A DNA stretch of 64,000 nucleotides. It comes from Lactiplantibacillus daoliensis. GTDB taxonomy: Bacteria; Bacillota; Bacilli; Lactobacillales; Lactobacillaceae. Location of the stretch: contig NZ_BJDH01000003.1 of the NCBI RefSeq assembly GCF_005405005.1, positions 124,001-188,000 of the forward strand, given 5' to 3'. A program made the position numbers and the translations under genes. Positions 1 to 64,000 of this stretch are shown here, piece after piece (the stretch's first letter is position 1; each line of letters starts with the position of its first letter). The notes beneath the pieces are model-generated. The model searched no databases and was not told where the DNA came from. It saw only the letters and a program-made list of their open reading frames with translations.

Positions 1-1
1 G

Positions 2-526
2 AAGGCGTCTGAGAGCTTTGATATTCGTTCCGTCACGAGAACGTTGCTCCAGCAGTTACGGGATGCAACGGGTGAGACAGTTAATCTAGGCGTTTGTGAA
101 GATGATCGCGTTGTTTTAGTCGAAAAGCTCGAGAGTCCTTCGAGTATTAAATTAAAGTCAACAATCGGTGGTCGCATGAACTTGTATTCTTCATCGATGG
201 GGAAAGCGATTTTATCCCAGTACTCAGATGAGCAGTTAAAAGCTTACTTTGCCCGGACTAAATTATTGCCAGTGACGAAGAACACGCTCACGAAAATTCC
301 ACAGTTGCGAAGCGACTTAACGAATATCCGAAACGTCGGTTTTTCGATCGATGATGAAGAAAATGAGCCCGATATTTATTGTATTGGGGCGGCAATCGTT
401 AAGGATCAACAACTTTACGGGGCGTTTAGTGTGAGTGCACCAAAGTATCGCGTTCCAGAAGAACAACGGCGCAATTTTATTCGGCTGGTGTTAGAAACCC
501 AGCATCAAATTCAAGAATTGCTTTAA
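2..526 (+). CDS. IclR-family transcriptional regulator, effector-binding domain (5' end outside window)
   Basis: The frame is open from base 2, so the gene begins before the window and the N-terminal winged-helix DNA-binding domain is missing. The visible 174 residues match the IclR ligand-binding domain: a segment around TGETVNLGV, a strand with VVLVEKLES, the GRMNLYSSSMGKAIL stretch typical of the family, and a C-terminal IGAAIVKDQ strand with a final amphipathic helix. IclR proteins of this type commonly control ketodeoxygluconate genes (KdgR in enterobacteria). The convergent kdgT and kduI next door suggest such a role, but the effector is inferred. A strong terminator follows the stop. 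Confidence 0.85.
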   Translation, partial: KASESFDIRSVTRTLLQQLRDATGETVNLGVCEDDRVVLVEKLESPSSIKLKSTIGGRMNLYSSSMGKAILSQYSDEQLKAYFARTKLLPVTKNTLTKIPQLRSDLTNIRNVGFSIDDEENEPDIYCIGAAIVKDQQLYGAFSVSAPKYRVPEEQRRNFIRLVLETQHQIQELL

Positions 527-530
527 GCAC

Positions 531-576
531 TAAAAAAGGTTGGCACTGTGAGATTTCACAGTACCAACCTTTTTGG
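531..576. terminator. Bidirectional rho-independent terminator
   Basis: A near-perfect stem of about 19 bp (AAAAAGGTTGG arm, 4-nt loop, matching CCAACCTTTTT arm) has A-rich and T-rich flanks. It lies between two convergent genes and can serve both the IclR gene and kdgT. Confidence 0.85.
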
Positions 577-631
577 TTCCAATAGTGAAGCGACGAATTA
601 AAACTCAATTAATCTAGGAGGGATCATGATT

Positions 632-1612
632 TTATTTAGTCGGATCCTTTGGAACAAGTCCTTTTCGTTGTAAACGACGGTAATACCACATGGTGACAAT
701 TGGCGTCAAAATCGCCGTAATCAAGACACAAGTTGCCACAATCGCTGTGGCTGACTCGGCAACTGGTTTAAACGATTTATCCATTTCAGCAATAACGACG
801 GGGACAGAAATCGCAGCACCTGCAGTTGAAGAAGCCGCCCAGCCCGCTAAACCATCAGAACGCGCGATGTAACGATCGGCAAGATAGAGGACGAAACCAC
901 TGACAAAGACGACAGCAACGCCCATTAAGATACCGACTAGGCCAGACTTTAAGAGCATACTAAAGTTCATACTATAACCAATTGTAAAAGCAAAGAAAGG
1001 AATTAAAGCCCCACCAACTGGCTGGAACATCTTCCGAATTTCGGGATCTAAACCACCTAGAACGAGTCCTAAAACAAATGGGACCAAGGTCGAAACGAGT
1101 GCTTGCCAAGGGAAAGCGCCAATGCCGGCAATTCCCAGTGTCAGCATCGTAAAGAATGGTCCTGACTGAATACTAAAGAAAGGGTAGGCCGCTAAGTCAA
1201 TTTCACGATTTGGAATCGTGGACATTAAGGCCGTATACAGACCACCATTGGCCGCGTTAAAGGAGGCAATTACGGCTAAGGTTGAGAAACCAGCAAAGAC
1301 ACCGCTGGTAATCCCAGTGATTGGCAATACCTTGTTGATAAGAATCCCAATCAGGGCCGCCAGTAAGACTTTGACGAGTAACATCGTGACCCCTTTGGCC
1401 GCGATTTTTCCAGAGGCTTTTAAATTAATTCCCGTACCGATACAGAAGAAGAAGGCGAATAATAAGGCCGAGGTTCCAACCATAAACGAGCCTGTGACCC
1501 CGGACAATTCAACGTCCAGCTTAGGCCACAGGGTGTGGATCAATACTCCAATAATGAGTGGCACAATCATTATGCCACCAGGTACTTTATCAATTGCTTT
1601 TTTAATTGGCAT
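632..1612 (-). CDS. kdgT: 2-keto-3-deoxygluconate permease KdgT
   Basis: A 326-residue integral membrane protein of the KdgT family, which imports 2-keto-3-deoxygluconate with protons. The N-terminus MPIKKAIDKVPGGIMIVPL is characteristic, followed by about ten hydrophobic segments rich in Gly and Ala, including a GGLYTALMSTIPN loop and AASSTAGAAISVPVVIAE. Length matches the usual 310-330 residues. It lies 114 bp downstream of kduI on the same strand, with its own purine-rich ribosome site and a cre box upstream, so it can be co-transcribed with kduI and also adjusted separately. The final residues are basic and cytosolic. Confidence 0.93.
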   Translation of the reverse strand: MPIKKAIDKVPGGIMIVPLIIGVLIHTLWPKLDVELSGVTGSFMVGTSALLFAFFFCIGTGINLKASGKIAAKGVTMLLVKVLLAALIGILINKVLPITGITSGVFAGFSTLAVIASFNAANGGLYTALMSTIPNREIDLAAYPFFSIQSGPFFTMLTLGIAGIGAFPWQALVSTLVPFVLGLVLGGLDPEIRKMFQPVGGALIPFFAFTIGYSMNFSMLLKSGLVGILMGVAVVFVSGFVLYLADRYIARSDGLAGWAASSTAGAAISVPVVIAEMDKSFKPVAESATAIVATCVLITAILTPIVTMWYYRRLQRKGLVPKDPTK

Positions 1613-1644
1613 GCTAAAATCTTCTCTCTATGTCTCTTTTTTTG

Positions 1645-1658
1645 TGCAAGCGCTATCA
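1645..1658 (-). promoter_or_regulatory. cre site upstream of kdgT
   Basis: Reads TGATAGCGCTTGCA on the minus strand, close to the CcpA consensus TGWAANCGNTNWCA. It sits 33 bp before the kdgT start, so catabolite repression by CcpA is likely. Confidence 0.65.
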
Positions 1659-1670
1659 CTCTTGTGAATA

Positions 1671-1700
1671 ATAAATGCAGAGCCGTGGCCCTGCATTTAT
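1671..1700 (-). terminator. Hairpin between kduI and kdgT
   Basis: Perfect 10-bp stem ATAAATGCAG/CTGCATTTAT with a 10-nt loop, 27 bp past the kduI stop. It lacks a good T-run in the minus direction, so it is more likely a partial terminator or an mRNA-end stabiliser. Confidence 0.5.
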
Positions 1701-1726
1701 CAGAACTATTAGTATTTTACTGATGA

Positions 1727-2572
1727 TTAACGCAAGTCATGCATGTCGACTTGGTCCATGTCATCATAAGTTTGGTTTTCGCCACACATTGCCCAAATGA
1801 ATGAGTAATTAGTTGTCCCAACACCACAGTGAATTGAGAAACTAGGGTTGACAACAGCTTGATCTGGTTCAAGGAAGATATGCTTAGTGTTGTTAGGTGT
1901 ACCCATAAAGTGCGCAACACGAGTATCTGGATCGCCAAATTCAGTGTAAAGGTATGTTTCCATCCGACGAGCATGGGTATGAGCTGGCATCGTATTCCAT
2001 GAGTTACCTGGTTCAAGAACCGTATAACCCATTTGTAATTGACAAGTGTCCATTTGTGAAGCATCGATATACTTGTGAATGACCCGCTTGTTCATATGCT
2101 TTTGATCACCTAAAGGCATTGAAATTGAGTCTTTATAGGCTAATTTCTTTGAAGGATAGGTCTTGTGAGCTGGTGTTGCAACGACGTAGAATTTGGCAGG
2201 CTTGTCAGCATCGTCTGATTCGAAGACGACATGCTTAGTACCCATACCAATGTAGTAACCGTCATGTGGTTCGATATGTTCTTTCTTACCATCGATTGTT
2301 ACTGAGCCGCCTTCACCAATATTGATAAAGCCAAGTTCACGGCGTTGTAAGAAGAAGTCAACACCTAATTGTTTGTCTAATTTAATCTCTAATGGTTCAG
2401 TTGTTGGGGTAACCCCACCAAAGATCATCCGGTCGTTATAAGTATAAGTTAAATAAATATCACCGGCACTGAAAATCTTTTCCATTAAAAATTGTTCCCG
2501 CATTTGATCTGTATTGTAATGATCCATATCTTCGGGACTATGTGCATAGCGTGTTACCATGTTAAATGACAT
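1727..2572 (-). CDS. kduI: 5-dehydro-4-deoxy-D-glucuronate isomerase KduI
   Basis: A 281-residue protein close in length to E. coli KduI (278). It interconverts 5-keto-4-deoxyuronate, formed from unsaturated uronates released by GH88 and KdgF, and 2,5-diketo-3-deoxygluconate. The zinc site of the cupin barrel is visible: H198 and H200 in PAHTHARRMETYLYTEFG, E205, and H248 in FSIHCGVGTTNYSFIWAMCGEN. The start has a GAGGG ribosome site. It heads a kduI-kdgT unit with a promoter and cre box upstream. The next enzyme, KduD (2-deoxygluconate dehydrogenase), is not in this window. Confidence 0.96.
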   Translation of the reverse strand: MSFNMVTRYAHSPEDMDHYNTDQMREQFLMEKIFSAGDIYLTYTYNDRMIFGGVTPTTEPLEIKLDKQLGVDFFLQRRELGFINIGEGGSVTIDGKKEHIEPHDGYYIGMGTKHVVFESDDADKPAKFYVVATPAHKTYPSKKLAYKDSISMPLGDQKHMNKRVIHKYIDASQMDTCQLQMGYTVLEPGNSWNTMPAHTHARRMETYLYTEFGDPDTRVAHFMGTPNNTKHIFLEPDQAVVNPSFSIHCGVGTTNYSFIWAMCGENQTYDDMDQVDMHDLR

Positions 2573-2613
2573 AAAATAAACCCTCCATTTTCTAAATAAG
2601 AAAACACATTTCT

Positions 2614-2660
2614 TGTTTGCGCTTACAAATTCAGTATAACGGCTATCAAAAAAAATGCAA
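2614..2660 (-). promoter_or_regulatory. kduI promoter with overlapping cre
   Basis: On the minus strand a -35 TTGCAT (2655-2660) and -10 TATACT (2633-2638) are 16 bp apart. The box TGTAAGCGCAAACA (2614-2627) covers the expected start point, a classic position for CcpA repression. Confidence 0.7.
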
Positions 2661-2919
2661 GTGGAAAAAAGTAAGTTAGTAGTAAGTCCTTATTAACAAA
2701 ACGCATAATATCAGGATTGTAAGAATCAAAATTTAATTAATACATGGGGATATTAGAGAGATGTGAGGAACATTTTCAGAAACTAGTCTAAAAAAGTATG
2801 ACAACACGCCGGACAATCAAGGCATTGTATAGTAGGAAATGATAAATAGTTGGCAAACTGGTCTGACAACTACTAGAATGAAAGTAACTTATTGAAATTT
2901 GGAAGGGACTATCAATGCT
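2661..2919 (+). other. Intergenic region before the LacI gene
   Basis: AT-rich spacer between the divergent kduI and LacI genes. A TATAGT hexamer near 2827 could be a -10 for the LacI gene, but no convincing -35 pairs with it. I see no gene, long repeat or clear palindrome here. Confidence 0.4.
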
Positions 2920-3915
2920 ATGGAAAAAGCCACCATTCAGGACGTTGCACTAGCGGCTGGCGTGTCCAAATCAACAATGTCGCGCTTTCTGAATCAAAAT
3001 TACTCACATATGTCAGCTAAGACCCGTCAGCGGATTGCCAATACAGTGAAGGAAATGGGTTATCGTCCCAATCGACGGGCACAATCGTTAAAAACGAATC
3101 ACAGTCGCCTGATTGGCATCATGATTGCCGATATTTCTAATATTTATGTTTCATTACTGTTGAAGGGCATTGATAGTTATTTAAAAACCTTAGGCTATCA
3201 AATGATCATTATGGAGTCTAGTAATTCAGTTGTGCAAGAAAAAGAACAGTTGGAGCAACTTTTGGATCAGTCGGTCGAAGGGATCATTTTGCAACCCAAT
3301 TCTCGCCAATCGGCAGACTATGATTTTATTGCCGCGGAAAAGGTCCCAATGGTCCTCGTTGATCGTGAAACCAGTCCCTTACAATGGGATACAATTGTGA
3401 CTAACAATTATAGTGCTTCACAGTATCTTGGTCAGTTGGGGCAGATTTCGGGGCAAAAGTACACCATGGGAATTTTTATTAGCGAAAACATTAAAGCGGT
3501 TTCAACACGTGAGCATCGGCTGGCAGGTTTTAAAGTGGGGATTGCGCCATTGCCTGTTGAAGTGATTGAATATGATGAGAATCAGGCTGAGATTCAGAAG
3601 CAGCTATCAGTTTTAATTGCGTCCGGTGAACATCCCTTGATATTTGCTGCGAATGGCAAAGTTTTAACCGGGGTTTTGCGTATCTGTCAGAATTTGAAGC
3701 TATCAATTCCAGCACAAGCTGGGGTCACGGGTTATGATGACTGGAATTGGGCCGGCCTGGTTAATCCTGGGATTTCAGCGGTTGAACAGTATCCAGATTA
3801 TATTGGCCGGTTATCGGCGGAGATATTAATGGATTTGATGCAAGGACGTAATTGTGAGCCAGCTGCTAAAGTACATACGTTATCTGCGGATGTCATGGAT
3901 CGGTATTCAATTTAA
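2920..3915 (+). CDS. LacI-family repressor, probable KdgR-type
   Basis: A 331-residue LacI/GalR repressor: helix-turn-helix and hinge at residues 1-55 (TIQDVALAAGVSKSTMSRFLN, then RPNRRAQSLK), followed by a periplasmic-binding-protein-like sensor domain beginning LIGIMIADISN. I chose ATG 2920 because GGAAGGG lies 12 bp upstream; a TTG at 2899 in the same frame would place the ribosome site inside the gene. It lies directly upstream of kdgK, whose promoter carries a palindrome suited to a LacI protein. In Bacillus the kdg operon is controlled by a LacI-type KdgR, so the same role is likely. It is a paralogue of the LacI gene at 50379 (shared VSKSTxSxxLN and SYMSAxTR segments). Confidence 0.88.
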   Translation: MEKATIQDVALAAGVSKSTMSRFLNQNYSHMSAKTRQRIANTVKEMGYRPNRRAQSLKTNHSRLIGIMIADISNIYVSLLLKGIDSYLKTLGYQMIIMESSNSVVQEKEQLEQLLDQSVEGIILQPNSRQSADYDFIAAEKVPMVLVDRETSPLQWDTIVTNNYSASQYLGQLGQISGQKYTMGIFISENIKAVSTREHRLAGFKVGIAPLPVEVIEYDENQAEIQKQLSVLIASGEHPLIFAANGKVLTGVLRICQNLKLSIPAQAGVTGYDDWNWAGLVNPGISAVEQYPDYIGRLSAEILMDLMQGRNCEPAAKVHTLSADVMDRYSI

Positions 3916-3955
3916 ACTTTTGTGCTTTACCGGATGTGACATTATGATGAAGCGG

Positions 3956-4006
3956 TTGACAAATGCGACTAACCATCATAATCTATAAATTAGGAAACCG
4001 GTTTAC
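3956..4006 (+). promoter_or_regulatory. kdgK promoter and LacI-type operator
   Basis: A -35 TTGACA (3956-3961) is followed by a weak -10 region near 3979-3984. The palindrome GAAACCGGTTTAC (3994-4006, core AAACCGGTTT perfect) lies just downstream and resembles the operator at 51503. The neighbouring LacI protein is the obvious candidate to bind it. Confidence 0.6.
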
Positions 4007-4068
4007 AAACTCAAAAAATATAACAATAAAAATGATTATTTCGTCAATAAATAAGGAGTCGATTACCC

Positions 4069-5028
4069 ATGAGTGAATTTTTAACAATTGGTGAGCCAAT
4101 GGCATTATTTGCCTCACAAGATGAAGACGTGACTTTAAGAGATGCAACGCACTTTCAAAAATTTTTAGCAGGTGCCGAAGTTAACGTTGCTGTGGGAGTT
4201 TCGCGGTTGGGCCATTCCGTTGAATATGTCACGCAGTTGGGTGAAGATCCGATGGGCGATTATATTAAAGATCAGTTACATCAGAATCAAATTGGAACTA
4301 ATTACATCAGTACGACGGCTGATTATTTAACTGGCTTTCAAATGAAGGAAAAAGTTAGTGCTGGTGATCCCAATACCTTCTATTTCCGTCGTGGTTCAGC
4401 TGCGTCGCACTTAGCTGCGAGCGCTTTGGACAAGATTGATTTTTCTGAATTAAAATTGGCACACTTAACAGGGATTTTCCCAGGTACCTCGGATGAAGCT
4501 TTGGCAACGTTCAAGGCATTGGTTGCTAAATTAAAAGCAAACCATATTCAAACGACTTTTGACCCAAACTTACGACCACAATTGTGGGAGAGTCGCGAAA
4601 AGATGGTCACAACAATCAATAGCCTGGCTGCCGACGCTGAAATTATCTTGCCAGGGATCAATGAAGGTGAAGTCTTGATGGGTTCACGAGATCCTGAAGC
4701 GATTGCCGATTTCTTCTTAGCTAATGGTGAGACTACCCAGACGGTTGTTGTCAAACTTGGTGCGAAGGGTGCGTTCTTGAAGACTAAATCAGGACGGACC
4801 TATAGTGTGCCTGGTTACAAAGTATCCAAGGTTGTCGATACAGTCGGTGCTGGCGATGGGTTCGCGGCTGGTTTTATCACTGGTCGCTTAGATGGGCTAT
4901 CAATTGAAGCCTCAGCTTTACGAGGTAATGCAGTGGGATCATTTGCTGTGCAAGCCCCTGGTGATAATGATGGCTATCCAACGCCAGATGAATTAGAGTC
5001 ATTTATGACGGCCTATGCACGACTTTAA
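4069..5028 (+). CDS. kdgK: 2-keto-3-deoxygluconate kinase
   Basis: A 319-residue PfkB-family kinase that phosphorylates KDG to KDPG with ATP. The substrate-side signature is GAEVNVAVGVSRLG (35-48), and the anion hole with catalytic Asp is DTVGAGDGFAAGF (D263). The FRRGSAASHL stretch after the lid is typical of KDG kinases. A good ribosome site (TAAGGAGTC) precedes ATG 4069. It is preceded by the LacI gene and operator and followed, only 2 bp after its stop, by a repeat element that separates it from the next terminator. A second, quite different PfkB kinase lies at 27433. Confidence 0.93.
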   Translation: MSEFLTIGEPMALFASQDEDVTLRDATHFQKFLAGAEVNVAVGVSRLGHSVEYVTQLGEDPMGDYIKDQLHQNQIGTNYISTTADYLTGFQMKEKVSAGDPNTFYFRRGSAASHLAASALDKIDFSELKLAHLTGIFPGTSDEALATFKALVAKLKANHIQTTFDPNLRPQLWESREKMVTTINSLAADAEIILPGINEGEVLMGSRDPEAIADFFLANGETTQTVVVKLGAKGAFLKTKSGRTYSVPGYKVSKVVDTVGAGDGFAAGFITGRLDGLSIEASALRGNAVGSFAVQAPGDNDGYPTPDELESFMTAYARL

Positions 5029-5030
5029 AT

Positions 5031-5548
5031 GTAAAGGTTGAAAGACTCAAAGGCAGCACAAATATACCGGTAACTGTTATGTCTAAAGTAGATTCATGCA
5101 AATTTAACGCTCCGTCAGTCAAAATCGGTGTACTGTGGGGGACGGTGCCAGCCAAAGGACGGTCTGGCACCTCAATTCAAAGCCGATAAAACACGTCTTT
5201 GAATTGCCCCGCGAGATTAGTCAGCCAAAAACGCCGACTAATCTTGCCGACACTGCACACCGATTCTGACTGACTCCGCTAAACGTAAATAACTGATCAA
5301 TCACTTCAGACCGCGTTAGTTAGCTGGAGGCTGTTGCTGATAGCATCGGGCGTGCAGGTGGCGTTTGACCGGCGTTCCTTTTGCCGGCCTTACACCACGG
5401 ACGGTCCAGGAGATTTACGGTTTTGGCAAAGCTTCCGGACGAGGTTCAAGACGTTTCTAAGGCTTGAACCGGTCCCTCGTCCGCATGTTATCGGCAACAA
5501 CCGGAAGCGGCAGTATGCGATTAGTTTTTGATTGATTATTAATACAAC
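5031..5548 (+). mobile_element. Structured intergenic element, copy A (right end lost)
   Basis: First of six copies of an element not recognised from known families. It starts with the terminal repeat GTAAAGGTTGAAAG 2 bp after the kdgK stop. In this orientation the order is module I (cloverleaf, 5112-5279), a linker, then module II (5329-5502), whose outer arms pair (GGCTGTTGCTGATAGCAT with ATGTTATCGGCAACAACC). The right terminal repeat is missing; similarity to other copies fades near 5548. The base composition is more GC-rich than the surrounding intergenic DNA. A 65-codon open frame inside it is not a gene. Confidence 0.75.
5112..5279 (-). ncRNA. Candidate cloverleaf RNA (module I), copy A
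   Basis: Outer helix 5114-5136 with 5252-5274 (20 of 23 positions paired), enclosing three hairpins: GGTGCCAG/CTGGCACC, CAATTCAAAG/CTTTGAATTG and AGATTAGTC/GACTAATCT. Strand assignment rests on wobble pairs that exist only when the minus strand is read. Transcription is not shown. Confidence 0.5.
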
Positions 5549-5564
5549 AGAAAATAAATACTAG

Positions 5565-5604
5565 CGACTAACTTAGCCCTTAAAACTAAGTTAGTCGTTT
5601 TTTT
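5565..5604 (+). terminator. Rho-independent terminator, probably the original kdgK terminator
   Basis: Perfect 12-bp stem CGACTAACTTAG/CTAAGTTAGTCG, 9-nt loop and seven T residues. It lies just past element A, 537 bp from the kdgK stop, with no gene between. Confidence 0.85.
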
Positions 5605-5618
5605 AATAACAATTTGAT

Positions 5619-5681
5619 TGGAACCGTTTACAAATCGTGAGAACCGTGCTAAATTATATTTGTTAGGTTAACCGGTTAACC
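5619..5681 (+). promoter_or_regulatory. Control region of the GntR-PTS operon: cre and GntR operator
   Basis: A cre-like box TGGAACCGTTTACA (5619-5632) is followed by a possible -10 TATATT and by the perfect 16-bp palindrome GGTTAACCGGTTAACC (5666-5681), which directly abuts the ribosome site GGAGG of the GntR gene. The position suggests autorepression of the operon by its first gene product. Confidence 0.65.
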
Positions 5682-5696
5682 GGAGGTGCTTAGGAA

Positions 5697-6401
5697 ATGC
5701 AATTGAAATATCAACAAGTCGAACAGTTTTTATTGTACCAACTGAAGAATGGTGAATTTAAGGCAGGTGATAAGTTTTATTCAGAAGCCGAACTTAAAAA
5801 GCGATTTGAAGTGAGTTCTGCAACTGTCATTAAAGCAATTAACGAATTAGTTTCAAAAGGATTGCTAGTTAGACATCAGGGCAAAGGGACTTTTGTGTCA
5901 CGTGCTCGAAATGGGCAAGTCGTTAAGATCTTCGATCGCGAAAGAAATAACGATGCTGATGAGAAAGTCAAAGTGTTATCGATTGATAAAGAACATGATC
6001 CGCGAATTCTTAAAGAATTAGGGTTAGCAACTGGCGATAGCTATTATCATATTATGCGGTTACGGCAAGCCAATGACATCCCCGTACAGTTGCAACATAC
6101 TTATTTAGTTGCTGACTACTTCAATTTGAAAGCGCTTGATAATCCGAGTTATTACGATTCTTTATATGAGCGAATTCGAGATGATAGTGGCATCGATTTA
6201 TTCAGTACCAAGATTGATGAAACGACCAATATTATTTTCCCAGTACCAACGGCCGAAAGTCAGTTATTACAGTTAGATTCAGCACAACAACCGGCAGCAT
6301 TCATTCACCGCCACAGTTATTTGTTTGATAATACGGTGATTGAATATGTCGAAAGTTATAAGCGGTGGGATTATTTTGAATTAGAAGTGAAAACCATTTA
6401 A
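5697..6401 (+). CDS. GntR-family regulator, HutC/UTRA subfamily
   Basis: A 234-residue repressor. The winged helix is at residues 1-65 (FYSEAELKKRFEVSSATVIKAINELVSKGLLVRHQGKGTFVS), followed by a UTRA sugar-phosphate-sensing domain (SIDKEHDPRILKELGLATGDSYYHIMRLRQANDIPVQLQHTYL). Subfamily members often sense a phosphorylated sugar made by the PTS they control. GGAGG lies 10 bp before ATG 5697. It is the first gene of a unit with PTS IIC-IID-IIB, GH88, GH35 and IIA, so its ligand is probably the PTS product. Confidence 0.9.
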   Translation: MQLKYQQVEQFLLYQLKNGEFKAGDKFYSEAELKKRFEVSSATVIKAINELVSKGLLVRHQGKGTFVSRARNGQVVKIFDRERNNDADEKVKVLSIDKEHDPRILKELGLATGDSYYHIMRLRQANDIPVQLQHTYLVADYFNLKALDNPSYYDSLYERIRDDSGIDLFSTKIDETTNIIFPVPTAESQLLQLDSAQQPAAFIHRHSYLFDNTVIEYVESYKRWDYFELEVKTI

Positions 6402-6416
6402 GGGGGATTTTGCATC

Positions 6417-7205
6417 ATGACAATTCAATGGTGGCAAATATTATTAATTACGTTATATTCAGGTTTTGCAATTTATGATGGTAACAACACCACGTTTGGA
6501 ACGGTTAAGCCGACGATGGCTGGCTTCGTTGCCGGCTTAATCATGGGTGACGTGCAAACCGGTCTGATTGTTGGTGGGACTTTGAACTTGTTAGTCCTCG
6601 GGGTTGGGAACTTTGGTGGTTCTTCAATGCCAGATTATATGACTGGGGCTTTGCTTGGGACGGCATTTGCAGTCTTGAGTGGCAAAGGTGCTGAATTTGG
6701 GGCAACCTTAGCTGTGCCAATTGGTCTATTGATGATTCAGTTGGATGTCTTGGCACGTTTCTGCAACACTTTCTTACAACATCATGCTGAAAAATTAGTT
6801 AGTGAAGGTAAGCTGAAATCAGCGACACATATGAACCTTTATGGGATTATCCCAACGTCACTTTCACGGATGTTACCAGTTTTCTTAGCATTAGTTTTCG
6901 GCTCACAATTCGTTCAAGATGTTGTCAATAACTTACCAATGTGGCTAATGAACGGTTTGAAAACGGCCGGCGGTATCTTGCCAGCCTTAGGGATTGCCAT
7001 CTTGCTACGTTACTTGCCATTAAAGAAAAACTTTGCCTTTCTATTAGTTGGTTTCTTCTTAGCAGCCTTTTTGAAGGTCCCCGTTATCGGAGCCGCAATG
7101 ATCGGTTTAGCCATGGCATTAATTGCGTTTGGCATGGACAATCAAAAATCAGCACAACCCGCTGCTGCCGACACTGATGATGAAGGAGATATGGAAGATG
7201 AGTAA
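6417..7205 (+). CDS. PTS mannose/fructose/sorbose-class IIC
   Basis: A 262-residue membrane component of a mannose-class phosphotransferase system. Seven or more hydrophobic segments are seen, with the family pattern GTVKPTMAGFVAGLIMGDVQTGLIVGGTLNLLVLG near the N-terminus, and a C-terminal acidic tail. It pairs with IID (overlap of 8 bp, ATGAGTAA) and IIB to form the translocator. The hydrolase genes in the same unit suggest the substrate is an oligosaccharide with an unsaturated uronate and galactose, comparable to streptococcal PTSs linked to GH88 or BgaC; this is inference. Confidence 0.92.
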   Translation: MTIQWWQILLITLYSGFAIYDGNNTTFGTVKPTMAGFVAGLIMGDVQTGLIVGGTLNLLVLGVGNFGGSSMPDYMTGALLGTAFAVLSGKGAEFGATLAVPIGLLMIQLDVLARFCNTFLQHHAEKLVSEGKLKSATHMNLYGIIPTSLSRMLPVFLALVFGSQFVQDVVNNLPMWLMNGLKTAGGILPALGIAILLRYLPLKKNFAFLLVGFFLAAFLKVPVIGAAMIGLAMALIAFGMDNQKSAQPAAADTDDEGDMEDE

Positions 7206-7995
7206 TAAAGTTGAATTGAGCAAAACGAATAAAAAGACTTTTTGGCGCTGGTACTTCTTCGGCCAAGCCGGTTGGAACTACGAAAAAATGCAAGGCTTAG
7301 GCTATTATTACAGTGTCTATCCGCTGATAAAGCAAATTTATGGTAAAACCGATGTGGCTGCCGAAGCTGCGATCAATGAATTACAATTCTTCAATACGAA
7401 TAACTCGATGGCACCAATCATCTTGGGTGTCGACAGTGCGATTCAAGAAAAACAAGGGATTGCGGCAAAAGATACTGTTGCCGGGTTAAAAACTGGGATG
7501 ATGGGACCATTCGCCGGAATTGGTGATACGCTATTTGCAGTTATTCCAAACACGATCATTGGTTCGATTGCCTCATACATGGCCTTAAAAGGTAATCCAA
7601 TTGGGTTAATTCTATGGATTGCTTACGGGTTCTTACGTCTCGGAATTATGCGTAGCTTCTTCGGGATGGGCTATCGTGAAGGGGTCAAGTTGATTGATTC
7701 TCTCGGTAATCGACTCAAGAAGATTACGAGCGCAGCCAATATTCTTGGTTTGACGGTTATTGGGGCGTTGATTCCATCTGTCATCACCGCGGTCTTTGCT
7801 TACAAGTACAAACAGGGTGGCGTCAAGATTTCATTACAAGATATGGCTGATCAAATTATGCCAGGTCTTGCTCCTGCGTTAGTTGTCTTGCTGGCTTACT
7901 GGTTATTAGGTCGTAAAAAGATGAACTCAACTCGAGTTACCTTGATCTTGATCGTAGTCGGAATTTTAGCCTATAACTTGAAGATTTTTGCTTAA
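7198..7995 (+). CDS. PTS mannose/fructose/sorbose-class IID
   Basis: A 265-residue IID subunit. ATG 7198 was chosen because it overlaps the IIC stop and has GAAGGAG upstream; the longer open frame from 7123 runs inside IIC. Family features are WRWYFFGQAGWNYEKMQGLGYYYSVYPLIKQIY at the N-terminus and GMMGPFAGIGDTLFAVIPNTIIGSIASYMALKG in the middle, ending in hydrophobic segments. It forms the membrane complex with IIC and is specific to mannose-class PTSs. Confidence 0.92.
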   Translation: MSNKVELSKTNKKTFWRWYFFGQAGWNYEKMQGLGYYYSVYPLIKQIYGKTDVAAEAAINELQFFNTNNSMAPIILGVDSAIQEKQGIAAKDTVAGLKTGMMGPFAGIGDTLFAVIPNTIIGSIASYMALKGNPIGLILWIAYGFLRLGIMRSFFGMGYREGVKLIDSLGNRLKKITSAANILGLTVIGALIPSVITAVFAYKYKQGGVKISLQDMADQIMPGLAPALVVLLAYWLLGRKKMNSTRVTLILIVVGILAYNLKIFA

Positions 7996-8014
7996 AGAGT
8001 AAGGAGCGCTAAAC

Positions 8015-8494
8015 ATGCAAGGATTTGTAAATATTAGAATTGATGATCGTTTGATTCACGGTCAAGTTGCCACGCGTTGGGCTACTGGTTTACGAGTCAA
8101 CCGTATCATGGTAATTGATGATGAAGTTGCTAACGATAGCGTTCAAAAGAGTATCTTACGGATGGCAGCCCCTAGTGGCATTAGTACTTCAATTATTACC
8201 GAAGAAAAGGCAATTACGAATATTCAAGCCGATAAATATGCGAAACAACGGGTGTTATTAGTCGTTCGACGGCCCAAAGTTTTATTGGATTTAGTGAATG
8301 CTGGCTTAGATATTACCAAAATTAACGTGGGTAATATGTCTAATCGTGAAGGTACGGTGCAAGTCAAAAAGTCGGTCAGTCTCTTACCTGAAGAACGAGC
8401 TGATTTAGAAGCCTTGATTGCTAAAGGTGTTGACGTGACGGCGCAAATGGTACCGGATGATGCGGAAGTTGAAATGAGCAAGTTTTTGAAATAG
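8015..8494 (+). CDS. PTS mannose/fructose/sorbose-class IIB
   Basis: A 159-residue cytosolic phosphocarrier. The phosphorylated histidine is H15 in IRIDDRLIHGQVATRW; the rest (RIMVIDDEVANDSVQKSILRMAAPSG) is standard for the family. It takes phosphate from IIA, encoded last in this operon at 11511, and passes it to sugar during transport through IIC/IID. A hairpin lies between this gene and the GH88 gene downstream. Confidence 0.93.
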   Translation: MQGFVNIRIDDRLIHGQVATRWATGLRVNRIMVIDDEVANDSVQKSILRMAAPSGISTSIITEEKAITNIQADKYAKQRVLLVVRRPKVLLDLVNAGLDITKINVGNMSNREGTVQVKKSVSLLPEERADLEALIAKGVDVTAQMVPDDAEVEMSKFLK

Positions 8495-8515
8495 TCCGTT
8501 AGAGATAAATGGTGG

Positions 8516-8563
8516 AGCCCGCAATTCGCTGACAGCGTCATTTCAGTGAGATCGCGGGCTTTT
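8516..8563 (+). terminator. Hairpin between PTS IIB and GH88
   Basis: Stem AGCCCGC/GCGGGCT encloses a partly paired 31-nt loop, followed by a short T-run. Probably a leaky terminator or processing site that lowers expression of the downstream hydrolases relative to the PTS. Confidence 0.6.
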
Positions 8564-8594
8564 AGTTTAAAGTGAACGTGAGGAGTGGTGGAAA

Positions 8595-9743
8595 ATGTTA
8601 AAAGCCCAAGCGACTGCGGCGTTAACGAAATTAGCAGCACCGGTAGATGACCAATGGGTAACAGATCGATTGATGGCTTGTGTTGAAAAAGTGCGCGCCC
8701 AAATGCCTAGATTTAGTGGTCACTTTCCATCAGCTTGCACGACAGAAATGCAATATCGGATTAAAGGCAATGATGACTGGACCAACGGGTTCTGGACGGC
8801 CATGTTATGGATGAGCTATCAAGTTACTGGTGATGAACAGTATCATCAGGTTGCCAGTGATCAGTTAGCCAGTTTTCAGCAACGATTGGATGATCATTTT
8901 GTTTTGGACCATCACGATATTGGTTTCTTGTATTCATTATCAGCAGTAGCTGGGTATCGGGTCACTGGTCAATATCAAGACATGATTATGCAAGCGGCGG
9001 ATGTGCTTTTAAGCCGATTCCAAAGTAAGGGTCATTTTATTCAGGCTTGGGGTCAAGTCGGTGATCCTAAAGAGTATCGATTGATCATTGATTCTTTACT
9101 AAACTTACCGTTGCTGTTTGCTGCCACGAAGCTTTCCGGTGATGAACGCTACGCGGCTGCTGGACAAGCCCATTATCAACAAGTCGTTCAGCATATTGTG
9201 CGGCCGGATTACTCGACTTACCATACGTTTTACTTTGACCCTAAAACGGGTGCGCCACTAAAAGGGGCGACTTATCAAGGCTACTCGGATGAGTCATGTT
9301 GGGCTCGTGGGCAAGCTTGGATTTTGCTAGGGTTACCGTTGTATAAAAGTTATTTCCCAACGGCGGATGATCAGCAACTTTACGACCGGCTACTCACGTA
9401 TTACCTGGACCATTCAGCGGCTGATCAGGTGCCTTATTGGGACTTAATCTTTGATGAAACTAGTGATGAACCGAAAGACAGTTCAACGGCAGCGATTGTC
9501 GCTTGTGGGTTGATTGAAGCTCAGCGACAAGGCTATGCGTTACACGGTCAACGCGAGGCGAAAGGGATTTTAAGCGCCCTCGATGCTTATCGTACGCAAC
9601 CGGGTCAAGAAGGTTTATTACAACATGGGGTGTATGCCTATGCACAGGGTAAAGGAATTGACGAAGCCAATTTATGGGGCGACTACTTCTATATGGAAGC
9701 ATTGATGCGCCTACATGATCCGGCTTGGCAAACATATTGGTGA
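8595..9743 (+). CDS. Unsaturated glucuronyl hydrolase, GH88
   Basis: A 382-residue protein of GH88 (alpha6/alpha6 barrel), which hydrates the C4-C5 double bond of a terminal unsaturated uronate and so releases it. Expected acidic residues are D108 in LDHHDIGFLYSLSA and D166 in LIIDSLLNLPLL, and the aromatic WTNGFWTAMLW stretch lies at 62-72. Of the six GH88 genes in the window this one is the most divergent: its C-terminal half (DSSTAAIVACGL, NLWGDYFYMEALMRL) and N-terminus differ from the other five. It sits with GH35 and a PTS, so its natural substrate may be phosphorylated on entry. Confidence 0.9.
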   Translation: MLKAQATAALTKLAAPVDDQWVTDRLMACVEKVRAQMPRFSGHFPSACTTEMQYRIKGNDDWTNGFWTAMLWMSYQVTGDEQYHQVASDQLASFQQRLDDHFVLDHHDIGFLYSLSAVAGYRVTGQYQDMIMQAADVLLSRFQSKGHFIQAWGQVGDPKEYRLIIDSLLNLPLLFAATKLSGDERYAAAGQAHYQQVVQHIVRPDYSTYHTFYFDPKTGAPLKGATYQGYSDESCWARGQAWILLGLPLYKSYFPTADDQQLYDRLLTYYLDHSAADQVPYWDLIFDETSDEPKDSSTAAIVACGLIEAQRQGYALHGQREAKGILSALDAYRTQPGQEGLLQHGVYAYAQGKGIDEANLWGDYFYMEALMRLHDPAWQTYW

Positions 9744-9756
9744 GAAGTGATAAATT

Positions 9757-11523
9757 ATGGAAAAATTTGAAGTTAAATCTCAATTTTATTTAAATAACCA
9801 ACCGTTTAAGATTTATGCGGGGGCAGTTCATTATTTTCGCTTGGCACCAAGTGAGTGGGAGCCGACCTTGCGCGCCTTGAAGTTGTCCGGTCTGAATACG
9901 GTCGAGACGTACATTCCTTGGAATGTTCATGAACCAGTGGAAGGTCAATTTAATTTTACTGGCCAGGCAGATGTTCGAGAATTTGTCTTATTGGCGCAAA
10001 AGTTAGGTTTATATGTCATTTTAAGACCGAGTCCGTATATTTGTGCTGAATGGGAATTTGGTGGCTTTCCAGCTTGGTTACTACGTTATTCGGATATGCT
10101 GGTTCGTTCGAATACGCCTAGATTTATGAGCAAAGTCAAAGCGTATTACGCCGAATTGTTTAAGGTTTTGGTCCCCTTACAGATTACTCACGGTGGGCCA
10201 GTCTTGATGATGCAAGTTGAAAACGAATATGGGTCGTTTGGTAATGATAAGGCCTATTTACGGGCAATCAAGCAACTCATGCTCGATAATGGCGTTGATG
10301 TGCCTTTATTTACTGCGGATGGTAGTTGGCAACAAGCCTTAGCTGCGGGGAGTTTAATTGATGATGATGTGCTCGTCACGGCTAATTTTGGCTCGCATTC
10401 AGCGGAAAATTTAGCTGAATTACAACAATTTATGACAGCGCATGGTAAGCAGTGGCCCCTCATGTGTATGGAATTTTGGGATGGTTGGTTTAATCGCTGG
10501 CAGGAAGAAATTATCAAACGTGCTGCCTCTAGCTTTAAAACTGATTTACAGGAGCTGGTTGATGCAGGAGCTAGTTTCAATTTATACATGTTTCGTGGCG
10601 GGACGAACTTTGGCTTTTATAATGGGAGTTCGTCGCGGCAGGCGATTGATTATCCGCAAGTGACTTCGTATGACTATGACGCAATTTTGCATGAAGACGG
10701 TCAGCCTAATGCAAAATTAGCCGAATTGCAGGCGGTTTTAAAAGTGCCCGCGGTAATGCCAGATATGCCAGTTGTTAAGGCTTATCCAACGACTACAGCA
10801 ACGGCACAGGTGCGGTTAATTGATGTTTTAGATGAGCTTGGTCAAGTTGCTGATTCGGTCACACCTTTGCCGATGGAACAGGGTAGTGGCTATGGTTATC
10901 AACTTTATCAAACGACGGTTGTGGGCCAGGAGCAGCCGGAAAAGCTTAAATTAGTCGATGTTGCCGATCGCGCTGATATTTATGTCAATCAAAAGTTGGT
11001 GGCGATGCAGTATCAAGCGAGTTTAGGTGATGAAGTAGAAGTACCGCTAGCGGCACAAAATCAGTTACAGATTCTGGTCGAAAATACTGGTCGTGTCAAT
11101 TATGGGCAACGGTTATTATCGCCGACACAGTCCAAAGGGATTCGAACCGGGGTCGTCATTGACCGACATTTACATTTTGGTTGGCGCCAATGGTTTATTG
11201 ATTTTAGTCGCTTGTCCCAAGTAGACTGGCAAACCAGTGCTACTGTTCAATACGGACCCACGTTGACGAAATTTAACTTTGACTGTTCGGAGAGACATGG
11301 TACCTATCTGGATTGTTCCCAATTTGGCAAAGGTGTTGTGATTTTGAACGGTCATAATTTGGGTCGATATTGGCGAGCAGGTCCGACGCAAACCTTGTAT
11401 ATTCCGAAAGATTTTTTGAAGTTAGGTCAGAATGAATTGGTTGTTTTTGAAACAACTGAAAAAGCAATTACACAAGTACAATTTAGTGATCAACCCAAGG
11501 AGGCAGACGGATGCGAAAATTAA
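9757..11523 (+). CDS. bgaC: GH35 beta-galactosidase, BgaC-like
   Basis: A 588-residue cytosolic GH35 enzyme; no signal peptide. The sequence follows streptococcal BgaC, a beta-1,3-galactosidase, from end to end: YLNNQPFKIYAGAVHYFRL, NTVETYIPWNVHEP, RPSPYICAEWEFGG, the acid/base pair in QVENEYGS (E157) and the nucleophile in CMEFWDGWFNRW (E239), then YMFRGGTNFGF and a C-terminal jelly-roll with GHNLGRYWRAGP. Beta-1,3-galactosyl specificity would fit type II arabinogalactan or host glycans. Its 3' end overlaps the PTS IIA gene by 13 bp, indicating tight co-expression. Confidence 0.93.
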   Translation: MEKFEVKSQFYLNNQPFKIYAGAVHYFRLAPSEWEPTLRALKLSGLNTVETYIPWNVHEPVEGQFNFTGQADVREFVLLAQKLGLYVILRPSPYICAEWEFGGFPAWLLRYSDMLVRSNTPRFMSKVKAYYAELFKVLVPLQITHGGPVLMMQVENEYGSFGNDKAYLRAIKQLMLDNGVDVPLFTADGSWQQALAAGSLIDDDVLVTANFGSHSAENLAELQQFMTAHGKQWPLMCMEFWDGWFNRWQEEIIKRAASSFKTDLQELVDAGASFNLYMFRGGTNFGFYNGSSSRQAIDYPQVTSYDYDAILHEDGQPNAKLAELQAVLKVPAVMPDMPVVKAYPTTTATAQVRLIDVLDELGQVADSVTPLPMEQGSGYGYQLYQTTVVGQEQPEKLKLVDVADRADIYVNQKLVAMQYQASLGDEVEVPLAAQNQLQILVENTGRVNYGQRLLSPTQSKGIRTGVVIDRHLHFGWRQWFIDFSRLSQVDWQTSATVQYGPTLTKFNFDCSERHGTYLDCSQFGKGVVILNGHNLGRYWRAGPTQTLYIPKDFLKLGQNELVVFETTEKAITQVQFSDQPKEADGCEN

Positions 11524-11918
11524 TATTAGTTAGTCATGGTGATTTGGCGCAGAGTTATTTGAATAGCTTGGATATGATCGCCGGTGGGCATAAAAATGTT
11601 GCGGCGGTAACTTTTGACGGTGAGATCAGCAAGGCTGAGTTAGGTCAGCGGATTGAGGCTGAACGATCAACCACGAGCGAAACTGTGATTGTGGTTGATT
11701 TGCCAGGTGGTACGCCTTGCAATGTTTGTTTGGAACGGTACGCCAATGACAAGCAAGTTAGCATTCTAGCGAGTCTTAATTTACCGATGATTCTAGACTT
11801 ATATTTAAACTTGAGCAATGAGACATACCAGCCGGCGTCAGCTTTACTAGTTGGTCAAGATAATTTGTTTGATGTTGCCGCCCGGTTGGCGACAACCGAT
11901 AACGACGATGATGAATAA
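11511..11918 (+). CDS. PTS mannose-class IIA
   Basis: A 135-residue IIA domain protein. The phosphorylated histidine is H9 in KLILVSHGDLAQSYLNSLDMI, and the family motif VVDLPGGTPCNVCLE follows near residue 65. It receives phosphate from HPr and gives it to the IIB at 8015. It is the last gene of the operon and ends with an acidic tail. Confidence 0.93.
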   Translation: MRKLILVSHGDLAQSYLNSLDMIAGGHKNVAAVTFDGEISKAELGQRIEAERSTTSETVIVVDLPGGTPCNVCLERYANDKQVSILASLNLPMILDLYLNLSNETYQPASALLVGQDNLFDVAARLATTDNDDDE

Positions 11919-11927
11919 TAGCGTTAC

Positions 11928-11961
11928 AAGGGATTGGGCAACGGCCACAATCTCTTTTTTT
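11928..11961 (+). terminator. Terminator of the GntR-PTS operon
   Basis: Stem AAGGGATTG/CAATCTCTT with an internal GGC/GCC step, followed by a run of seven T residues. The IS200-type element begins a few bases downstream. Confidence 0.75.
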
Positions 11962-11965
11962 GTTT

Positions 11966-12727
11966 ATGCCTTTAGGCCGAGTTGAGCACGCTAAAGCGTG
12001 CGAAACAAGAAACCACCCGCTATGCGGGCGGATGGCAAAGTGGTTAAACCAAAGCGCCTCCGATTGACTTAGAATGTAGGTGTCGAAGCCAATATTGTTA
12101 AATCGAAAGGGGACGCTTGAAATGGCGAATAAGCTAAATAGTCTTGGACATACCAAATGGCTGTGCAAATACCATATTGTATTCACTCCAAAGTATAGGA
12201 AAGAAATAATTTATAATCAATATCGTCGTGACTTACAAACGGATATTAGAATGTTATGTCAGTACAAAGGTGTCAAAATAATTGAGGGACATATGATGCC
12301 AGATCATGTTCATTTGCTGGTCAGTATTCCACCAAAATTGAGTGTATCAAGCTTCATGGGGTATCTAAAAGGAAAAAGTGCGTTAATGATGTTCGACCAG
12401 CATGCAAATTTAAAATATAAATTTGGTAACCGTCATTTTTGGTCAGAAGGTTATTATGTCAGTACAGTTGGTCTCAACGAGGCAACCATCAAGAAGTATA
12501 TCCGAAACCAAGAAAAACATGATCAGGCGGTGGATAAATTAAGTGTACGTGAATATGAGGACCCTTTTAAGGGTCAAGGTAAGTAATAACGAATACCGCT
12601 TAAAGCGGTGGCAAAAGTGACAAGGGCAATTTGGCTTTGACCCACAAAAGCCAGCGCCTTGAGACGCTGGCCAGTACATGGGGCTTGTAGCCCTGGAGCA
12701 AACCACCCGTTTGACGGGTGGTTATGA
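11966..12727 (+). mobile_element. IS200/IS605-family insertion sequence (tnpA only)
   Basis: A single-strand-transposing element recognised by its TnpA gene and subterminal hairpins instead of inverted repeats. The left end has GCACGC/GCGTGC (11986-12001) and CCCGC/GCGGG (12016-12028). The right end has AACCACCCG/CGGGTGGTT (12701-12723). The exact cleavage points are uncertain by about 20 bp. It sits just behind a transcription terminator. There is no tnpB, but about 140 bp between tnpA and the right end is rich in hairpins (see findings). Confidence 0.8.
12122..12586 (+). CDS. tnpA: IS200-type transposase TnpA (Y1 HUH)
   Basis: A 154-residue single-domain HUH transposase, full length for the family. 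The metal-binding pair is H62/H64 in HMMPDHVHLLV and the catalytic tyrosine is Y126 in TIKKYIRNQEKH. The N-terminus KWLCKYHIVFTPKYRKEI is typical. ATG 12122 has AAGGGG 9 bp upstream; an in-frame ATG at 12080 falls in the left-end region and was not used. No frameshift is seen, so the element may be active. Confidence 0.93.
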   Translation: MANKLNSLGHTKWLCKYHIVFTPKYRKEIIYNQYRRDLQTDIRMLCQYKGVKIIEGHMMPDHVHLLVSIPPKLSVSSFMGYLKGKSALMMFDQHANLKYKFGNRHFWSEGYYVSTVGLNEATIKKYIRNQEKHDQAVDKLSVREYEDPFKGQGK

Positions 12728-12829
12728 CTCTAGATTTTGTAGTCAAAAGTGAAAATTAATCAAGTATTACTGACTGCCAGAACGCTCACCACGATACTAA
12801 TGTGGGAAGCAGCTGACTAATAAACCGCA
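12728..12829. other. Short spacer between the IS end and the LacI gene
   Basis: No gene is seen. A weak imperfect inverted repeat near 12770-12825 could act as terminator for the LacI gene on the minus strand, but the T-run is poor. Confidence 0.3.
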
Positions 12830-13822
12830 TTATTTAACTAAATGCACGGAGTCACCGTGAATGACGCGACTAGGGACATAGGTCGTTTGGTTAGTGAGTG
12901 GCTGTTGACCTTCAATTCGGCTAACGAGACTATTACTAATCATTTCACTCCATAGTTGCATACTAGGGTCCGCGGTCGTTAATTTGGGCTGAAAGATAGC
13001 TAGGTTGCTTTGAGTATTATCAAAGCCGACCACGCTAATGTCTTGTCCAATGGTTAAATTGAGTGCCTTGGCTGCTTGATAGACACCATAAGCCATCATA
13101 TCGTTCAAACAATAGAAAAAATTGTATTGATGAGCCTGTAATAAACGTAGTGCAAGCTCACGAGCGGGTTCGCTACGGAAGTGAGCGTTGAAGGTGTCTG
13201 GCGTAATATCATAATGATGCTGACGCATAAAATAATCGTGATAGGTTTGCCAGCGACGTTTGGAATTATAAGAGTCGGGATCATTCGTTAAAAAACAGAC
13301 TTTCGTATGGTCCGTATGCTCGTATAATTGGCTTAGTTTGGCGGTGGACTGCTGATTATCAGTGACAACGTTGACGACGTTGTTTAAAGTACTATCACTT
13401 GCCATGAGAACGGTGGGTAACTTGGAGGCCGTGACCATACTTTCCAGGTGCTGCTTTGAGGCTGGATAATTAAAGACAATTAAGCCGTCAAATAAACTGG
13501 CGTTTAGTAAACGTTTACTGTTATTGGCAATCATGACCAATGAGTAACCGCGCTTGTGCAGTTCCTGATTGATGTCTTCCGCAATGGTGCTACTAAAGAC
13601 GTTTTGAAAATCATGAACTAGCATACCAATTAGCTTAGTATGCTGAGTACGCAAGCCCTGAGCGGCCATGCTTGGTTGATAGTGATGTGAGGTTGCGATT
13701 TTAATGATGCGCTCACGCGTGGTGGCACTGACGTTCTTTTTGCCTTTAAGTGCGTTTGAAACGGTAGCCACTGAAACGTTTGCGAGGCGAGCAATCTCGG
13801 TAATATTAACCGGTTTACTCAT
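12830..13822 (-). CDS. LacI-family transcriptional regulator
   Basis: A 330-residue LacI/GalR repressor with the helix-turn-helix VNITEIARLANVSVATVSNALKGKKNVSATTRERI and hinge YQPSMAAQGLRTQHTKLIG, followed by the sensor domain (DISVVGFDNTQSNLAIFQPKLTT near the C-terminus). The ribosome site GGAGGCGG precedes the ATG. It follows GH88-DUF2264-GPH on the same strand and probably controls them: the region before the GPH gene contains a perfect 20-bp palindrome with central CG, the usual LacI-type operator form. A tandem 20-bp repeat lies just upstream of its own ribosome site. Confidence 0.9.
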   Translation of the reverse strand: MSKPVNITEIARLANVSVATVSNALKGKKNVSATTRERIIKIATSHHYQPSMAAQGLRTQHTKLIGMLVHDFQNVFSSTIAEDINQELHKRGYSLVMIANNSKRLLNASLFDGLIVFNYPASKQHLESMVTASKLPTVLMASDSTLNNVVNVVTDNQQSTAKLSQLYEHTDHTKVCFLTNDPDSYNSKRRWQTYHDYFMRQHHYDITPDTFNAHFRSEPARELALRLLQAHQYNFFYCLNDMMAYGVYQAAKALNLTIGQDISVVGFDNTQSNLAIFQPKLTTADPSMQLWSEMISNSLVSRIEGQQPLTNQTTYVPSRVIHGDSVHLVK

Positions 13823-13837
13823 GATCCGCCTCCATTC

Positions 13838-13880
13838 TTTTCCTTAAAGTCTAGATATGATTTTCCTTAAAGTCAAGATA
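13838..13880. repeat. Two tandem 20-bp direct repeats upstream of the LacI gene
   Basis: TTTTCCTTAAAGTCTAGATA (13838-13857) is repeated with one change at 13861-13880, a period of 23 bp or about two helical turns. The pair lies in the leader or promoter of the LacI gene, suggesting a two-site protein-binding region. Confidence 0.7.
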
Positions 13881-13928
13881 AGCTGTTAGGTCCCGGTGTA
13901 ACGCGCAGACAAGGTTAACCCAGGATAA

Positions 13929-14424
13929 CTAAAGATTATAGGTGGAAACTAGTCGATTACGGCCGCTTCCGGTTGTTGCTGATAACATGCGAACGAGGGA
14001 CCGGTTCAAGACTTAGGAACGTCTTGAACCTCGCCCAGAAGCTTTGCTAAAACCGCAAATCTCCCGGACGGTCCGTGGTGTAAGGCCGGCAAAACACGCC
14101 GGTCAAACGCCACCTGCACGTCCGATGCTATCAGCAACAACCTCCAGCTAATCAGTTATTTATGCTTAGTGGGGTTAGTCAAAATCGGTGTGCCGTGTTG
14201 GCAAAATTAGTCGGTGTCCTGGCTGACTAATCTTGCAGAGCAATTTAAAGACGTGTTTTATCGGCTTTGAATTGAAACGCCAGACCGTTCTTTGGCTGGC
14301 GCCGTCCCCCCCACGGCACACCGATTTTGACTGACGGAGCGCTGAATTTGAACAACTTCACTTTAAGATATAACTGTAGCTGGTAATACACCTTATTGAT
14401 GTTTTTGAGCCTTTCTACCTTTAG
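13929..14424 (-). mobile_element. Structured intergenic element, copy B (left end degenerate)
   Basis: Inverted relative to copies A, C and D. Its right terminal repeat CTTTCTACCTTTAG is intact and ends 12 bp from the GH88 terminator. The left boundary is uncertain; homology to copy E is clear from AGGTGGAAACTAGTC onward. Module II comes first (about 13979-14151), then module I (14174-14335). Confidence 0.72.
14174..14335 (+). ncRNA. Candidate cloverleaf RNA (module I), copy B
   Basis: Outer helix 14174-14196 with 14313-14335 is fully paired apart from one T-G wobble. It contains a G-C pair where other copies have a mismatch (GCCGT/ACGGC). The three inner hairpins are present. Confidence 0.5.
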
Positions 14425-14436
14425 CAGGGTAACCTA

Positions 14437-14482
14437 AAACAAGCGTCATAACACGGGGGTCACCATGTTATGACGCTTGTTT
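14437..14482 (-). terminator. Terminator of the GH88-DUF2264 unit
   Basis: Perfect 17-bp stem with arm AAACAAGCGTCATAACA and a 12-nt loop, followed by TTTT in the minus direction, 10 bp past the GH88 stop. Confidence 0.85.
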
Positions 14483-14491
14483 AGAAGCTAA

Positions 14492-15625
14492 TTACCAAGG
14501 ATTAAAGGCTGTATCTTGATGAGCCAATTTCATCAGCGCTTCAATAAAGAAGTAATCAGCGTAAATAATTGGATATTCATGGCGGTCTTCATGGTATTCA
14601 GCTGAGCAGTGGGTAATGAAAGCATCATGGGTCGCGTCCCAATCAGCCCCAGTGTCAGCTAAAGCCTTGAGAATCCGTCCGGCAGCTTCACGATAGATCA
14701 CTTGGTCGGCGGAACCAACTTGATCCGCAAGTGTCAACAAACCACTGGCAGCAATAGCTGCTGCTGAAGCATCTTCCAACCAAGGTTCAGCTGGTTGACG
14801 AAAATCAATTGGAATTTTATTGCTTGCTGGAATATTGGCAATAAAGTAATTGGCAATTTGTTGCGCGGTTGCCAAGAAGGAACGGTCTTTGGTATGAATA
14901 TAGCTGAGTGCGAAGCCGTAAATCCCCCAGGCCTGACCACGTGTCCAAGAAGAACCATGACCATAGCCTTGGCCACCTTGAGAATGTAAGTAATCTCCAG
15001 TTTCAGGGTTAAAGACCGCAATATGTTTTACGGAGCCATCTGGCCGAATCATGTATTTCTGAGTGGTTAAAGCATGAGCATAGGCCATTTGTTTAAACCG
15101 GGGGTCTTTTTCCGTGTCACTAGCCCAATAGAGTAAGGGAAGGTTCATCAGACAGTCAATAATAGCCAGATCGGCACGATTGCGACCGTCTTCGTCGTTC
15201 CAAGCTCGGAAGTAGTGACCAGCTAGATTGAAGCGACCGGCCATATTGTTGGCGGCTAGCAACGCGCGATTATGAGCGGCCTCATCTTGGTCGTCTTGAA
15301 AATGGGCAACAGCGGTCAATAACCATTTAAAGCCGTTATCGTGGTCTAAATGTTCCGCTGACATTAAGTTGCCGTCTAGTTTGTGCTCTACTTCGAGGGC
15401 TTGTTCACGGTAAATATGGTTACCGGTCAAATGGTACAGTTCCCACATAATGCCGCCCCAGAACCCGTTAGTCCACCAAAAAGGGTCTTGCTGATAAACG
15501 TTAACGAATTGGTGCTGATCATCCGTGGTATAGGGAATAATACCGGTATTTCGGTTAATAACGGCGGCCATTTTACTGGTCACTTTATGCAATGTTTGTT
15601 CTGCAAATGCTTGATAATTTTCCAT
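14492..15625 (-). CDS. Unsaturated glucuronyl hydrolase, GH88
   Basis: A 377-residue GH88 enzyme releasing unsaturated uronate from lyase-generated oligosaccharides. Expected catalytic acids are D96 in LDHDNGFKWLLTAVAHF and D157 in IIDCLMNLPLLYWAS; the WWTNGFWGGIMWELYH stretch is conserved. This copy has DHDNGF where most copies have HHDVGF, which may alter the +1 subsite. It is the last gene of a GPH-DUF2264-GH88 set on the minus strand, 19 bp after the DUF2264 gene. It has no signal peptide and acts in the cytosol. Confidence 0.92.
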   Translation of the reverse strand: MENYQAFAEQTLHKVTSKMAAVINRNTGIIPYTTDDQHQFVNVYQQDPFWWTNGFWGGIMWELYHLTGNHIYREQALEVEHKLDGNLMSAEHLDHDNGFKWLLTAVAHFQDDQDEAAHNRALLAANNMAGRFNLAGHYFRAWNDEDGRNRADLAIIDCLMNLPLLYWASDTEKDPRFKQMAYAHALTTQKYMIRPDGSVKHIAVFNPETGDYLHSQGGQGYGHGSSWTRGQAWGIYGFALSYIHTKDRSFLATAQQIANYFIANIPASNKIPIDFRQPAEPWLEDASAAAIAASGLLTLADQVGSADQVIYREAAGRILKALADTGADWDATHDAFITHCSAEYHEDRHEYPIIYADYFFIEALMKLAHQDTAFNPW

Positions 15626-15644
15626 GTTAATTCCTCGCTAATTT

Positions 15645-17501
15645 TTAATTTGCTAGTTCGGTGAGGGTCACGTCTAAATGTTGTGACCCGATAGTGATGT
15701 GTGCGAGTTGGCCGTCGAGCTTAACGGTCACGGGTGGCACAACGTCAACTTGTTGATGAGCATCCCCTAGACAAGCGGTGATTACCAGTTGTTTACCTGG
15801 GGTGACTGACCCACTGATTAGTGGCAAAACCGTCTTGGGGAAAAAGACATTCGTATTTGGTTCCGGTTCACTGAGACTGGCGGTTAAGTTCGGCGTTAAA
15901 CCGACAATGCCAGTCGCCCCAACGGAACTATTGTAGAGGGCCTGTTGGGGCTCGGTAGTTGTTAACGCAACGCCACCGTTGGGTGCACTGAAACTACCTT
16001 CCAACAAGTTCAAATTGCGCGCTGTCTGGATCAGATGAATACGGATGTGCCAAGGATATACTGGCACAATAAAGTTATCGATCGTGACGTCTGACCACGG
16101 CTGCCATTGGGAATAAACGTAATCATCATGGATGGCAAACTTTTGATAACCAAAGGCTGTCCGATAGTCGGTGTCAGTTTCGCTGATGGCTAAAGTGTTG
16201 TCGTAGGCACCTTGCTTAGGCAAGACACTGCCTTTCTTAACACTAAAACCAAAAGTCGTGGAATAGACGTATTTTTCGTATTTATCTTCGCCATGAGCAT
16301 GTTCGTGAGAATGTTGACCAGCTGTAAAGGCTTGGAGTTCCTGTCCCTGATCAGCGTGAACAAGGAGCATACGTGACGCTTGATTGACCGTTTGAACTGG
16401 GAAACTTGGTATTGTGGTTGGCAACTGCCAGAAAGGATCATCATCGGGCAAGGCTAAGACAATGAAATTTTTCAAAGCCCAATAAGGTGAACCTGGGGCA
16501 TTGTACCCTTCAGCGAAGACTAAGTTGGGATAGCCGTAACCGATACTTAACAAGTTATCACTGGTGAAAATTGGTAAGCTAAACCACTGATGCATGTTCG
16601 CTCCGAGCAAGTATTTGCCCTCGGCTTGAACCGTCGACGTGATGGGAAGCTTGGCAAAGGCACTGGCAGCCCAAAAAGCTGATTGTGCGAAGCGGTAAGT
16701 TTGACTGCGGCCGAATGGTAGGGCCGTCCCGTTTTTAACAAACCAATCCTTAAATGTTTTAGAAAATAGTTGTCCTCGTTGAGCAAATTTAGCCACATGC
16801 GCTTCAGTTTTATCGGCAGCTAAGACGCTGTACAAAACACCGTAGTATTGCATGGCGAATGGAATATAGTAGTCGATTTGATTGCGGTAGCCGTCAAAAT
16901 ACCAGCCATCTTCAAGGTAATAACTATCGAGAGCTGTTAGGTCCTGATCAATTTGGTCAGTCATGTCAGCTAACTGTGCTTTTTCGAAAAAAGTATTAAC
17001 CAAAACGCGGAAAAAGAGCCAATTCGTTTGTGGAATCTTGCGGTGGTTGATTTGATCCAACCAGTGATAAATATTTTGCTGTTCCGTAGGGGTTAATCGA
17101 TCATAGAAGAATGGCTTTGTTAAGATGAGCATGGTGGCTAATGAACCCATTTCGACAAAGAGTTGGTCATAATCGGTTAGGTCGCCCCAATAGAATGGTG
17201 ACTGGGGGTCACAACCAGCAACAATACCTTGGGTTGCTGGCGTGAAGTATTGACGATACTGCTCAGCACGTTCAGCAGTGCTGCAGAGTGGACCAATGCC
17301 CCAAAGTGTACGTAAAAAGCCTTCAATTTCACGGCGCGGTTCATCGTAAACTGAGCCAGAATCACTAATACGAACGCGACCAAGCTTTTTTTCATCCGCC
17401 ATTAGATCGTAAACTGGTTTGACCAAGGCTAATAATGCTTGGACATAATCGGCTCGCGTCTTTAACGGGTTGTCTTTAAGTTGACTATTGAAATGGTTCA
17501 T
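15645..17501 (-). CDS. DUF2264-family protein, putative uronate-active glycosidase
   Basis: A 618-residue protein of the DUF2264 family (Pfam PF10022). Recognisable features: RREIEGFLRTLWGIGPL near residue 58, DGWYFDGYRNQIDYYIPFAMQYYG in the middle (alpha/alpha-toroid-like), ALPFGRSQTYRFAQSAFW, then a beta-rich C-terminal domain. Some members of this or a related family have been described as exo-beta-glucuronidases (family GH154, from memory; the assignment should be checked). The steady pairing with GH88 and sugar transporters supports a role in rhamnogalacturonan or arabinogalactan breakdown. Two paralogues lie at 22039 and 53301. The ribosome site is weak and about 15 bp from the chosen ATG. 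Confidence 0.82.
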   Translation of the reverse strand: MNHFNSQLKDNPLKTRADYVQALLALVKPVYDLMADEKKLGRVRISDSGSVYDEPRREIEGFLRTLWGIGPLCSTAERAEQYRQYFTPATQGIVAGCDPQSPFYWGDLTDYDQLFVEMGSLATMLILTKPFFYDRLTPTEQQNIYHWLDQINHRKIPQTNWLFFRVLVNTFFEKAQLADMTDQIDQDLTALDSYYLEDGWYFDGYRNQIDYYIPFAMQYYGVLYSVLAADKTEAHVAKFAQRGQLFSKTFKDWFVKNGTALPFGRSQTYRFAQSAFWAASAFAKLPITSTVQAEGKYLLGANMHQWFSLPIFTSDNLLSIGYGYPNLVFAEGYNAPGSPYWALKNFIVLALPDDDPFWQLPTTIPSFPVQTVNQASRMLLVHADQGQELQAFTAGQHSHEHAHGEDKYEKYVYSTTFGFSVKKGSVLPKQGAYDNTLAISETDTDYRTAFGYQKFAIHDDYVYSQWQPWSDVTIDNFIVPVYPWHIRIHLIQTARNLNLLEGSFSAPNGGVALTTTEPQQALYNSSVGATGIVGLTPNLTASLSEPEPNTNVFFPKTVLPLISGSVTPGKQLVITACLGDAHQQVDVVPPVTVKLDGQLAHITIGSQHLDVTLTELAN

Positions 17502-17543
17502 CGTTTAGCTCACTGTTCCTTTCATAACGACGGCTTAACTTAA

Positions 17544-18092
17544 CTAAGAGGTTGCAAGACTCATAAGCACTACAACTGCAGTAGTACCAACAACCGTTAC
17601 GTTTAAAATAGACTTGCCCGAATTCAGCGCTCCGTCAGGCGGAAGCAGTGTGCTGTGAGGGACGCGCCAGCCAAAGTACGGTCTGACACCTCACTTCAAA
17701 GCCGAAAAACCACGTCTTTGAAGTGCCCCGCAAGATTAGTCAGCTGAAAACGCCGACTAATCTTGCCGACACTGCACACCGCTTCTGCCTGACTCCGCTA
17801 AGAGTAAATAACAGGTTCCTAAAAAAGAATCACTGATTAGCTGAAGGTTGTTACTGATAGCATCGGACGTGCAGGTGGCGTTTGACCGGCGTTTTTTGCC
17901 GGCCTTACACCACGGACGGTCCGGGAGATTTGCGATTTTGGCAAAGCTTCCGGGCGAGGTTCAAGACGTTTCTGAGGCTTGAACCGGTCCCTCGTCCGCA
18001 TGTTATCGGCAACAACCGGAAGTGGCAATTTTTGACAATCTGATTATTGCGGTCGTGTAATAGGACAAGCATTTTTAACTTGCAACCTTTAG
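17544..18092 (+). mobile_element. Structured intergenic element, copy C (complete, 549 bp)
   Basis: Complete copy bounded by terminal inverted repeats CTAAGAGGTTGCAAG and CTTGCAACCTTTAG. It is flanked by TAA on both sides (17541-17543 and 18093-18095), which may be a 3-bp target duplication. It lies between the GPH stop (4 bp away) and the DUF2264 start, within a probable operon. Module I is at 17634-17793 and module II at about 17845-18019. Confidence 0.8.
17634..17793 (-). ncRNA. Candidate cloverleaf RNA (module I), copy C
   Basis: Outer helix 17634-17656 with 17771-17793. Relative to copy A, two T-A pairs have become G-C pairs (CAGTC to CAGGC, and AATC to AAGC), with matching changes on the other arm. 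Hairpin 3 also changed A-T to C-G (CACTTCAAAG/CTTTGAAGTG). This copy reads in the same direction as its flanking genes. Confidence 0.55.
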
Positions 18093-18096
18093 TAAT

Positions 18097-19383
18097 TTAA
18101 CGAACGCGACGGATGGCGGCAATTAAGACCCCACCGATGATTTCCATGATAACAGCGAAGATAAAGATGGCTTGATAGCCGAAACTCCCGACGATAGCTG
18201 CGGCAACAATGGCACCAAGCATTTGGCCCAAGGTGTTCGCTAAATTAATCAGACCTAAATCTTTACCAGCCGTATCGGAAGAAGGTAACACGTCCATGTT
18301 TAAGGCGCCGTCAACAGAGTTATAGAGGCCATTACCAAAGGCAGCAATGACGGCATAAGCAAACATCGCCCAGGCAGCCTTGGCAAAGAGTGGGAATAAT
18401 GCAGCAATCCCTAACGCAAAGGTGGCAATAACGACGGGCATTTTAACCCGGTTTAATTTGTCAGCTAATGGGCCACTAACGAGGGCAAAGAAGACCCCAA
18501 TGAATAACATGATTGACGAGAAAATTGAAATTGAACGGCCGGCATCACTAGTGCTTTGACCAATGTAATCGGTGAAAATATAGAGTTCAAAAGTCGTGAC
18601 GATGGTTGAACCAACCACCATGAAGAATTTACCACTGAGTGCGAGATAGAAGTCACGGGCATCTTTAGTTGGAAAGAAGAAGTACTTTTTCAAGGTGTCT
18701 TTGTTTAACGGAATATGGTCTTCGGCTAAGTTGTCTTTTTCATTCATCAATAAAACATGGACGATAGAAAGAACGATTGAAGTCGCAGCCATGACATAGA
18801 TACCAACTTTAACGTTACCCAAGAATTGAGCAGCAATCAAAGCGAAACCTTGTTGTGCGATAGTAAAGCCAACACCGTAGAAAGTCGACACGGTTCCTCG
18901 CCATTTCGGCGCGATCCGATCAGAAATCTGTGGGTACATCGCAGCCGCAATCGCATTTTCACCAGCTGCAGCAATAATCCAAATAAATATAATAGCTTTA
19001 ATCGAAGAAATGTTAGCAATAACGGCTAAGAGGACTGCCATCACAACGGCACCTAAAACGATGTAGGGTTTCCGTTTCCCATAACGGGTTCGGGTGACAT
19101 CTGAAAGGGCCCCAAAGGCAAGGTTAGTAATCGCACTAGTAACCGTGGCGACCGTGGCTAATAGCCCAACAGCCCAAACTTTATTAGCCGGATCAATTTG
19201 ACTGAATAATTGTGGTAGTAAGACGTTACGTGCCCCAACGACGGGACCATACCAGCAGAGTGGTGCGAGGAACATTGCTGAGGAAACTAGCCAAGGTAAT
19301 TTTGGCTGTTCTGAATCTTTAATTTTTGCATTAGTTATTTCGCCGACGACACTTGAAGTCGGTTTTTGATTTTTATCGGCCAT
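18097..19383 (-). CDS. GPH-family sugar-cation symporter (MFS)
   Basis: A 428-residue transporter of the glycoside-pentoside-hexuronide family with 12 predicted membrane segments. Features: SQIDPANKVWAVGLLATVATVTSAITNLAFGALSDVTRTRYGKRKPYIVLGAVV with the cytosolic loop motif after segment 2, and GNGLYNSVDGALNMDVLPSSDTAGKDLGLINLANTLGQMLG near segment 10. I chose the ATG at 19383 because GGGAG lies 8 bp upstream; a longer in-frame open frame to 19602 would cover the promoter and operator. It is the first gene of a GPH-(element C)-DUF2264-GH88 set and is closely related to the GPH gene at 23936. The likely cargo is an unsaturated uronate disaccharide. Confidence 0.9.
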   Translation of the reverse strand: MADKNQKPTSSVVGEITNAKIKDSEQPKLPWLVSSAMFLAPLCWYGPVVGARNVLLPQLFSQIDPANKVWAVGLLATVATVTSAITNLAFGALSDVTRTRYGKRKPYIVLGAVVMAVLLAVIANISSIKAIIFIWIIAAAGENAIAAAMYPQISDRIAPKWRGTVSTFYGVGFTIAQQGFALIAAQFLGNVKVGIYVMAATSIVLSIVHVLLMNEKDNLAEDHIPLNKDTLKKYFFFPTKDARDFYLALSGKFFMVVGSTIVTTFELYIFTDYIGQSTSDAGRSISIFSSIMLFIGVFFALVSGPLADKLNRVKMPVVIATFALGIAALFPLFAKAAWAMFAYAVIAAFGNGLYNSVDGALNMDVLPSSDTAGKDLGLINLANTLGQMLGAIVAAAIVGSFGYQAIFIFAVIMEIIGGVLIAAIRRVR

Positions 19384-19440
19384 TGTTTTCGCTCCCAAAT
19401 ATGTTTGACTTGTTGAAGAAAACTGATCATTGCGGTTCAG

Positions 19441-19469
19441 TCCTAGAATCCGCGCGATAAATTCTAGGA
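19441..19469 (-). other. Leader hairpin upstream of the GPH gene
   Basis: Perfect 9-bp stem TCCTAGAAT/ATTCTAGGA with an 11-nt loop, in the untranslated leader about 60-90 nt before the GPH start. There is no T-run, so it is not a standard terminator. Confidence 0.4.
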
Positions 19470-19540
19470 AAGCCGTTAGCCAACCGAATGAGGTTAACCA
19501 GATTACGACTTGGAACCAATAAATACTTAAGTAATTATTT

Positions 19541-19640
19541 TTAGTTAAACGTTTAACTAAAATCAACAAATTAAAATTAACACCATGTGAAAGCGCTGTC
19601 AACTGGCTCCGTGCAAAATTTCACAAAATGATTTTGTGAA
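19541..19640 (-). promoter_or_regulatory. Control region of the GPH operon: LacI-type operator, cre, second palindrome
   Basis: Three sites are visible. TTAGTTAAACGTTTAACTAA (19541-19560) is a perfect 20-bp palindrome with central CG, as expected for a LacI operator. TGAAAGCGCTGTCA (19588-19601) is a cre box. TTCACAAAAT G ATTTTGTGAA (19620-19640) is a perfect 10-1-10 palindrome. No -35/-10 pair was identified with confidence. Confidence 0.7.
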
Positions 19641-19762
19641 GCTTGTAAAAGTTTATCCGCTGAATGAGAGACGAAAACCAGTAATCACGGCAATCGGTGG
19701 CATAAAATTGTTGTTGATTAATGGTTCGTTCAGTCACCAAATTAAGAACAAATTTTTTTGGT

Positions 19763-20704
19763 CTACTTCCTTGATTGGTTGTGAATACGCTTTGCATAGC
19801 TCGAAGGTGTCGTACCGGTATAGGTCTTAAAAGCAGCCGAAAAGTGATGAACGGAACTAAAGCCTAATCGGGCCGCAATTTGGGTGAAGTTCAGTTTTTG
19901 CGCACTAATGAGTTCCTTGGCGGCCGTCATTCGTAACGCTTTAAAATAGGCCATGATGCTCGTATTGGTTTCAGCTTTAAAGGTCTTTTTTAGACTTGAG
20001 GCACTGATTAAAAAGGCTTGAGAGAGCTGCTGGATCGTTAGGGGTTTATCAAGATTGAGCTTCATATAGGCCTTAATTTGATTGATTAGCAGCTGTTTGT
20101 AGAATGTATTAGAAATACGACGAGCGTATAATAATTGTTCTTGAGGGTCGCTACTAGTGGCAGAAATCGGCGACGTGGCCTTTTCGGGGCTAACTGTGGC
20201 TGGTAAGCGTTGCTTGATTTCCATTTTACACAGTGAGATGAGTAATTCGGTCGTGTGATTATAAAGTGACGCACAAGTGACGATAAAATATTCGCCGATT
20301 TCCATGTCATAGGACATTTCAGGTTTACGCCGCCGGAGGTCTAAAATTGTTTGACTTTCGGAACTGATTTTGTCGATTAATTGTGGTTGCGTGATGGCCA
20401 TAGTCCGTCCGTCGAGTGCAGTTAAATGTTCCGAGGTGGCCTGAAAAATGATCACGAGCGCCGTTGTGTGAGGAACTGTCGCAAACACGTTGACAGCTTG
20501 ATCAGTTGTTAAAAGCAGGCCTTCATGTGGGTTGAGGATGTACTCGGTTGAATGTTTTAGTAAGAGCTGGCCGGTCCGGACATAGACAAATAGCTTCGTC
20601 TGAGCTCGTTGATAGCGATAATTTTGATTCAGGGCATAACCTTGATCAAAAATACTCAAAATATAATCCAGTTGTAGATATTGAAAATTAAAAATGCCAG
20701 GCAT
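19763..20704 (-). CDS. AraC-family transcriptional regulator
   Basis: A 313-residue regulator with an N-terminal cupin-like sugar-sensing domain (LFVYVRTGQLLLKHSTEYILNPHEGLLLT) and a C-terminal double helix-turn-helix (KPLTIQQLSQAFLISASSLKKTFKAETNTSIMAYFKALRMTAAKELI, then FTQIAARLGFSSVHHFSAAFKTYTGTTPSSYAKR). I start it at MPGIFNFQYL because GGAGG lies 7 bp upstream; the frame stays open to 20848 but that extension crosses the promoter. It is divergent from the GH88-DUF2264-GPH unit at 20887 and probably activates it when an unsaturated disaccharide is present. Confidence 0.88.
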   Translation of the reverse strand: MPGIFNFQYLQLDYILSIFDQGYALNQNYRYQRAQTKLFVYVRTGQLLLKHSTEYILNPHEGLLLTTDQAVNVFATVPHTTALVIIFQATSEHLTALDGRTMAITQPQLIDKISSESQTILDLRRRKPEMSYDMEIGEYFIVTCASLYNHTTELLISLCKMEIKQRLPATVSPEKATSPISATSSDPQEQLLYARRISNTFYKQLLINQIKAYMKLNLDKPLTIQQLSQAFLISASSLKKTFKAETNTSIMAYFKALRMTAAKELISAQKLNFTQIAARLGFSSVHHFSAAFKTYTGTTPSSYAKRIHNQSRK

Positions 20705-20815
20705 GCCATGACCTCCAGTTAAAATCGGTACATAAAGAGCTAAATTAGTGGTCCGAATCGGTAACATCAAACTGATATGTCTGAAATTGTAACACAAAGT
20801 AGCAGAATCGGTATA

Positions 20816-20865
20816 TTGCACACTTAGTGAAATAGATAATATAGTCAAAAAAGAAAGCGTTTTCT
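20816..20865 (+). promoter_or_regulatory. Promoter and cre of the GH88-DUF2264-GPH unit
   Basis: A -35 TTGCAC (20816-20821) and -10 TATAGT (20840-20845) are 18 bp apart. AGAAAGCGTTTTCT (20852-20865) lies at the expected start point and resembles a cre box. The AraC protein probably binds in 20705-20815. Confidence 0.55.
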
Positions 20866-20886
20866 TAGACTGGTTGGTGTGATTAG

Positions 20887-22023
20887 ATGCAATACAAATT
20901 AGATGAAAAGACCAAGCAACAATTACAACAGATTTGGCAGCAAGTTGAAACTAAACTGGCGGTTACGAGTGATCGCATTAAAACCAATATGCCATATATT
21001 GCCGTTAAACATCGATATGCTGATATCGGTCATCAGCAATTGACTTGGTGGACTAATGGTTTCTGGGCCGGAATTTTGTGGCAAATGTACCATGCAACCC
21101 AGGAATCAAAATACTTAAAGTACGCGCGTCAGATTGAAACGGACTTGGATCAAGCGTTAGCCCAATTTGATGACTTAGATCATGATGTTGGTTTTGTCTG
21201 GCTCAATGCGGCGGTGGCTGATTACCGAATGACGGCGAATCCTGCCGCTAAGCAGCGGGGACTACGAGCCGCCACGATTTTAGCGGGACGGTATAATCCA
21301 GCCGGTGGTTTTCTAGTGGCTTGGAATGGACCGGAACAGCAAGGCCAAGTCATCGTTGATTGTTTCATGAACCTGTCATTACTTTATTGGGCAAGTGAGG
21401 TCACTAAGGATCCGCGGTTTGCGGCGATAGCTACCCAACATGCGCAAACCGCCACTGCTGCGCTACTACGACCAGATGGTTCGAGTAATCATATTGCGGT
21501 TTTTGATCCGAAGAGCGGGGAGTTGCAGACAACTTTGGGTGGCCAAGGTTACGGTCAAGGTTCCGCTTGGGCACGCGGTCAAGCTTGGGTAATCTATGGG
21601 TTAACGCTGGCATTTTGTCATAATCACCAACCGCAGTATTTGGATCAGGCCAAGCAGGCGGCGAACTTCTTCATTGCGAACGTGGCCCTAAATGATTATG
21701 TTTCGGTGATTGATTTTAGGGCACCGGCAGACCCCGTTTATTATGATACGACTGCGACTGCCATCACAATTTGTGGGCTGCTGGAACTGGTTAAGTGGTT
21801 ACCGGAAGCTGAGGGGCGTTTTTATCTACAGGCGGCTTTGAAGATGTTCATGGCGCTGACGACCAAGTTCTGTGACTTCGATATCGATCACGATGAGTTA
21901 CTGACTAAGGGTTCTGCGAAATACCATCGGGCAACGGATCGTGAGGTTCCTATTATTTATGGCGATGCGTTTTATGTCGAAGCATTATTGCGATTACTAG
22001 ATTTAGATTTATCAATTTATTAG
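20887..22023 (+). CDS. Unsaturated glucuronyl hydrolase, GH88
   Basis: A 378-residue GH88 enzyme with catalytic acids D100 in LDHDVGFVWLNAAV and D158 in VIVDCFMNLSLLYWAS, plus TWWTNGFWAGILWQMYH at 53-69. It is the first gene of a plus-strand unit whose order (GH88, DUF2264, GPH) mirrors the minus-strand GPH-DUF2264-GH88 set. The ribosome site is poor (only TTGGTG upstream), so translation may be weak. Cytosolic. The DHDVGF variant is shared with the mirror copy's DHDNGF, suggesting these two are closest relatives. Confidence 0.92.
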   Translation: MQYKLDEKTKQQLQQIWQQVETKLAVTSDRIKTNMPYIAVKHRYADIGHQQLTWWTNGFWAGILWQMYHATQESKYLKYARQIETDLDQALAQFDDLDHDVGFVWLNAAVADYRMTANPAAKQRGLRAATILAGRYNPAGGFLVAWNGPEQQGQVIVDCFMNLSLLYWASEVTKDPRFAAIATQHAQTATAALLRPDGSSNHIAVFDPKSGELQTTLGGQGYGQGSAWARGQAWVIYGLTLAFCHNHQPQYLDQAKQAANFFIANVALNDYVSVIDFRAPADPVYYDTTATAITICGLLELVKWLPEAEGRFYLQAALKMFMALTTKFCDFDIDHDELLTKGSAKYHRATDREVPIIYGDAFYVEALLRLLDLDLSIY

Positions 22024-22038
22024 GGAGGTTACAGCTCA

Positions 22039-23907
22039 ATGGCACAATTAAAATTGAAGCATCGTAATGATTATGTGCAATTATTCAAGCAAGTTAATCA
22101 GCCATTACGACAACACTATCAGGGTTCAGCTCGCGTGATGTTTGGGTCAACTGGCGTCGGTTATGGCAATCGGATTGCTGGTGTGGAAGGCTTTGCTCGC
22201 ATGTTGTGGGGCGCTGGTCCGGCGATTAAGGATCTTGACGTTGCTTGGCAAAATGAAATTAAACAGGGTCTCTTGGCTGGTACGGACCCGAATAGCCCTG
22301 ACTATTGGGGCGATTTACACGATCGTGATCAACGCATGGTCGAAATGCCACCGATCGCGTTAGCACTACTGCATCATAAACAGTATCTGTGGCAACAATT
22401 TACAGCGCCCGAGCAGCAACAAATCGGCGCTTGGTTTAGTCAAATTTTTGAGCATAATTGCTCAGATGGCAATTGGCAGTTCTTCAAGGTTTTGATCTAT
22501 CAGGTCTTACAGCAGTTGGGCGTCGAAGTCAGTGCCACCGCTCAAACTGATGTCCAAGCGGCTTTGCAAAAAATTGAAGCCTGCTATCAGGGCGATGGCT
22601 GGTATCAAGATAGTGCCCGTGGCCGGATTGATTACTATACGCCATTCGCCTTTCAATATTATGGGATTTTATATAGCGTTTTAGTGCCAAACGATACATT
22701 GAGCGTAACGTTCAGAAAACGGGCCAAGGCCTTGGCTCAGCAGTTCATCCATTTCTTTGCCGAAGATGGCGCGAACGTGCCATTTGGTCGGAGCTTGACC
22801 TATCGTTATGCGGCAGTCGCTTTCTGGGTTGCCATGATTTATGGCAACATTTGGCCAGAAAAAACGGCCGTTATTAAGGGCATTATCAATCGGAATCTTC
22901 GCTGGTGGTTGCAGCGACCGATTTTTAGTGAAAGTCACTTACTAACATTAGGTTATGGCTATGAACAGTTATTAATGACAGAGCCATATAACAGTCCGAC
23001 TTCACCATACTGGTCCAATAAGATCTTCTTATTACTGGCATTACCAACAGATCATTCATATTGGCAAAGCGACGAAGCACCATTGCCAGATTTAGCAGCA
23101 ACTAAATTATTGGCGGCACCGCACTTGTTAGCGATGCATGATCATGGTCACACGGTGCTCTTGAATGCTGGTCAACCAGGCCCGAATTACCACGCTTTAA
23201 CGAATGAAAAGTATTTTAAGTTTGCTTATTCCAGTCAATTTGGCTTCTCGGTGCCACGAGAAAATCAGCTTAAGGAAGAAGCTGTGATGGATTCGATGAT
23301 TGGTTTGCAGACGCTTGATACCACGATGGTTGCTAATCGGCATGGTGAGGATGTTGTTGAACCCGGCATGTTCTACACTCGTAATAATGTCTCCAATGTG
23401 GTCCAAACTGCTGATTATGTGGGATCAACTTGGCGCGTTAACGACAAAATGAAGGTTCGAACTTGGTTAATCGCCTTTGAGGGGTGGCAGATTCGAATTC
23501 ATCATCTGGTCGTGACGGAGCCTAGCTTGGCCTATGAAACTGGTTTTGCAGTGGCAGACTCTCCCGATAATCCTGGCACTAACCAGACCACACCGACCGC
23601 GAGTTACTTTGACGGTCCGGCCGGTTTTAGTGGCATTGTCAACTTGTTGGGGAGCACCGTTGAACAAAATGATGGTACGATTGGTGGTTTTCCCAATACC
23701 AATTTAATGACGCCAGAAGTGGTAGCGCTACCAGGACGCACGACGGTTTTAACACCAGGGGAACACTGGCTGGTAACGGGAATCTACGCTAATGCGGATA
23801 GTACCTACGCTCGCAACAAGTGGCAACAACAGCCAATAGTCGGGTTACAGGATCAAAAGGTCAGTCTTCAATTAGGGGATCAAGTACGGGAATTAGAACT
23901 ACATTAA
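22039..23907 (+). CDS. DUF2264-family protein, putative uronate-active glycosidase
   Basis: A 622-residue paralogue of the protein at 15645. Shared landmarks: GVEGFARMLWGAGPAIKD, NSPDYWGDLHDRDQRMVEMPPIALALL, GDGWYQDSARGRIDYYTPFAFQYYGILYSVL, NVPFGRSLTYRYAAVAFW and a beta-rich C-terminal domain with a GGFPNTNLMTPE segment. Sited 15 bp after GH88 and 28 bp before the GPH gene, with a GGGAGG ribosome site. The catalytic reaction is not established here; the co-occurrence with GH88 suggests removal of a uronate or neighbouring sugar. Confidence 0.82.
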   Translation: MAQLKLKHRNDYVQLFKQVNQPLRQHYQGSARVMFGSTGVGYGNRIAGVEGFARMLWGAGPAIKDLDVAWQNEIKQGLLAGTDPNSPDYWGDLHDRDQRMVEMPPIALALLHHKQYLWQQFTAPEQQQIGAWFSQIFEHNCSDGNWQFFKVLIYQVLQQLGVEVSATAQTDVQAALQKIEACYQGDGWYQDSARGRIDYYTPFAFQYYGILYSVLVPNDTLSVTFRKRAKALAQQFIHFFAEDGANVPFGRSLTYRYAAVAFWVAMIYGNIWPEKTAVIKGIINRNLRWWLQRPIFSESHLLTLGYGYEQLLMTEPYNSPTSPYWSNKIFLLLALPTDHSYWQSDEAPLPDLAATKLLAAPHLLAMHDHGHTVLLNAGQPGPNYHALTNEKYFKFAYSSQFGFSVPRENQLKEEAVMDSMIGLQTLDTTMVANRHGEDVVEPGMFYTRNNVSNVVQTADYVGSTWRVNDKMKVRTWLIAFEGWQIRIHHLVVTEPSLAYETGFAVADSPDNPGTNQTTPTASYFDGPAGFSGIVNLLGSTVEQNDGTIGGFPNTNLMTPEVVALPGRTTVLTPGEHWLVTGIYANADSTYARNKWQQQPIVGLQDQKVSLQLGDQVRELELH

Positions 23908-23935
23908 GGTGTCTTTTGAAAGGAATGTTAATAAA

Positions 23936-25219
23936 ATGGCAGCAAATCAGAAAGTAAATTTAAAAAAGCCGAATATGGCAATTAATGCTAAAGTAAAGGA
24001 TGAACAACAACCGAAATTACCCGTTTCGTTTGCGCTGGCGATGTTCATGTCACCAGCCGTTTGGATCGGCCCAGTGGCATCTGCTAGAAGTACGCTGTTA
24101 CCACAATTATTTAGTCAAATTGATTCTGTTAACAAAGTTTGGGCCGTTGGGATTTTAGGCATGGTTTCTTCGTTAACTGCGGCCATCGCGAATCTGTTAT
24201 TTGGGGCTTTCTCCGATGTGACACGGAGTCGCTTGGGGAAGCGTAAGCCTTATATTATTTTAGGGACAGTTGTGACTTCGTTATCGCTGGTCGCAATTGC
24301 GAACATTCAGTCAATTATTGCGATTATTGCAGTTTGGGTCGTTACTGCGGCGGCCGAAAATGCTGTGGCAGCTTCGATCTATGCGCAAATTTCGGATCGA
24401 ATCGCACCTAAGTGGCGAGGGACGATTTCAACCTTTTACGGGGTTGGGGGGACCATCGTGCCACAACTTTTTGCCATTCTAGCTGCTCAATTTTTAGGCG
24501 ATGTACGGGTTGGCCTCTATGTCATGGCAGCGATTGCGTTAGTTTTGATGTTAGTGCATATTTGGTTAGCGGGCGAAAAATCCAATATGGATGAACCCAA
24601 GGTAACGTTAGATAAAAAGAATTTAGTGACACATTTTTCATTACCAACTAAGGGTGCCCGTGATTATTACTTAGCGTTATTTGGGAAGTTCTTCATGGTC
24701 TTAGGGCATACGATTATCACCACGTATCTGTTGTATATCTTCACTGATTATATGCAAATGAATGATAAGAGTGCCGGTGCGGCCATTTCAATCTTCTCGT
24801 CGATTATGTTGTTTATTGGCTTAACCTTTGCGTTAGTTTCAGGGGTCTTAGCGGATAAATTAAAGCGCGTTAAGTTGCCAGTTTCAATTGCAACTTACTT
24901 GTTAGGGTTAGCGGCATTGTTCCCACTATTTGATGCGAATCCTTGGACGATGTATGTTTATGGGGTACTAGCTGCGATGGGGACTGGGATTTATAACTCC
25001 GTCGATGGTGCCTTGAACTTGGATGTTTTACCATCAGCTGCAACGGCTGGTAAGGACTTAGGCTTAATTAACCTCGGGGTAACTGGTGCCCAAATGTTAG
25101 GGGCTTTGGTTGCTTCAATGATTGTTACTGGCTTAGGTTATGAAGCTATCTTTATGTTTTCAGTTGCGATGGAAGTTGTCGGTGGGATTTTAATCTCGGC
25201 AATTAAATCGGTTAAGTAG
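23936..25219 (+). CDS. GPH-family sugar-cation symporter (MFS)
   Basis: A 427-residue, 12-segment transporter. ATG 23936 has GAAAGGA 11 bp upstream; an in-frame start at 23909 lies too close to the preceding stop. Landmarks are SQIDSVNKVWAVGILGMVSSLTAAIANLLFGAFSDVTRSRLGKRKPYIILG and GTGIYNSVDGALNLDVLPSAATAGKDLGLINLG. It is closely similar to the GPH protein encoded at 18097 over its whole length, pointing to duplication of the transporter-enzyme set. It closes the unit, with a strong terminator after it. Confidence 0.9.
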   Translation: MAANQKVNLKKPNMAINAKVKDEQQPKLPVSFALAMFMSPAVWIGPVASARSTLLPQLFSQIDSVNKVWAVGILGMVSSLTAAIANLLFGAFSDVTRSRLGKRKPYIILGTVVTSLSLVAIANIQSIIAIIAVWVVTAAAENAVAASIYAQISDRIAPKWRGTISTFYGVGGTIVPQLFAILAAQFLGDVRVGLYVMAAIALVLMLVHIWLAGEKSNMDEPKVTLDKKNLVTHFSLPTKGARDYYLALFGKFFMVLGHTIITTYLLYIFTDYMQMNDKSAGAAISIFSSIMLFIGLTFALVSGVLADKLKRVKLPVSIATYLLGLAALFPLFDANPWTMYVYGVLAAMGTGIYNSVDGALNLDVLPSAATAGKDLGLINLGVTGAQMLGALVASMIVTGLGYEAIFMFSVAMEVVGGILISAIKSVK

Positions 25220-25227
25220 GCTTAAAG

Positions 25228-25282
25228 AAAAAACGCAGGCAAACTAGGTTCATGCAAAACAACCTAGGGTGATGCGTTTTTT
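25228..25282 (+). terminator. Terminator of the GH88-DUF2264-GPH unit
   Basis: Nested stems AAAAAACGCA/TGCGTTTTTT and CTAGGTT/AACCTAG, ending in T-rich sequence. Confidence 0.85.
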
Positions 25283-25306
25283 GTATTTTTGAAAAGGGTG
25301 GTGAGG

Positions 25307-26422
25307 ATGATGACGACAGATTGGGTCGCGCAGTATTTAGAACAATTTATCAAAAAAGTCGCACGCGAAAATGACCGCTTGGCAGGCAAGACGCCTTATA
25401 TTCCATACGATGGCTTTTATAGCGATGTGATGATTGAACGGGGCTATGACTGGTGGGCCAATGGTTTCTGGGGTGGTATTTTATGGCAACTCTTTAATGC
25501 GACCGACCAAGACCAATTTCGTGAAGCAGCCATTATTCAAGAAAAACGATTGGACCGTGCCTTATATGAATTTAAAGATATTCATCATGATGTCGGCTTC
25601 ATGTGGTTACTCACAGCCGTTGCACACTATCAGGTTACTGGGGACGAACAAGCCTATCGGACCGGACTCCACGCGGCTAGTTTGTTGGCTGGCAGGTTTA
25701 ACATCGAAGGTAATTTCTTGGTTTCTTGGAACGATCATCCAGGTTGGGTCATCATTGATAGCATGATGAACATTCAGTTGCTTTATTGGGCCAGTGAGCA
25801 GACTGGTGATCCGCGCTTTGCAAAGCTGGCCACGCGACATGCACAAACGGTGGCGAAGTATTTAGTCCGTCCAGATGGGTCCGTGGGGCATATTGCCAGT
25901 TTTAATCCGGATACTGGCGCGTTTTTGACCCAATTAGCCGGCCAAGGGGTCAGTGCAGAGTCTGCTTGGAGCCGTGGCAATGCTTGGGCCTTATATGGAT
26001 TCGCTGCAACTTATCGGCATACGCGACAACTAGAATTCTTGACCATTGCCAAACGGGTGGCGGATTACTTTATCCAACAATGTCAGCTGACCAATGATAT
26101 TCCATTGGCAGATTTTCGAGCGCCAAAAGTACCACAGATTTTTGATACTAGTGCTGGTATGATTGCGGCGGCTGGTTTATTAGCTTTAGCTGAGCTATTA
26201 CCGAAGTCACAACAGGCGCCATATCGGCAAGCAGCGATTAAAATTATCCAGGCGATTGTTGGTCGTTATGGCAATTGGCAACTCACCGAGGATGGCATTA
26301 TCGGTGGTGGGACGGAGGCCTATTATCGCCCGGCGACCTATGAGGTGCCCTTGATTTACGCCGATTATTTCTTTGGCGAAGCTTTACTGCGATTGAAGGG
26401 GAACGCACTGATTTTATGGTGA
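25307..26422 (+). CDS. Unsaturated glucuronyl hydrolase, GH88
   Basis: A 371-residue GH88 enzyme with D95 in IHHDVGFMWLLTAVAHY and D151 in WVIIDSMMNIQLLYWAS. Two adjacent ATG codons (25307, 25310) follow an AAGGGTGG ribosome site; either could be the start. The DYDWWANGFWGGILWQL region has Ala where the others have Thr (WTNGFW). It starts 25 bp past a terminator and precedes the carbohydrate-binding-like gene, so it may be read at low level from upstream or have its own promoter, which I could not locate. Confidence 0.91.
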   Translation: MMTTDWVAQYLEQFIKKVARENDRLAGKTPYIPYDGFYSDVMIERGYDWWANGFWGGILWQLFNATDQDQFREAAIIQEKRLDRALYEFKDIHHDVGFMWLLTAVAHYQVTGDEQAYRTGLHAASLLAGRFNIEGNFLVSWNDHPGWVIIDSMMNIQLLYWASEQTGDPRFAKLATRHAQTVAKYLVRPDGSVGHIASFNPDTGAFLTQLAGQGVSAESAWSRGNAWALYGFAATYRHTRQLEFLTIAKRVADYFIQQCQLTNDIPLADFRAPKVPQIFDTSAGMIAAAGLLALAELLPKSQQAPYRQAAIKIIQAIVGRYGNWQLTEDGIIGGGTEAYYRPATYEVPLIYADYFFGEALLRLKGNALILW

Positions 26423-26527
26423 TTTTGATGTTCTTATAGGCGTACCGGGGTGTGAAATATGTTTAAATCGAGTACACTGAAAGTTAGTCTGAAAAAGATG
26501 GCTTAAATTGACTAAGGAGGAATTAGA

Positions 26528-27358
26528 TTGAAAATTACGATTAAATTATTGGATCAGGCCGGACAAGTTAAGCAAGGGGTCTTTTCATACGATAAGGTTA
26601 GCAAGCCGTATCAAGTGACTGGTACTGATTTGGCGGTGTTAGGAATTAAGAATATGGTTTGGCAAACTGGTGAAAAGATTCAGGTTGATTTGGATCAGGG
26701 TGAACAGTATGTCTGGGTGCAGTTGGATGAAACTTTAGCACCAACCTTGGTTTATTTAGCACAACCTAGTTGGACGTACACCATCGCGACTGATAAGCAT
26801 CAAATTGACACCGCTTTCGCCTCGAAACGGCACTGCATTACGGTTCGTAAAGCGACTACGGCCGAAATCACGGCTTATCGTAATTTAGCACTCAATCCAC
26901 ATGATCAGGCGGCTGATACTGGGGCTTATCCACATGCGGTGACGAATGTGACAGCTGAAACGAATCCAGCCTTTATTGCGCAAAATGCGATTGATGGTAA
27001 ATTAGCCAACATTTCGCATGGCTCATATCCATACGGTTCATGGGGCATTCATCAACAAGCGGATGCAGCATTAACAATTGAATTTGGTCATCGTGTGACT
27101 GTTGATTGCGTTAAGTTAATGCTTCGTCATGATCATTTGGAATGGGATCACGATGGTTATTGGGATCAAGTGACATTGGGATTTGATGATGGCAGCACGA
27201 TTGATTGCCCAACGACTGCGACCGCTGAATTACAAACTTTAAAGTTTCCAGCCCATGTAACGCAAAGAATAGTATTGAATAATTTGAAAAAAGCCGAAAA
27301 CAGTGCTGAATTTACAGCACTCACTCAAATTGAAGTATACGGTTACAATAAGGCTTAA
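26528..27358 (+). CDS. Putative cytosolic carbohydrate-binding protein with discoidin-like domain
   Basis: A 276-residue protein with no signal peptide or membrane segment. It starts at TTG, chosen because AAGGAGG lies 7 bp upstream. Residues 1-110 form a beta-rich domain I do not recognise. Residues 118-274 look like an F5/8 type C (discoidin, galactose-binding) fold: NLALNPHDQAADTGAYPHA opening, NAIDGKLANISHGSYPYGSWG, then TIEFGHRVTVDCVKLMLRHD, and a closing FTALTQIEVYGY strand. Such domains usually bind sugars on secreted enzymes, so an intracellular stand-alone version in a GH88 cluster is unusual. Function unknown; a chaperone or sensor of oligosaccharides is possible. Confidence 0.65.
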   Translation: MKITIKLLDQAGQVKQGVFSYDKVSKPYQVTGTDLAVLGIKNMVWQTGEKIQVDLDQGEQYVWVQLDETLAPTLVYLAQPSWTYTIATDKHQIDTAFASKRHCITVRKATTAEITAYRNLALNPHDQAADTGAYPHAVTNVTAETNPAFIAQNAIDGKLANISHGSYPYGSWGIHQQADAALTIEFGHRVTVDCVKLMLRHDHLEWDHDGYWDQVTLGFDDGSTIDCPTTATAELQTLKFPAHVTQRIVLNNLKKAENSAEFTALTQIEVYGYNKA

Positions 27359-27432
27359 CGCGCGTTTTAAAAAAGGTTATTATAGAAAATATCAGGAATA
27401 TAATATTTAAAAATTAGATTGGGTGTGTCAAG

Positions 27433-28452
27433 ATGAAAGTTTTAACTTTTGGCGAAATGATGTTACGTCTGAAGCCAAGTGAGAGTAAACGAATTTTACA
27501 AAGTGACCGTTTTGAAGCCACTTATGGTGGTGCCGAAGCCAACGTGGCAGTTTCATTGTCATTGCAAGGCGATCAAGCTGCTTATGTCACTAAATTTCCA
27601 GAGAACCTATTAGGTGATTCAGCCTTAGGAACTTTGCGCAAATTTGGCGTTGATACGCATAAAGTTTTACGTGGTGGGCCACGATTAGGAATCTACTTCT
27701 TTGAAAAAGGTGCCAGTGTTCGTGGGACTAACGTGGTTTATGATCGTGCTGGAAGCTCTTTTGCCACATCAAAGGCTGCTGACTTTGACTGGGAGAACCT
27801 GTTATCGGATGTTGATTACTTCTACTTCTCAGGGATTACTGCAGCGATTTCAACTGAATTACAATCGGCAATTTTGAAAGCGGTTAAATACTGTGCTGAA
27901 CATCAAATTACGGTTGTCTTTGATACCAACTATCGTGGTAAGATGTGGACTCCGGCTGAAGCGCAAGCCTTTTCAGCAAAGGTGATGCCATACGTTAATG
28001 TTTGCCTTGCTAATGATGAAGATTTTGAATCAAGCTTAGGGATTAAAGCTTTTGATGGTGATATGGCCCATGGGATTGATCAAAAAGAAAGTTTCAAAGC
28101 TGGTATGAAGGCCGTTACCGACAAGTATCCGAATGTGCATACGGTTGCCAGCATCTTACGGAATATTCACTCCGTTGAAGACAGTCTTTGGTCTGCTTTG
28201 ACCTTACGTGATGGTCAGTTCTATGAAAGTCCAGTTTACCAGTTGCACGTGTACGAAGGTGTGGCTAGTGGTGACGCCTTTGGTGCGGGCTTATTACATG
28301 GATTCCTCCATGGCTTTGATGGTCAAAAACAAGTCAATTATGCCATTGCAGCTAGTGTCTTGAAGCTGACGGTCAGTGGTGACTTGAACTTAGTTAGTGA
28401 AGCTGAAATTAGTGGGTTGATGGATTCCGGTGCGTCCGCAATGAATCGTTAG
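27433..28452 (+). CDS. PfkB-family sugar kinase, probable KDG kinase (second type)
   Basis: A 339-residue PfkB kinase with FGEMMLRLKPSE at the N-terminus, YGGAEANVAVSLSLQGD (31-47) and the catalytic GVASGDAFGAGLLHGF (D281). The anion hole reads GVASGD instead of the GAGD seen in the kdgK at 4069, and overall similarity to that protein is low, so it comes from another branch, one annotated as KDG kinase in lactobacilli and streptococci (from memory). It follows the carbohydrate-binding-like gene by 74 bp, with a GGGTGTG ribosome region. KDG is the likely substrate but another uronate-derived ketose is possible. Confidence 0.8.
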   Translation: MKVLTFGEMMLRLKPSESKRILQSDRFEATYGGAEANVAVSLSLQGDQAAYVTKFPENLLGDSALGTLRKFGVDTHKVLRGGPRLGIYFFEKGASVRGTNVVYDRAGSSFATSKAADFDWENLLSDVDYFYFSGITAAISTELQSAILKAVKYCAEHQITVVFDTNYRGKMWTPAEAQAFSAKVMPYVNVCLANDEDFESSLGIKAFDGDMAHGIDQKESFKAGMKAVTDKYPNVHTVASILRNIHSVEDSLWSALTLRDGQFYESPVYQLHVYEGVASGDAFGAGLLHGFLHGFDGQKQVNYAIAASVLKLTVSGDLNLVSEAEISGLMDSGASAMNR

Positions 28453-28530
28453 GCTTAGCTTTTATTTCGTCAAAATTTAGTTGATTAGTTAACTTGAAAG
28501 ATTGGATTTCTTGAGTAGGGGTGATTACCC

Positions 28531-28986
28531 ATGGCTGACAATGATCAAGCAATGGATAAACGTTTGCAAAACGCATTATTTGGAACGCCGCTGTTACATC
28601 CGGATGAACAAAATCGTTGCTTAGGAACTTTTCAAGAACGGATTGATTTGAGAATAAGTTTCCGTCAAGCCTTGCAACGAGACTTTTCGACCGAGATTTT
28701 ATCAGAATTACAAAGACGGGAGAACCTAGGTTTGTTGATACACGCTAAGTTGGATAGTGATATTTTAAGTCGCTATGTTAAATTAGCCCAATCAGCGGGT
28801 ATTCCGTTTGCGATTAGGAATAGCCAATATTATCATCATGACTGGGATAACGCTGCCATCATCTTGTGTGGAGACTGTGCCTTAAATGTTGCTAATATCA
28901 ATATTGAGGAGCGCTATCCAGCGCCAACCTGCGAAGCGAAAACGGTCAAACCTAGGCTATTGCGATCATGGTTTCGTCAAACTTGA
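28531..28986 (+). CDS. YueI-like protein (DUF1694)
   Basis: A 151-residue cytosolic protein similar to Bacillus YueI (DUF1694), known only as a conserved hypothetical. Supporting segments are DKRLQNALFGTPLLHPDEQNRCLGTFQERI at the start and AGIPFAIRNS and WDNAAIILCGDCALNVANINI in the second half. It lies 78 bp after the PfkB kinase in the same direction. No catalytic motif is evident, and no link to uronate metabolism is shown. Confidence 0.75.
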   Translation: MADNDQAMDKRLQNALFGTPLLHPDEQNRCLGTFQERIDLRISFRQALQRDFSTEILSELQRRENLGLLIHAKLDSDILSRYVKLAQSAGIPFAIRNSQYYHHDWDNAAIILCGDCALNVANINIEERYPAPTCEAKTVKPRLLRSWFRQT

Positions 28987-28987
28987 G

Positions 28988-29016
28988 TCACTATTGTAAG
29001 CGTTTTACAATAGTGA
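28988..29016. promoter_or_regulatory. Perfect inverted repeat with cre-like core
   Basis: TCACTATTGTAA/TTACAATAGTGA (12-bp arms, 5-nt centre GCGTT) immediately follows the YueI stop. There is no T-run, so it may be an operator as well as a transcript-end hairpin. The centre TGTAAGCGTTTTACA resembles a cre box with one extra base. Confidence 0.5.
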
Positions 29017-29074
29017 AAAGTAGCAAATTTAAAGCTATTTACTATTGATTTTACGTTTCTTACTAAAAACCGTG

Positions 29075-29103
29075 TTGACGCTAATCATTTCCATTTATAT
29101 GAT
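29075..29103 (+). promoter_or_regulatory. Strong vegetative promoter of the 79-codon gene
   Basis: TTGACG (29075-29080), 17-bp spacer, TATGAT (29098-29103); this is one of the best sigma-70-type matches in the window. Confidence 0.8.
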
Positions 29104-29133
29104 AATTATTATAAAGGGAAATGAGGGTTAATA

Positions 29134-29373
29134 ATGGCAAAAGATAAAAAGGTAATGATTGATCCAGACAAGTTTGCTCGCGCCGTCGTGAGTGGCTCCA
29201 ACTTAAAGGCTGAAGATGATTTACGAGCAAGTAAAGATGGCTTAAAACGTTATTTACAAGCTTACTTCTTGATCGAAAAGTTTAACAAACTCGAGTCAAA
29301 TCAATTCAAGTTTACTAACAGCACTAATTTTGAGTACTTGGTCAAAGCTTTGGATCAAATTAAAATGAACTAA
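29134..29373 (+). CDS. Small hypothetical protein
   Basis: A 79-residue soluble protein, charged at the start (MAKDKKVMIDPDKFARAVV) with two probable helices (LRASKDGLKRYLQAYFLIEKFNKLE and FEYLVKALDQIKM). I do not recognise the family. A near-consensus promoter and a terminator immediately downstream frame it as an independent unit, so it is probably a real, well-expressed gene. There is no DNA-binding motif, signal peptide or membrane segment. Confidence 0.75.
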   Translation: MAKDKKVMIDPDKFARAVVSGSNLKAEDDLRASKDGLKRYLQAYFLIEKFNKLESNQFKFTNSTNFEYLVKALDQIKMN

Positions 29374-29376
29374 TTT

Positions 29377-29422
29377 AAAAAGTCGTGAACATTGATTAAA
29401 CGTCAATGCTCACGATTTTTTT
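29377..29422 (+). terminator. Terminator of the small gene
   Basis: An 18-bp stem with wobble pairs (arms AAAGTCGTGAACATTGA and TCAATGCTCACGATTTT) and a run of seven T residues. Confidence 0.85.
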
Positions 29423-29432
29423 AGTTAAACGA

Positions 29433-29850
29433 CAAAGTGTTGAAAGCATAAGAAACATTATCACTACAGTGGTGCCAGTAACCGTTACATCTTAAGTAGA
29501 CTTGTCCAAATTCAACGCTCCGTCAGTCAAAATCGGTGTGCTGTGGGGGACGGCGCCAGCCAAAGGACGGTCTGGCGCCTCAATTCCAAGCCGATAAAAC
29601 ACGTCTTTGAATTGCCCCGCAATATTAGTCGGCCAAGAACCGCCGACTAATATTGCCGACACTGCACACCAATTCTGACTGACTCTGCTAAGCGTAATTA
29701 ACTGATTTACAAAAAAGAGTTACTGATTAGTTGAAGGTTGTTGTCGATAGCATCGGCCGTGATAGTGGTGTAAGACGTTTCTAAGGCTTGATCTGGTCCC
29801 TCGGTCGCATGCTATCAGCAACAACCGGAAGCGGTAACGATTGGCTATTT
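29433..29850 (+). mobile_element. Structured intergenic element, copy D (module II shortened)
   Basis: Begins with the degenerate terminal repeat CAAAGTGTTGAAAG about 10 bp past a terminator and ends close to the stop of the convergent GntR gene, so its right terminal repeat is lost. Module I (29522-29683) is intact. Module II (about 29740-29832) keeps its outer stem but lacks about 100 bp of inner hairpins. Confidence 0.72.
29522..29683 (-). ncRNA. Candidate cloverleaf RNA (module I), copy D
   Basis: Relative to copy A, hairpin 2 changed T-A to C-G (GGCGCCAG/CTGGCGCC) and hairpin 4 changed G-C to T-A (AATATTAGTC/GACTAATATT), each with both arms altered so that pairing is kept. This copy reads in the direction of the GntR gene upstream of it. 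Confidence 0.55.
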
Positions 29851-29857
29851 CCAAGAT

Positions 29858-30529
29858 TTAAACAAAATAAGTTGGAAAGGCTTGTTGGACGGAATCTTCT
29901 TCGGCAAGCATCAAACGAATATGCATTAGCTCATGGAAGCGGACGTCAGTTAAGTCGTGGTTGATGACGGCGGTTAGTAAAGTTTGATGCTGGTCAATTA
30001 AAGGCTGCCATTTCAAATGATTGTTTTCAATGCGTAAGCGCCGAAAACGATCGAGATTGATGTTAATGAGTTCTAGCCAGTTCCAGCTCAGGTCGTGGTT
30101 AGTCATCACGTAAAAGTAGCGATGAAAAGCATTATCTAGCTCGAAGAAACGGGATAAATTCTTCTGTTGTAACGCGGCTGTCTGGGCTTTGAGATTCTGA
30201 TTTAACCAGTCAATGTCGGTTGCCTGAATCGTGGCGGCTGCTTGTTGCATAATTTCAGTCTCAATTAATTCGCGAGTGAAACGCGATTCCTGTGCAATTT
30301 TAAGATTAATTTTAGCAACGTAGGCGCCACTCTGTGGAACCATGTTGACCAATTGCTCCTGTGATAGCCGTAAGAGGGCCTCACGTACGGGGGTTTTGCC
30401 CAATGAACTGGCCTCGGAAATGGAGGTAGTCGAAATTTTTGCGCCGGGTGCATAGTCTAAATTCATAATTTTGGTTTTAATAAACTGATAGGCTTGGTCA
30501 CTCAGGTTAATTGTATTAGTAGATGCCAT
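29858..30529 (-). CDS. GntR-family regulator, FadR/FCD type, probable uronate repressor
   Basis: A 223-residue regulator with the winged helix at residues 8-75 (LSDQAYQFIKTKIMNLDYAPGAKISTTSISEASSLGKTPVREALLRLSQEQLV) and an all-helical FCD effector domain (ELDNAFHRYFYVMTNH with a metal/ligand His, then LIDQHQTLLTAVINHD). It is divergent from uxuA with three copies of a 14-bp operator-like motif between them. ExuR/UxuR regulators of this type release DNA on binding uronate intermediates, so it probably controls the uxuA-uxuB-uxaE-uxaC operon and itself. Confidence 0.9.
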   Translation of the reverse strand: MASTNTINLSDQAYQFIKTKIMNLDYAPGAKISTTSISEASSLGKTPVREALLRLSQEQLVNMVPQSGAYVAKINLKIAQESRFTRELIETEIMQQAAATIQATDIDWLNQNLKAQTAALQQKNLSRFFELDNAFHRYFYVMTNHDLSWNWLELININLDRFRRLRIENNHLKWQPLIDQHQTLLTAVINHDLTDVRFHELMHIRLMLAEEDSVQQAFPTYFV

Positions 30530-30556
30530 GATAACCCCTCTTTAAAAAGTTGGTGA

Positions 30557-30708
30557 ACTGATATGTCAGTATTTGGAATTTACATAGTCGATAATATCAT
30601 ATTTTAAGATTAATGCGATATTTTAGTATTTATTATTGGCAGTTATCTCAATAAGCATTGACCTAAGGTGAAATAAACAGTACGCTACCGGTGAACTGAT
30701 ATTTTAGT
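30557..30708. promoter_or_regulatory. GntR operators and uxuA promoter
   Basis: ACTGATATGTCAGT (30557-30570, a near-perfect palindrome), TGCGATATTTTAGT (30614-30627) and ACTGATATTTTAGT (30695-30708) share one pattern. A uxuA promoter TTGACC, 17 bp, TACGCT (30650s to 30680s) places the third site at the start point; a TATTAT near 30593 could be the -10 of the GntR gene. Confidence 0.65.
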
Positions 30709-30743
30709 TTTACGCATATTTGACGTAAGGATGTGGTTTAGTA

Positions 30744-31820
30744 ATGAAAAATATGGGTTTCCGATGGTATGGTAGTGCGTCTGACGCAATTAAGTTACAA
30801 GATATTCGGCAGATCCCAGGCACGACACAAGTGGTTGGCGCTTTGTTTGATATTCCAGTTGGTGAGGTGTGGCCAGAAGACCAGATTGCCGCGTTGAAAA
30901 ATCAAGTTGAGGCGGCTGGGTTAAAGCTAGAGGTCATTGAATCAGTCAATATTCATGATGATATCAAGATTGGTTTGCCGACGCGGGATCGTTATATCGA
31001 AAATTATAAGCAGACGATTCGTAATCTAGCTAAGTATGGCATAAAAGTTATTTGTTACAATTTTATGCCGATTTTTGACTGGGTTCGTACTAATCTACAC
31101 TATAAGCTGGCGGATGGGTCAACGGATTTGGCATTTGAACATCAATTTGTTGAAGGGACACCGGATGAAATTATTGAAACAGTTCAAAATTCGTCCAACG
31201 GTTACGTCCTTCCTGGTTGGGAGCCGGAACGTTTAGCGGAGGTTAAGCAGTTATTTACGGCTTACCAAAATGTTGATGCGCAAAAGTTAACAGATAATTT
31301 TAAATACTTTTTGGAAGCAATTATGCCCGTTTGTGAAGAATGTGATGTCCGGATGGCAATTCATCCAGATGATCCACCACGTCCTTTGTTTGGCTTGCCA
31401 CGGATCTTTAAAAATCGTGAAGATATGCTAACGATCGAGCAATTGTATGAGTCAAAATATAATGGCTTTACCATTTGTACAGGGAGCCTAGGTGAAAATC
31501 CAAAGAATGATGTTCCAGCCTTGATTCGGGAATTTGTTGCTAAAGATCGGGTGCCATTTGTGCATGCGCGCAACATTAAATTTATGAATGCTGCCGGCGA
31601 CTTTCATGAAGCTGCCCACTTATCTTCAGAGGGCTCCTTGGATATGTACGAAATAATGAAAGCGCTTTATCAGAGCGGCTATGAAGGTTATATCCGTCCA
31701 GATCATGGCCGTGATATCTGGGGAGAACAAGGTCGACCGGGCTATGGATTATACGACCGTGCCCTTGGGATCTCGTATTTGAATGGTCTATGGGAAGCTT
31801 TAGAAAAAGGCAATCATTAG
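30744..31820 (+). CDS. uxuA: D-mannonate dehydratase
   Basis: A 358-residue TIM-barrel enzyme that dehydrates D-mannonate to KDG using Mn or Fe. Signatures: [40 protein letters not shown] at the N-terminus, [18 protein letters not shown] with metal-binding His, [17 protein letters not shown], and [11 protein letters not shown] and [13 protein letters not shown] near the C-terminus. Length is normal. First gene of the operon; the next gene, uxuB, begins 13 bp downstream. Confidence 0.96.
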
Positions 31821-31833
31821 AGGTGAAAAACAG

Positions 31834-33459
31834 ATGGTCAAATTATTAGCTGATTACGTTAATAATCCAAAACAATTTGAAGATGTAGGGATTACGGTTC
31901 CAAAGTTTGATCAGGAAAAGGCGAGTCAGGCAGGGCGTCAGCAGCCAGTTTGGGTCCACTTTGGTGGTGGAAATTTATTTCGTTGTTTTCATGCCGCCAT
32001 TGCGCAACGGTTACTCAATACTGGTGCCTTAAAGGCCGGTGTCATTGTTGCCGAAACATATGATGCGGCAGTTATTAATCAAATGTATCAGCCTTACCAC
32101 AATCGATTTTTACGCGTGGTGATGACAAATGAGCAGCCCTATGATCGGGAATTAGTCGCAAGTGTTGCTGACAGCTTGGCGTTAACGCCGACAGACAAGG
32201 AATCCTGGAATCGGTTAAAAGCGGCCTTTACCCAAGCCTCGTTACAACTAGTGACTTTTTCCATTACTGAGAAGGGGTACGGTTTAACCGATTTGGCTGG
32301 TCAGTTGATCCCAGCGGCAAAAGCTGATATTTCCCAGGGACCGGGTCACCCACAGACGAACATGGGAATTTTGGCGGCATTACTGTATGCACGCTATCAA
32401 AACGGCCAAGCACCGTTAGCATTAGTTAGTACGGATAACTTTTCGCAAAACGGCCAAAAATTGGAAGATGGTATGCTAACAATCGCTCAGGGGTGGTTGC
32501 AGCAACAACTAGTGCCACAGGAATTTGTCGCTTATTTACAAGATCGGACCAAGATTACTTTTCCTTGGAGCATGATTGATCGGATTACCCCTAATCCGGC
32601 CGAATCAGTCGCGCAATATTTGGCAGCACATGATTTTGAAGACACGCAAATTTTGCATACCGCTAAAAGAACGAATATTGCACCGTTTGGAAATACTGAA
32701 GCAGCTCATTATTTAGTGCTAGAAGATGATTTTCCTAATGGCCGACCAGATTTAACTCAGGCGGGGGTCATTCTAACGGATCGGGCAACAGTTAATCTAG
32801 CTGATCAAATGAAGGTTACGGCTTGTCTGAATCCGTTACATACTGCGTTAGCTATCTTTGGCTGCTTGCTTGGCTATCAGTCGATTGCGGCTGAAGTTGC
32901 TGACCAGGATCTGTTGGCCTTGATTAAGCACTTAGGTTATCAGGAAGATTTACCGGCAGTGGTTAGTCCAAAAATTATTGATCCTAAACAATTCATTGAT
33001 GAGTTAATTACGAAACGGCTGCCCAATCCCAATATTCCAGATACACCACAACGGATTGCAACGGATACTTCCCAGAAAATGGCTGTGCGATACGGCGTGA
33101 CCTTAACACATTACGCGAAGGCTGATCCCGACGAGTTAGCAAAACTAACCGCGATTCCGTTAATCATTGCTGGCTGGTGTCGCTACCTAATGGGACTCGA
33201 TGATCATGGTGAAACAGTTACCCTTAGTCCGGACCCATTATTGGCTGATTTGCAACCGCTATTGGCACCAATTCAGTTAGGCACAACTGATGTGGACGTT
33301 GTTCATAACAGCTTACAACCGATTTTAAGTAACCCGGCGTTTTTTGGTCATGATTTGTATGCCTTAGGGCTGGGCGAGACGATTGAAAAAAACTTCATGG
33401 CGATGATTAGTGGTCCTGGAGCGGTTCGTGAAACGCTACATGCCGCAATAGCGCTTTGA
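31834..33459 (+). CDS. uxuB: D-fructuronate reductase (mannitol dehydrogenase family)
   Basis: A 541-residue NADH-dependent polyol dehydrogenase that reduces D-fructuronate to D-mannonate. The nucleotide-binding segment is WVHFGGGNLFRCFHAAIAQRLL; middle motifs SITEKGYGLTDLAG, ALVSTDNFSQNG and FPWSMIDRITPNP are typical, and the catalytic region includes KVTACLNPLHTALAIFGCLLGY. It follows uxuA and precedes uxaE. No uxaB-like tagaturonate reductase is present, so this enzyme serves both galacturonate and glucuronate branches. Confidence 0.92.
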   Translation: MVKLLADYVNNPKQFEDVGITVPKFDQEKASQAGRQQPVWVHFGGGNLFRCFHAAIAQRLLNTGALKAGVIVAETYDAAVINQMYQPYHNRFLRVVMTNEQPYDRELVASVADSLALTPTDKESWNRLKAAFTQASLQLVTFSITEKGYGLTDLAGQLIPAAKADISQGPGHPQTNMGILAALLYARYQNGQAPLALVSTDNFSQNGQKLEDGMLTIAQGWLQQQLVPQEFVAYLQDRTKITFPWSMIDRITPNPAESVAQYLAAHDFEDTQILHTAKRTNIAPFGNTEAAHYLVLEDDFPNGRPDLTQAGVILTDRATVNLADQMKVTACLNPLHTALAIFGCLLGYQSIAAEVADQDLLALIKHLGYQEDLPAVVSPKIIDPKQFIDELITKRLPNPNIPDTPQRIATDTSQKMAVRYGVTLTHYAKADPDELAKLTAIPLIIAGWCRYLMGLDDHGETVTLSPDPLLADLQPLLAPIQLGTTDVDVVHNSLQPILSNPAFFGHDLYALGLGETIEKNFMAMISGPGAVRETLHAAIAL

Positions 33460-33480
33460 AATTAAATGGAGGTAGTTAAA

Positions 33481-35049
33481 ATGGTTTTGCAAAAATTGTT
33501 GAAGGATGTCAATGAAATTATTGCTGCACAGGGCAACTACGATCAGTTGTCAGATGATCAAATTTATCAACCGTCGATTCAAGTTGATCGTCGCAATGTT
33601 TATTTTATTTTGCATGAATCAGTCGCGAACAAGATTCAAAAATCTTTAGTTGTCTATGAAGATCAAGCGGCGATTGGTGACTTTGAAGCCCGTGAAAAAT
33701 GTCCTGATGCGGATAAGGTCCTGATTGTCGGTGACCTAAACGAAAATAATTGGCAGGCCTTGGCAAAGCGTTTTGCTTGGATCAAGCCAACCTCACGCCA
33801 TGGCTATAAATATACCTTTGGGTTGGGAGACCGGTTAGGAATCGCGTCAAATGCGCATTTACGACTGTTTAAAGGCCGTGGTATCATGCCGGTATTGGCC
33901 CAACAGTCGATTCGTGAATTGTTATTAATGAATCGTACGAATACGGACGTGTTGTTAGATGCTGGTTGGTCGGTATTTGAAGAAGGCTATACCGATGGCT
34001 GGGCTGCGGATGGCGATCACGTTAAGAATCCTTACGAAGTTGATTATGCCGTTAAAGCTGGTTGTAGCATGATTACTTTGGACTGCACGGAAAAGATTCA
34101 TAATGAAGTTGCAGATTTGGATGATCAAGCCTTGGATGCTCAATATCAAGCTTTAGATACTGATTTAACGGCTCGGTTTGATAAAACTTATCTCGATCAG
34201 ACTTTCCAGATCAATGAGGCGTCCCAAGTTCATTTTTCTAAGCGCGATTTGGAACAATCTGTCTTGATTTTCTACGGGGCCGTGCGTTATGCGACTTATA
34301 TCTATCATAAATTTGTGGTGCCATATCAGTTAGATTTCGAAATTTCCATGGATGAAACAATCGTCCCAACAACCCCCGCCAATCATTATTTCTTTGCTAA
34401 TGAACTCAACCGTGAGCATATCACGCCAGAAACCCTGGCTCCTAAGTTTTATGGCGAATTTCAAAAGGCGATTGACTACCTGGGTGATGTTAAGCGTTTT
34501 GAACGGGAATACAAGATTCACGAAGCCATTGCGGAACACTTTGGGTATAAATTAAGTATTCACTCGGGTTCTGATAAATTGTCGGTTTATGAAATTATTG
34601 GTCGAATTTCTAAGCAACATGGTTGGCACGTTAAAACGGCCGGAACTAACTGGCTGGAAGCACTGCGAGTTGTAGCTAAAGTTGAACCGAAGTTAATGGT
34701 TGAACTATATCAGTTCGCTTATGACAACTTGGATGATGTTGCGTCATTCTATACGTTCAATGCGCAAACCGATGGCAAGGCACCGTTACCGACAACCATC
34801 AATGTTGATAATGTCATGTCACTATTGAGTGATGATGATGGTCGACAAGTTTTGCACACCATGTATGGGTCGATTATGAATGCGCAACATAGCTATCAGT
34901 ATGTTTATCGTGATCGGATATTTGATATCTTAGAGACCCACCAAGCACAATATGACCGTTATTTGAATCTTCACATTGCAGAACACTTGGATTTACTGCA
35001 GGGAATTGAAACCAGTAAAGCCGCAGTGCAAGCTAAATACGAATCATAG
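33481..35049 (+). CDS. uxaE: D-tagaturonate 3-epimerase UxaE
   Basis: A 522-residue protein of the UxaE family, described from Thermotoga, which epimerises D-tagaturonate to D-fructuronate. Features: YTFGLGDRLGIASNAHLRLFKGRGIMPVLAQQSIREL, TDGWAADGDHVKN, ITLDCTEKIHNE, MDETIVPTTPANHYFFANEL and YKLSIHSGSDKLSVYEII, all within a TIM-like barrel with probable metal-binding His and Asp. ATG 33481 was chosen since GGAGG lies 8 bp upstream; an ATG at 33466 contains that site. Its position between uxuB and uxaC supports the assignment: it joins galacturonate to the fructuronate branch without altronate enzymes. Confidence 0.9.
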   Translation: MVLQKLLKDVNEIIAAQGNYDQLSDDQIYQPSIQVDRRNVYFILHESVANKIQKSLVVYEDQAAIGDFEAREKCPDADKVLIVGDLNENNWQALAKRFAWIKPTSRHGYKYTFGLGDRLGIASNAHLRLFKGRGIMPVLAQQSIRELLLMNRTNTDVLLDAGWSVFEEGYTDGWAADGDHVKNPYEVDYAVKAGCSMITLDCTEKIHNEVADLDDQALDAQYQALDTDLTARFDKTYLDQTFQINEASQVHFSKRDLEQSVLIFYGAVRYATYIYHKFVVPYQLDFEISMDETIVPTTPANHYFFANELNREHITPETLAPKFYGEFQKAIDYLGDVKRFEREYKIHEAIAEHFGYKLSIHSGSDKLSVYEIIGRISKQHGWHVKTAGTNWLEALRVVAKVEPKLMVELYQFAYDNLDDVASFYTFNAQTDGKAPLPTTINVDNVMSLLSDDDGRQVLHTMYGSIMNAQHSYQYVYRDRIFDILETHQAQYDRYLNLHIAEHLDLLQGIETSKAAVQAKYES

Positions 35050-35064
35050 TTAGAAAGTGGGTGA

Positions 35065-36489
35065 ATGACCGTGCAATTTTTAGCAGATGACTTTTTACTG
35101 GATAGTCCAATGGCCAAAAATTTATTTGAAAATTATGCTAAATCAATGCCAATTATTGATTTTCATTGTCATTTAAATCCGGTAGAAATTTATGAAAATA
35201 AAAATTATCCCAACATCACTAAGATTTGGCTGAACGAAGGCGTTTATGGCGACCATTATAAATGGCGCTTGATGCGAGCGAACGGTGTGCCAGAACGGCT
35301 GATCACGGGTGATGGTGATGATTATGATAAGTTCTTGGCTTGGGCCGAAACGATTGAAAAGTCATTGGGAAATCCGTTGTACGAGTGGACACATTTGGAA
35401 TTGCGGCGCTTTTTTCACATTAATGACCTCTTAAGTCGGAAAACGGCGCCGGATATTTGGTGTCGTGCGAATGAGCTGCTCCAAACGCCAAGATTTAAGC
35501 CACGGAATTTAATCAAAAATTCGAACGTCAAAGTGGTTTGCACGACCGATGATCCAGCTTCGACACTGAAATATCAACAACTTTTAAAGGCTGATGAGGG
35601 CGAAAATGGTTTTCGGACGCTGCCGGCGATGCGACCGGATAAATTGATGCAAATTGACCGGGATGGTTTTGGGCAGTACTTAACTGAATTAGCAACGGTA
35701 TCAGGCCATAAAATTGCCCATTTTAGTGATTTGAAGGTGGCTTTACGGCAACGTTTTGACTACTTTAATGCCCTTGGTGGGCGTTTATCAGACCAGTCGC
35801 TACTGACTTATCAGTTTATCGAAGCAACTGAGCCAGAGCTAGATGCTATTTTGACGAAGGGTCGCCAGAATCAGGCGTTAACTGAACGTGAAATAAATCA
35901 GTATTTAACGATGTTGCTAGAGCAGCTCATGCAACTTAATACGCAATTCGATTGGACGATGCAGTTCCACATTAACTCGGTTCGTGATTTGAATCGGCCG
36001 ATGTTTGAACAACTCGGTCCGGATACTGGTTATGACGCGGTTGGCATGCAAGCGGACATCGTTGGCGAACTGACCAAACTATGTACTCGGATGCAGACAC
36101 AACAGGCGATTCCTAAAACGATCTTTTATTCACTGAATGATAATGACTGGATGCAGTTGGCAACGATGCTGGGGGCTTTTCAAGCCGGTGGTCGTCAACG
36201 ACTGCAATTGGGCGCTAGCTGGTGGTTTAATGACACCGCTGAAGGCATTGAAAAACAGTTGCGAATCTTCGCTCAGACCAGTCTATTACCGAATTTTGTA
36301 GGGATGCTGACGGATTCGCGTAGCTTTTTGTCCTACCCACGCCATGAATATTTCCGGCGGGTTTTATGCCACTTCTATGGTCAATTAGTTGAACAAGGGC
36401 GAGTCCCTAATGACGAAGCCATGTTGGGAAAAGTCGTTCAAGATATTGCTTACAATAATGCCAAAGATTATTTTGGCTTATTAGCTTAA
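35065..36489 (+). CDS. uxaC: Glucuronate/galacturonate isomerase UxaC
   Basis: A 474-residue amidohydrolase-fold enzyme converting D-galacturonate to D-tagaturonate and D-glucuronate to D-fructuronate. Signatures: [19 protein letters not shown] (metal His pair), [35 protein letters not shown]-like segment [30 protein letters not shown] and [23 protein letters not shown]. Length is normal. It ends the uxu/uxa operon; its TAA stop overlaps the first bases of repeat element E, so transcripts probably run into that element. Confidence 0.95.
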
Positions 36490-37034
36490 AGGTTGAAAGT
36501 TAAAAATTTCCGGTCTGCACGACTACGTCAACAATCAGGCGGTGAAAACTAGTCACATACTGCTGTTTCCGGTTATTGCCGATAACATGCGGACGAGGGA
36601 CCGGTTCAAGCCTCAGGAGCGTCTTGACCCTCGCCCGGAAGTTTTGCTAAAACCGCAAATTTCCCGAACCGTCCCGTGGTGTAAGGCCGGCAAAAGACGC
36701 CGGTCAAACGCCACCTGCACGTCCGATGCTATCAGCAACAACCTCCATCTAAGTCAGTGTTTTGAGGGAACAAATCAGTTATTTATGTTTAGCGGAGTCA
36801 GTCAAAATTGGTGTGCAGTGTCGGCAAGCTCAGTCGGCGTTCTTGGCTGACTAAGCTTGCGGGGCAATTCAAAGACGTGTTTTATCGGCTTTGAACTGAG
36901 GTGCCAGACCGTTCTTTGGCTGGTGCCGTCCCCCACAGCACACTGATTTTGACTGACGGAGCGCTGAATTTGGACGAGTCTACTTTTGGTGTGGCAGCTA
37001 CAGTTGTGATGTTTTTGGGCCTTTCAACTTTTAG
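36486..37034 (-). mobile_element. Structured intergenic element, copy E (complete, 549 bp)
   Basis: Complete inverted copy with ends TTAAAGGTTGAAAG and CTTTCAACTTTTAG; exactly the same length as copy C. The left end includes the uxaC stop codon. Module II (about 36572-36747) comes first, then module I (36797-36957). No clear target duplication is seen. A 102-codon open frame inside is not considered a gene. Confidence 0.8.
36797..36957 (+). ncRNA. Candidate cloverleaf RNA (module I), copy E
   Basis: Outer helix 36797-36819 with 36935-36957; its two sequence differences between arms are both G-T wobbles. Hairpin 4 carries an A-T to C-G exchange (GCT/AGC) relative to copy A. This copy is in the sense direction of uxaC, so it would be present in read-through RNA. 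Confidence 0.55.
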
Positions 37035-37158
37035 TTATTAGCTTAGTTAATCGAACAGATTGAGATTTTAACGGATACACAAGCTCCTTTTAGAGATAGA
37101 GAATGATTACGAAAAGTTATTAGTCTATTGGAATTTTTCAAAGAAAGAAGTGTTTTAA
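37035..37158 (+). other. Spacer before GH28
   Basis: AT-rich spacer that must carry any GH28-specific promoter; no confident -35/-10 pair or palindrome is seen. Confidence 0.3.
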
Positions 37159-38454
37159 ATGTTGAAGTTGAGTCAATTTCAGCCCCATGGTGACGGTCAG
37201 ACGTTGGATACCGAAATTTTACAAACGGCGTTAGATCAAGCTGCTCAAACCCGAGAAACTTTGGAAATCGGTGCTGGAACGTATTTAACGGGATCCCTAT
37301 TTATCGCTGCACACACGCAAGTGAAGTTCGAAGCCGGCGCAAAATTAGTTGGTTCCACTGAGTTGGATGATTATCGGATGATTGAAACCCGTATTGCTGG
37401 CGTTGAGACCCAGTGGCCTGCAGCGATTCTCAATGTTTTGTCAGGAACCGATGTTAGCATTAGTGGTCCTGGAGAAATCGATGGCCAAGGTCCGGTCTGG
37501 TGGGAACGCTACTGGGGGACTGATCAGCAAGGTGGGCAGCGTAAGATATACGATGCAAAGAATTTACGCTGGATTGTTGATTACGAAGTTAAACGGCCAC
37601 GAGAAATTCTGCTGTATCAGTCGGATCATTGTGTTGTAAGTGATTTAACGTTACGTCGATCTGGTTTTTGGAATTGTCAGATTACTTATTGTGATCAGAT
37701 TGAGGTTAAAAATTTAATTGTTACCGAAAATAATGGTCCTAGTACGGATGGCATCGACGTGGATTCCTCAACAAATGTTCATATTCATCATTGTGATTTG
37801 AGTTGTGGTGATGACTGTATTGTGGTTAAGTCTGGTCGTGATGGTGATGGTTTGCGGGTCAATCGACCAGCCGAAAAGATTGAGATCGACCATTGTGTGA
37901 TTCATTCTGGTTATGGTGTGACGATTGGGAGTGAAGTTTCGGCTGGCGTCCACGATGTCCATGTGCATGATATGGTGTTTGAAAACACGGACTGTGGTTT
38001 TCGGATGAAGTCATCTGCTGACCGTGGTGGAACTATCAGTAATATCTTGGTAGAACATCTAGAAATGCATAATGTGCAGTTCCCATTTTCATGGCTGATG
38101 AACTGGCATACTCAATATAATAAAAAAACGATGGCGGTCACGCCAGATATGCCGCCGATGTGGGCCGCCGTTGCCGCCCAGATTCCAGTTGAGCAACAAA
38201 AGACGTTAGTGCGTGATATCACGGTTCGTAATGTTGTGGCGACTTTGAGTGCAGATTATGCAAAGGAAGCGCGAGCCTTTGATTTGAAAGCTTTCCAAGA
38301 CAAGCCGATGCAAAACATTACGTTCACGGATTGTCATTTAACTGCGTCCGAGTTCGGTCATCTCATCGCTGTCGAAAATTTATTGATGAATCGGGTCTAC
38401 GTCTCGGTTAAACATGATAACGATCAAGCTTTGGAGAAATTTGATACACGGTAA
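37159..38454 (+). CDS. GH28 family glycosidase (intracellular polygalacturonase-like)
   Basis: A 431-residue right-handed beta-helix enzyme of GH28, which hydrolyses alpha-linked galacturonides. Motifs: STDGIDVDSS (D197; usual NTD), CGDDCIVVKSG (D218/D219), SGYGVTIGSE (251-253; the usual catalytic-region GHG is GYG here) and FRMKSS (282-285; usual RIK). No signal peptide, so it acts on imported oligosaccharides, perhaps as an exo-enzyme or rhamnogalacturonide hydrolase. The His to Tyr change deserves attention since that residue normally supports catalysis. It is a single-gene unit between element E and a terminator. Confidence 0.9.
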   Translation: MLKLSQFQPHGDGQTLDTEILQTALDQAAQTRETLEIGAGTYLTGSLFIAAHTQVKFEAGAKLVGSTELDDYRMIETRIAGVETQWPAAILNVLSGTDVSISGPGEIDGQGPVWWERYWGTDQQGGQRKIYDAKNLRWIVDYEVKRPREILLYQSDHCVVSDLTLRRSGFWNCQITYCDQIEVKNLIVTENNGPSTDGIDVDSSTNVHIHHCDLSCGDDCIVVKSGRDGDGLRVNRPAEKIEIDHCVIHSGYGVTIGSEVSAGVHDVHVHDMVFENTDCGFRMKSSADRGGTISNILVEHLEMHNVQFPFSWLMNWHTQYNKKTMAVTPDMPPMWAAVAAQIPVEQQKTLVRDITVRNVVATLSADYAKEARAFDLKAFQDKPMQNITFTDCHLTASEFGHLIAVENLLMNRVYVSVKHDNDQALEKFDTR

Positions 38455-38472
38455 GAATGGGATACAAAATGA

Positions 38473-38501
38473 GAGCCTGAAAAATTTCAGACTCTTTTTT
38501 T
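38473..38501 (+). terminator. GH28 terminator
   Basis: A 10-bp stem with one mismatch (GAGCCTGAAA/TTTCAGACTC) followed by seven T residues, 18 bp after the stop. Confidence 0.85.
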
Positions 38502-38549
38502 CTCGTCCTGAATAGTCATAGTTTCGACGTATTGAGATATTAAGGGGTG

Positions 38550-38729
38550 TAAGCTACTGGACTATATCAATAATCAGGCAATAAAAAAGTCGACGATTGC
38601 CGCTTCTGGTTGTTGCTGATAACATGCGGGAGGGACCGGATCAAGCCTGGGAGCTTTACTAGCACCATAAATCTCTTGGGCGTGGTATGAGGCCGGTTAA
38701 ACGCCACCTGCACGTCCGATGTTATCAGC
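38550..38729 (-). mobile_element. Structured intergenic element, copy F (fragment)
   Basis: Degenerate partial copy: left terminal repeat relic TTAAGGGGTGTAAG, then module II with many changes and short deletions, ending within GATGTTATCAGCG. Module I and the right end are missing. Confidence 0.65.
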
Positions 38730-38736
38730 GAGTTCA

Positions 38737-38837
38737 GTTAGTGTTTAACCAAATTAAACACTAACCATTTTAAACACAAGTTGCATTTGGTTAGTTTTCG
38801 TGATAGGTTTTCAGTAATGCAATTGTAAGCGTATACA
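38737..38837 (+). promoter_or_regulatory. Control region of the first LevR-type gene
   Basis: Inverted repeat GTTAGTGTTTA/TAAACACTAAC (38737-38765, 7-nt centre) with a further TAAACACA copy near 38771. The cre box TGTAAGCGTATACA (38824-38837) lies just before the ribosome site. The TGTTTAAA-type motif recurs upstream of the sigma-54 promoters at 41518 and 45471, so it may be the activator's own binding site. Confidence 0.6.
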
Positions 38838-38860
38838 TATAGACGAGGGGGGACTTTCTT

Positions 38861-41455
38861 TTGGCAACAAATGATACTGCTCAGGAACGAGTACGTAAGG
38901 CTTTAGAAAAAGTGATGACCGAACAAGCAGCCGTGACGACCGGTGAACTGGCTCAAAGTTTAGAATTGAGTCGATCCGTGACTAGTCATTATTTGTCACA
39001 ATTATTGAAGGCTGGTGAAGTCAAAAAAATTGTTGGTAGACCGGTACGTTGGTATCTTGATCAACAACCGATTTCGGTCGCTAAGATGAGACCTTTTCAA
39101 AATTTAGTAGGCGCAACTGGTAGTCAAAAAGCATTAATTGAAAAATGTTTAGCTGCGGTTAATTATCCCGCTGGCGGTCTGAATATGGTTATTACTGGGA
39201 ATAGTGGCGTCGGTAAGACTTTTTTGGCACAAATGATCGGTCAATATGCACGTGAATCTGGTGCCATTGATACAGAGGCTCCTTTTAAAGTGCTAAATTG
39301 TGCTGACTATGCGAATAACCCAGAATTGTTATCATCAATTCTCTTTGGTTATGTTAAAGGCGCCTTTACAGGTGCTCAACAAGATAAGGCAGGTTTGTTA
39401 GCTGAAGCTGATGGGGGCTATCTATTTTTAGATGAAATTCATCGGTTATCAGGTGAAAATCAAGAGAAACTGTTTACCTTTATGGATACCGGTCATTTTC
39501 GGCCGATTGGCGAGAATCAACACGATGTTGCAGCCAAAGTGCGTTTTATTTTTGCGACGACTGAAGATCCTAAGACGGCGTTACTAGATACTTTTACACG
39601 ACGAGTCCCCGTTAGCATTCATATTGAAACTTATGCGGAGCGGCCATTAGACGAGCGCCTAGAGCTGATTACAACTTTATTTAGACAGGAATCTAAAAGA
39701 CTACAGCGTTCATTGGAAGTTATGCCAGAGGTAGCTGCGTATCTCTTAAATTTAAATCCAGAAGGAAATATTGGCACATTGAAAAATCGAATTAAAGTCG
39801 CTTGCGCACGGGCTTATAATCGGGCAACAACGATGGGACTCCAATTGACCTTAGCAGATTTTGATGATGTGAAACTAGCGCGGTCGGATTTCGAAACACT
39901 AGGGGTATTATCGCAGACACCATTAGAGGTCGATTTTAGACAACCATTACTTCCGAATCAACAAATGCAACAGTCTTTTTCAACCGCATTAGTTGAGATA
40001 ATGGCTAGTAACGCTGAGTTTTCTTTATCACAGGTACGCAATCTATTACAAAGTTATGCGCTAATGCAGCCGAGAGCGACCAATTCATATCTGCATGCCG
40101 TTCATGCGGACCTGTTTAAGAAAATTGTTGAGCAACAATTTGGGCTTAAAAACGGCCATTCTTATGAATTGCTATTGTTTGATCTCTATCAACAAAAAAT
40201 CGTTCTCCCTGCTGAAAAAGCGGTGCAATTAAGCCAGTTTGTTGATGGGCATTGTGCCCGCGCTAAGCATGTTGCTGCCAATTTTTATAAACATTTACCA
40301 ATTTTGGAACCAACGAGTCATAAATTGTTAGTTTCGTTATTAGCAATTGGATTAAGCGATATGGTCGATGAATCGATTAGTATGCATTGTTTAATGGTTG
40401 CGCATGGTAGTGCAACTGCGACTAGTATCCAAGCAGTAGTTAATCAGCTTTGTGGGACCTATCTAGTTGATGCGTTAGATATGCCCATTGAAACTTCAGT
40501 TAACGACATTATTGAGCAGAGTCGGCAGGCAATTGCGTCATTTGATACGACCAATGGTTTTGTTCTGATTATTGATATGGGCTCATTAGGCCAACTATAT
40601 CGACAGATCAAAAGTAAATTAACGGGAGATTTGCTCGTTATCAATAACTTAACCACGGTAACCGCTTTAGATACTGCCTTGAAGATTCAGCAGAAAATGC
40701 CATTTAATCAGTTGGCTGAACATGCGAGTGCCGACTATCAAATTTCAACACAGTATTTTGAGGGCTTTTCACAGCAGCCTAATATCGTCATCTCATGTAT
40801 GTCAGGTTTGGGGATTTCCGAACAGTTGCGTGATATTTTACAGACTTATTTATCCCAACAAGTTAGCGTTATTACGATGGATTTTTCGACCTTACAGCAG
40901 AGTGTTGCCGAGAATGATGTGGCTGCCTTTGATGCAACCTTATTAGTGATTACAACGACTAATTTACCGGATAAGTTTGCAATTAAGCATTTGAATATCT
41001 ATGATCTTTTAGATCCGCAAGGTCAGGTACTTCTCAACACTATTTTGACGCCATATCTGGATGCCAAGACCTTTGATCAACTTTATAATCAACTTGTGCG
41101 ATTTCTATCGGTTGAGGGAGTCACAGAACGGCTTTCTTTCTTGAATCCCAATATTATTATTCAAGAGGTCGAGACCGTGATTCTTAAATTTGAAAATTAT
41201 TATCAGGTTAAGTTTGCTGGAAAAATAAAGCTAAATTTATATATGCACATTTCGTTGATGGTAGAACGCTTGATGACAGGGTTGGAATCACAGCGGTCGT
41301 ATTCGATGCCAGTCCCAACAGATTCCAAACAACAGACGTTTTATGAGGTTGCTCATGGCATTTTTAAACCGATCGAATTAAAATACCACATTACGATTGA
41401 TGGCTACGAACTTTCATTGCTGTATGAACTATTTAAAGCCGCACTGACGCTTTAA
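38861..41455 (+). CDS. Sigma-54-dependent PTS operon activator, LevR/ManR type
   Basis: An 864-residue multidomain activator. Order: N-terminal winged helix (18-60), AAA+ domain with Walker A GNSGVGKT (113-120), the sigma-54 contact loop GAFTGA (167-172) and Walker B FLDE (189-192); first PRD (about 370-490); EIIA-Man-like domain with H515 in MVAHGSATATS; EIIB-Gat-like domain with C646 in ISCMSGLG; final PRD with H796 in YMHISLMVERL. PTS phosphorylation of these sites adjusts activity. It starts at TTG, 8 bp after GGGGGGA. It lies just upstream of a sigma-54 promoter and PTS IIA, its probable target. Confidence 0.94.
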   Translation: MATNDTAQERVRKALEKVMTEQAAVTTGELAQSLELSRSVTSHYLSQLLKAGEVKKIVGRPVRWYLDQQPISVAKMRPFQNLVGATGSQKALIEKCLAAVNYPAGGLNMVITGNSGVGKTFLAQMIGQYARESGAIDTEAPFKVLNCADYANNPELLSSILFGYVKGAFTGAQQDKAGLLAEADGGYLFLDEIHRLSGENQEKLFTFMDTGHFRPIGENQHDVAAKVRFIFATTEDPKTALLDTFTRRVPVSIHIETYAERPLDERLELITTLFRQESKRLQRSLEVMPEVAAYLLNLNPEGNIGTLKNRIKVACARAYNRATTMGLQLTLADFDDVKLARSDFETLGVLSQTPLEVDFRQPLLPNQQMQQSFSTALVEIMASNAEFSLSQVRNLLQSYALMQPRATNSYLHAVHADLFKKIVEQQFGLKNGHSYELLLFDLYQQKIVLPAEKAVQLSQFVDGHCARAKHVAANFYKHLPILEPTSHKLLVSLLAIGLSDMVDESISMHCLMVAHGSATATSIQAVVNQLCGTYLVDALDMPIETSVNDIIEQSRQAIASFDTTNGFVLIIDMGSLGQLYRQIKSKLTGDLLVINNLTTVTALDTALKIQQKMPFNQLAEHASADYQISTQYFEGFSQQPNIVISCMSGLGISEQLRDILQTYLSQQVSVITMDFSTLQQSVAENDVAAFDATLLVITTTNLPDKFAIKHLNIYDLLDPQGQVLLNTILTPYLDAKTFDQLYNQLVRFLSVEGVTERLSFLNPNIIIQEVETVILKFENYYQVKFAGKIKLNLYMHISLMVERLMTGLESQRSYSMPVPTDSKQQTFYEVAHGIFKPIELKYHITIDGYELSLLYELFKAALTL

Positions 41456-41517
41456 ATAGTGTTTAAAATTCGCAAAATCATTGCACAGACGACGCTGATC
41501 AGGCGCGAACACTGACT

Positions 41518-41532
41518 TGGCATTGTTTTTGC
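41518..41532 (+). promoter_or_regulatory. Sigma-54 (-24/-12) promoter of the PTS IIA-GH88-GH36 unit
   Basis: TGGCATTGTTTTTGC keeps GG and GC 10 bp apart, matching the -24/-12 consensus TGGCAC-N5-TTGC. It lies 50 bp upstream of the IIA start. Confidence 0.88.
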
Positions 41533-41581
41533 TTGTATATTGATGTAATCATTAAATCGTAATTTGGGGAGGCCTTTTTTC

Positions 41582-42004
41582 ATGAAGAAAATATTAGTTG
41601 CGACCCATGGCCGGATGGCAAGTGGTATTCAAAGCTCAATTAAAATATTAACGGGTTTACAAGATCAATTAGCAGTTATTGATGCCTATGTGGACAATTG
41701 TGATCTACAAGCAGAGGTGCAAAGCTTTATTGAACAAACGCATGGTCAGCCCTGTATTATTTTAACGGATATTGTGGGTGGTAGTGTTGCCCAAGCCGTT
41801 TCGATGTTATCAGCAAATCAGAAAAATGTTTTTTTAGTCAGTGGCGTTAATCTACCGATTGTTCTGTCACTGTTAATCAACACAGAGCCATTAACTGCGG
41901 CGCGAATTGATCAATTAATTTCAGAATGTCAGGTTCAACGTGTTACGTCGGAGGTTAAGGTACCAAGTGAGAATATGAAGCATGAAGACTTTTTTGCGAG
42001 TTGA
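41582..42004 (+). CDS. PTS mannose-class IIA
   Basis: A 140-residue phosphocarrier with H9 in KKILVATHGRMASGIQSSIKIL and the motif IILTDIVGGSVAQAVSML. ATG 41582 is preceded by GGGGAGG at 9 bp; a TTG 18 bp upstream in frame would include that site. It is the first gene after the sigma-54 promoter and presumably serves the IIB/IIC/IID encoded at 45564-47678, although those have a separate sigma-54 promoter. Confidence 0.92.
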   Translation: MKKILVATHGRMASGIQSSIKILTGLQDQLAVIDAYVDNCDLQAEVQSFIEQTHGQPCIILTDIVGGSVAQAVSMLSANQKNVFLVSGVNLPIVLSLLINTEPLTAARIDQLISECQVQRVTSEVKVPSENMKHEDFFAS

Positions 42005-42022
42005 TGAAAGTGAGAAGACAAA

Positions 42023-43141
42023 ATGACAGAAGTTGAGATTTGGGCAAAGCAAGTCCTATCACAGTTGGACCTTAAATTGACGGCAGAAGCCCAACGATTA
42101 GGCAATCAGATCCCTTATATTCCAGAGAATGGGCATTATGTGGATATGGGAAAACGGGACATTACTTGGTGGACGAATGGTTTTTGGGCCGGAACGCTAT
42201 GGTTAATGTATCACGCGACGGGTAAATCGCTTTATCGACAGACTGCCGAAGCGAATGAAGCTCGCTTGGATCAGGCATTTGATAAATATACTGGGCTACA
42301 TCATGATGTTGGCTTTATGTGGAATTTATCGGCGGTGGCGGATTATCGACTTACAGGTAATGAGCGGTCAAAGGCCCGAGGATTGCACGCGGCACATTTA
42401 TTGGCAGGACGCTACAATCCTCGTGGCCATTTTATTCGTTCCTGGAATCATGGCAATCCGGGTGGTGTCATCGTTGATAGTATGTTAAATATTCCACTTT
42501 TGTATTGGGCGAGTGAGACATTGAATGATCCACGGCTAACTTATATTGCGGAGGAGCATGCCGACACCGTCATGCAACACGTGGTACGGCCCGATGGTTC
42601 AGTTAATCATATTGTGATTCTTGACCCGGCGACTGGGGCGCTATTGGAGACACCGGGAGGCCAAGGGTATGCCCCAGGGTCAGCTTGGTCTCGAGGACAG
42701 GCTTGGGCATTGTACGGGTTTACTCTAAGTTATGCGCATACCAAAAAGGTGGCCTATTTAGAGACGGCTAAACGGATAGCTGCCTATTTTATAGCGATGG
42801 TTAGTCAACATGGTCACATTTCAATTGTTGATTTTCGTGCACCAGAACAGCCGGAAATTATTGATACCTCTGCTGGTTTGTGTGCAGCCTGTGGTTTGTT
42901 AGAGATTGCTAAGTGGGTGCCAATTCATGAACAGCAATTTTATCGCAAGGCGGCTATCCAGATATTAAAAGCAACCGTTGCTCAGTATACTGATTGGGAC
43001 TTGAAGACGGATGGCATTGTTCAGTGTGGTACTGGGGCATATCATGATCAAACTAATCGCGAAGTGCCCTTAATTTATAGTGATTTTTATTTGGTGGAAG
43101 CCATTGTGCGTCTGCTAGGAAAAGACTTTTTGATTTGGTGA
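42023..43141 (+). CDS. Unsaturated glucuronyl hydrolase, GH88
   Basis: A 372-residue GH88 enzyme with D95 in GLHHDVGFMWNLSAVADY and D152 in GVIVDSMLNIPLLYWAS; TWWTNGFWAGTLWLMYH at 48-64. Closest in landmarks to the copy at 60823, which also belongs to a sigma-54 PTS operon (both have YxGLHHDVGFMW and the ending RLLGKDFLxW). 18 bp after IIA and 13 bp before the GH36 gene, so co-transcribed. Confidence 0.92.
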   Translation: MTEVEIWAKQVLSQLDLKLTAEAQRLGNQIPYIPENGHYVDMGKRDITWWTNGFWAGTLWLMYHATGKSLYRQTAEANEARLDQAFDKYTGLHHDVGFMWNLSAVADYRLTGNERSKARGLHAAHLLAGRYNPRGHFIRSWNHGNPGGVIVDSMLNIPLLYWASETLNDPRLTYIAEEHADTVMQHVVRPDGSVNHIVILDPATGALLETPGGQGYAPGSAWSRGQAWALYGFTLSYAHTKKVAYLETAKRIAAYFIAMVSQHGHISIVDFRAPEQPEIIDTSAGLCAACGLLEIAKWVPIHEQQFYRKAAIQILKATVAQYTDWDLKTDGIVQCGTGAYHDQTNREVPLIYSDFYLVEAIVRLLGKDFLIW

Positions 43142-43154
43142 GGAGTGATTACAA

Positions 43155-45326
43155 TTGAATCCCAAACAAGTTTTACAACAGTACGACTTAAGGACCGCTA
43201 ATTGTCAACTATCTATCGGTGTTTTGGCAAGTGGTCACTTATGCTTGTTATATTTTGGGAGAAAATTGCCAGTGCAAACGGACCTAAGAAGTGTGATTGA
43301 AGATTTACCTAAGGCAAGTTATTTAGCCGATACAGATGGTATCAGTGATTTTAGGCTCGAACAATTACCGTTAATGTATCCTGCGTTTGGCACGCCAGAT
43401 TTAAGAGCACCGGCCATTCGAGTCAGGGATGATAGTGGTAGTGCAATTATTAACTTGAAATTCAAGGAAAAGCGTTTGATTGCCGGTAAGCCAGCATTGC
43501 CGGGATTGCCAGCAACCCATGTGGCCGGCCAGGTTAAGACGTGGGAATTTGATTTGGTAGATAGCGTTACTGGTTTAACGGTTACCTTGGTGATTAGTGC
43601 TTTTGTTGATTACGACATTTTTACACAGTCCGTCCGAGTCAAAAATACAGCGACAACACCACTAAGACTCGATGAAGCCCAGTCACTTAGCCTGGATCTA
43701 TTAAGCGATCGATTTGACTTGGTCACTTTAAATGGGGCTTGGAGTCGCGAAAATCATATTCAGAGAACCCCATTGCGACCAGGTATTCAGGGGACTGATA
43801 GCAAGCGCGGTGCTAGTGGTCATGGGCAGAATCCTTTTGTGGCTTTAGCGACGCCAGATACAGATTGGCAACATGGCGAGATCTATAGTGCCAATTTAAT
43901 TTACAGTGGTAATTTTGTGGCTACGGCAACGGTTGATATGCATCAGAACACGCGGTTACAAGTGGGCATCAATCCCTTTGAATTTGAATGGAAGCTGTCA
44001 CCGGGACAGTCATTTGCGACACCAGAGGTTGTTTTTAGTTATGCCAACAAGGGCTTTAATCAGATGAGCCAACGGTATCACCGATTTTATTTGGATTGTC
44101 TCTTGCCAAAACAATTTGCTAAGCAATCGCGTCCCATCCTCATTAATAATTGGGAGGCAACTTATTTTGACTTTAATCGGCAAAAGTTACTGGCATTGGC
44201 GAAGCAAGCCAGTGAATTAGGCATCGAGTTGTTTGTTTTAGATGATGGCTGGTTTGGTAAGCGTGATGATGATTCATCTTCGTTAGGTGATTGGGTCGCT
44301 AATGAGACTAAATTAGGTGGTTCCTTGTCAGCATTGACGACGGATATTCAGGCGCTAGGCTTGCAGTTTGGGCTGTGGATTGAGCCGGAAATGGTTTCAC
44401 CAAATAGTGACTTGTATCGTCAACATCCAGATTGGGTGATGAGTGATTTACGGCATCGGCCACAGTTAGCCCGTCATCAATATGTCTTGGATCTATCACA
44501 ATCAGTCGTTCAAGACTATCTAATTAAAACAATTGATCAGTTACTGACCGAAAACTCAATTGATTATTTAAAGTGGGATATGAACCGTAATATCACGGAT
44601 GCATATAGCCATGGCTTAGCGGTTGATCAACAGGGAGAGGTCTATCATCGTTATTTGCTGGGACTGTATCACGTCCTAGGAACGATTACGATGCGCCATC
44701 CCCAAGTGTTGATCGAAAGCTGTGCCGGAGGTGGTGGTCGGTTTGATGCAGGTATGCTAGCTTATACGCCACAGATTTGGACTTCAGACGATACGGATGC
44801 TTATGAACGGCTACAAATTCAGCGTGGTACGGCTTTAATCTACCCACCCGTGACGATGGGGAGCCATGTTTCAGCAGTACCGAATCACCAAGTGGGCAGG
44901 ATAACAGACTTGGCAACTCGTGGGACTGTTGCAGAGCAGGGAAATCTAGGTTATGAGCTTGATCTACTCGCATTGACAACAACAGAAAAACAACAGATTC
45001 AGCGTCAAGTTACGATTTATAAAGCTTATCGTGAAACGCTACAGTTTGGCAAATACACCGTATTACCGGTGGATGAGGCTAATGAGTGGGCGTGGTCCAA
45101 AGTTGGGTATGGCTTTGTCATTGTCGATCATATTACCATTTGGGCCAGACCTAATACGGTTCCTAAACGGTTGAAAGTGGTTGGCTTAACGCCAACGAAA
45201 CAATATCAGGATGTTAGAACGCAGCGATGCTATTCGGGCGCCTTTTTAATGTCGGTCGGTTTAGTAATCGACCGGCAGAACCGTGACTTTGCAAGTCAAC
45301 GCTGGATTTTTAAGGAATTACGTTAG
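43155..45326 (+). CDS. Alpha-galactosidase, GH36
   Basis: A 723-residue GH36 enzyme. After an N-terminal beta-sandwich (1-320), the catalytic barrel contains ELFVLDDGWFGKRDDD, FGLWIEPEMVSPNSDLY, the nucleophile D475 in YLKWDMNRN, ESCAGGGGRFD and the acid/base D545 in QIWTSDDTDA. It starts at TTG, with AGGAG 9 bp upstream overlapping the GH88 stop. No signal peptide. It removes alpha-galactosyl groups from raffinose-type or galactan-derived oligosaccharides; here it likely trims imported pectic or arabinogalactan fragments. Confidence 0.94.
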   Translation: MNPKQVLQQYDLRTANCQLSIGVLASGHLCLLYFGRKLPVQTDLRSVIEDLPKASYLADTDGISDFRLEQLPLMYPAFGTPDLRAPAIRVRDDSGSAIINLKFKEKRLIAGKPALPGLPATHVAGQVKTWEFDLVDSVTGLTVTLVISAFVDYDIFTQSVRVKNTATTPLRLDEAQSLSLDLLSDRFDLVTLNGAWSRENHIQRTPLRPGIQGTDSKRGASGHGQNPFVALATPDTDWQHGEIYSANLIYSGNFVATATVDMHQNTRLQVGINPFEFEWKLSPGQSFATPEVVFSYANKGFNQMSQRYHRFYLDCLLPKQFAKQSRPILINNWEATYFDFNRQKLLALAKQASELGIELFVLDDGWFGKRDDDSSSLGDWVANETKLGGSLSALTTDIQALGLQFGLWIEPEMVSPNSDLYRQHPDWVMSDLRHRPQLARHQYVLDLSQSVVQDYLIKTIDQLLTENSIDYLKWDMNRNITDAYSHGLAVDQQGEVYHRYLLGLYHVLGTITMRHPQVLIESCAGGGGRFDAGMLAYTPQIWTSDDTDAYERLQIQRGTALIYPPVTMGSHVSAVPNHQVGRITDLATRGTVAEQGNLGYELDLLALTTTEKQQIQRQVTIYKAYRETLQFGKYTVLPVDEANEWAWSKVGYGFVIVDHITIWARPNTVPKRLKVVGLTPTKQYQDVRTQRCYSGAFLMSVGLVIDRQNRDFASQRWIFKELR

Positions 45327-45391
45327 TGTTTAATCAAAGGTGCATCTCTCGTAGTTTTGGCTGTAAAGTGGCAGTTACAACAATTGGTTAA

Positions 45392-45429
45392 TAGTGGCTG
45401 TGTTTAGAATAGTTTAAACACAGCTGCTA
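45392..45429 (+). promoter_or_regulatory. Inverted repeat upstream of the second sigma-54 promoter
   Basis: Arms TAGTGGCTGTGTTTA and TAAACACAGCTGCTA (13 of 15 paired) with an 8-nt centre, about 42 bp before the -24 box and followed by TTTT. It may be both the GH36 terminator and the enhancer site for a LevR-type activator. Confidence 0.55.
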
Positions 45430-45470
45430 TTTTAGTTTATTAGCCAGTGTAAAAGGTGTCCTATCAACGA

Positions 45471-45485
45471 TGGCATGGTTTTTGC
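45471..45485 (+). promoter_or_regulatory. Sigma-54 promoter of the PTS IIB-IIC-IID-GH43 unit
   Basis: TGGCATGGTTTTTGC has GG and GC correctly spaced. The expected transcript start is near 45497, giving a leader of about 65 nt. Confidence 0.87.
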
Positions 45486-45512
45486 ATGTATCTTAGTGTA
45501 AGCAGTGAATGA

Positions 45513-45536
45513 CGTTATCTGGTGCACCAGATAACG
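45513..45536. promoter_or_regulatory. Perfect 24-bp palindrome in the operon leader
   Basis: Half-site CGTTATCTGGTG followed directly by its exact complement. With no loop it is more likely a protein operator than an RNA hairpin. It lies between the sigma-54 start point and the IIB gene. Confidence 0.65.
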
Positions 45537-45563
45537 CAATATTGTAAAAGTGAGGGTGAAACA

Positions 45564-46055
45564 ATGATTGAAATGATAAGGGTTGATGATCGGTTAATCC
45601 ATGGTCAAGTGGCATTATTGTGGTCACGTGAGTTACAACTGAATCGAATTATTGTTGCCAATGATCAAGTTGCCAAGAGTGAAATTCAGAAAAATGCGCT
45701 TTTATTGGCTGCACCAACAGGGATTAAAGTTGCGGTAGTGTCAGTTGCTAAAGCGATTGATTTGGCGAATGACCCCCGCAGTGCAAAGTTAAAAATATTG
45801 ATGATTGTGAATAATGTCGATGATTTATATCAACTAAATGAACAAGTCCAAGAGAAACCTAAATTGGATATTGCCAATGTTGGTCGAATTACCGGTGACT
45901 TGAAAAAGAAGCAAAAAATTTCTGAAACAGTGTACTTAACTACGGAAGAAATCGAGGTTGTTAAGGCAATCGATGAGTCAGCAGCTAAATTAGTTTATCA
46001 ACCATTACCAAATGATAATGAAACTAACTTTATGACTCTCGTGAAAGGAGAATAG
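45564..46055 (+). CDS. PTS mannose-class IIB
   Basis: A 163-residue phosphocarrier with H13 in MIRVDDRLIHGQVALLWSR and NRIIVANDQVAKSEIQKNALLLAAP. ATG 45564 follows GAGGGTG; the frame extends upstream to 45522 but that covers the leader palindrome. It passes phosphate from the IIA encoded at 41582 to sugar moved through IIC/IID. Confidence 0.93.
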   Translation: MIEMIRVDDRLIHGQVALLWSRELQLNRIIVANDQVAKSEIQKNALLLAAPTGIKVAVVSVAKAIDLANDPRSAKLKILMIVNNVDDLYQLNEQVQEKPKLDIANVGRITGDLKKKQKISETVYLTTEEIEVVKAIDESAAKLVYQPLPNDNETNFMTLVKGE

Positions 46056-46057
46056 TC

Positions 46058-46858
46058 ATGATACTCTATCAAGCGTTTGTAGTGGGCTTAGCGATGGCTT
46101 TCGGTAAGTGGATTAATGCTTATGGGTCATTTGCACAGCTGATGCCGTTTATCACATATATTTTATTAGCAATTTTACTGGGTAAGAATCCGGCTCAAGC
46201 TTTAATCATTGGGGCGGCCGTTGAACTAGCCTTTTATGGTGTCATGCAAATTGGCGCGGTCTTGCCTCAAGATACTGCAGTTGGTGGTGTTTTAGGGGTG
46301 GCTTTTGCTTTGATATTAAACCAAAAGCCCGCGGTTGCAGTTGCGTTGGCAGTGCCAATTTCAATGTTGGCAGTGATTGTTTGGAATTTGTTGAAATTTT
46401 GGTTTACGGCCAATGTTGAAGTGTTTGAAAAGTACATTGCTGAACGTAATAGCCACAAATTCAATCGTCTATGGTGGATTCAAATTGGTGTTTATGAGTT
46501 GGCTTATTTCTTGTTAGCATTCTTAGCTATTTTGCTGGGTACTGCTGGTATTAAAGCGTTTGTTAATAGTATTCCAGCACAATTCTTGACAGGATTAACC
46601 GTTGCGGCTGGGATGTTACCAGCTGTTGGGATGGCTATGTTATTGAAGTATGTTTGGAATATTGCCTTTTTACCATTCTTCATCGCTGGGTTTGCATTGG
46701 CGGCATATCTACAGTTACCAATTATGGCGATTAGTATCTTTGGGATTGTCTTTGGGCTAATCATGTTCTTTATTGATCGAGATATTAATAATATTAAAAC
46801 AGATAAAAAAGTAAGTAATTCAAAGTCTAATGATGAGGGGGATTTCTTCGATGACTAA
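46058..46858 (+). CDS. PTS mannose-class IIC
   Basis: A 266-residue membrane subunit with the pattern LGKNPAQALIIGAAVELAFYGVMQIGAVLPQDTAVGGVLGVAFALIL and seven or more membrane segments, ending in a charged cytosolic tail. It starts 2 bp after IIB and overlaps IID by 8 bp (ATGACTAA). It is of the agaW/sorbose-like branch (VLPQD motif), like the IIC at 59056 and unlike the one at 6417. Confidence 0.92.
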   Translation: MILYQAFVVGLAMAFGKWINAYGSFAQLMPFITYILLAILLGKNPAQALIIGAAVELAFYGVMQIGAVLPQDTAVGGVLGVAFALILNQKPAVAVALAVPISMLAVIVWNLLKFWFTANVEVFEKYIAERNSHKFNRLWWIQIGVYELAYFLLAFLAILLGTAGIKAFVNSIPAQFLTGLTVAAGMLPAVGMAMLLKYVWNIAFLPFFIAGFALAAYLQLPIMAISIFGIVFGLIMFFIDRDINNIKTDKKVSNSKSNDEGDFFDD

Positions 46859-47678
46859 TAAAATTAAGTTTACTGATCGTGAAAAAAAGCTAACGAGAAG
46901 ACTATTTTGGCGCAATATGTTTTTAGGCTTTAATATGAGCTATACTCGCCAACAAGGGGTTGCTTGGGACTGGGTTCACCAGCCAGTTTATCGTGATATA
47001 TATAAAGACGATGACCAGTATTGGGAAGCCATGCAACGAAATCTTGAGTTTTTTAATACCACGCCAAATATGGTTGGGACGGTTTCAGGATTAGCGGTTT
47101 CGATGGAAGAAGAAAATGCTAAAGCACCTAAGGGCACCTTCGATACTGCCGGGATTAGCGGTATGAAAATTGGGTTAATGGGACCATTGGCCGGGATTGG
47201 CGATACGTTCTTCTCAGGTGTCTGGGGCCTTATCATTATGGGGATTGCAATTAGTTTTGCTAAACAAGGTAATCTGGTTGTGGCGGCTTTGCCATTAATT
47301 GCGTTAATTCCTAATATCTTGATTCGGTGGTACGGTCAAAAATATGGGTATAAATTAGGGAGTCAGTATATTCAAAAGGCCGTTGAAGACGGCGTCATGA
47401 CAATGTTTACTAAGGCATCTTCAATTGTCGGTGTAACCGTTGTTGGTGGGATGATTGCCACATTGGTAAAAGTACCAGTTGTCTTCAAAACTAAGATCAA
47501 TGGCACTGTGTTTGAATTGCAAAAGGTTTTAGATCAAATTTTACCAGCAATGCTACCGTTGATTGTGACGATCATTTGTTTTTGGTTATTACGTAAAAAT
47601 GTTAGTCCAGTTAAAGTCTTGATTGGTGTTGTCATTGCGGGGTTCCTCTTAACATTCTTAGGGATTACTGGGGCTTAA
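46851..47678 (+). CDS. PTS mannose-class IID
   Basis: A 275-residue IID subunit: LTRRLFWRNMFLGFNMSYTRQQGVAWDWVHQPVY, EEENAKAPKG loop, MKIGLMGPLAGIGDTFFSGVWGLIIMGIAISFAKQGN. ATG 46851 has GAGGGGG upstream and overlaps the IIC stop; a longer open frame from 46830 was not used. It completes the translocator encoded by 45564-47678. Confidence 0.92.
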   Translation: MTNKIKFTDREKKLTRRLFWRNMFLGFNMSYTRQQGVAWDWVHQPVYRDIYKDDDQYWEAMQRNLEFFNTTPNMVGTVSGLAVSMEEENAKAPKGTFDTAGISGMKIGLMGPLAGIGDTFFSGVWGLIIMGIAISFAKQGNLVVAALPLIALIPNILIRWYGQKYGYKLGSQYIQKAVEDGVMTMFTKASSIVGVTVVGGMIATLVKVPVVFKTKINGTVFELQKVLDQILPAMLPLIVTIICFWLLRKNVSPVKVLIGVVIAGFLLTFLGITGA

Positions 47679-47697
47679 TTAGTGAGGTGCGTGAAGC

Positions 47698-48624
47698 GTG
47701 AATAAAAACGGACAAATGTGGTTAGATGACCAAGGAAAGCCAATTCAAGCTCACGGCGGGATGATTGCCAAGTTTGAGGACCACTACTATTGGTATGGTG
47801 AAGAGAAATCGGCACCGAATATCCAATCAAGTACGGGTGGTAATATGGTACCGATGATTGGGATTGCGTGCTATCAGTCCAATGATTTACAGCATTGGCA
47901 GGCCTGTGGCATTGTATTAGGCGCGGCTAATGACCCTAGTCATACGCTAAATGAGCGCGCTATTCTAGAAAGACCTAAAGTTGTTTATAATCGTCAAAAT
48001 CACCAATATGTCATGTGGTGCCATTATGATACTGAAGATTATCACTATGCGGGCTGTTGTGTCAGCGTTGCTGACTCACCAACTGGACCGTTTACTGTCA
48101 AAAAAATCTTCAAACCGAATTTTCAAGATAGTCGAGATATGACCCTTTATCAAGAGGGTGATCAAGTCTACTTGTTACACAGTTCAGCTGGAAATCAGAC
48201 GATGATTCTAGCTGAATTGACGACTGATTACTGTGATACAACGGGACGTTATACTCGTTTGTTCATCGATCAGGCTCGTGAAGCACCGACGATGTTTAAA
48301 ACTGCAGATTGGTATTTCACGATTACGTCGGGGTGCACTGGTTGGCGGCCTAATCCGGCTTTATTCTCGCGTTCACATCAACTCTGGAATGGTGCGAAGT
48401 TAATTGATAATCCTTGTAATGGACCACGTGCCAATCGAACCTTTGATGGTCAGCCAACATTTGTTTTCTCAGTAGGACACCAATTCTATCTGTTATTGGA
48501 TCATTGGCAACCCACTCGTTTGAGCCAATCGGGTTATAGTATTTTACCGATTATTATTAATGATCGAGATTTGGTCGTACCGTGGTCCGAAACACCATTT
48601 GGCAAAGAAGGTGTTCCGAAATGA
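47698..48624 (+). CDS. GH43 family, probable exo-beta-1,3-galactanase
   Basis: A 308-residue five-blade beta-propeller protein resembling the exo-beta-1,3-galactanase branch of GH43 (subfamily 24). Landmarks: HGGMIAKFEDHYYWYGEEK, ERAILERPKVVYNRQNHQYVMWCHYD (E91), QAREAPTMFKTADWYFTITSGCTGWRPNP (E195) and RTFDGQPTFVF (Q252). In the studied fungal enzyme two Glu and a Gln replace the usual Asp base, and the spacing seen here (104 and 57 residues) is nearly the same. It starts at GTG with GAGGT 9 bp upstream. Lacks a signal peptide. Suggests use of type II arabinogalactan side chains. Confidence 0.82.
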   Translation: MNKNGQMWLDDQGKPIQAHGGMIAKFEDHYYWYGEEKSAPNIQSSTGGNMVPMIGIACYQSNDLQHWQACGIVLGAANDPSHTLNERAILERPKVVYNRQNHQYVMWCHYDTEDYHYAGCCVSVADSPTGPFTVKKIFKPNFQDSRDMTLYQEGDQVYLLHSSAGNQTMILAELTTDYCDTTGRYTRLFIDQAREAPTMFKTADWYFTITSGCTGWRPNPALFSRSHQLWNGAKLIDNPCNGPRANRTFDGQPTFVFSVGHQFYLLLDHWQPTRLSQSGYSILPIIINDRDLVVPWSETPFGKEGVPK

Positions 48625-50201
48625 CGACAATGGTCAAAAATCCTATCTTAAGAGGATTTAATCCTGATCCGAGCGTGCTTAAAGTTGGTGACGATTATTT
48701 TCTGGCGACGTCAACGTTTGAGTGGTGGCCCGGTGTCGAGATTTATCATTCTAGGGACCTTGTCAATTGGAAATTAGTGGCCGAACCACTGAATGATCCT
48801 GAACAAGTCCCGTTGCGAGGTGTCGATAATTCTCAAGGAATCTGGGCGCCAAATCTAAGTTACAGTCTGGGAAAGTATTGGCTCACTTATACGATCGTCC
48901 GTTCAGGAACGGCATTTAAAGATACTTTGAACTACGTCATTATGAGCGCTCAAATTGATGGACCTTGGAGTAAGCCGACCTTTGTGACGGCCAGTGGTTT
49001 TGATCCGGCGTTTTTCCATGATGATGATGGCAAGCATTACTTTATAAATATGTTATTTAATCATCGATTAGAGGCACCAGGATTTGATGGGGTTGTGATT
49101 CAAGAGTTTAACGCTAAGACGATGCAATTGGTTGGTCAGCGACAACACTTTTTTGCTGGGACTGAGCTGGGTGTTTGTGAAGGCCCCCAGATAATGAAAA
49201 AATCAGGGTGGTATTACTTGTTATGCGCAGCTGGCGGAACGGGGTACAGCCACGCTTCCACGGTTGCTCGTAGCCGTAAGGTCGTTGGGCCATATGAACT
49301 TTCGCCGTATACGCCATTAATTTCGACGAAGCATGCCTTAGATAATCCGTTACAAAAGTGCGGTCATGCCAGTTTTATTGAAGTCAGTCCCACGGAATGG
49401 TATATTTCGTTTTTGTGCGCGCGGCCACTGACTAAACATGGAAACTGTGTTTTGGGACGCGAAACGGCCATCCAACCAATTGAATGGGTTGCAGATTGGC
49501 CACGTTTAAAAAATAAAACCGTTGTGCCAGATATTAATTGTCCAGCACCTTCGATTGCAGCTACTAGTGTTCAGAAGTTGGATTATTCGCAGCGTTATGA
49601 TTTTGATAAAGAATACCTGTCACATGATTTTAAAACCTTGCGCGGCCCATTAACAGATCAGCTAAGCTTAACTGCTCGGCCGGGATATTGTCGGCTGTAT
49701 GGCCGTGAAAGCTTATCTAGTCATCATTTTCAGTCGCTGATAGCACGCCGTTGGCAGGCAGTTAGCTTCCGGGCTGAAACTCAGATTGATTTTCAACCGC
49801 AGAACTTTCAGCAATTAGCTGGGTTAGTTTTATACTATGATACGGACAATTGGGCGTATCTTTACATGTCTTACGATATGGCGCGGCAACGGCGTTATTT
49901 ACAAGTAGAGGTCGCTGATGCTAACCAATTTAGCTACTATTCGGATATGGTTGAGGTGTCAGCAACAGGCACGGTTAAACTGGCCGTAACCGTGGATCAT
50001 GCTCAGGCACAATTTGCTTATCGGACAGCTGAGACTTGGCAGCCAATCGGACGGCTCATCGCAGCAGACCATTTAAGCGATGATTATATTCGTGCCCATC
50101 AAGCTTTACGATTTACGGGTGCGATGGTCGGAATCTGTGCTCAGGATATGGATCAACATCAATCATTTGCGGATTTTGATTATTTTGATTATCAAGAATA
50201 A
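48621..50201 (+). CDS. GH43 family beta-xylosidase/alpha-L-arabinofuranosidase
   Basis: A 526-residue protein with a GH43 propeller (1-310) and a C-terminal beta-sandwich (about 330-520), the XynB-like architecture. Catalytic residues: D16 in GFNPDPSVLKVGDDYFLATSTFEWWPGVEIYHSRDLVNW, D128 in ASGFDPAFFHDDDG and E187 in GVCEGPQIMKKSGWYYLLCAAGGTGYSHA. ATG 48621 overlaps the preceding stop (ATGA). Likely removes arabinofuranosyl or xylosyl groups from imported oligosaccharides. A close paralogue lies at 62721. Confidence 0.92.
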   Translation: MTTMVKNPILRGFNPDPSVLKVGDDYFLATSTFEWWPGVEIYHSRDLVNWKLVAEPLNDPEQVPLRGVDNSQGIWAPNLSYSLGKYWLTYTIVRSGTAFKDTLNYVIMSAQIDGPWSKPTFVTASGFDPAFFHDDDGKHYFINMLFNHRLEAPGFDGVVIQEFNAKTMQLVGQRQHFFAGTELGVCEGPQIMKKSGWYYLLCAAGGTGYSHASTVARSRKVVGPYELSPYTPLISTKHALDNPLQKCGHASFIEVSPTEWYISFLCARPLTKHGNCVLGRETAIQPIEWVADWPRLKNKTVVPDINCPAPSIAATSVQKLDYSQRYDFDKEYLSHDFKTLRGPLTDQLSLTARPGYCRLYGRESLSSHHFQSLIARRWQAVSFRAETQIDFQPQNFQQLAGLVLYYDTDNWAYLYMSYDMARQRRYLQVEVADANQFSYYSDMVEVSATGTVKLAVTVDHAQAQFAYRTAETWQPIGRLIAADHLSDDYIRAHQALRFTGAMVGICAQDMDQHQSFADFDYFDYQE

Positions 50202-50212
50202 TAGGTTTTGGG

Positions 50213-50248
50213 AAGGCAACGATTAAGTTGAGAATCGTTGCCTTTTTT
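50213..50248 (+). terminator. Terminator of the PTS-GH43 operon
   Basis: Perfect 12-bp stem AAGGCAACGATT/AATCGTTGCCTT, 8-nt loop, T-run of six. Confidence 0.87.
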
Positions 50249-50378
50249 ATATCCGATTAAGGTTGGTAATTATTAGTAGTTTTATATTTTTCCTTAGAAG
50301 GTATGAGTGCTTATTGGTAAAATAGGTTAGTTATATGGTAACGTATTCCATAGCATGTAAACTGATAGAGGTAAGCAA

Positions 50379-51386
50379 ATGAAACCAACCATGAAGGATG
50401 TTGCGGAACGCGCTGGCGTTTCAAAAAGTACTGTTTCTCAGTATTTGAATAAACGTTATTCGTATATGAGTGCCGCGACACGTAAAAAGATCGAACAAGC
50501 AATTGAAGAATTAGGTTATTATCCCAATCAAATTGCGAAGAGTTTAAAACAAAAAAATACCCATGTCATTGCTTTCGTGTGTGCGACTTTAACATCACGT
50601 TTCTCTTTGGAGTTAGTGGCTAGCATCGAAAAATATTTTCAAGCTGAACATTATTCAGTGATCATTGCATCAACTGATGATGATCCGGAGAAAGAACGGG
50701 ATTTAATTCAATCTTTCTTGGCTCGGCAAGTTGATGGTTTGATTGTCTTTCCCACGAAAGAAAATTTTGATTTTTATCAACGTCTACAACAACGCCAAGT
50801 GCCACTGGTGTTTGTGGACCGTTTTTTGGCTGGTATTGATATTCCAAGTGTTTTATTGGATAACAAGCAGGCCGGCTATACGGCGACTAAGGCCTTGTTA
50901 GACCATGGCCACCGCCAAATTGCCATTATGACGTTTCCTGTAGGTGATCATATTACCACGCGGGTGGAGCGGATTGATGGCTATCAAGCGGCTTTCAAAG
51001 AGGCTGCAGTCAAAGCGCCGGCAGATAATGTGATTAGTTGTATGCCAGAGCAAGTTGATCAGGAGTTAACGGCTCTGATGCAACGCACAACGCCGCCGAC
51101 AGCCTTAGTGGCGACGAATGACGTCCTACTGGAGCAGACTTTGATGTGGGTACGGGAACACCATGTTCAGATTCCACAACAGTTATCATTAGTCGGCATT
51201 GATGATGTGTCTTTTGCTCGATTATTTGATCCTGAGATCACGACTTTAGCTCAGCCAGTCCAAAAAATTGGTATTAAAGCCGCAACATTATTATTAGCAA
51301 TTATTGCGGATGCGAAACCTACAGCCGCCAAAGTTTATCGGTATGCCCCCCAAATGACGAATCGAAATTCAATAAAAACTTTGTGA
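50379..51386 (+). CDS. LacI-family repressor of the permease-kdgF unit
   Basis: A 335-residue LacI/GalR repressor: TMKDVAERAGVSKSTVSQYLNKRYSYMSAATRKKIEQAIEELGYYPNQIAKSLKQK, then the sensor domain with GLIVFPTKENFDFYQRL and VGIDDVSFARLFDPEITTLAQPV. Ribosome site AGAGGTAAG. It is followed by a promoter region with a perfect 22-bp palindrome and a second half-matching site, before the UlaA-like gene. It is related to the LacI protein encoded at 2920. The stop codon is inside a cre box. Confidence 0.91.
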   Translation: MKPTMKDVAERAGVSKSTVSQYLNKRYSYMSAATRKKIEQAIEELGYYPNQIAKSLKQKNTHVIAFVCATLTSRFSLELVASIEKYFQAEHYSVIIASTDDDPEKERDLIQSFLARQVDGLIVFPTKENFDFYQRLQQRQVPLVFVDRFLAGIDIPSVLLDNKQAGYTATKALLDHGHRQIAIMTFPVGDHITTRVERIDGYQAAFKEAAVKAPADNVISCMPEQVDQELTALMQRTTPPTALVATNDVLLEQTLMWVREHHVQIPQQLSLVGIDDVSFARLFDPEITTLAQPVQKIGIKAATLLLAIIADAKPTAAKVYRYAPQMTNRNSIKTL

Positions 51387-51524
51387 AAACGCTTGCATTT
51401 TATAAAAAAGGACGTATACTCGTATTTAGATAAACCGATTTAGTAGTTTATGTATTAGCAATTAAATGTTGGTGAATGATTTCACCAATTAATTTTTTGA
51501 GATTTACTAAACCGGTTTAGTAAA
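51384..51524 (+). promoter_or_regulatory. Promoter, cre and two LacI operators of the permease-kdgF unit
   Basis: cre TGAAAACGCTTGCA (51384-51397) overlaps the LacI stop and the -35 TTGCAT (51393-51398); -10 TATACT (51415-51420) after 16 bp. Operator 1, TAAACCGATTTAG (51431-51443), is imperfect. Operator 2 (51503-51524) is a perfect 22-bp palindrome with core AAACCGGTTT. Their centres are about 77 bp apart. Confidence 0.8.
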
Positions 51525-51579
51525 CACACACCTTCTTTGCGCAAAGAGGTTCGTTGAAATCTAAATGGAGGAACTGAAA

Positions 51580-52830
51580 ATGGGAATTTTTATTGAGATT
51601 ATAAAAAAACCGGCCATTATTATCGCGTTAGTAACACTGGTTGGTTTAATTGCAATGAAAAATAAGCCTTCGAAAGTTATTACCGGGACGATTATCTCCT
51701 TTGTTGGTTTTTCGATGATCAAACTAGGTAGTAGCATCTTGGCTAATGTTTTAACCGCATTTAGCAAGCTATTTAACAGCGCTTTTCACTTGGAGGGGGT
51801 TGTGCCAAGTAACGAAGCGATGATGGCGATGACGATGAAGAGTTTAGGTGGGGTTGCCTCACTGATCTTAGTCGTTGGGTTGGTTACTAACATTGTTGTT
51901 GCTCGTTTCACGCGTTTCAAGTCTGTTTACCTCTCGTTACATTTAGCATTATTCACGTCCTTTGCGTTAGGGGCCGTTTTCCAAATGGTCGGTGTTAACA
52001 ATACGGTTGGCATCATCGTTGGTGGGATTGGTTTAGGGTTGTACATGGCGATATCGCCAACTATCTTGGGCCATTACACGAAGGATGTTGTCAATTCGGA
52101 TGAATATACGATCGCGCATTCAGGGTCGTTGTCCTATGTTTTAGGGGCCATGACCGCGAAAAAATTTGGTAATAAAGAACATGATGCCGAAAATATTACC
52201 GTTAGTGATAAAGTCATGTTCTTGAAAGATCCAATTGTTGCCACAACTTTAACGATGTTTATCTTGTTCATTGTTGCCGCAATCTTTACTTCAGGTTCTG
52301 AGTTGGCCAAAGTTGCTGCCGGTGAAGATGCCTTTATCTTCTCACTTGAACAAGCCGCAACATTTGCCGCCGGGTTATATATTGTTAAAGCCGGGATCAA
52401 AATGTTCGTTGATGAAATTGTACCAGCATTCAAAGGGTTTGCGAAGATCTTCGCGCCCGGTGCGATTCCTGGTGTCGATGTCTTAGTTTTGTTTGACCGC
52501 TCACCTAATACCGCTTTGATTGGTTTCTTAGTATCATTCTTAGTTGGGGTTGTCATGATTGTTATCTTGCCACTATTAGGCATGCCAGTAATTGTACCAG
52601 GATTGATGGCTTGCTTCATTACCGGGGGTGCTTCTGCAATCCTTGGTAATGCTGAAGGTGGGATTCGTGGTGCTGTGATTGCCAGTGTGATTGATGGGTT
52701 ACTGTTATCAGTCTTACCAGTAATTTCAATTGCCATGTTTGCCAAGTTAGGAGTACATGGGACGACCTTTGCCGATCCTGATATGATTGGGATGGCTGGG
52801 ATATTCTGGTTGATTTTCCGTTGGTTATAA
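51580..52830 (+). CDS. UlaA-like transporter (PTS ascorbate-type IIC), no partner IIA/IIB
   Basis: A 416-residue membrane protein of the EIIC-GAT/UlaA family: KNKPSKVITGTIISFVGFSMIKLGSSILANVLTAFSKLF, VNNTVGIIVGGIGLGLYMAISPTILGHYTKDVV, and GLMACFITGGASAILGNAEGGIRGAVIASVIDGLLLSVLPV. ATG 51580 has GGAGG 8 bp upstream. UlaA normally works with UlaB and UlaC, but neither is near; instead kdgF follows 42 bp downstream under a LacI repressor. A role in uptake of uronates or unsaturated uronates, possibly without phosphorylation, is inferred from context. Confidence 0.85.
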   Translation: MGIFIEIIKKPAIIIALVTLVGLIAMKNKPSKVITGTIISFVGFSMIKLGSSILANVLTAFSKLFNSAFHLEGVVPSNEAMMAMTMKSLGGVASLILVVGLVTNIVVARFTRFKSVYLSLHLALFTSFALGAVFQMVGVNNTVGIIVGGIGLGLYMAISPTILGHYTKDVVNSDEYTIAHSGSLSYVLGAMTAKKFGNKEHDAENITVSDKVMFLKDPIVATTLTMFILFIVAAIFTSGSELAKVAAGEDAFIFSLEQAATFAAGLYIVKAGIKMFVDEIVPAFKGFAKIFAPGAIPGVDVLVLFDRSPNTALIGFLVSFLVGVVMIVILPLLGMPVIVPGLMACFITGGASAILGNAEGGIRGAVIASVIDGLLLSVLPVISIAMFAKLGVHGTTFADPDMIGMAGIFWLIFRWL

Positions 52831-52872
52831 GCTTTATAAAAAAATATCTAAATTTAGAAGGGATGGATTATT

Positions 52873-53220
52873 ATGTTCTTTAAAGATAGTGAAATTAAAT
52901 TAGGTCGGGTCGATGACAATACGTTACGTAAGGTTGTTGCGCATGGTGATGGTTTGATGGATACCTTAGTTATTTTTGAAAGAGGCTTAAAGCCAGACGC
53001 AACAATTCCATTTCATAAGCATGTTCATGTCCAAACAACTTATGTTTTGAAGGGTTCTTTCAAATTTGCGATTAAGTATTCAGATCATACGGATGTTCAA
53101 GAAGTTCATGTTGGCGACAGCATTTACTTCCCAAGCAACCACGAACATGGCTGTATTCCGCTAGAAGATGACAGTCGTCTATTAGATTCATTCACACCAA
53201 TTCGTGAAGACTTCTTATAA
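52873..53220 (+). CDS. kdgF: KdgF, unsaturated uronate linearising enzyme
   Basis: A 115-residue single-domain cupin. KdgF opens the ring of 4,5-unsaturated uronate to give 5-keto-4-deoxyuronate, the KduI substrate. Metal ligands are visible: H48, H50 and Q54 in IPFHKHVHVQTTYVLKG, and H90 or H92 in FPSNHEHGCIPLED; the C-terminal LLDSFTPIREDFL contains the Asp, Phe and Arg thought to act in catalysis. It follows the UlaA-like gene, which supports an unsaturated-uronate role for that transporter. Length fits the family (about 110). Confidence 0.92.
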   Translation: MFFKDSEIKLGRVDDNTLRKVVAHGDGLMDTLVIFERGLKPDATIPFHKHVHVQTTYVLKGSFKFAIKYSDHTDVQEVHVGDSIYFPSNHEHGCIPLEDDSRLLDSFTPIREDFL

Positions 53221-53241
53221 AAGTTAGTGCATAGGTTAATT

Positions 53242-53294
53242 AAAGCGTCGTTCACAAGACCATGGTTGCATGGATTTGTGGACGGCGCTTTTTA
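53242..53294 (+). terminator. Terminator between kdgF and DUF2264
   Basis: Long stem with arms AAAGCGTCGTTCACAA and TTGTGGACGGCGCTTT, then T-run; lies between convergent genes. Confidence 0.75.
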
Positions 53295-53300
53295 GTGATC

Positions 53301-55076
53301 TTAAAGAACAGGAATGATTAAGTTGGTATCTTCAATTTGAATCTGATAGGTGTCGCTCTTAATGTTAAGACTAACTGCCGGTAATGTTGGCAAACTATTC
53401 TTAGGACTACCGTAGACTAAGCAGGCAAAGTAGTGAGTTCCAGGTGTTATTTGTTGAACTAATGTTGGCACAGCATTTTTCTCCGGCGAATAAAGATTTG
53501 TATTTGGTCCCTGTGGCACAACCTTGGCCCGGCGGTTGTTGAGTAAATCCTGAATTAGGACGAGGCCATGTTGGTTAGTTAGTGATACTGAACTTGGTGC
53601 AACGGTACTCTGGTTATACTTACGGTTCCATACTGGTAATGGGAAACCACCTTCTGCAGTGTCAATGGTTACGGGTGTCTCAATTCGTTGTAAGCGTAAA
53701 TGGCAGGCAGCCGAAATCGGAATTAATGTTGTTGTGATGTGTATTTGCTGCCACAACTGCCACTGGCTAATGCTATAGTGATCGGTCAGGATAGTTTGGT
53801 CAATTGTTTGGCGACTCGTATACATGTCATGACCAGGTATGGAGATTGCGAGCGTTGAATCAATTGCCTTTTGTGCTAAGCCGGACCCGCTATGGGAAAC
53901 GTTAAAGCCAAAATAGCTTGAGTAGGCGAATTTACTATATTTTTCAGCCCCTTGATAAAGTGCAGGATTCTTTGGAAATTGACGTGCCGAAAGTGCGGTC
54001 GCTTGGTCAATATCACTGGTAATTTGAAAGCCAGGTGCTGGTTGAGTGACCAGCTTTGATTTAGATAGTGGCGCAGACTTAACTTGCCAAAAGGTATCAT
54101 CAGTTGGTAATTCGAATAAGATAAAAGGCTTAAAAGCCCACATCGGTGAGCCGGGAGCGTTATAGTCTTCCGCCATGAGCGCTTGTTGATAGCCGTACCC
54201 GATTGACAAATTATGTTCGTTTGGTAGCGTGATGGGTTGCCGTTGCCAGAATTCGAAGTTCCGCATAATCAATCCTTTAAGTTGCTCAAGTGAAAAGTGG
54301 CTGGACTGATAGGCTTTAGTGACTACTAGGGCCGACCAGAAAGCTACGTGAGCGAAGCGATAAGTCAGACTGCGACCGAATGGCAATGAGCGGCCTTGCT
54401 GATCAAACCAATATTGAAAGTCATCGGCGAAGAGTAGTGCCCGTTGTTTAAATCGTTTAGCGGCCGCATCGTTAGCCATTCGAGTATAGAGTAAGCCATA
54501 AAAGTTAAACGCGAAAGCAACATAGTAATCACGCTGCTGACCGGGGCCATCCGTGTACCAACCATGTCCCAAATAGAACGTCTCAATTTGAGTAAGTGCC
54601 CATGTTAACTTGACTTGTGAATAGGAAAGGTGATTCTGTTTTAAAGCGCCATTGACTAAGACTAAGAAGAAGTACCAATTGCCGGCGGGTAAGTCAATCG
54701 TATTAATTTTGTTTAACCAGGTAATCAGATTTTGCTGTCCAGTTTTTGAGAATAAAGCTAAAAATTTCGTTGAATAGGTACTTAGTCCGTAGGCTAAGGG
54801 TCCTAATTCTACAACGATTTGTCGATTGGCTGTTGAAATGGTGGGTAGATCATTTGATTCAACTCTTTTTTGTAATTGTGCAATATAAAATTGATCGGTA
54901 TGACTTGGGTGCTTAGCTGTGAAATAAGCTGGTAAGACACCCCATAATGGTCGTAATAAGGCTTCTAATGACCGAATTGACGGTAAATAAGCCGCTCCAC
55001 TTTGATTTAAATACTCAAAATTAGTTGGTAGCATTGTTTGACGCCATTGTTCTAAATCAGATTTTGTTTTCATCAT
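53301..55076 (-). CDS. DUF2264-family protein, putative uronate-active glycosidase
   Basis: A 591-residue DUF2264 (PF10022) protein, third in the window: SIRSLEALLRPLWGVLPAYF, GHGWYTDGPGQQRDYYVAFAFNFYGLLY, SLPFGRSLTYRFAHVAFW, SIGYGYQQALMAEDYNAPGSPMWAFKPFI and a beta-rich C-terminal part with GPNTNLYSPEK. It lies 8 bp after the LevR-type gene on the minus strand, an unusual pairing of enzyme and activator. The reaction is not established; context points to uronate-containing oligosaccharides. Confidence 0.8.
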   Translation of the reverse strand: MMKTKSDLEQWRQTMLPTNFEYLNQSGAAYLPSIRSLEALLRPLWGVLPAYFTAKHPSHTDQFYIAQLQKRVESNDLPTISTANRQIVVELGPLAYGLSTYSTKFLALFSKTGQQNLITWLNKINTIDLPAGNWYFFLVLVNGALKQNHLSYSQVKLTWALTQIETFYLGHGWYTDGPGQQRDYYVAFAFNFYGLLYTRMANDAAAKRFKQRALLFADDFQYWFDQQGRSLPFGRSLTYRFAHVAFWSALVVTKAYQSSHFSLEQLKGLIMRNFEFWQRQPITLPNEHNLSIGYGYQQALMAEDYNAPGSPMWAFKPFILFELPTDDTFWQVKSAPLSKSKLVTQPAPGFQITSDIDQATALSARQFPKNPALYQGAEKYSKFAYSSYFGFNVSHSGSGLAQKAIDSTLAISIPGHDMYTSRQTIDQTILTDHYSISQWQLWQQIHITTTLIPISAACHLRLQRIETPVTIDTAEGGFPLPVWNRKYNQSTVAPSSVSLTNQHGLVLIQDLLNNRRAKVVPQGPNTNLYSPEKNAVPTLVQQITPGTHYFACLVYGSPKNSLPTLPAVSLNIKSDTYQIQIEDTNLIIPVL

Positions 55077-55084
55077 TTTTTACC

Positions 55085-57826
55085 TCAATCATCAAAGATA
55101 ATATCGTATAAGTAATTCAATTCACCAGAGGCAATTTTTACGCCGTAAGTTGCCTCGATATCTGTTAAGGCACGTTTGATCTGGGTGAGTCCTTGGGTCC
55201 GGTCCGCTAAATTGTCTGGAATATAGGTCAAAGCAGGTTCATTACGGATTAAGCGTTCAATGAGCGAACTAATATGGACGTAAAGCGTGGCCTGCTGGTT
55301 GTTGGACAAATTAATTTGAGCACCTTCTTCTAGGCGGTCAATCATGTCGCTAATAGAGTGGATAACTTTCTTGACATCTAAAATAGTGATGGCTGAAAGT
55401 AAGCGTTCGATTGATAGATTTTGAACTAGTTGGTGATTAATGCTAGTAATTGTTTCTGAATCTGTGACCGTTGGAAAGATTTGTTTAATAATTTTGGTAC
55501 CACTACTTGAGACGAGTTGTTCCAGCGAGATGAAGGGCATCCCGTTAATTTTAGGGTCACTAGTTCCGACGATTGCCTGAACAGCATATTGTTTAAAAAT
55601 AGGGCTTTGTTGACCATATTTTTTTAAATAAGCATAGTCGACGGATTCAACTTGATAGTCCAGATTGGCAGGAATGCTGTTCTTAATTAAATCTTGGATC
55701 TGCTTAGCTGAACCAATGCCAGTGTGACAGGTTGTGATGATCATTGGTGACTTTTTAATAATTGGATAGGTTAATTGATATTTAGGTAATAAGGCTGCTT
55801 GTACTTGCCGCCCAATTTCATCAATGGCCGTGCCTTTTTGAATCATTTCACCGATAAATAAGGCTTCTTGCGTTGAAACGTTGTTAATGATCAGTATGGG
55901 TCCCGGGATTGCTTCTTTTAATGCTTCCGGTAAGGACATTAGTGAGCCCATATCGACTAGAATGATTAGGCCTTTATGGCAGTCATTACTTTTAAAATAT
56001 TGCAGCATAAATTCTTTGGCCTGATCAACCGAGGCTGATAAAGGCATATCAAACGCATCGAAAATTTTATGATTTAAGAAACGGTTGGCAACATCAGCAA
56101 TACTGCTAGCAGTTGAAAAACCATGTGCCAAGATAATCGCATGTTGGCCAGTATCAACGTGATCAATATCTAAACTGATTAGATAACCCAGCAGTAAGAT
56201 TTCATCAAAAGCATCAATTTTAAAGTCTAGCTTCGTTTTGATTAAATCCAGGAAAGCTTGCAGAAGTTGATATTCCATGGTCGTACTCTCTTTTAATAAT
56301 TGTAAAAGTTGCTGAATTTTAGCCATGGTCGTTGGTGTCAGACTTAAGTCGAAATCATGTTTACGATACATAAAGTTCGCAATGGCGACGACCGCATTCC
56401 CTTTGATCTTTACGAAAAAGGAAGTGTCAAGATAATCAAAGAGTTTTTGAATGACATTGACCATATATTTGAGTGCTTCGTTCTCAAAGTCACCATCTTG
56501 ATGGACTAATCTGTCCATTAAGGCACTGGTTTCACGAGCAATGTGTTGCTGTAAGACCTTTGTCGTGATTTTTTGTTCCTGATACTGATTGTCCAACTGA
56601 ACAAGTTTGGTGACCAACTCGTTAATCAAGTTGTTATCATCATGCCATTGAGCGACGTAATCATTCAGCTGGTCAGTTGGGCTAAAAACAACATCATCTT
56701 GGACAATTGTTTCTTGTTCATTAACTGCCAAGAGATCGGTTAAGGAACTACTACCAATTGTTTCAGAGTTAATCGTAATTTGATTAGATTGGGTTGTCCG
56801 ACTAAAGACCTGTGCGCATAAAATCTGAATTGTGCTTTTTAACTCACCGACATTACTTTTATATTTAAAATTATAAAGTCGATTAATAATCCACGGACTA
56901 ACCACGATCGTTCGGCCAATCCGCTGACCTTCGTCCAAAAAAGCTTTATAAATGTGCAAGCGTAATTCTAATTTAGACCGGTCATTTAAGTCTGGAATAG
57001 TGATGGCAATTGGAATACGGCGCATGAAGGTCTTCAAAAAATTCTCTTGGAGATTTTCAGTTGTCGCGAAAATCAAACGGACATTAGAATGGCGAGTTCG
57101 ATTACCTTCGCCCATTCGTTGAAACGTTCCAGTGTCCATAAAAGAAAAGAGCTTTTCCTGACTTTCAGCGTTTAAGCGATGACACTCATCGAGAAATAAG
57201 AATCCGCCGTCCGCAGCTTCCAGCATACCTTTGAAGTCCTCGGTGGCACCGGTGAAGCTGCCTTTGGCATAGCCGAAAAGGTTACTAGAGAGTAATTCTG
57301 GGTTGTGAAAATATTGAGCGCAATTTAAAACAATAAAGGGTGCTTCTGGAGCTAATATCCCGGTTTCAACACAATATTGGTGAGTCAATTTAGCCAGGTA
57401 ACTTTTTCCTACCCCAGTATTTCCCGATAGGATAAAGGGCAGACCATTTGGTGGGTAAGTGACGGCAGTAATAATCCGATCAATACTGTCCTTCATGCTG
57501 AGTTGATGGCCAATAAAAGATTGAAAAACATTGGCATTGCCAGTTTGTTCTTGCTGGAGCGCCTTGATTGATGGATAAACTAATTGTTTCGGAATGAAAA
57601 ATAATTTACAAAAAGTGGCCCGGTCAGCGAAATTTGTTGGCCGCGTTTTTATTTGGATGAGTTGTTCTTGTTTAAGCAGCTCATTTAAATATTGACTGAC
57701 CGTATTACGGCTCAGGCCAACTTGTTTGGCAAGTCGTTCAGTCGTGATAGTCTCAATATCTGCCAGTTGGTTAGCGCCACTTGTTGCAGTGATTAGGGCT
57801 TGTTTTACGGTTTCGATACCTGTCAC
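55085..57826 (-). CDS. Sigma-54-dependent PTS operon activator, LevR/ManR type (second)
   Basis: A 913-residue activator from a GTG start with AAGGAGG 7 bp upstream (an ATG nine codons earlier overlaps that site). Order: winged helix (ITTERLAKQVGLSRNTVSQYLNELL), AAA+ with GNTGVGKS (135-142), sigma-54 loop GSFTGA (189-194) and FLDE, first PRD, EIIA-Man-like domain (AIILAHGFSTASS), EIIB-like domain (ITTCHTGIGSAKQ) and second PRD (LYVHISSLIERLI). The contact loop has Ser in place of the usual Ala. It is divergent from the sigma-54 PTS operon at 58127 and probably drives it. Confidence 0.93.
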   Translation of the reverse strand: MTGIETVKQALITATSGANQLADIETITTERLAKQVGLSRNTVSQYLNELLKQEQLIQIKTRPTNFADRATFCKLFFIPKQLVYPSIKALQQEQTGNANVFQSFIGHQLSMKDSIDRIITAVTYPPNGLPFILSGNTGVGKSYLAKLTHQYCVETGILAPEAPFIVLNCAQYFHNPELLSSNLFGYAKGSFTGATEDFKGMLEAADGGFLFLDECHRLNAESQEKLFSFMDTGTFQRMGEGNRTRHSNVRLIFATTENLQENFLKTFMRRIPIAITIPDLNDRSKLELRLHIYKAFLDEGQRIGRTIVVSPWIINRLYNFKYKSNVGELKSTIQILCAQVFSRTTQSNQITINSETIGSSSLTDLLAVNEQETIVQDDVVFSPTDQLNDYVAQWHDDNNLINELVTKLVQLDNQYQEQKITTKVLQQHIARETSALMDRLVHQDGDFENEALKYMVNVIQKLFDYLDTSFFVKIKGNAVVAIANFMYRKHDFDLSLTPTTMAKIQQLLQLLKESTTMEYQLLQAFLDLIKTKLDFKIDAFDEILLLGYLISLDIDHVDTGQHAIILAHGFSTASSIADVANRFLNHKIFDAFDMPLSASVDQAKEFMLQYFKSNDCHKGLIILVDMGSLMSLPEALKEAIPGPILIINNVSTQEALFIGEMIQKGTAIDEIGRQVQAALLPKYQLTYPIIKKSPMIITTCHTGIGSAKQIQDLIKNSIPANLDYQVESVDYAYLKKYGQQSPIFKQYAVQAIVGTSDPKINGMPFISLEQLVSSSGTKIIKQIFPTVTDSETITSINHQLVQNLSIERLLSAITILDVKKVIHSISDMIDRLEEGAQINLSNNQQATLYVHISSLIERLIRNEPALTYIPDNLADRTQGLTQIKRALTDIEATYGVKIASGELNYLYDIIFDD

Positions 57827-57844
57827 AAGAAATCCTCCTTTTAG

Positions 57845-57882
57845 CTTCGACACATTATAAAATGTGGCTTTTTCTGTCGAAG
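57845..57882 (-). promoter_or_regulatory. Promoter of the second LevR gene with inverted repeat
   Basis: On the minus strand a -10 TATAAT (57854-57859) sits within the inverted repeat CTTCGACA/TGTCGAAG (57845-57852 and 57875-57882). The repeat spans the likely RNA polymerase site and could be an autoregulatory operator. Confidence 0.55.
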
Positions 57883-57976
57883 TTAAACTAACACGCTTGA
57901 TTTATTTTTGCAAGGGCTTTCACAACCTCGCAAGCGGTAGCGGTTTGGAAACTTGTCAGCTTTTCTCGACTAAAGT

Positions 57977-57991
57977 TGGCATCGTTTTTGC
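57977..57991 (+). promoter_or_regulatory. Sigma-54 promoter of the third PTS operon
   Basis: TGGCATCGTTTTTGC, -24/-12 spacing correct; 136 bp upstream of the IIA start. A GC-rich partly symmetric stretch at 57927-57950 may be the activator site. Confidence 0.87.
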
Positions 57992-58126
57992 ATATATATT
58001 AGTGAGACCCGCTGAAACGTAACAAACTTGATTCAGTGGTGGCTGGGTGTCACCGGTAGTGATCGTTGGATACATCGTGAAACTGATCGAAGCACCAATT
58101 AATAAATTGTAAAGGAGGTCACTTGT

Positions 58127-58531
58127 GTGAGTCGAAAAATTTATTTTATTTCGCACAATGATTTTGCAAAAGGCCTAAAACGATCAGTTGAAATGATTGC
58201 TGGTAAACAGCCGAATGTCACTGCTTATGGACTGGAACCTGGTGGTGATCCCAATGAAATTGTTCGCCAGATTGAAGCTGATATCGACACTACGGACACG
58301 GTGATTATTTTAGGTGATTTGGAAGGCGGTAGTGTTTGTAATGCAGCATTGCGATTAACTGTTCGACCAAATGTGACTTTGATTGCTGGGACAAACCTAG
58401 CCTTAGCATTGCAGGTTGTGTTGAGTTCACCCGAGGCTAATTTAGATGATGAGATTGAGGAAGCACGTAAACGAATCAAGAAGTTAAAGCTTAAAGTTAG
58501 TGCAGTTAATGATGTTGAAGGCTTATTTTAG
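58127..58531 (+). CDS. PTS mannose-class IIA
   Basis: A 134-residue phosphocarrier starting at GTG with AAGGAGG 8 bp upstream. The phosphorylated histidine is H10 in KIYFISHNDFAKGLKRSVEMIAG, and VIILGDLEGGSVCNAALRL matches the family motif. The usual HG after the active-site His is HN here. First gene of the third sigma-54 operon. Confidence 0.91.
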   Translation: MSRKIYFISHNDFAKGLKRSVEMIAGKQPNVTAYGLEPGGDPNEIVRQIEADIDTTDTVIILGDLEGGSVCNAALRLTVRPNVTLIAGTNLALALQVVLSSPEANLDDEIEEARKRIKKLKLKVSAVNDVEGLF

Positions 58532-58564
58532 TTTGAAATTTTGAGAAATGTGAGGCGTTGACAA

Positions 58565-59053
58565 ATGATTAAAATGTTGAGAATTGACGATCGGCTAATC
58601 CATGGGCAAGTGGCAGTCACCTGGTCAAAACAGTTAGCCGTCAATCGGATTATTGTGGTGAGTGATTCTATTAGTCAGGATCCAATTCAGGTTAGTGCAT
58701 TAAAGATGGCCGCACCGGAAGGAATTAAAGCATTCATTTTACCAGTTGATAAGGCTGCTAAGATGCTGAACGATCCACGAGCTGATCGATTACAAGTTTT
58801 ATTGGTTATGAATAATCCAGTTGAAGTTGCGCAATTATTGTCAGAATTAACCACACAACCAAGTGTTCTAGATGTTGCAAATTATGGCCGAGTTGCAGGA
58901 ATTGAAGGTCGTCATAAGATTACGGATACTGTTTATCTAAGTGATGATGAAGTGACGATTTTCAAAACGATGGCCACTAAAGGAAGTCATTTTATTTATC
59001 AACCATTACCAAATGATGCTGTTAAGTCTGTCGATGAATTATTGGAGGGATAA
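58565..59053 (+). CDS. PTS mannose-class IIB
   Basis: A 162-residue phosphocarrier with H13 in MLRIDDRLIHGQVAVTWSK and NRIIVVSDSISQDPIQVSALKMAAPEG. Close to the IIB at 45564 in both landmarks and end (IYQPLPND). Begins 33 bp after IIA and ends 2 bp before IIC. Confidence 0.93.
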   Translation: MIKMLRIDDRLIHGQVAVTWSKQLAVNRIIVVSDSISQDPIQVSALKMAAPEGIKAFILPVDKAAKMLNDPRADRLQVLLVMNNPVEVAQLLSELTTQPSVLDVANYGRVAGIEGRHKITDTVYLSDDEVTIFKTMATKGSHFIYQPLPNDAVKSVDELLEG

Positions 59054-59055
59054 TT

Positions 59056-59853
59056 ATGATTATGCAAGCATTGGCTGTTGGCCTCGCGTGTGCGTTAGTT
59101 AAGTTCGGGGCTTGGTGGGGCGCCATGGGCTGGGATCGCCCAATGGTCGCTAGCACGATTACTGGGATTTTGTTAGGTCATCCAGTTGAAGGGATGACAG
59201 TTGGGGCCGCACTAGAACTTGTTTACATGGGGACGCAATCGATGGGTGGTGTTTTACCACAAGATTACGGTCTTGGTGGTGTTTTCGGATGTGCATTTGC
59301 AATTTTAGCGACTGCTAAGCCTTCGGTGGCAGTGGCCTTATCAATTCCATTTAGTATGTTAGGCACCCTGATTTACGATTTGTTCAAATTCTGGGCAACG
59401 TCATTAATTACCCGTTTCCAAAAACACCTTGAGGACCATCAAATTGGCGCATTTAAGCGACTCTGGTTCACCCAAGCAACGGTCTATCTGACTATGTATT
59501 TCTTAATTGGTTTTATTAGTATTTTGTTAGGAACAAATGCCATTAAAGCGTTAGTTAATAATATTCCAACGGCTGTCATGTCGTCATTGACGGTGGCTGC
59601 CGGGATGCTACCAGCATTAGGGATGGCTTTGTTGATGATCACGTTGTGGGATAAAAAGTTAGCACCATACTTTTTCATTGGTTTTGGTTTAGTCGCCTTC
59701 TTCAAAGGAACTTTAATTGAAATTGCCTTCTTAGGTGCAGCGATTGCTGTATTGGCAATTATTGGTCAATTAACAAATCATAAAACGGATAAAGTTGCAG
59801 CCACGACCGAAGATGCAACTACTAGTGAAGAGGAGGACTTTTACAATGACTAA
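59056..59853 (+). CDS. PTS mannose-class IIC
   Basis: A 265-residue membrane subunit: GHPVEGMTVGAALELVYMGTQSMGGVLPQDYGLGGVFGCAFAIL near the N-terminus and several membrane segments, ending in a charged tail. Overlaps IID by 8 bp (ATGACTAA). Paralogue of the IIC at 46058. Confidence 0.92.
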   Translation: MIMQALAVGLACALVKFGAWWGAMGWDRPMVASTITGILLGHPVEGMTVGAALELVYMGTQSMGGVLPQDYGLGGVFGCAFAILATAKPSVAVALSIPFSMLGTLIYDLFKFWATSLITRFQKHLEDHQIGAFKRLWFTQATVYLTMYFLIGFISILLGTNAIKALVNNIPTAVMSSLTVAAGMLPALGMALLMITLWDKKLAPYFFIGFGLVAFFKGTLIEIAFLGAAIAVLAIIGQLTNHKTDKVAATTEDATTSEEEDFYND

Positions 59854-60682
59854 TTCAACTGGAACGACTTTTTTACCTGATAAAAAAGCTGAAAACCATT
59901 TTTATAACAATTTATTTTGGCGTTCACAATGGTTAATGTTCTGTACGTCGTATACGAAACAACAAGCGGTAACCTTTTCTTGGGTCTTAATGCCGTACCT
60001 TGAAAAAATCTACGGCAAAGATACGCCGGAATTTTATGATGCAATGTTAAGACATCAAGACTTCTTCAACACAAATGTTACCGCCGCGCCATTTATTTTC
60101 GGGATGGTTACTTCAATGGAAGCCGAAAATAAGGCGAATGGGATTGATCCAAAGAGTATTGGTGCTTTGAAGTCCAGTATGATGGGGCCGTTAGCAGGTA
60201 TCGGTGACTCATTGGTTTCTAATGGGATTCGTTTGATTGCAACTGGGATTGCGATTGGCTTCTTCAAACAAGGCAGTTGGTTAGGACCAATCTTGTTTAT
60301 GCTGCTATTGAATGTTCCTAATTGGGGTATTAAGTGGGCAGCTGGTAAATATGGTTATAAATTGGGAAATAATTTCATTGTCAATGCCATGAAATCAGGG
60401 ACACTCAACTTAATCACGAAAGCGGCATCTATTTTAGGCTTAATGATGGTCGGGGCAATGTCGGCACAATATGTGACATTTACGACTTCACTTAAAATTA
60501 AAACAGCCGCACAAACATTAGATCTACAAGGCATTTTTGATTCAATTTTGCCAGATCTATTACCGTTGGCCTTGGTGTTAGGCTGTTTCTTCTATTTGCG
60601 TAAAAAGAATAAGCCAGTTCGGACCTTGGTCGCAATTGTTATTCTAGCCTTTGTCCTGACATTCTTGGGAATTACTAAATAA
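59846..60682 (+). CDS. PTS mannose-class IID
   Basis: A 278-residue IID subunit with NHFYNNLFWRSQWLMFCTSYTKQQAVTFSWVLMPYLEKIYG, LKSSMMGPLAGIGDSLVSNGIRLIATGIAIGFFKQGS and hydrophobic C-terminal segments. ATG 59846 is preceded by GAGGAGG and overlaps the IIC stop; the longer frame from 59795 was rejected. Completes the third translocator. Confidence 0.92.
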   Translation: MTNSTGTTFLPDKKAENHFYNNLFWRSQWLMFCTSYTKQQAVTFSWVLMPYLEKIYGKDTPEFYDAMLRHQDFFNTNVTAAPFIFGMVTSMEAENKANGIDPKSIGALKSSMMGPLAGIGDSLVSNGIRLIATGIAIGFFKQGSWLGPILFMLLLNVPNWGIKWAAGKYGYKLGNNFIVNAMKSGTLNLITKAASILGLMMVGAMSAQYVTFTTSLKIKTAAQTLDLQGIFDSILPDLLPLALVLGCFFYLRKKNKPVRTLVAIVILAFVLTFLGITK

Positions 60683-60755
60683 GTGATTAACTAGTATCAA
60701 TATTATGAACTAAAATCCTCAGGCAGATATTTAGTTTACAAATTAACTTCAAGTG

Positions 60756-60787
60756 ATAGGACTGGATGATTAATTGTCCAGTCCTAT
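60756..60787 (+). terminator. Hairpin between PTS IID and GH88
   Basis: Perfect 11-bp stem ATAGGACTGGA/TCCAGTCCTAT with a 10-nt loop and a weak T-run. Like the hairpin at 8516 it separates PTS genes from the GH88 gene, so it may set the expression ratio. Confidence 0.6.
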
Positions 60788-60822
60788 TATTTAAATCAAT
60801 GTGAAAGTGATGGTATTTACTC

Positions 60823-61938
60823 ATGGCAGATTGGACAACAACGACGTTACAACAAATTTATCAAAAGACCATTGCGAGTGTGCAACGATTGGGGCCAAAC
60901 AATATTCCATATATGGCTACGGCAGGTCAGTATCAAACTAATATGGTAGAAACTGATATTACTTGGTGGACGAATGGTTTCTGGGGCGGACTTTTGTGGC
61001 AACTGAATCACTATCAAGCTAATCCAGAATTAGTAACTGCGGCTAAGGAGAATGAAGTCGCTTTGGACCAAGCCTTTCTTAAGTATGAAGGTTTACATCA
61101 TGACGTCGGCTTTATGTGGTTGCCAACCGCGGTAGCTGATTATCGGTTAACTGATGACGATCGTGCTTATTGGCGTGGCCGTCATGCGGCAGACCTGTTA
61201 GCGGGACGTTACAACTTAGCTGGTCATTATTTACGTTCTTGGAACCGTGATCGTGCGGGGTGGGTCATTATTGATTCAATGATCAATATTCAGCTTTTGT
61301 ACTGGGCAAGCGAAGTGACACAAGATCCTAGATATAAGTTAATGGCCAATGAACATGCTAATACCGTCATGCAGCATCATGTTCGTGCGGATGGTTCTGT
61401 CGCCCACATTGTTGTTTTTGATCCGAACACTGGTGCTGAGGTAGAGACCATGGGTGGCCAAGGCTACGGAGTTGGTAGCAGTTGGAGTCGTGGTCAAGCT
61501 TGGGCGATTAACGGTTTTGCTTTAGCGTATCGGCATACCCATAATCTAGCCTATTTGGAAACCGCGAAACGCGTCGCTCATTATTTCTTAGCAAATCTTA
61601 CTGAGACTGACGGCATTCCTGCTGTGGATTTTCGGGCCCCGAAGACACCAGTGATGGTGGATACGTCTGCGGGGGCAATTGCTGCTTGTGGTCTGTTAGA
61701 AATTGCGCAGCACGTCCCAGAAGCGGAGCAAGCCTTATATCAAAACGCTGCTCAAAAAATGTTGAAACAACTCGTTACGCAATATGGCGATTTAAATCCA
61801 GCCCATGATGGCATCTTAACCGGCGCTACTACTGCTTATCATGATAAAGCTGGTCAAAATGTTAATTTGAATTATGGTGATTATTATCTAGTAGAGGGGT
61901 TATTGCGTTTGTTAGGAAAGGACTTTTTATTGTGGTAG
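60823..61938 (+). CDS. Unsaturated glucuronyl hydrolase, GH88
   Basis: A 371-residue GH88 enzyme with D94 in GLHHDVGFMWLPTAVADY and D151 in WVIIDSMINIQLLYWAS; TWWTNGFWGGLLWQLNH at 47-63. Most like the copy at 42023. In the C-terminal part it has GQNVNLNYGDYYLVEG where others have REVPLIYxD. The gene begins 140 bp after IID, past a hairpin, and its stop overlaps the HAD start. Confidence 0.92.
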   Translation: MADWTTTTLQQIYQKTIASVQRLGPNNIPYMATAGQYQTNMVETDITWWTNGFWGGLLWQLNHYQANPELVTAAKENEVALDQAFLKYEGLHHDVGFMWLPTAVADYRLTDDDRAYWRGRHAADLLAGRYNLAGHYLRSWNRDRAGWVIIDSMINIQLLYWASEVTQDPRYKLMANEHANTVMQHHVRADGSVAHIVVFDPNTGAEVETMGGQGYGVGSSWSRGQAWAINGFALAYRHTHNLAYLETAKRVAHYFLANLTETDGIPAVDFRAPKTPVMVDTSAGAIAACGLLEIAQHVPEAEQALYQNAAQKMLKQLVTQYGDLNPAHDGILTGATTAYHDKAGQNVNLNYGDYYLVEGLLRLLGKDFLLW

Positions 61939-62702
61939 CTTATCAGGTACTCTGTTCAGATTTGGATGGGACTTTGTTAAATCAGAATAAGCAGGTATCT
62001 TCAATGGATCAAGTCGCGATTCAGCGCTGGCAGGCACAAGGGAAATTATTTGGGATTACTTCCGGCCGGGCGTTGTCAGGATTAGCGGTCGTAACGGCAA
62101 TGCTACAATCGCCACCGGATTTTATTGTGGCGTTAAATGGGGCCTATGTTCAGACGATTGACCATCAAATTGTACAACAAGAACTCCCTACGGCGATTAG
62201 TTATGAGATTTTATTGCGCTTACAGGCACAACATTATGACTTTTTGACCGTGACCATTAATGGTGATTCTTGGCGTGTTGTTTCAGTTGTTCGGCAAAAT
62301 CATGAGCTGACCTTTTCGACATTGTTTACTAAACTAGCGGAAGGCCAATTGATAGATAAAATTTCTATCAAGACTTTGAAGGCCAGTGATGATGAACAAT
62401 TCAAATTGCTGTTGTCAGATTTGACTGTCGAGGTCACTATTTCAGATGTTTGTTATGTTGAAGTAACACGACAGGGCGTAACGAAGCTCAGTGGTCTCAA
62501 AATTGCGTTAAATGACCCTAAAACTTTAGATAACGTTGTGGCAGTTGGTGATTATTTAAATGATCTGGCGATGATTAAAGGGGTTGGACGAGGGTATGCC
62601 GTTGCTAATGCACTACCTGAGTTACAGAAAGCCGCGACTAGTGTAACGGTAGACCATGATCACCAGCCTTTACAGGCCATCATTGATGAATTGTTAAATT
62701 AG
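61932..62702 (+). CDS. HAD-superfamily phosphatase, Cof type
   Basis: A 256-residue HAD hydrolase with motif I SDLDGTLLN (nucleophile Asp), motif II GITSGR, motif III Lys in VTKLSGLKIAL and motif IV VGDYLNDLAMI. The cap between motifs II and III is of the Cof (C2) type. It begins with GTG inside the end of GH88 (7-bp overlap), with AGGAAAGG upstream. It could remove phosphate left on sugars after PTS entry, which would make sense between GH88 and GH43 genes, but the substrate is not known. Confidence 0.9.
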   Translation: MVAYQVLCSDLDGTLLNQNKQVSSMDQVAIQRWQAQGKLFGITSGRALSGLAVVTAMLQSPPDFIVALNGAYVQTIDHQIVQQELPTAISYEILLRLQAQHYDFLTVTINGDSWRVVSVVRQNHELTFSTLFTKLAEGQLIDKISIKTLKASDDEQFKLLLSDLTVEVTISDVCYVEVTRQGVTKLSGLKIALNDPKTLDNVVAVGDYLNDLAMIKGVGRGYAVANALPELQKAATSVTVDHDHQPLQAIIDELLN

Positions 62703-62720
62703 AAGTGGAGGGATTTTAGG

Positions 62721-64000
62721 ATGCCAAAACAATTTAAAAATCCAATCTTACCGGGATTCAATCCTGACGCAAGTGTTTTAAAAGTTGGCACGGATTATTA
62801 TTTGACCACGTCGACATTTGAATGGTGGCCAGGAATTGAAATCTATCATTCACGAGATTTAATTAACTGGCAATTGGTCGACAATCCGTTAACTCGTGTT
62901 GATCAGGCAGATTTGCGTGGTAATTATAATTCGGGGAGTATCTGGGCGCCACATCTTAGTTATGCCCAACACAAATTTTGGTTGATTTATACGGATGTCA
63001 AGACAACTGGTACTTATAAAGACACGTTGAATTATCTGATTTCAGCGGATCAAATTGGCGGAACATGGAGCGCCCCAACTTTCTTGATGGCCAGCGGCTT
63101 TGATCCGTCAATTTTTCATGATGACGATGGCCATAGTTACGTTCTTAATATGCTATATGACCATCGTTTGGATCGCCCGGGATTTGCCGGACTGGTGATT
63201 CAGGAATTAAATTTAACACAACGGCAGTTGATTGGTAGACGTGTCCATTTCTTTACTGGAACAGATCTGGGTGTGTGTGAAGGGCCGCAATTGCTAAAAA
63301 AAGATGGTTGGTATTACTTATTATCGGCGGCCGGCGGTACTGGATACAGTCATGCGGCGGCAGTTTGCCGTAGTCGCCAGGTTATGGGACCATATGAGGT
63401 TTCACCGTATCAGCCGTTGTTGACCACTAAAGATGACCCGAGCAACCCACTTCAAAAAGCAGGTCATGCTAGTTTTATTGAAACTCAGTCAGACGAATGG
63501 TATTTAGTACACATCATGGCCCGCCCCTTACGACCAATCAATGTTCAACGAGGCAATTGTCCACTTGGTCGTGAGACTGGGCTACAACGCTTAGTCTGGA
63601 TTAATGATTGGCCCCGACTAGCCAATCATACTAATCACCCAGATTTGTACTTTGAGGCCCCGACGATTGCCCAAGATGTGGTTCAACGCACTGATTATTC
63701 GCAACAAATCGACTTTGGTCAAATCAATAAATTACCGCTGACCTTGAAAACGTTACGAGGCCCGTTAGAACAACGGGTATCATTGACTGACCATCCAGGA
63801 TATTTACGCTTATATGGTTCGCAAAGCATTACTAGTTTGCATACACAAACACTGCTGGCTCGGCGGTGGCAATCATTTGACTTTCGTGTTGAAACGCAAG
63901 TTACTTTCAGTCCGAATAATTTTCAACAATTAGCAGGGCTAACGTTGTTTTACGATACGGATAATTATGAGTATTTACAGTGGTCTTATGATGAAACTTG
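62721..64000 (+). CDS. GH43 family beta-xylosidase/alpha-L-arabinofuranosidase (3' end outside window)
   Basis: Open frame from ATG 62721 (GGAGGG upstream) to the window end, 426 codons seen, no stop. The protein follows the one encoded at 48621 closely: KNPILPGFNPDASVLKVGTDYYLTTSTFEWWPGIEIYHSRDLINW, ASGFDPSIFHDDDG, GVCEGPQLLKKDGWYYLLSAAGGTGYSHA, and the C-terminal sandwich domain with NFQQLAGLTLFYDTDNYEY. The first catalytic-region motif reads NPDAS where the paralogue has NPDPS; the Asp is kept. About 100 residues should be missing. Last visible gene of the third sigma-54 operon. Confidence 0.92.
   Translation, partial: MPKQFKNPILPGFNPDASVLKVGTDYYLTTSTFEWWPGIEIYHSRDLINWQLVDNPLTRVDQADLRGNYNSGSIWAPHLSYAQHKFWLIYTDVKTTGTYKDTLNYLISADQIGGTWSAPTFLMASGFDPSIFHDDDGHSYVLNMLYDHRLDRPGFAGLVIQELNLTQRQLIGRRVHFFTGTDLGVCEGPQLLKKDGWYYLLSAAGGTGYSHAAAVCRSRQVMGPYEVSPYQPLLTTKDDPSNPLQKAGHASFIETQSDEWYLVHIMARPLRPINVQRGNCPLGRETGLQRLVWINDWPRLANHTNHPDLYFEAPTIAQDVVQRTDYSQQIDFGQINKLPLTLKTLRGPLEQRVSLTDHPGYLRLYGSQSITSLHTQTLLARRWQSFDFRVETQVTFSPNNFQQLAGLTLFYDTDNYEYLQWSYDET

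Follow-up and report, generated by a model that had tools for sequence, protein, structure and literature searches.

REP sequences and REPINs are built on a palindrome of 20-40 bp with a short tag and are moved by a RAYT transposase, and GOLLD and ROOL are ornate large structured RNAs, the former being named after the Lactobacillales. In most cases covariation is regarded as proving that an RNA is functional. The nearest published comparison found for the locus described here is provided by the BOX, RUP and SPRITE repeats of Streptococcus pneumoniae which, as far as the accessible portion of the source goes, are small, interspersed, folded and MITE-like, SPRITE being enriched near the 3' ends of convergent genes and some BOX copies being transcribed (PMC3049150). 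A survey of stem-loop repeats includes Lactobacillus johnsonii, and the word plantarum is absent from it (PMC2267715). An earlier description of the present element family was not found in literature searches, which is no proof of its being unpublished.

The locus lies in a window of 64,000 nucleotides, i.e., the whole stretch of DNA analysed, from Lactiplantibacillus daoliensis, whose draft genome (2.63 Mb, 19 contigs) contains the element in dozens of copies, a DNA search having scored 40 places. Module I, the cloverleaf under study (36789-36968, + strand, 200.6 bits with model R1), could be shown to form the right half of a mobile element of 549 bp that is non-autonomous and of the MITE type (36486-37034), an assignment that rests on the ends of the element. 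Its left terminal inverted repeat is TTAAAGGTTGAAAG (36486-36499, + strand; family form CTAAAGGTTGAAAG), its right one, as read on the + strand, is CTTTCAACTTTTAG (37021-37034, - strand), and both flanks carry the target site duplication TTATTAGC (36478-36485 and 37035-37042, matching at 8/8 bases). After orienting the copies alike, the family is delimited by CTAAAGGTTGAAAG at one end and CTTTCAACCTTTAG at the other. Among the 17 copies with clear ends, out of 33 examined, 12 have an 8-bp target duplication matching in at least 7/8 bases, compared to 2.5% with the flanks re-paired, and at the one site used for an empty-site test (copy L028) the joined flanks align without a break in 11/20 relatives, the alignment to the own genome being split by 558 bp. 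In view of the target duplications and this empty site, the element is mobile in origin. In genome G014, a two-module element with the same ends has TCAAAAAG duplicated on both sides, and a one-module element is flanked by CTAACATT and CTAACATC. Around seemingly unpaired terminal repeats of the own genome, 7 of 12 stretches contain shortened copies or module remnants, and in none of the 12 was a transposase found. One shortened element (L258, 446-780), with TTTCTCAT on both sides, lacks the stretch between the inner parts of the modules, and from another (L259, 402-641) most of both modules is gone.

Since a reading frame of 451 amino acids cannot fit within a 549-bp copy, the element can have no transposase gene of its own; the list of open reading frames gives a frame of 102 amino acids (36542-36850) inside it. 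When 21 genomes of the genus were searched for exact copies of the end sequence, 12 gave matches, with one pair 1565 bp apart on contig C61 of genome G008. This pair delimits an insertion sequence (L290) with a single reading frame between its ends, coding for a 451-aa transposase of the IS4 family (NCBIfam NF049925, E 2.1e-144; Pfam DDE domains were also matched). Its first 18 bases are identical to the consensus of the element family, the 14-bp repeat is present at both of its ends, and cloverleaf modules are absent from it. Proteins of the NF049925 family occur in 7/21 genus genomes, the own one not being among these, and some of the proteins are broken; a search of the own genome, a draft of 19 contigs, gave 0 matches to the insertion sequence. 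Judging from the ends in common and the target duplications, an IS4-family transposase would move the element in trans, and the modules would then be its cargo, as the insertion sequence itself has none. Elsewhere in G014 (C2:537840-538069, L303), two end pieces of an IS4-family transposase lie side by side, and the end sequence is present in an exact copy nearby, an arrangement that suggests derivation from the insertion sequence by internal deletion.

The left half of the element is module II (36566-36747, 203.6 bits with model R2, which matches the + strand; the strand favoured by wobble pairs is -), and both models have a length of 180-181 positions. R1 matches module II on the opposite strand only (13959-14151, 55.7 bits, E 6.3e-14), R2 likewise matches module I on the opposite strand, and the matches listed for the window include none in which a model meets the other module in parallel orientation. 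Each model also matches its own module backwards with a lower score, because each module is itself nearly palindromic. By these matches, the left half is shown at the sequence level to be a cloverleaf homologous to module I in inverted orientation. Besides the copy under study, the window contains four further copies of module I, each next to a module II: 5103-5507 (- strand; module I 5103-5282, module II 5325-5507), 13966-14346 (+ strand; module II 13966-14146, module I 14166-14346), 17623-18022 (- strand; module I 17623-17801, module II 17842-18022) and 29511-29831 (- strand; module I 29511-29691 and a shortened module II, 29732-29831). A fragment of module II without module I lies at 38603-38740 (+ strand, R2 59.7 bits).

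For the analysis of the fold, 74 own-genome copies were reduced to a consensus, which was folded with G-U disallowed; only pairs present on both strands were kept, giving a strand-neutral structure of 67 pairs whose selection cannot by itself favour a strand. The copies were drawn from the best 76 of 125 matches to the module I covariance model. This structure bears out the cloverleaf at 36797-36957 claimed in the preliminary description, in which an outer helix (5' arm 36797-36816, 3' arm 36938-36957) encloses hairpin 2 (36824-36860), hairpin 3 (36865-36898) and hairpin 4 (36900-36927), all on the + strand; the same layout of an outer helix and three hairpins is found in module II. The A.G mismatch of hairpin 3 varies in at most 1.4% of the 74 copies, and the bulged A of hairpin 4 is invariant in them, as is an unpaired A within hairpin 3. 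In the five window copies of module I the 67 pairs amount to 305 Watson-Crick pairs, 18 G-U, 10 A-C, 1 other and 1 gap. As more than one Watson-Crick type occurs at 7 of the pairs, the earlier count of at least six double changes holds, as does that of about 18 wobbles; the A-C mismatches, put at about 4, had been undercounted.

The covariation expected from a larger alignment proved to be strong. In alignment A1 (42 of 45 module I copies from seven genomes, L012, L046 and L057 being left out), 32/61 pairs and 127 cells are double-changed, compared to shuffled means of 14.4 and 29.8 which none of 500 shuffles raised to these values (0/500), and to 9-12 pairs when the partners are slid by 1-3 columns. 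The double-changed pairs include 10/17 in hairpin 2, 4/11 in hairpin 3 and 3/8 in hairpin 4. In the same alignment 96.9% of cells pair, a percentage leaning towards the tested structure, since this is the RNAalifold consensus of the very A1 and A2 alignments. For module II (A2, 45 copies, 44 of them distinct), 20/46 pairs are double-changed at a shuffled mean of 8.9. Element-wide tree counts, for which 49 of the 51 copies with both modules were used, give, on terminal branches, 43 double changes that end in a new Watson-Crick pair versus 3 that end in a non-Watson-Crick state, and rates at paired versus unpaired sites of 0.37 vs 0.78 on internal and 1.91 vs 3.03 on terminal branches. The pairing of both modules has been maintained through compensatory change, and the fold is under more constraint on internal than on terminal branches. 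No curated Rfam family could be assigned to it: in the window no match exceeded the gathering score, and the best for 36480-37045 had an E of 4.8.

With respect to the strand on which the fold is maintained, distinct pair states are close to balanced, with G-U:A-C on the + strand at 49:48 in module I (74 of 76 copies kept by the length filter) and 34:42 in module II (52 of 55), and about even in eight further sets (190 of 267 overlapping matches kept; two sets skipped for having too few copies). The reading that there is no strand preference at all, to which these states had led, was overturned by tree events together with a site-level test. For module I, tree events on the + strand number 155-156:116 in the 74 own copies (site-level p 0.086) and 99:44 in A1 (event-level p 5e-6); for module II they number, also on the + strand, 66:95 in the own copies (95:66 in its own orientation, p 0.047) and 45:62 in A2. 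Pooled over ten sets and counted in module orientation, they come to 470:342 (sign-flip by site, p 0.00025), with 89:39 on internal (p 0.00015) and 381:303 on terminal branches (p 0.0062), and with 250:182 in the own genome (p 0.0098) and 220:160 in the other groups (p 0.0067). Few sets are significant alone; the module II set of xiangfangensis/CALFSK runs in the opposite direction on internal branches (1:6), the counts for fabifermentans are 30:31 on terminal branches, and three enlarged sets combined give 14:10 on internal branches (p 0.54). The same test applied to RNA controls, i.e., RNase P and tmRNA of the genus, gave 56:26, so that the overall ratio of the modules (1.37) is lower than that of the controls (2.15). 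Over the whole element the preferences of the two modules cancel (134 G-U vs 142 A-C on terminal branches of the 49 copies). Two other ways of counting were abandoned: RNAalifold pairs alone are misleading (256:66 versus the even distinct-state counts on the strand-neutral structure), since those pairs which are A-C on the folded strand get dropped, and a split into private and shared variants was given up in view of the recurrence of transitions between copies.

A mutational asymmetry may account for part of the bias, as C>T also exceeds G>A at unpaired sites in module orientation (0.78 per C versus 0.45 per G on internal branches; 2.0-5.0 versus 0.9-2.1 in the enlarged sets). In the arms outside the modules, however, C>T and G>A are similar per site in 30 copies (85/15 C vs 73/15 G, and 56/12 vs 80/18), which argues against a general asymmetry. 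In statistical terms, G-U is better tolerated than A-C on a single strand of each module, the + strand for module I and the - strand for module II; both favoured strands were shown by the same counts to read outwards from the middle of the element, and the preference to be strongest on branches common to several copies. The preference likely belongs to the module and would therefore run in opposite directions in the two halves of one element. The earlier claim of selection on an RNA from one strand is hence upheld in part: module I has the G-U bias in the direction of copy E (18:10 in the five window copies), weaker than claimed, but one RNA through both modules has not been selected, since module II prefers the opposite strand.

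As for genomic placement, 64 of the 76 own-genome copies could be classified by their flanking frames, 29 being convergent, 6 divergent, 14 tandem sense and 15 tandem antisense (convergent versus divergent, p 0.0001); gene 3' ends are favoured by the copies, and orientation is not. The G-U:A-C ratio of sense copies (29:25) equals that of antisense copies (19:14, p 0.83, small numbers), so that the strand read through does not seem to have exerted selection on resident copies. The window also contains what appears from its frames to be a gene island for pectin or uronate use. Four related frames resemble glycosyl hydrolase family 88 (20887-22023, 25289-26422, 42023-43141 and 60823-61938, the fourth below the Pfam cut-off), and they have a family 28 glycosyl hydrolase (37159-38454) and a glucuronate isomerase (35065-36489) in their neighbourhood. 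The frame at 38861-41455 codes for a regulator of 864 amino acids that combines PRD and EIIA-man domains with one for sigma-54 interaction.

A scan of named genomes for the module pattern found at least 109 stretches in Lactiplantibacillus, Levilactobacillus, Furfurilactobacillus rossiae and unclassified Lactobacillus records; the R1 and R2 searches covered 80 of these at least 109 loci, plus the window and the viral locus L227. In two-module loci of Levilactobacillus and Furfurilactobacillus the same inverted order is common, with gaps that vary, and most loci of L. nangangensis have a single module. The module II model matched 15/21 genus genomes, some of them weakly, with at least 128 matches in L. 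fabifermentans (G007), a genome in which no exact match to the end sequence of the element was found. The module copies of L. fabifermentans seem to lie in elements with ends other than CTAAAGG; four of its loci (L145, L181, L125 and L191) hold module copies with a common sharp left boundary at TTGCCGC. The cloverleaf module is old. Plasmids and phages gave no blastn match to the element, and the sole match to the module pattern in a viral collection (L227, IMGVR_UViG_3300020818_000146, 216-404) may be on a contig of bacterial origin.

The reading we tentatively prefer, which falls a little short of being probable, is that of a MITE-type element moved by an IS4-family transposase, each module of which has a strand-specific fold working as RNA in read-through transcripts. 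Within this reading, the strand-specific fold of each module is probably one of RNA. Each module would act as a folded RNA in transcripts reading through from neighbouring genes, and as the modules are inverted, a transcript entering from either side would contain one module in its favoured sense, so that the element would work in either orientation. The folded modules would probably make insertion at gene 3' ends tolerable by way of termination, 3' protection or insulation, and well-folding copies might propagate, with resident copies drifting afterwards. Against read-through selection on resident copies is the equal ratio of sense and antisense copies, where a difference was predicted. The bias below that of the RNA controls, the near-even distinct-state counts and a promoter scan of 36400-37150 that found no sigma-70-like site also weigh against the preferred reading.

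The rival reading that comes next in plausibility, unlikely on balance yet to be taken seriously, places the structure at the level of DNA, the modules being cruciforms or single-stranded DNA hairpins recognised in transposition, replication or repair. The strand preference itself is fitted equally well by single-stranded DNA hairpins, as these would likewise prefer G.T over A.C, and the favoured strands read outwards like the two strands that have their 3' ends at the ends of the element. The mobility of the element and the stronger constraint on internal branches point the same way, as does the negative promoter scan. However, a cruciform with both strands folded would give no strand preference, the insertion sequence with the same ends carries no such modules, and modules also exist in L. 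fabifermentans without an exact match to the terminal repeat.

Somewhat less plausible, as a full account, is a fold without function, where template switching between the arms corrects imperfect hairpins during replication and so generates double changes without selection, a mode of compensatory change that has been described for RNA genes, as far as can be gathered from the available part of that report (PMC8794818). Template switching probably contributes to the double changes: neighbouring ones occur in the same copy 6 times versus 3.0 expected (p 0.038), and single-sided mismatches are common (275 terminal G-U plus A-C in the 49 copies). Yet it predicts no strand preference, in conflict with the pooled 470:342, and leaves the constant bulges and loops as well as the one layout across three genera unexplained. 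That a single + strand RNA runs through the whole element, as first supposed, has become very improbable, for the + strand excess of G-U in module I (99:44 in A1) is set against a - strand excess in both sets of module II, and tandem copies are sense and antisense at 14:15.

Beyond the preferred reading of a MITE-type element with folded, read-through RNA modules, it is conceivable, if rather doubtful, that a cloverleaf RNA family travels as cargo of different MITEs in Lactobacillaceae, often as an inverted pair, forming an orientation-independent mobile RNA part that is under selection in the lineage that propagates but not in resident copies. A mobile DNA element that combines strong covariation with opposite strand preferences in its two halves offers a natural test between selection on RNA, selection on DNA hairpins and correction by template switching, helped by the many copies per genome and the several species. 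Should the RNA reading be true, it would show how the design of a selfish element can let it function whichever way round it lies.

In comparison with known systems, GOLLD and ROOL are likewise large and structured, but no Rfam model matched the element. REP, BIME and REPIN sequences resemble these modules in being palindromes, often in inverted pairs, intergenic and in many copies; at 180-181 model positions, however, the modules are far longer than the 20-40 bp of REPs and cannot be placed among REPs or REPINs, having about 180 bp with four helices between IS4-type ends. BOX, RUP and SPRITE, likened here by description only, share with the element that they are small, folded, MITE-like interspersed repeats, and the available portion of their description (PMC3049150) makes no mention of two homologous cloverleaves in inverted arrangement whose strand preferences are opposite. 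IS4-family MITEs, finally, are like this element short, devoid of a transposase and present in many copies, with target duplications and ends common to an autonomous insertion sequence; unlike them, most of this element consists of two inverted copies of a covarying multi-helix module, and related modules also occur in genomes without an exact match to its terminal repeat.
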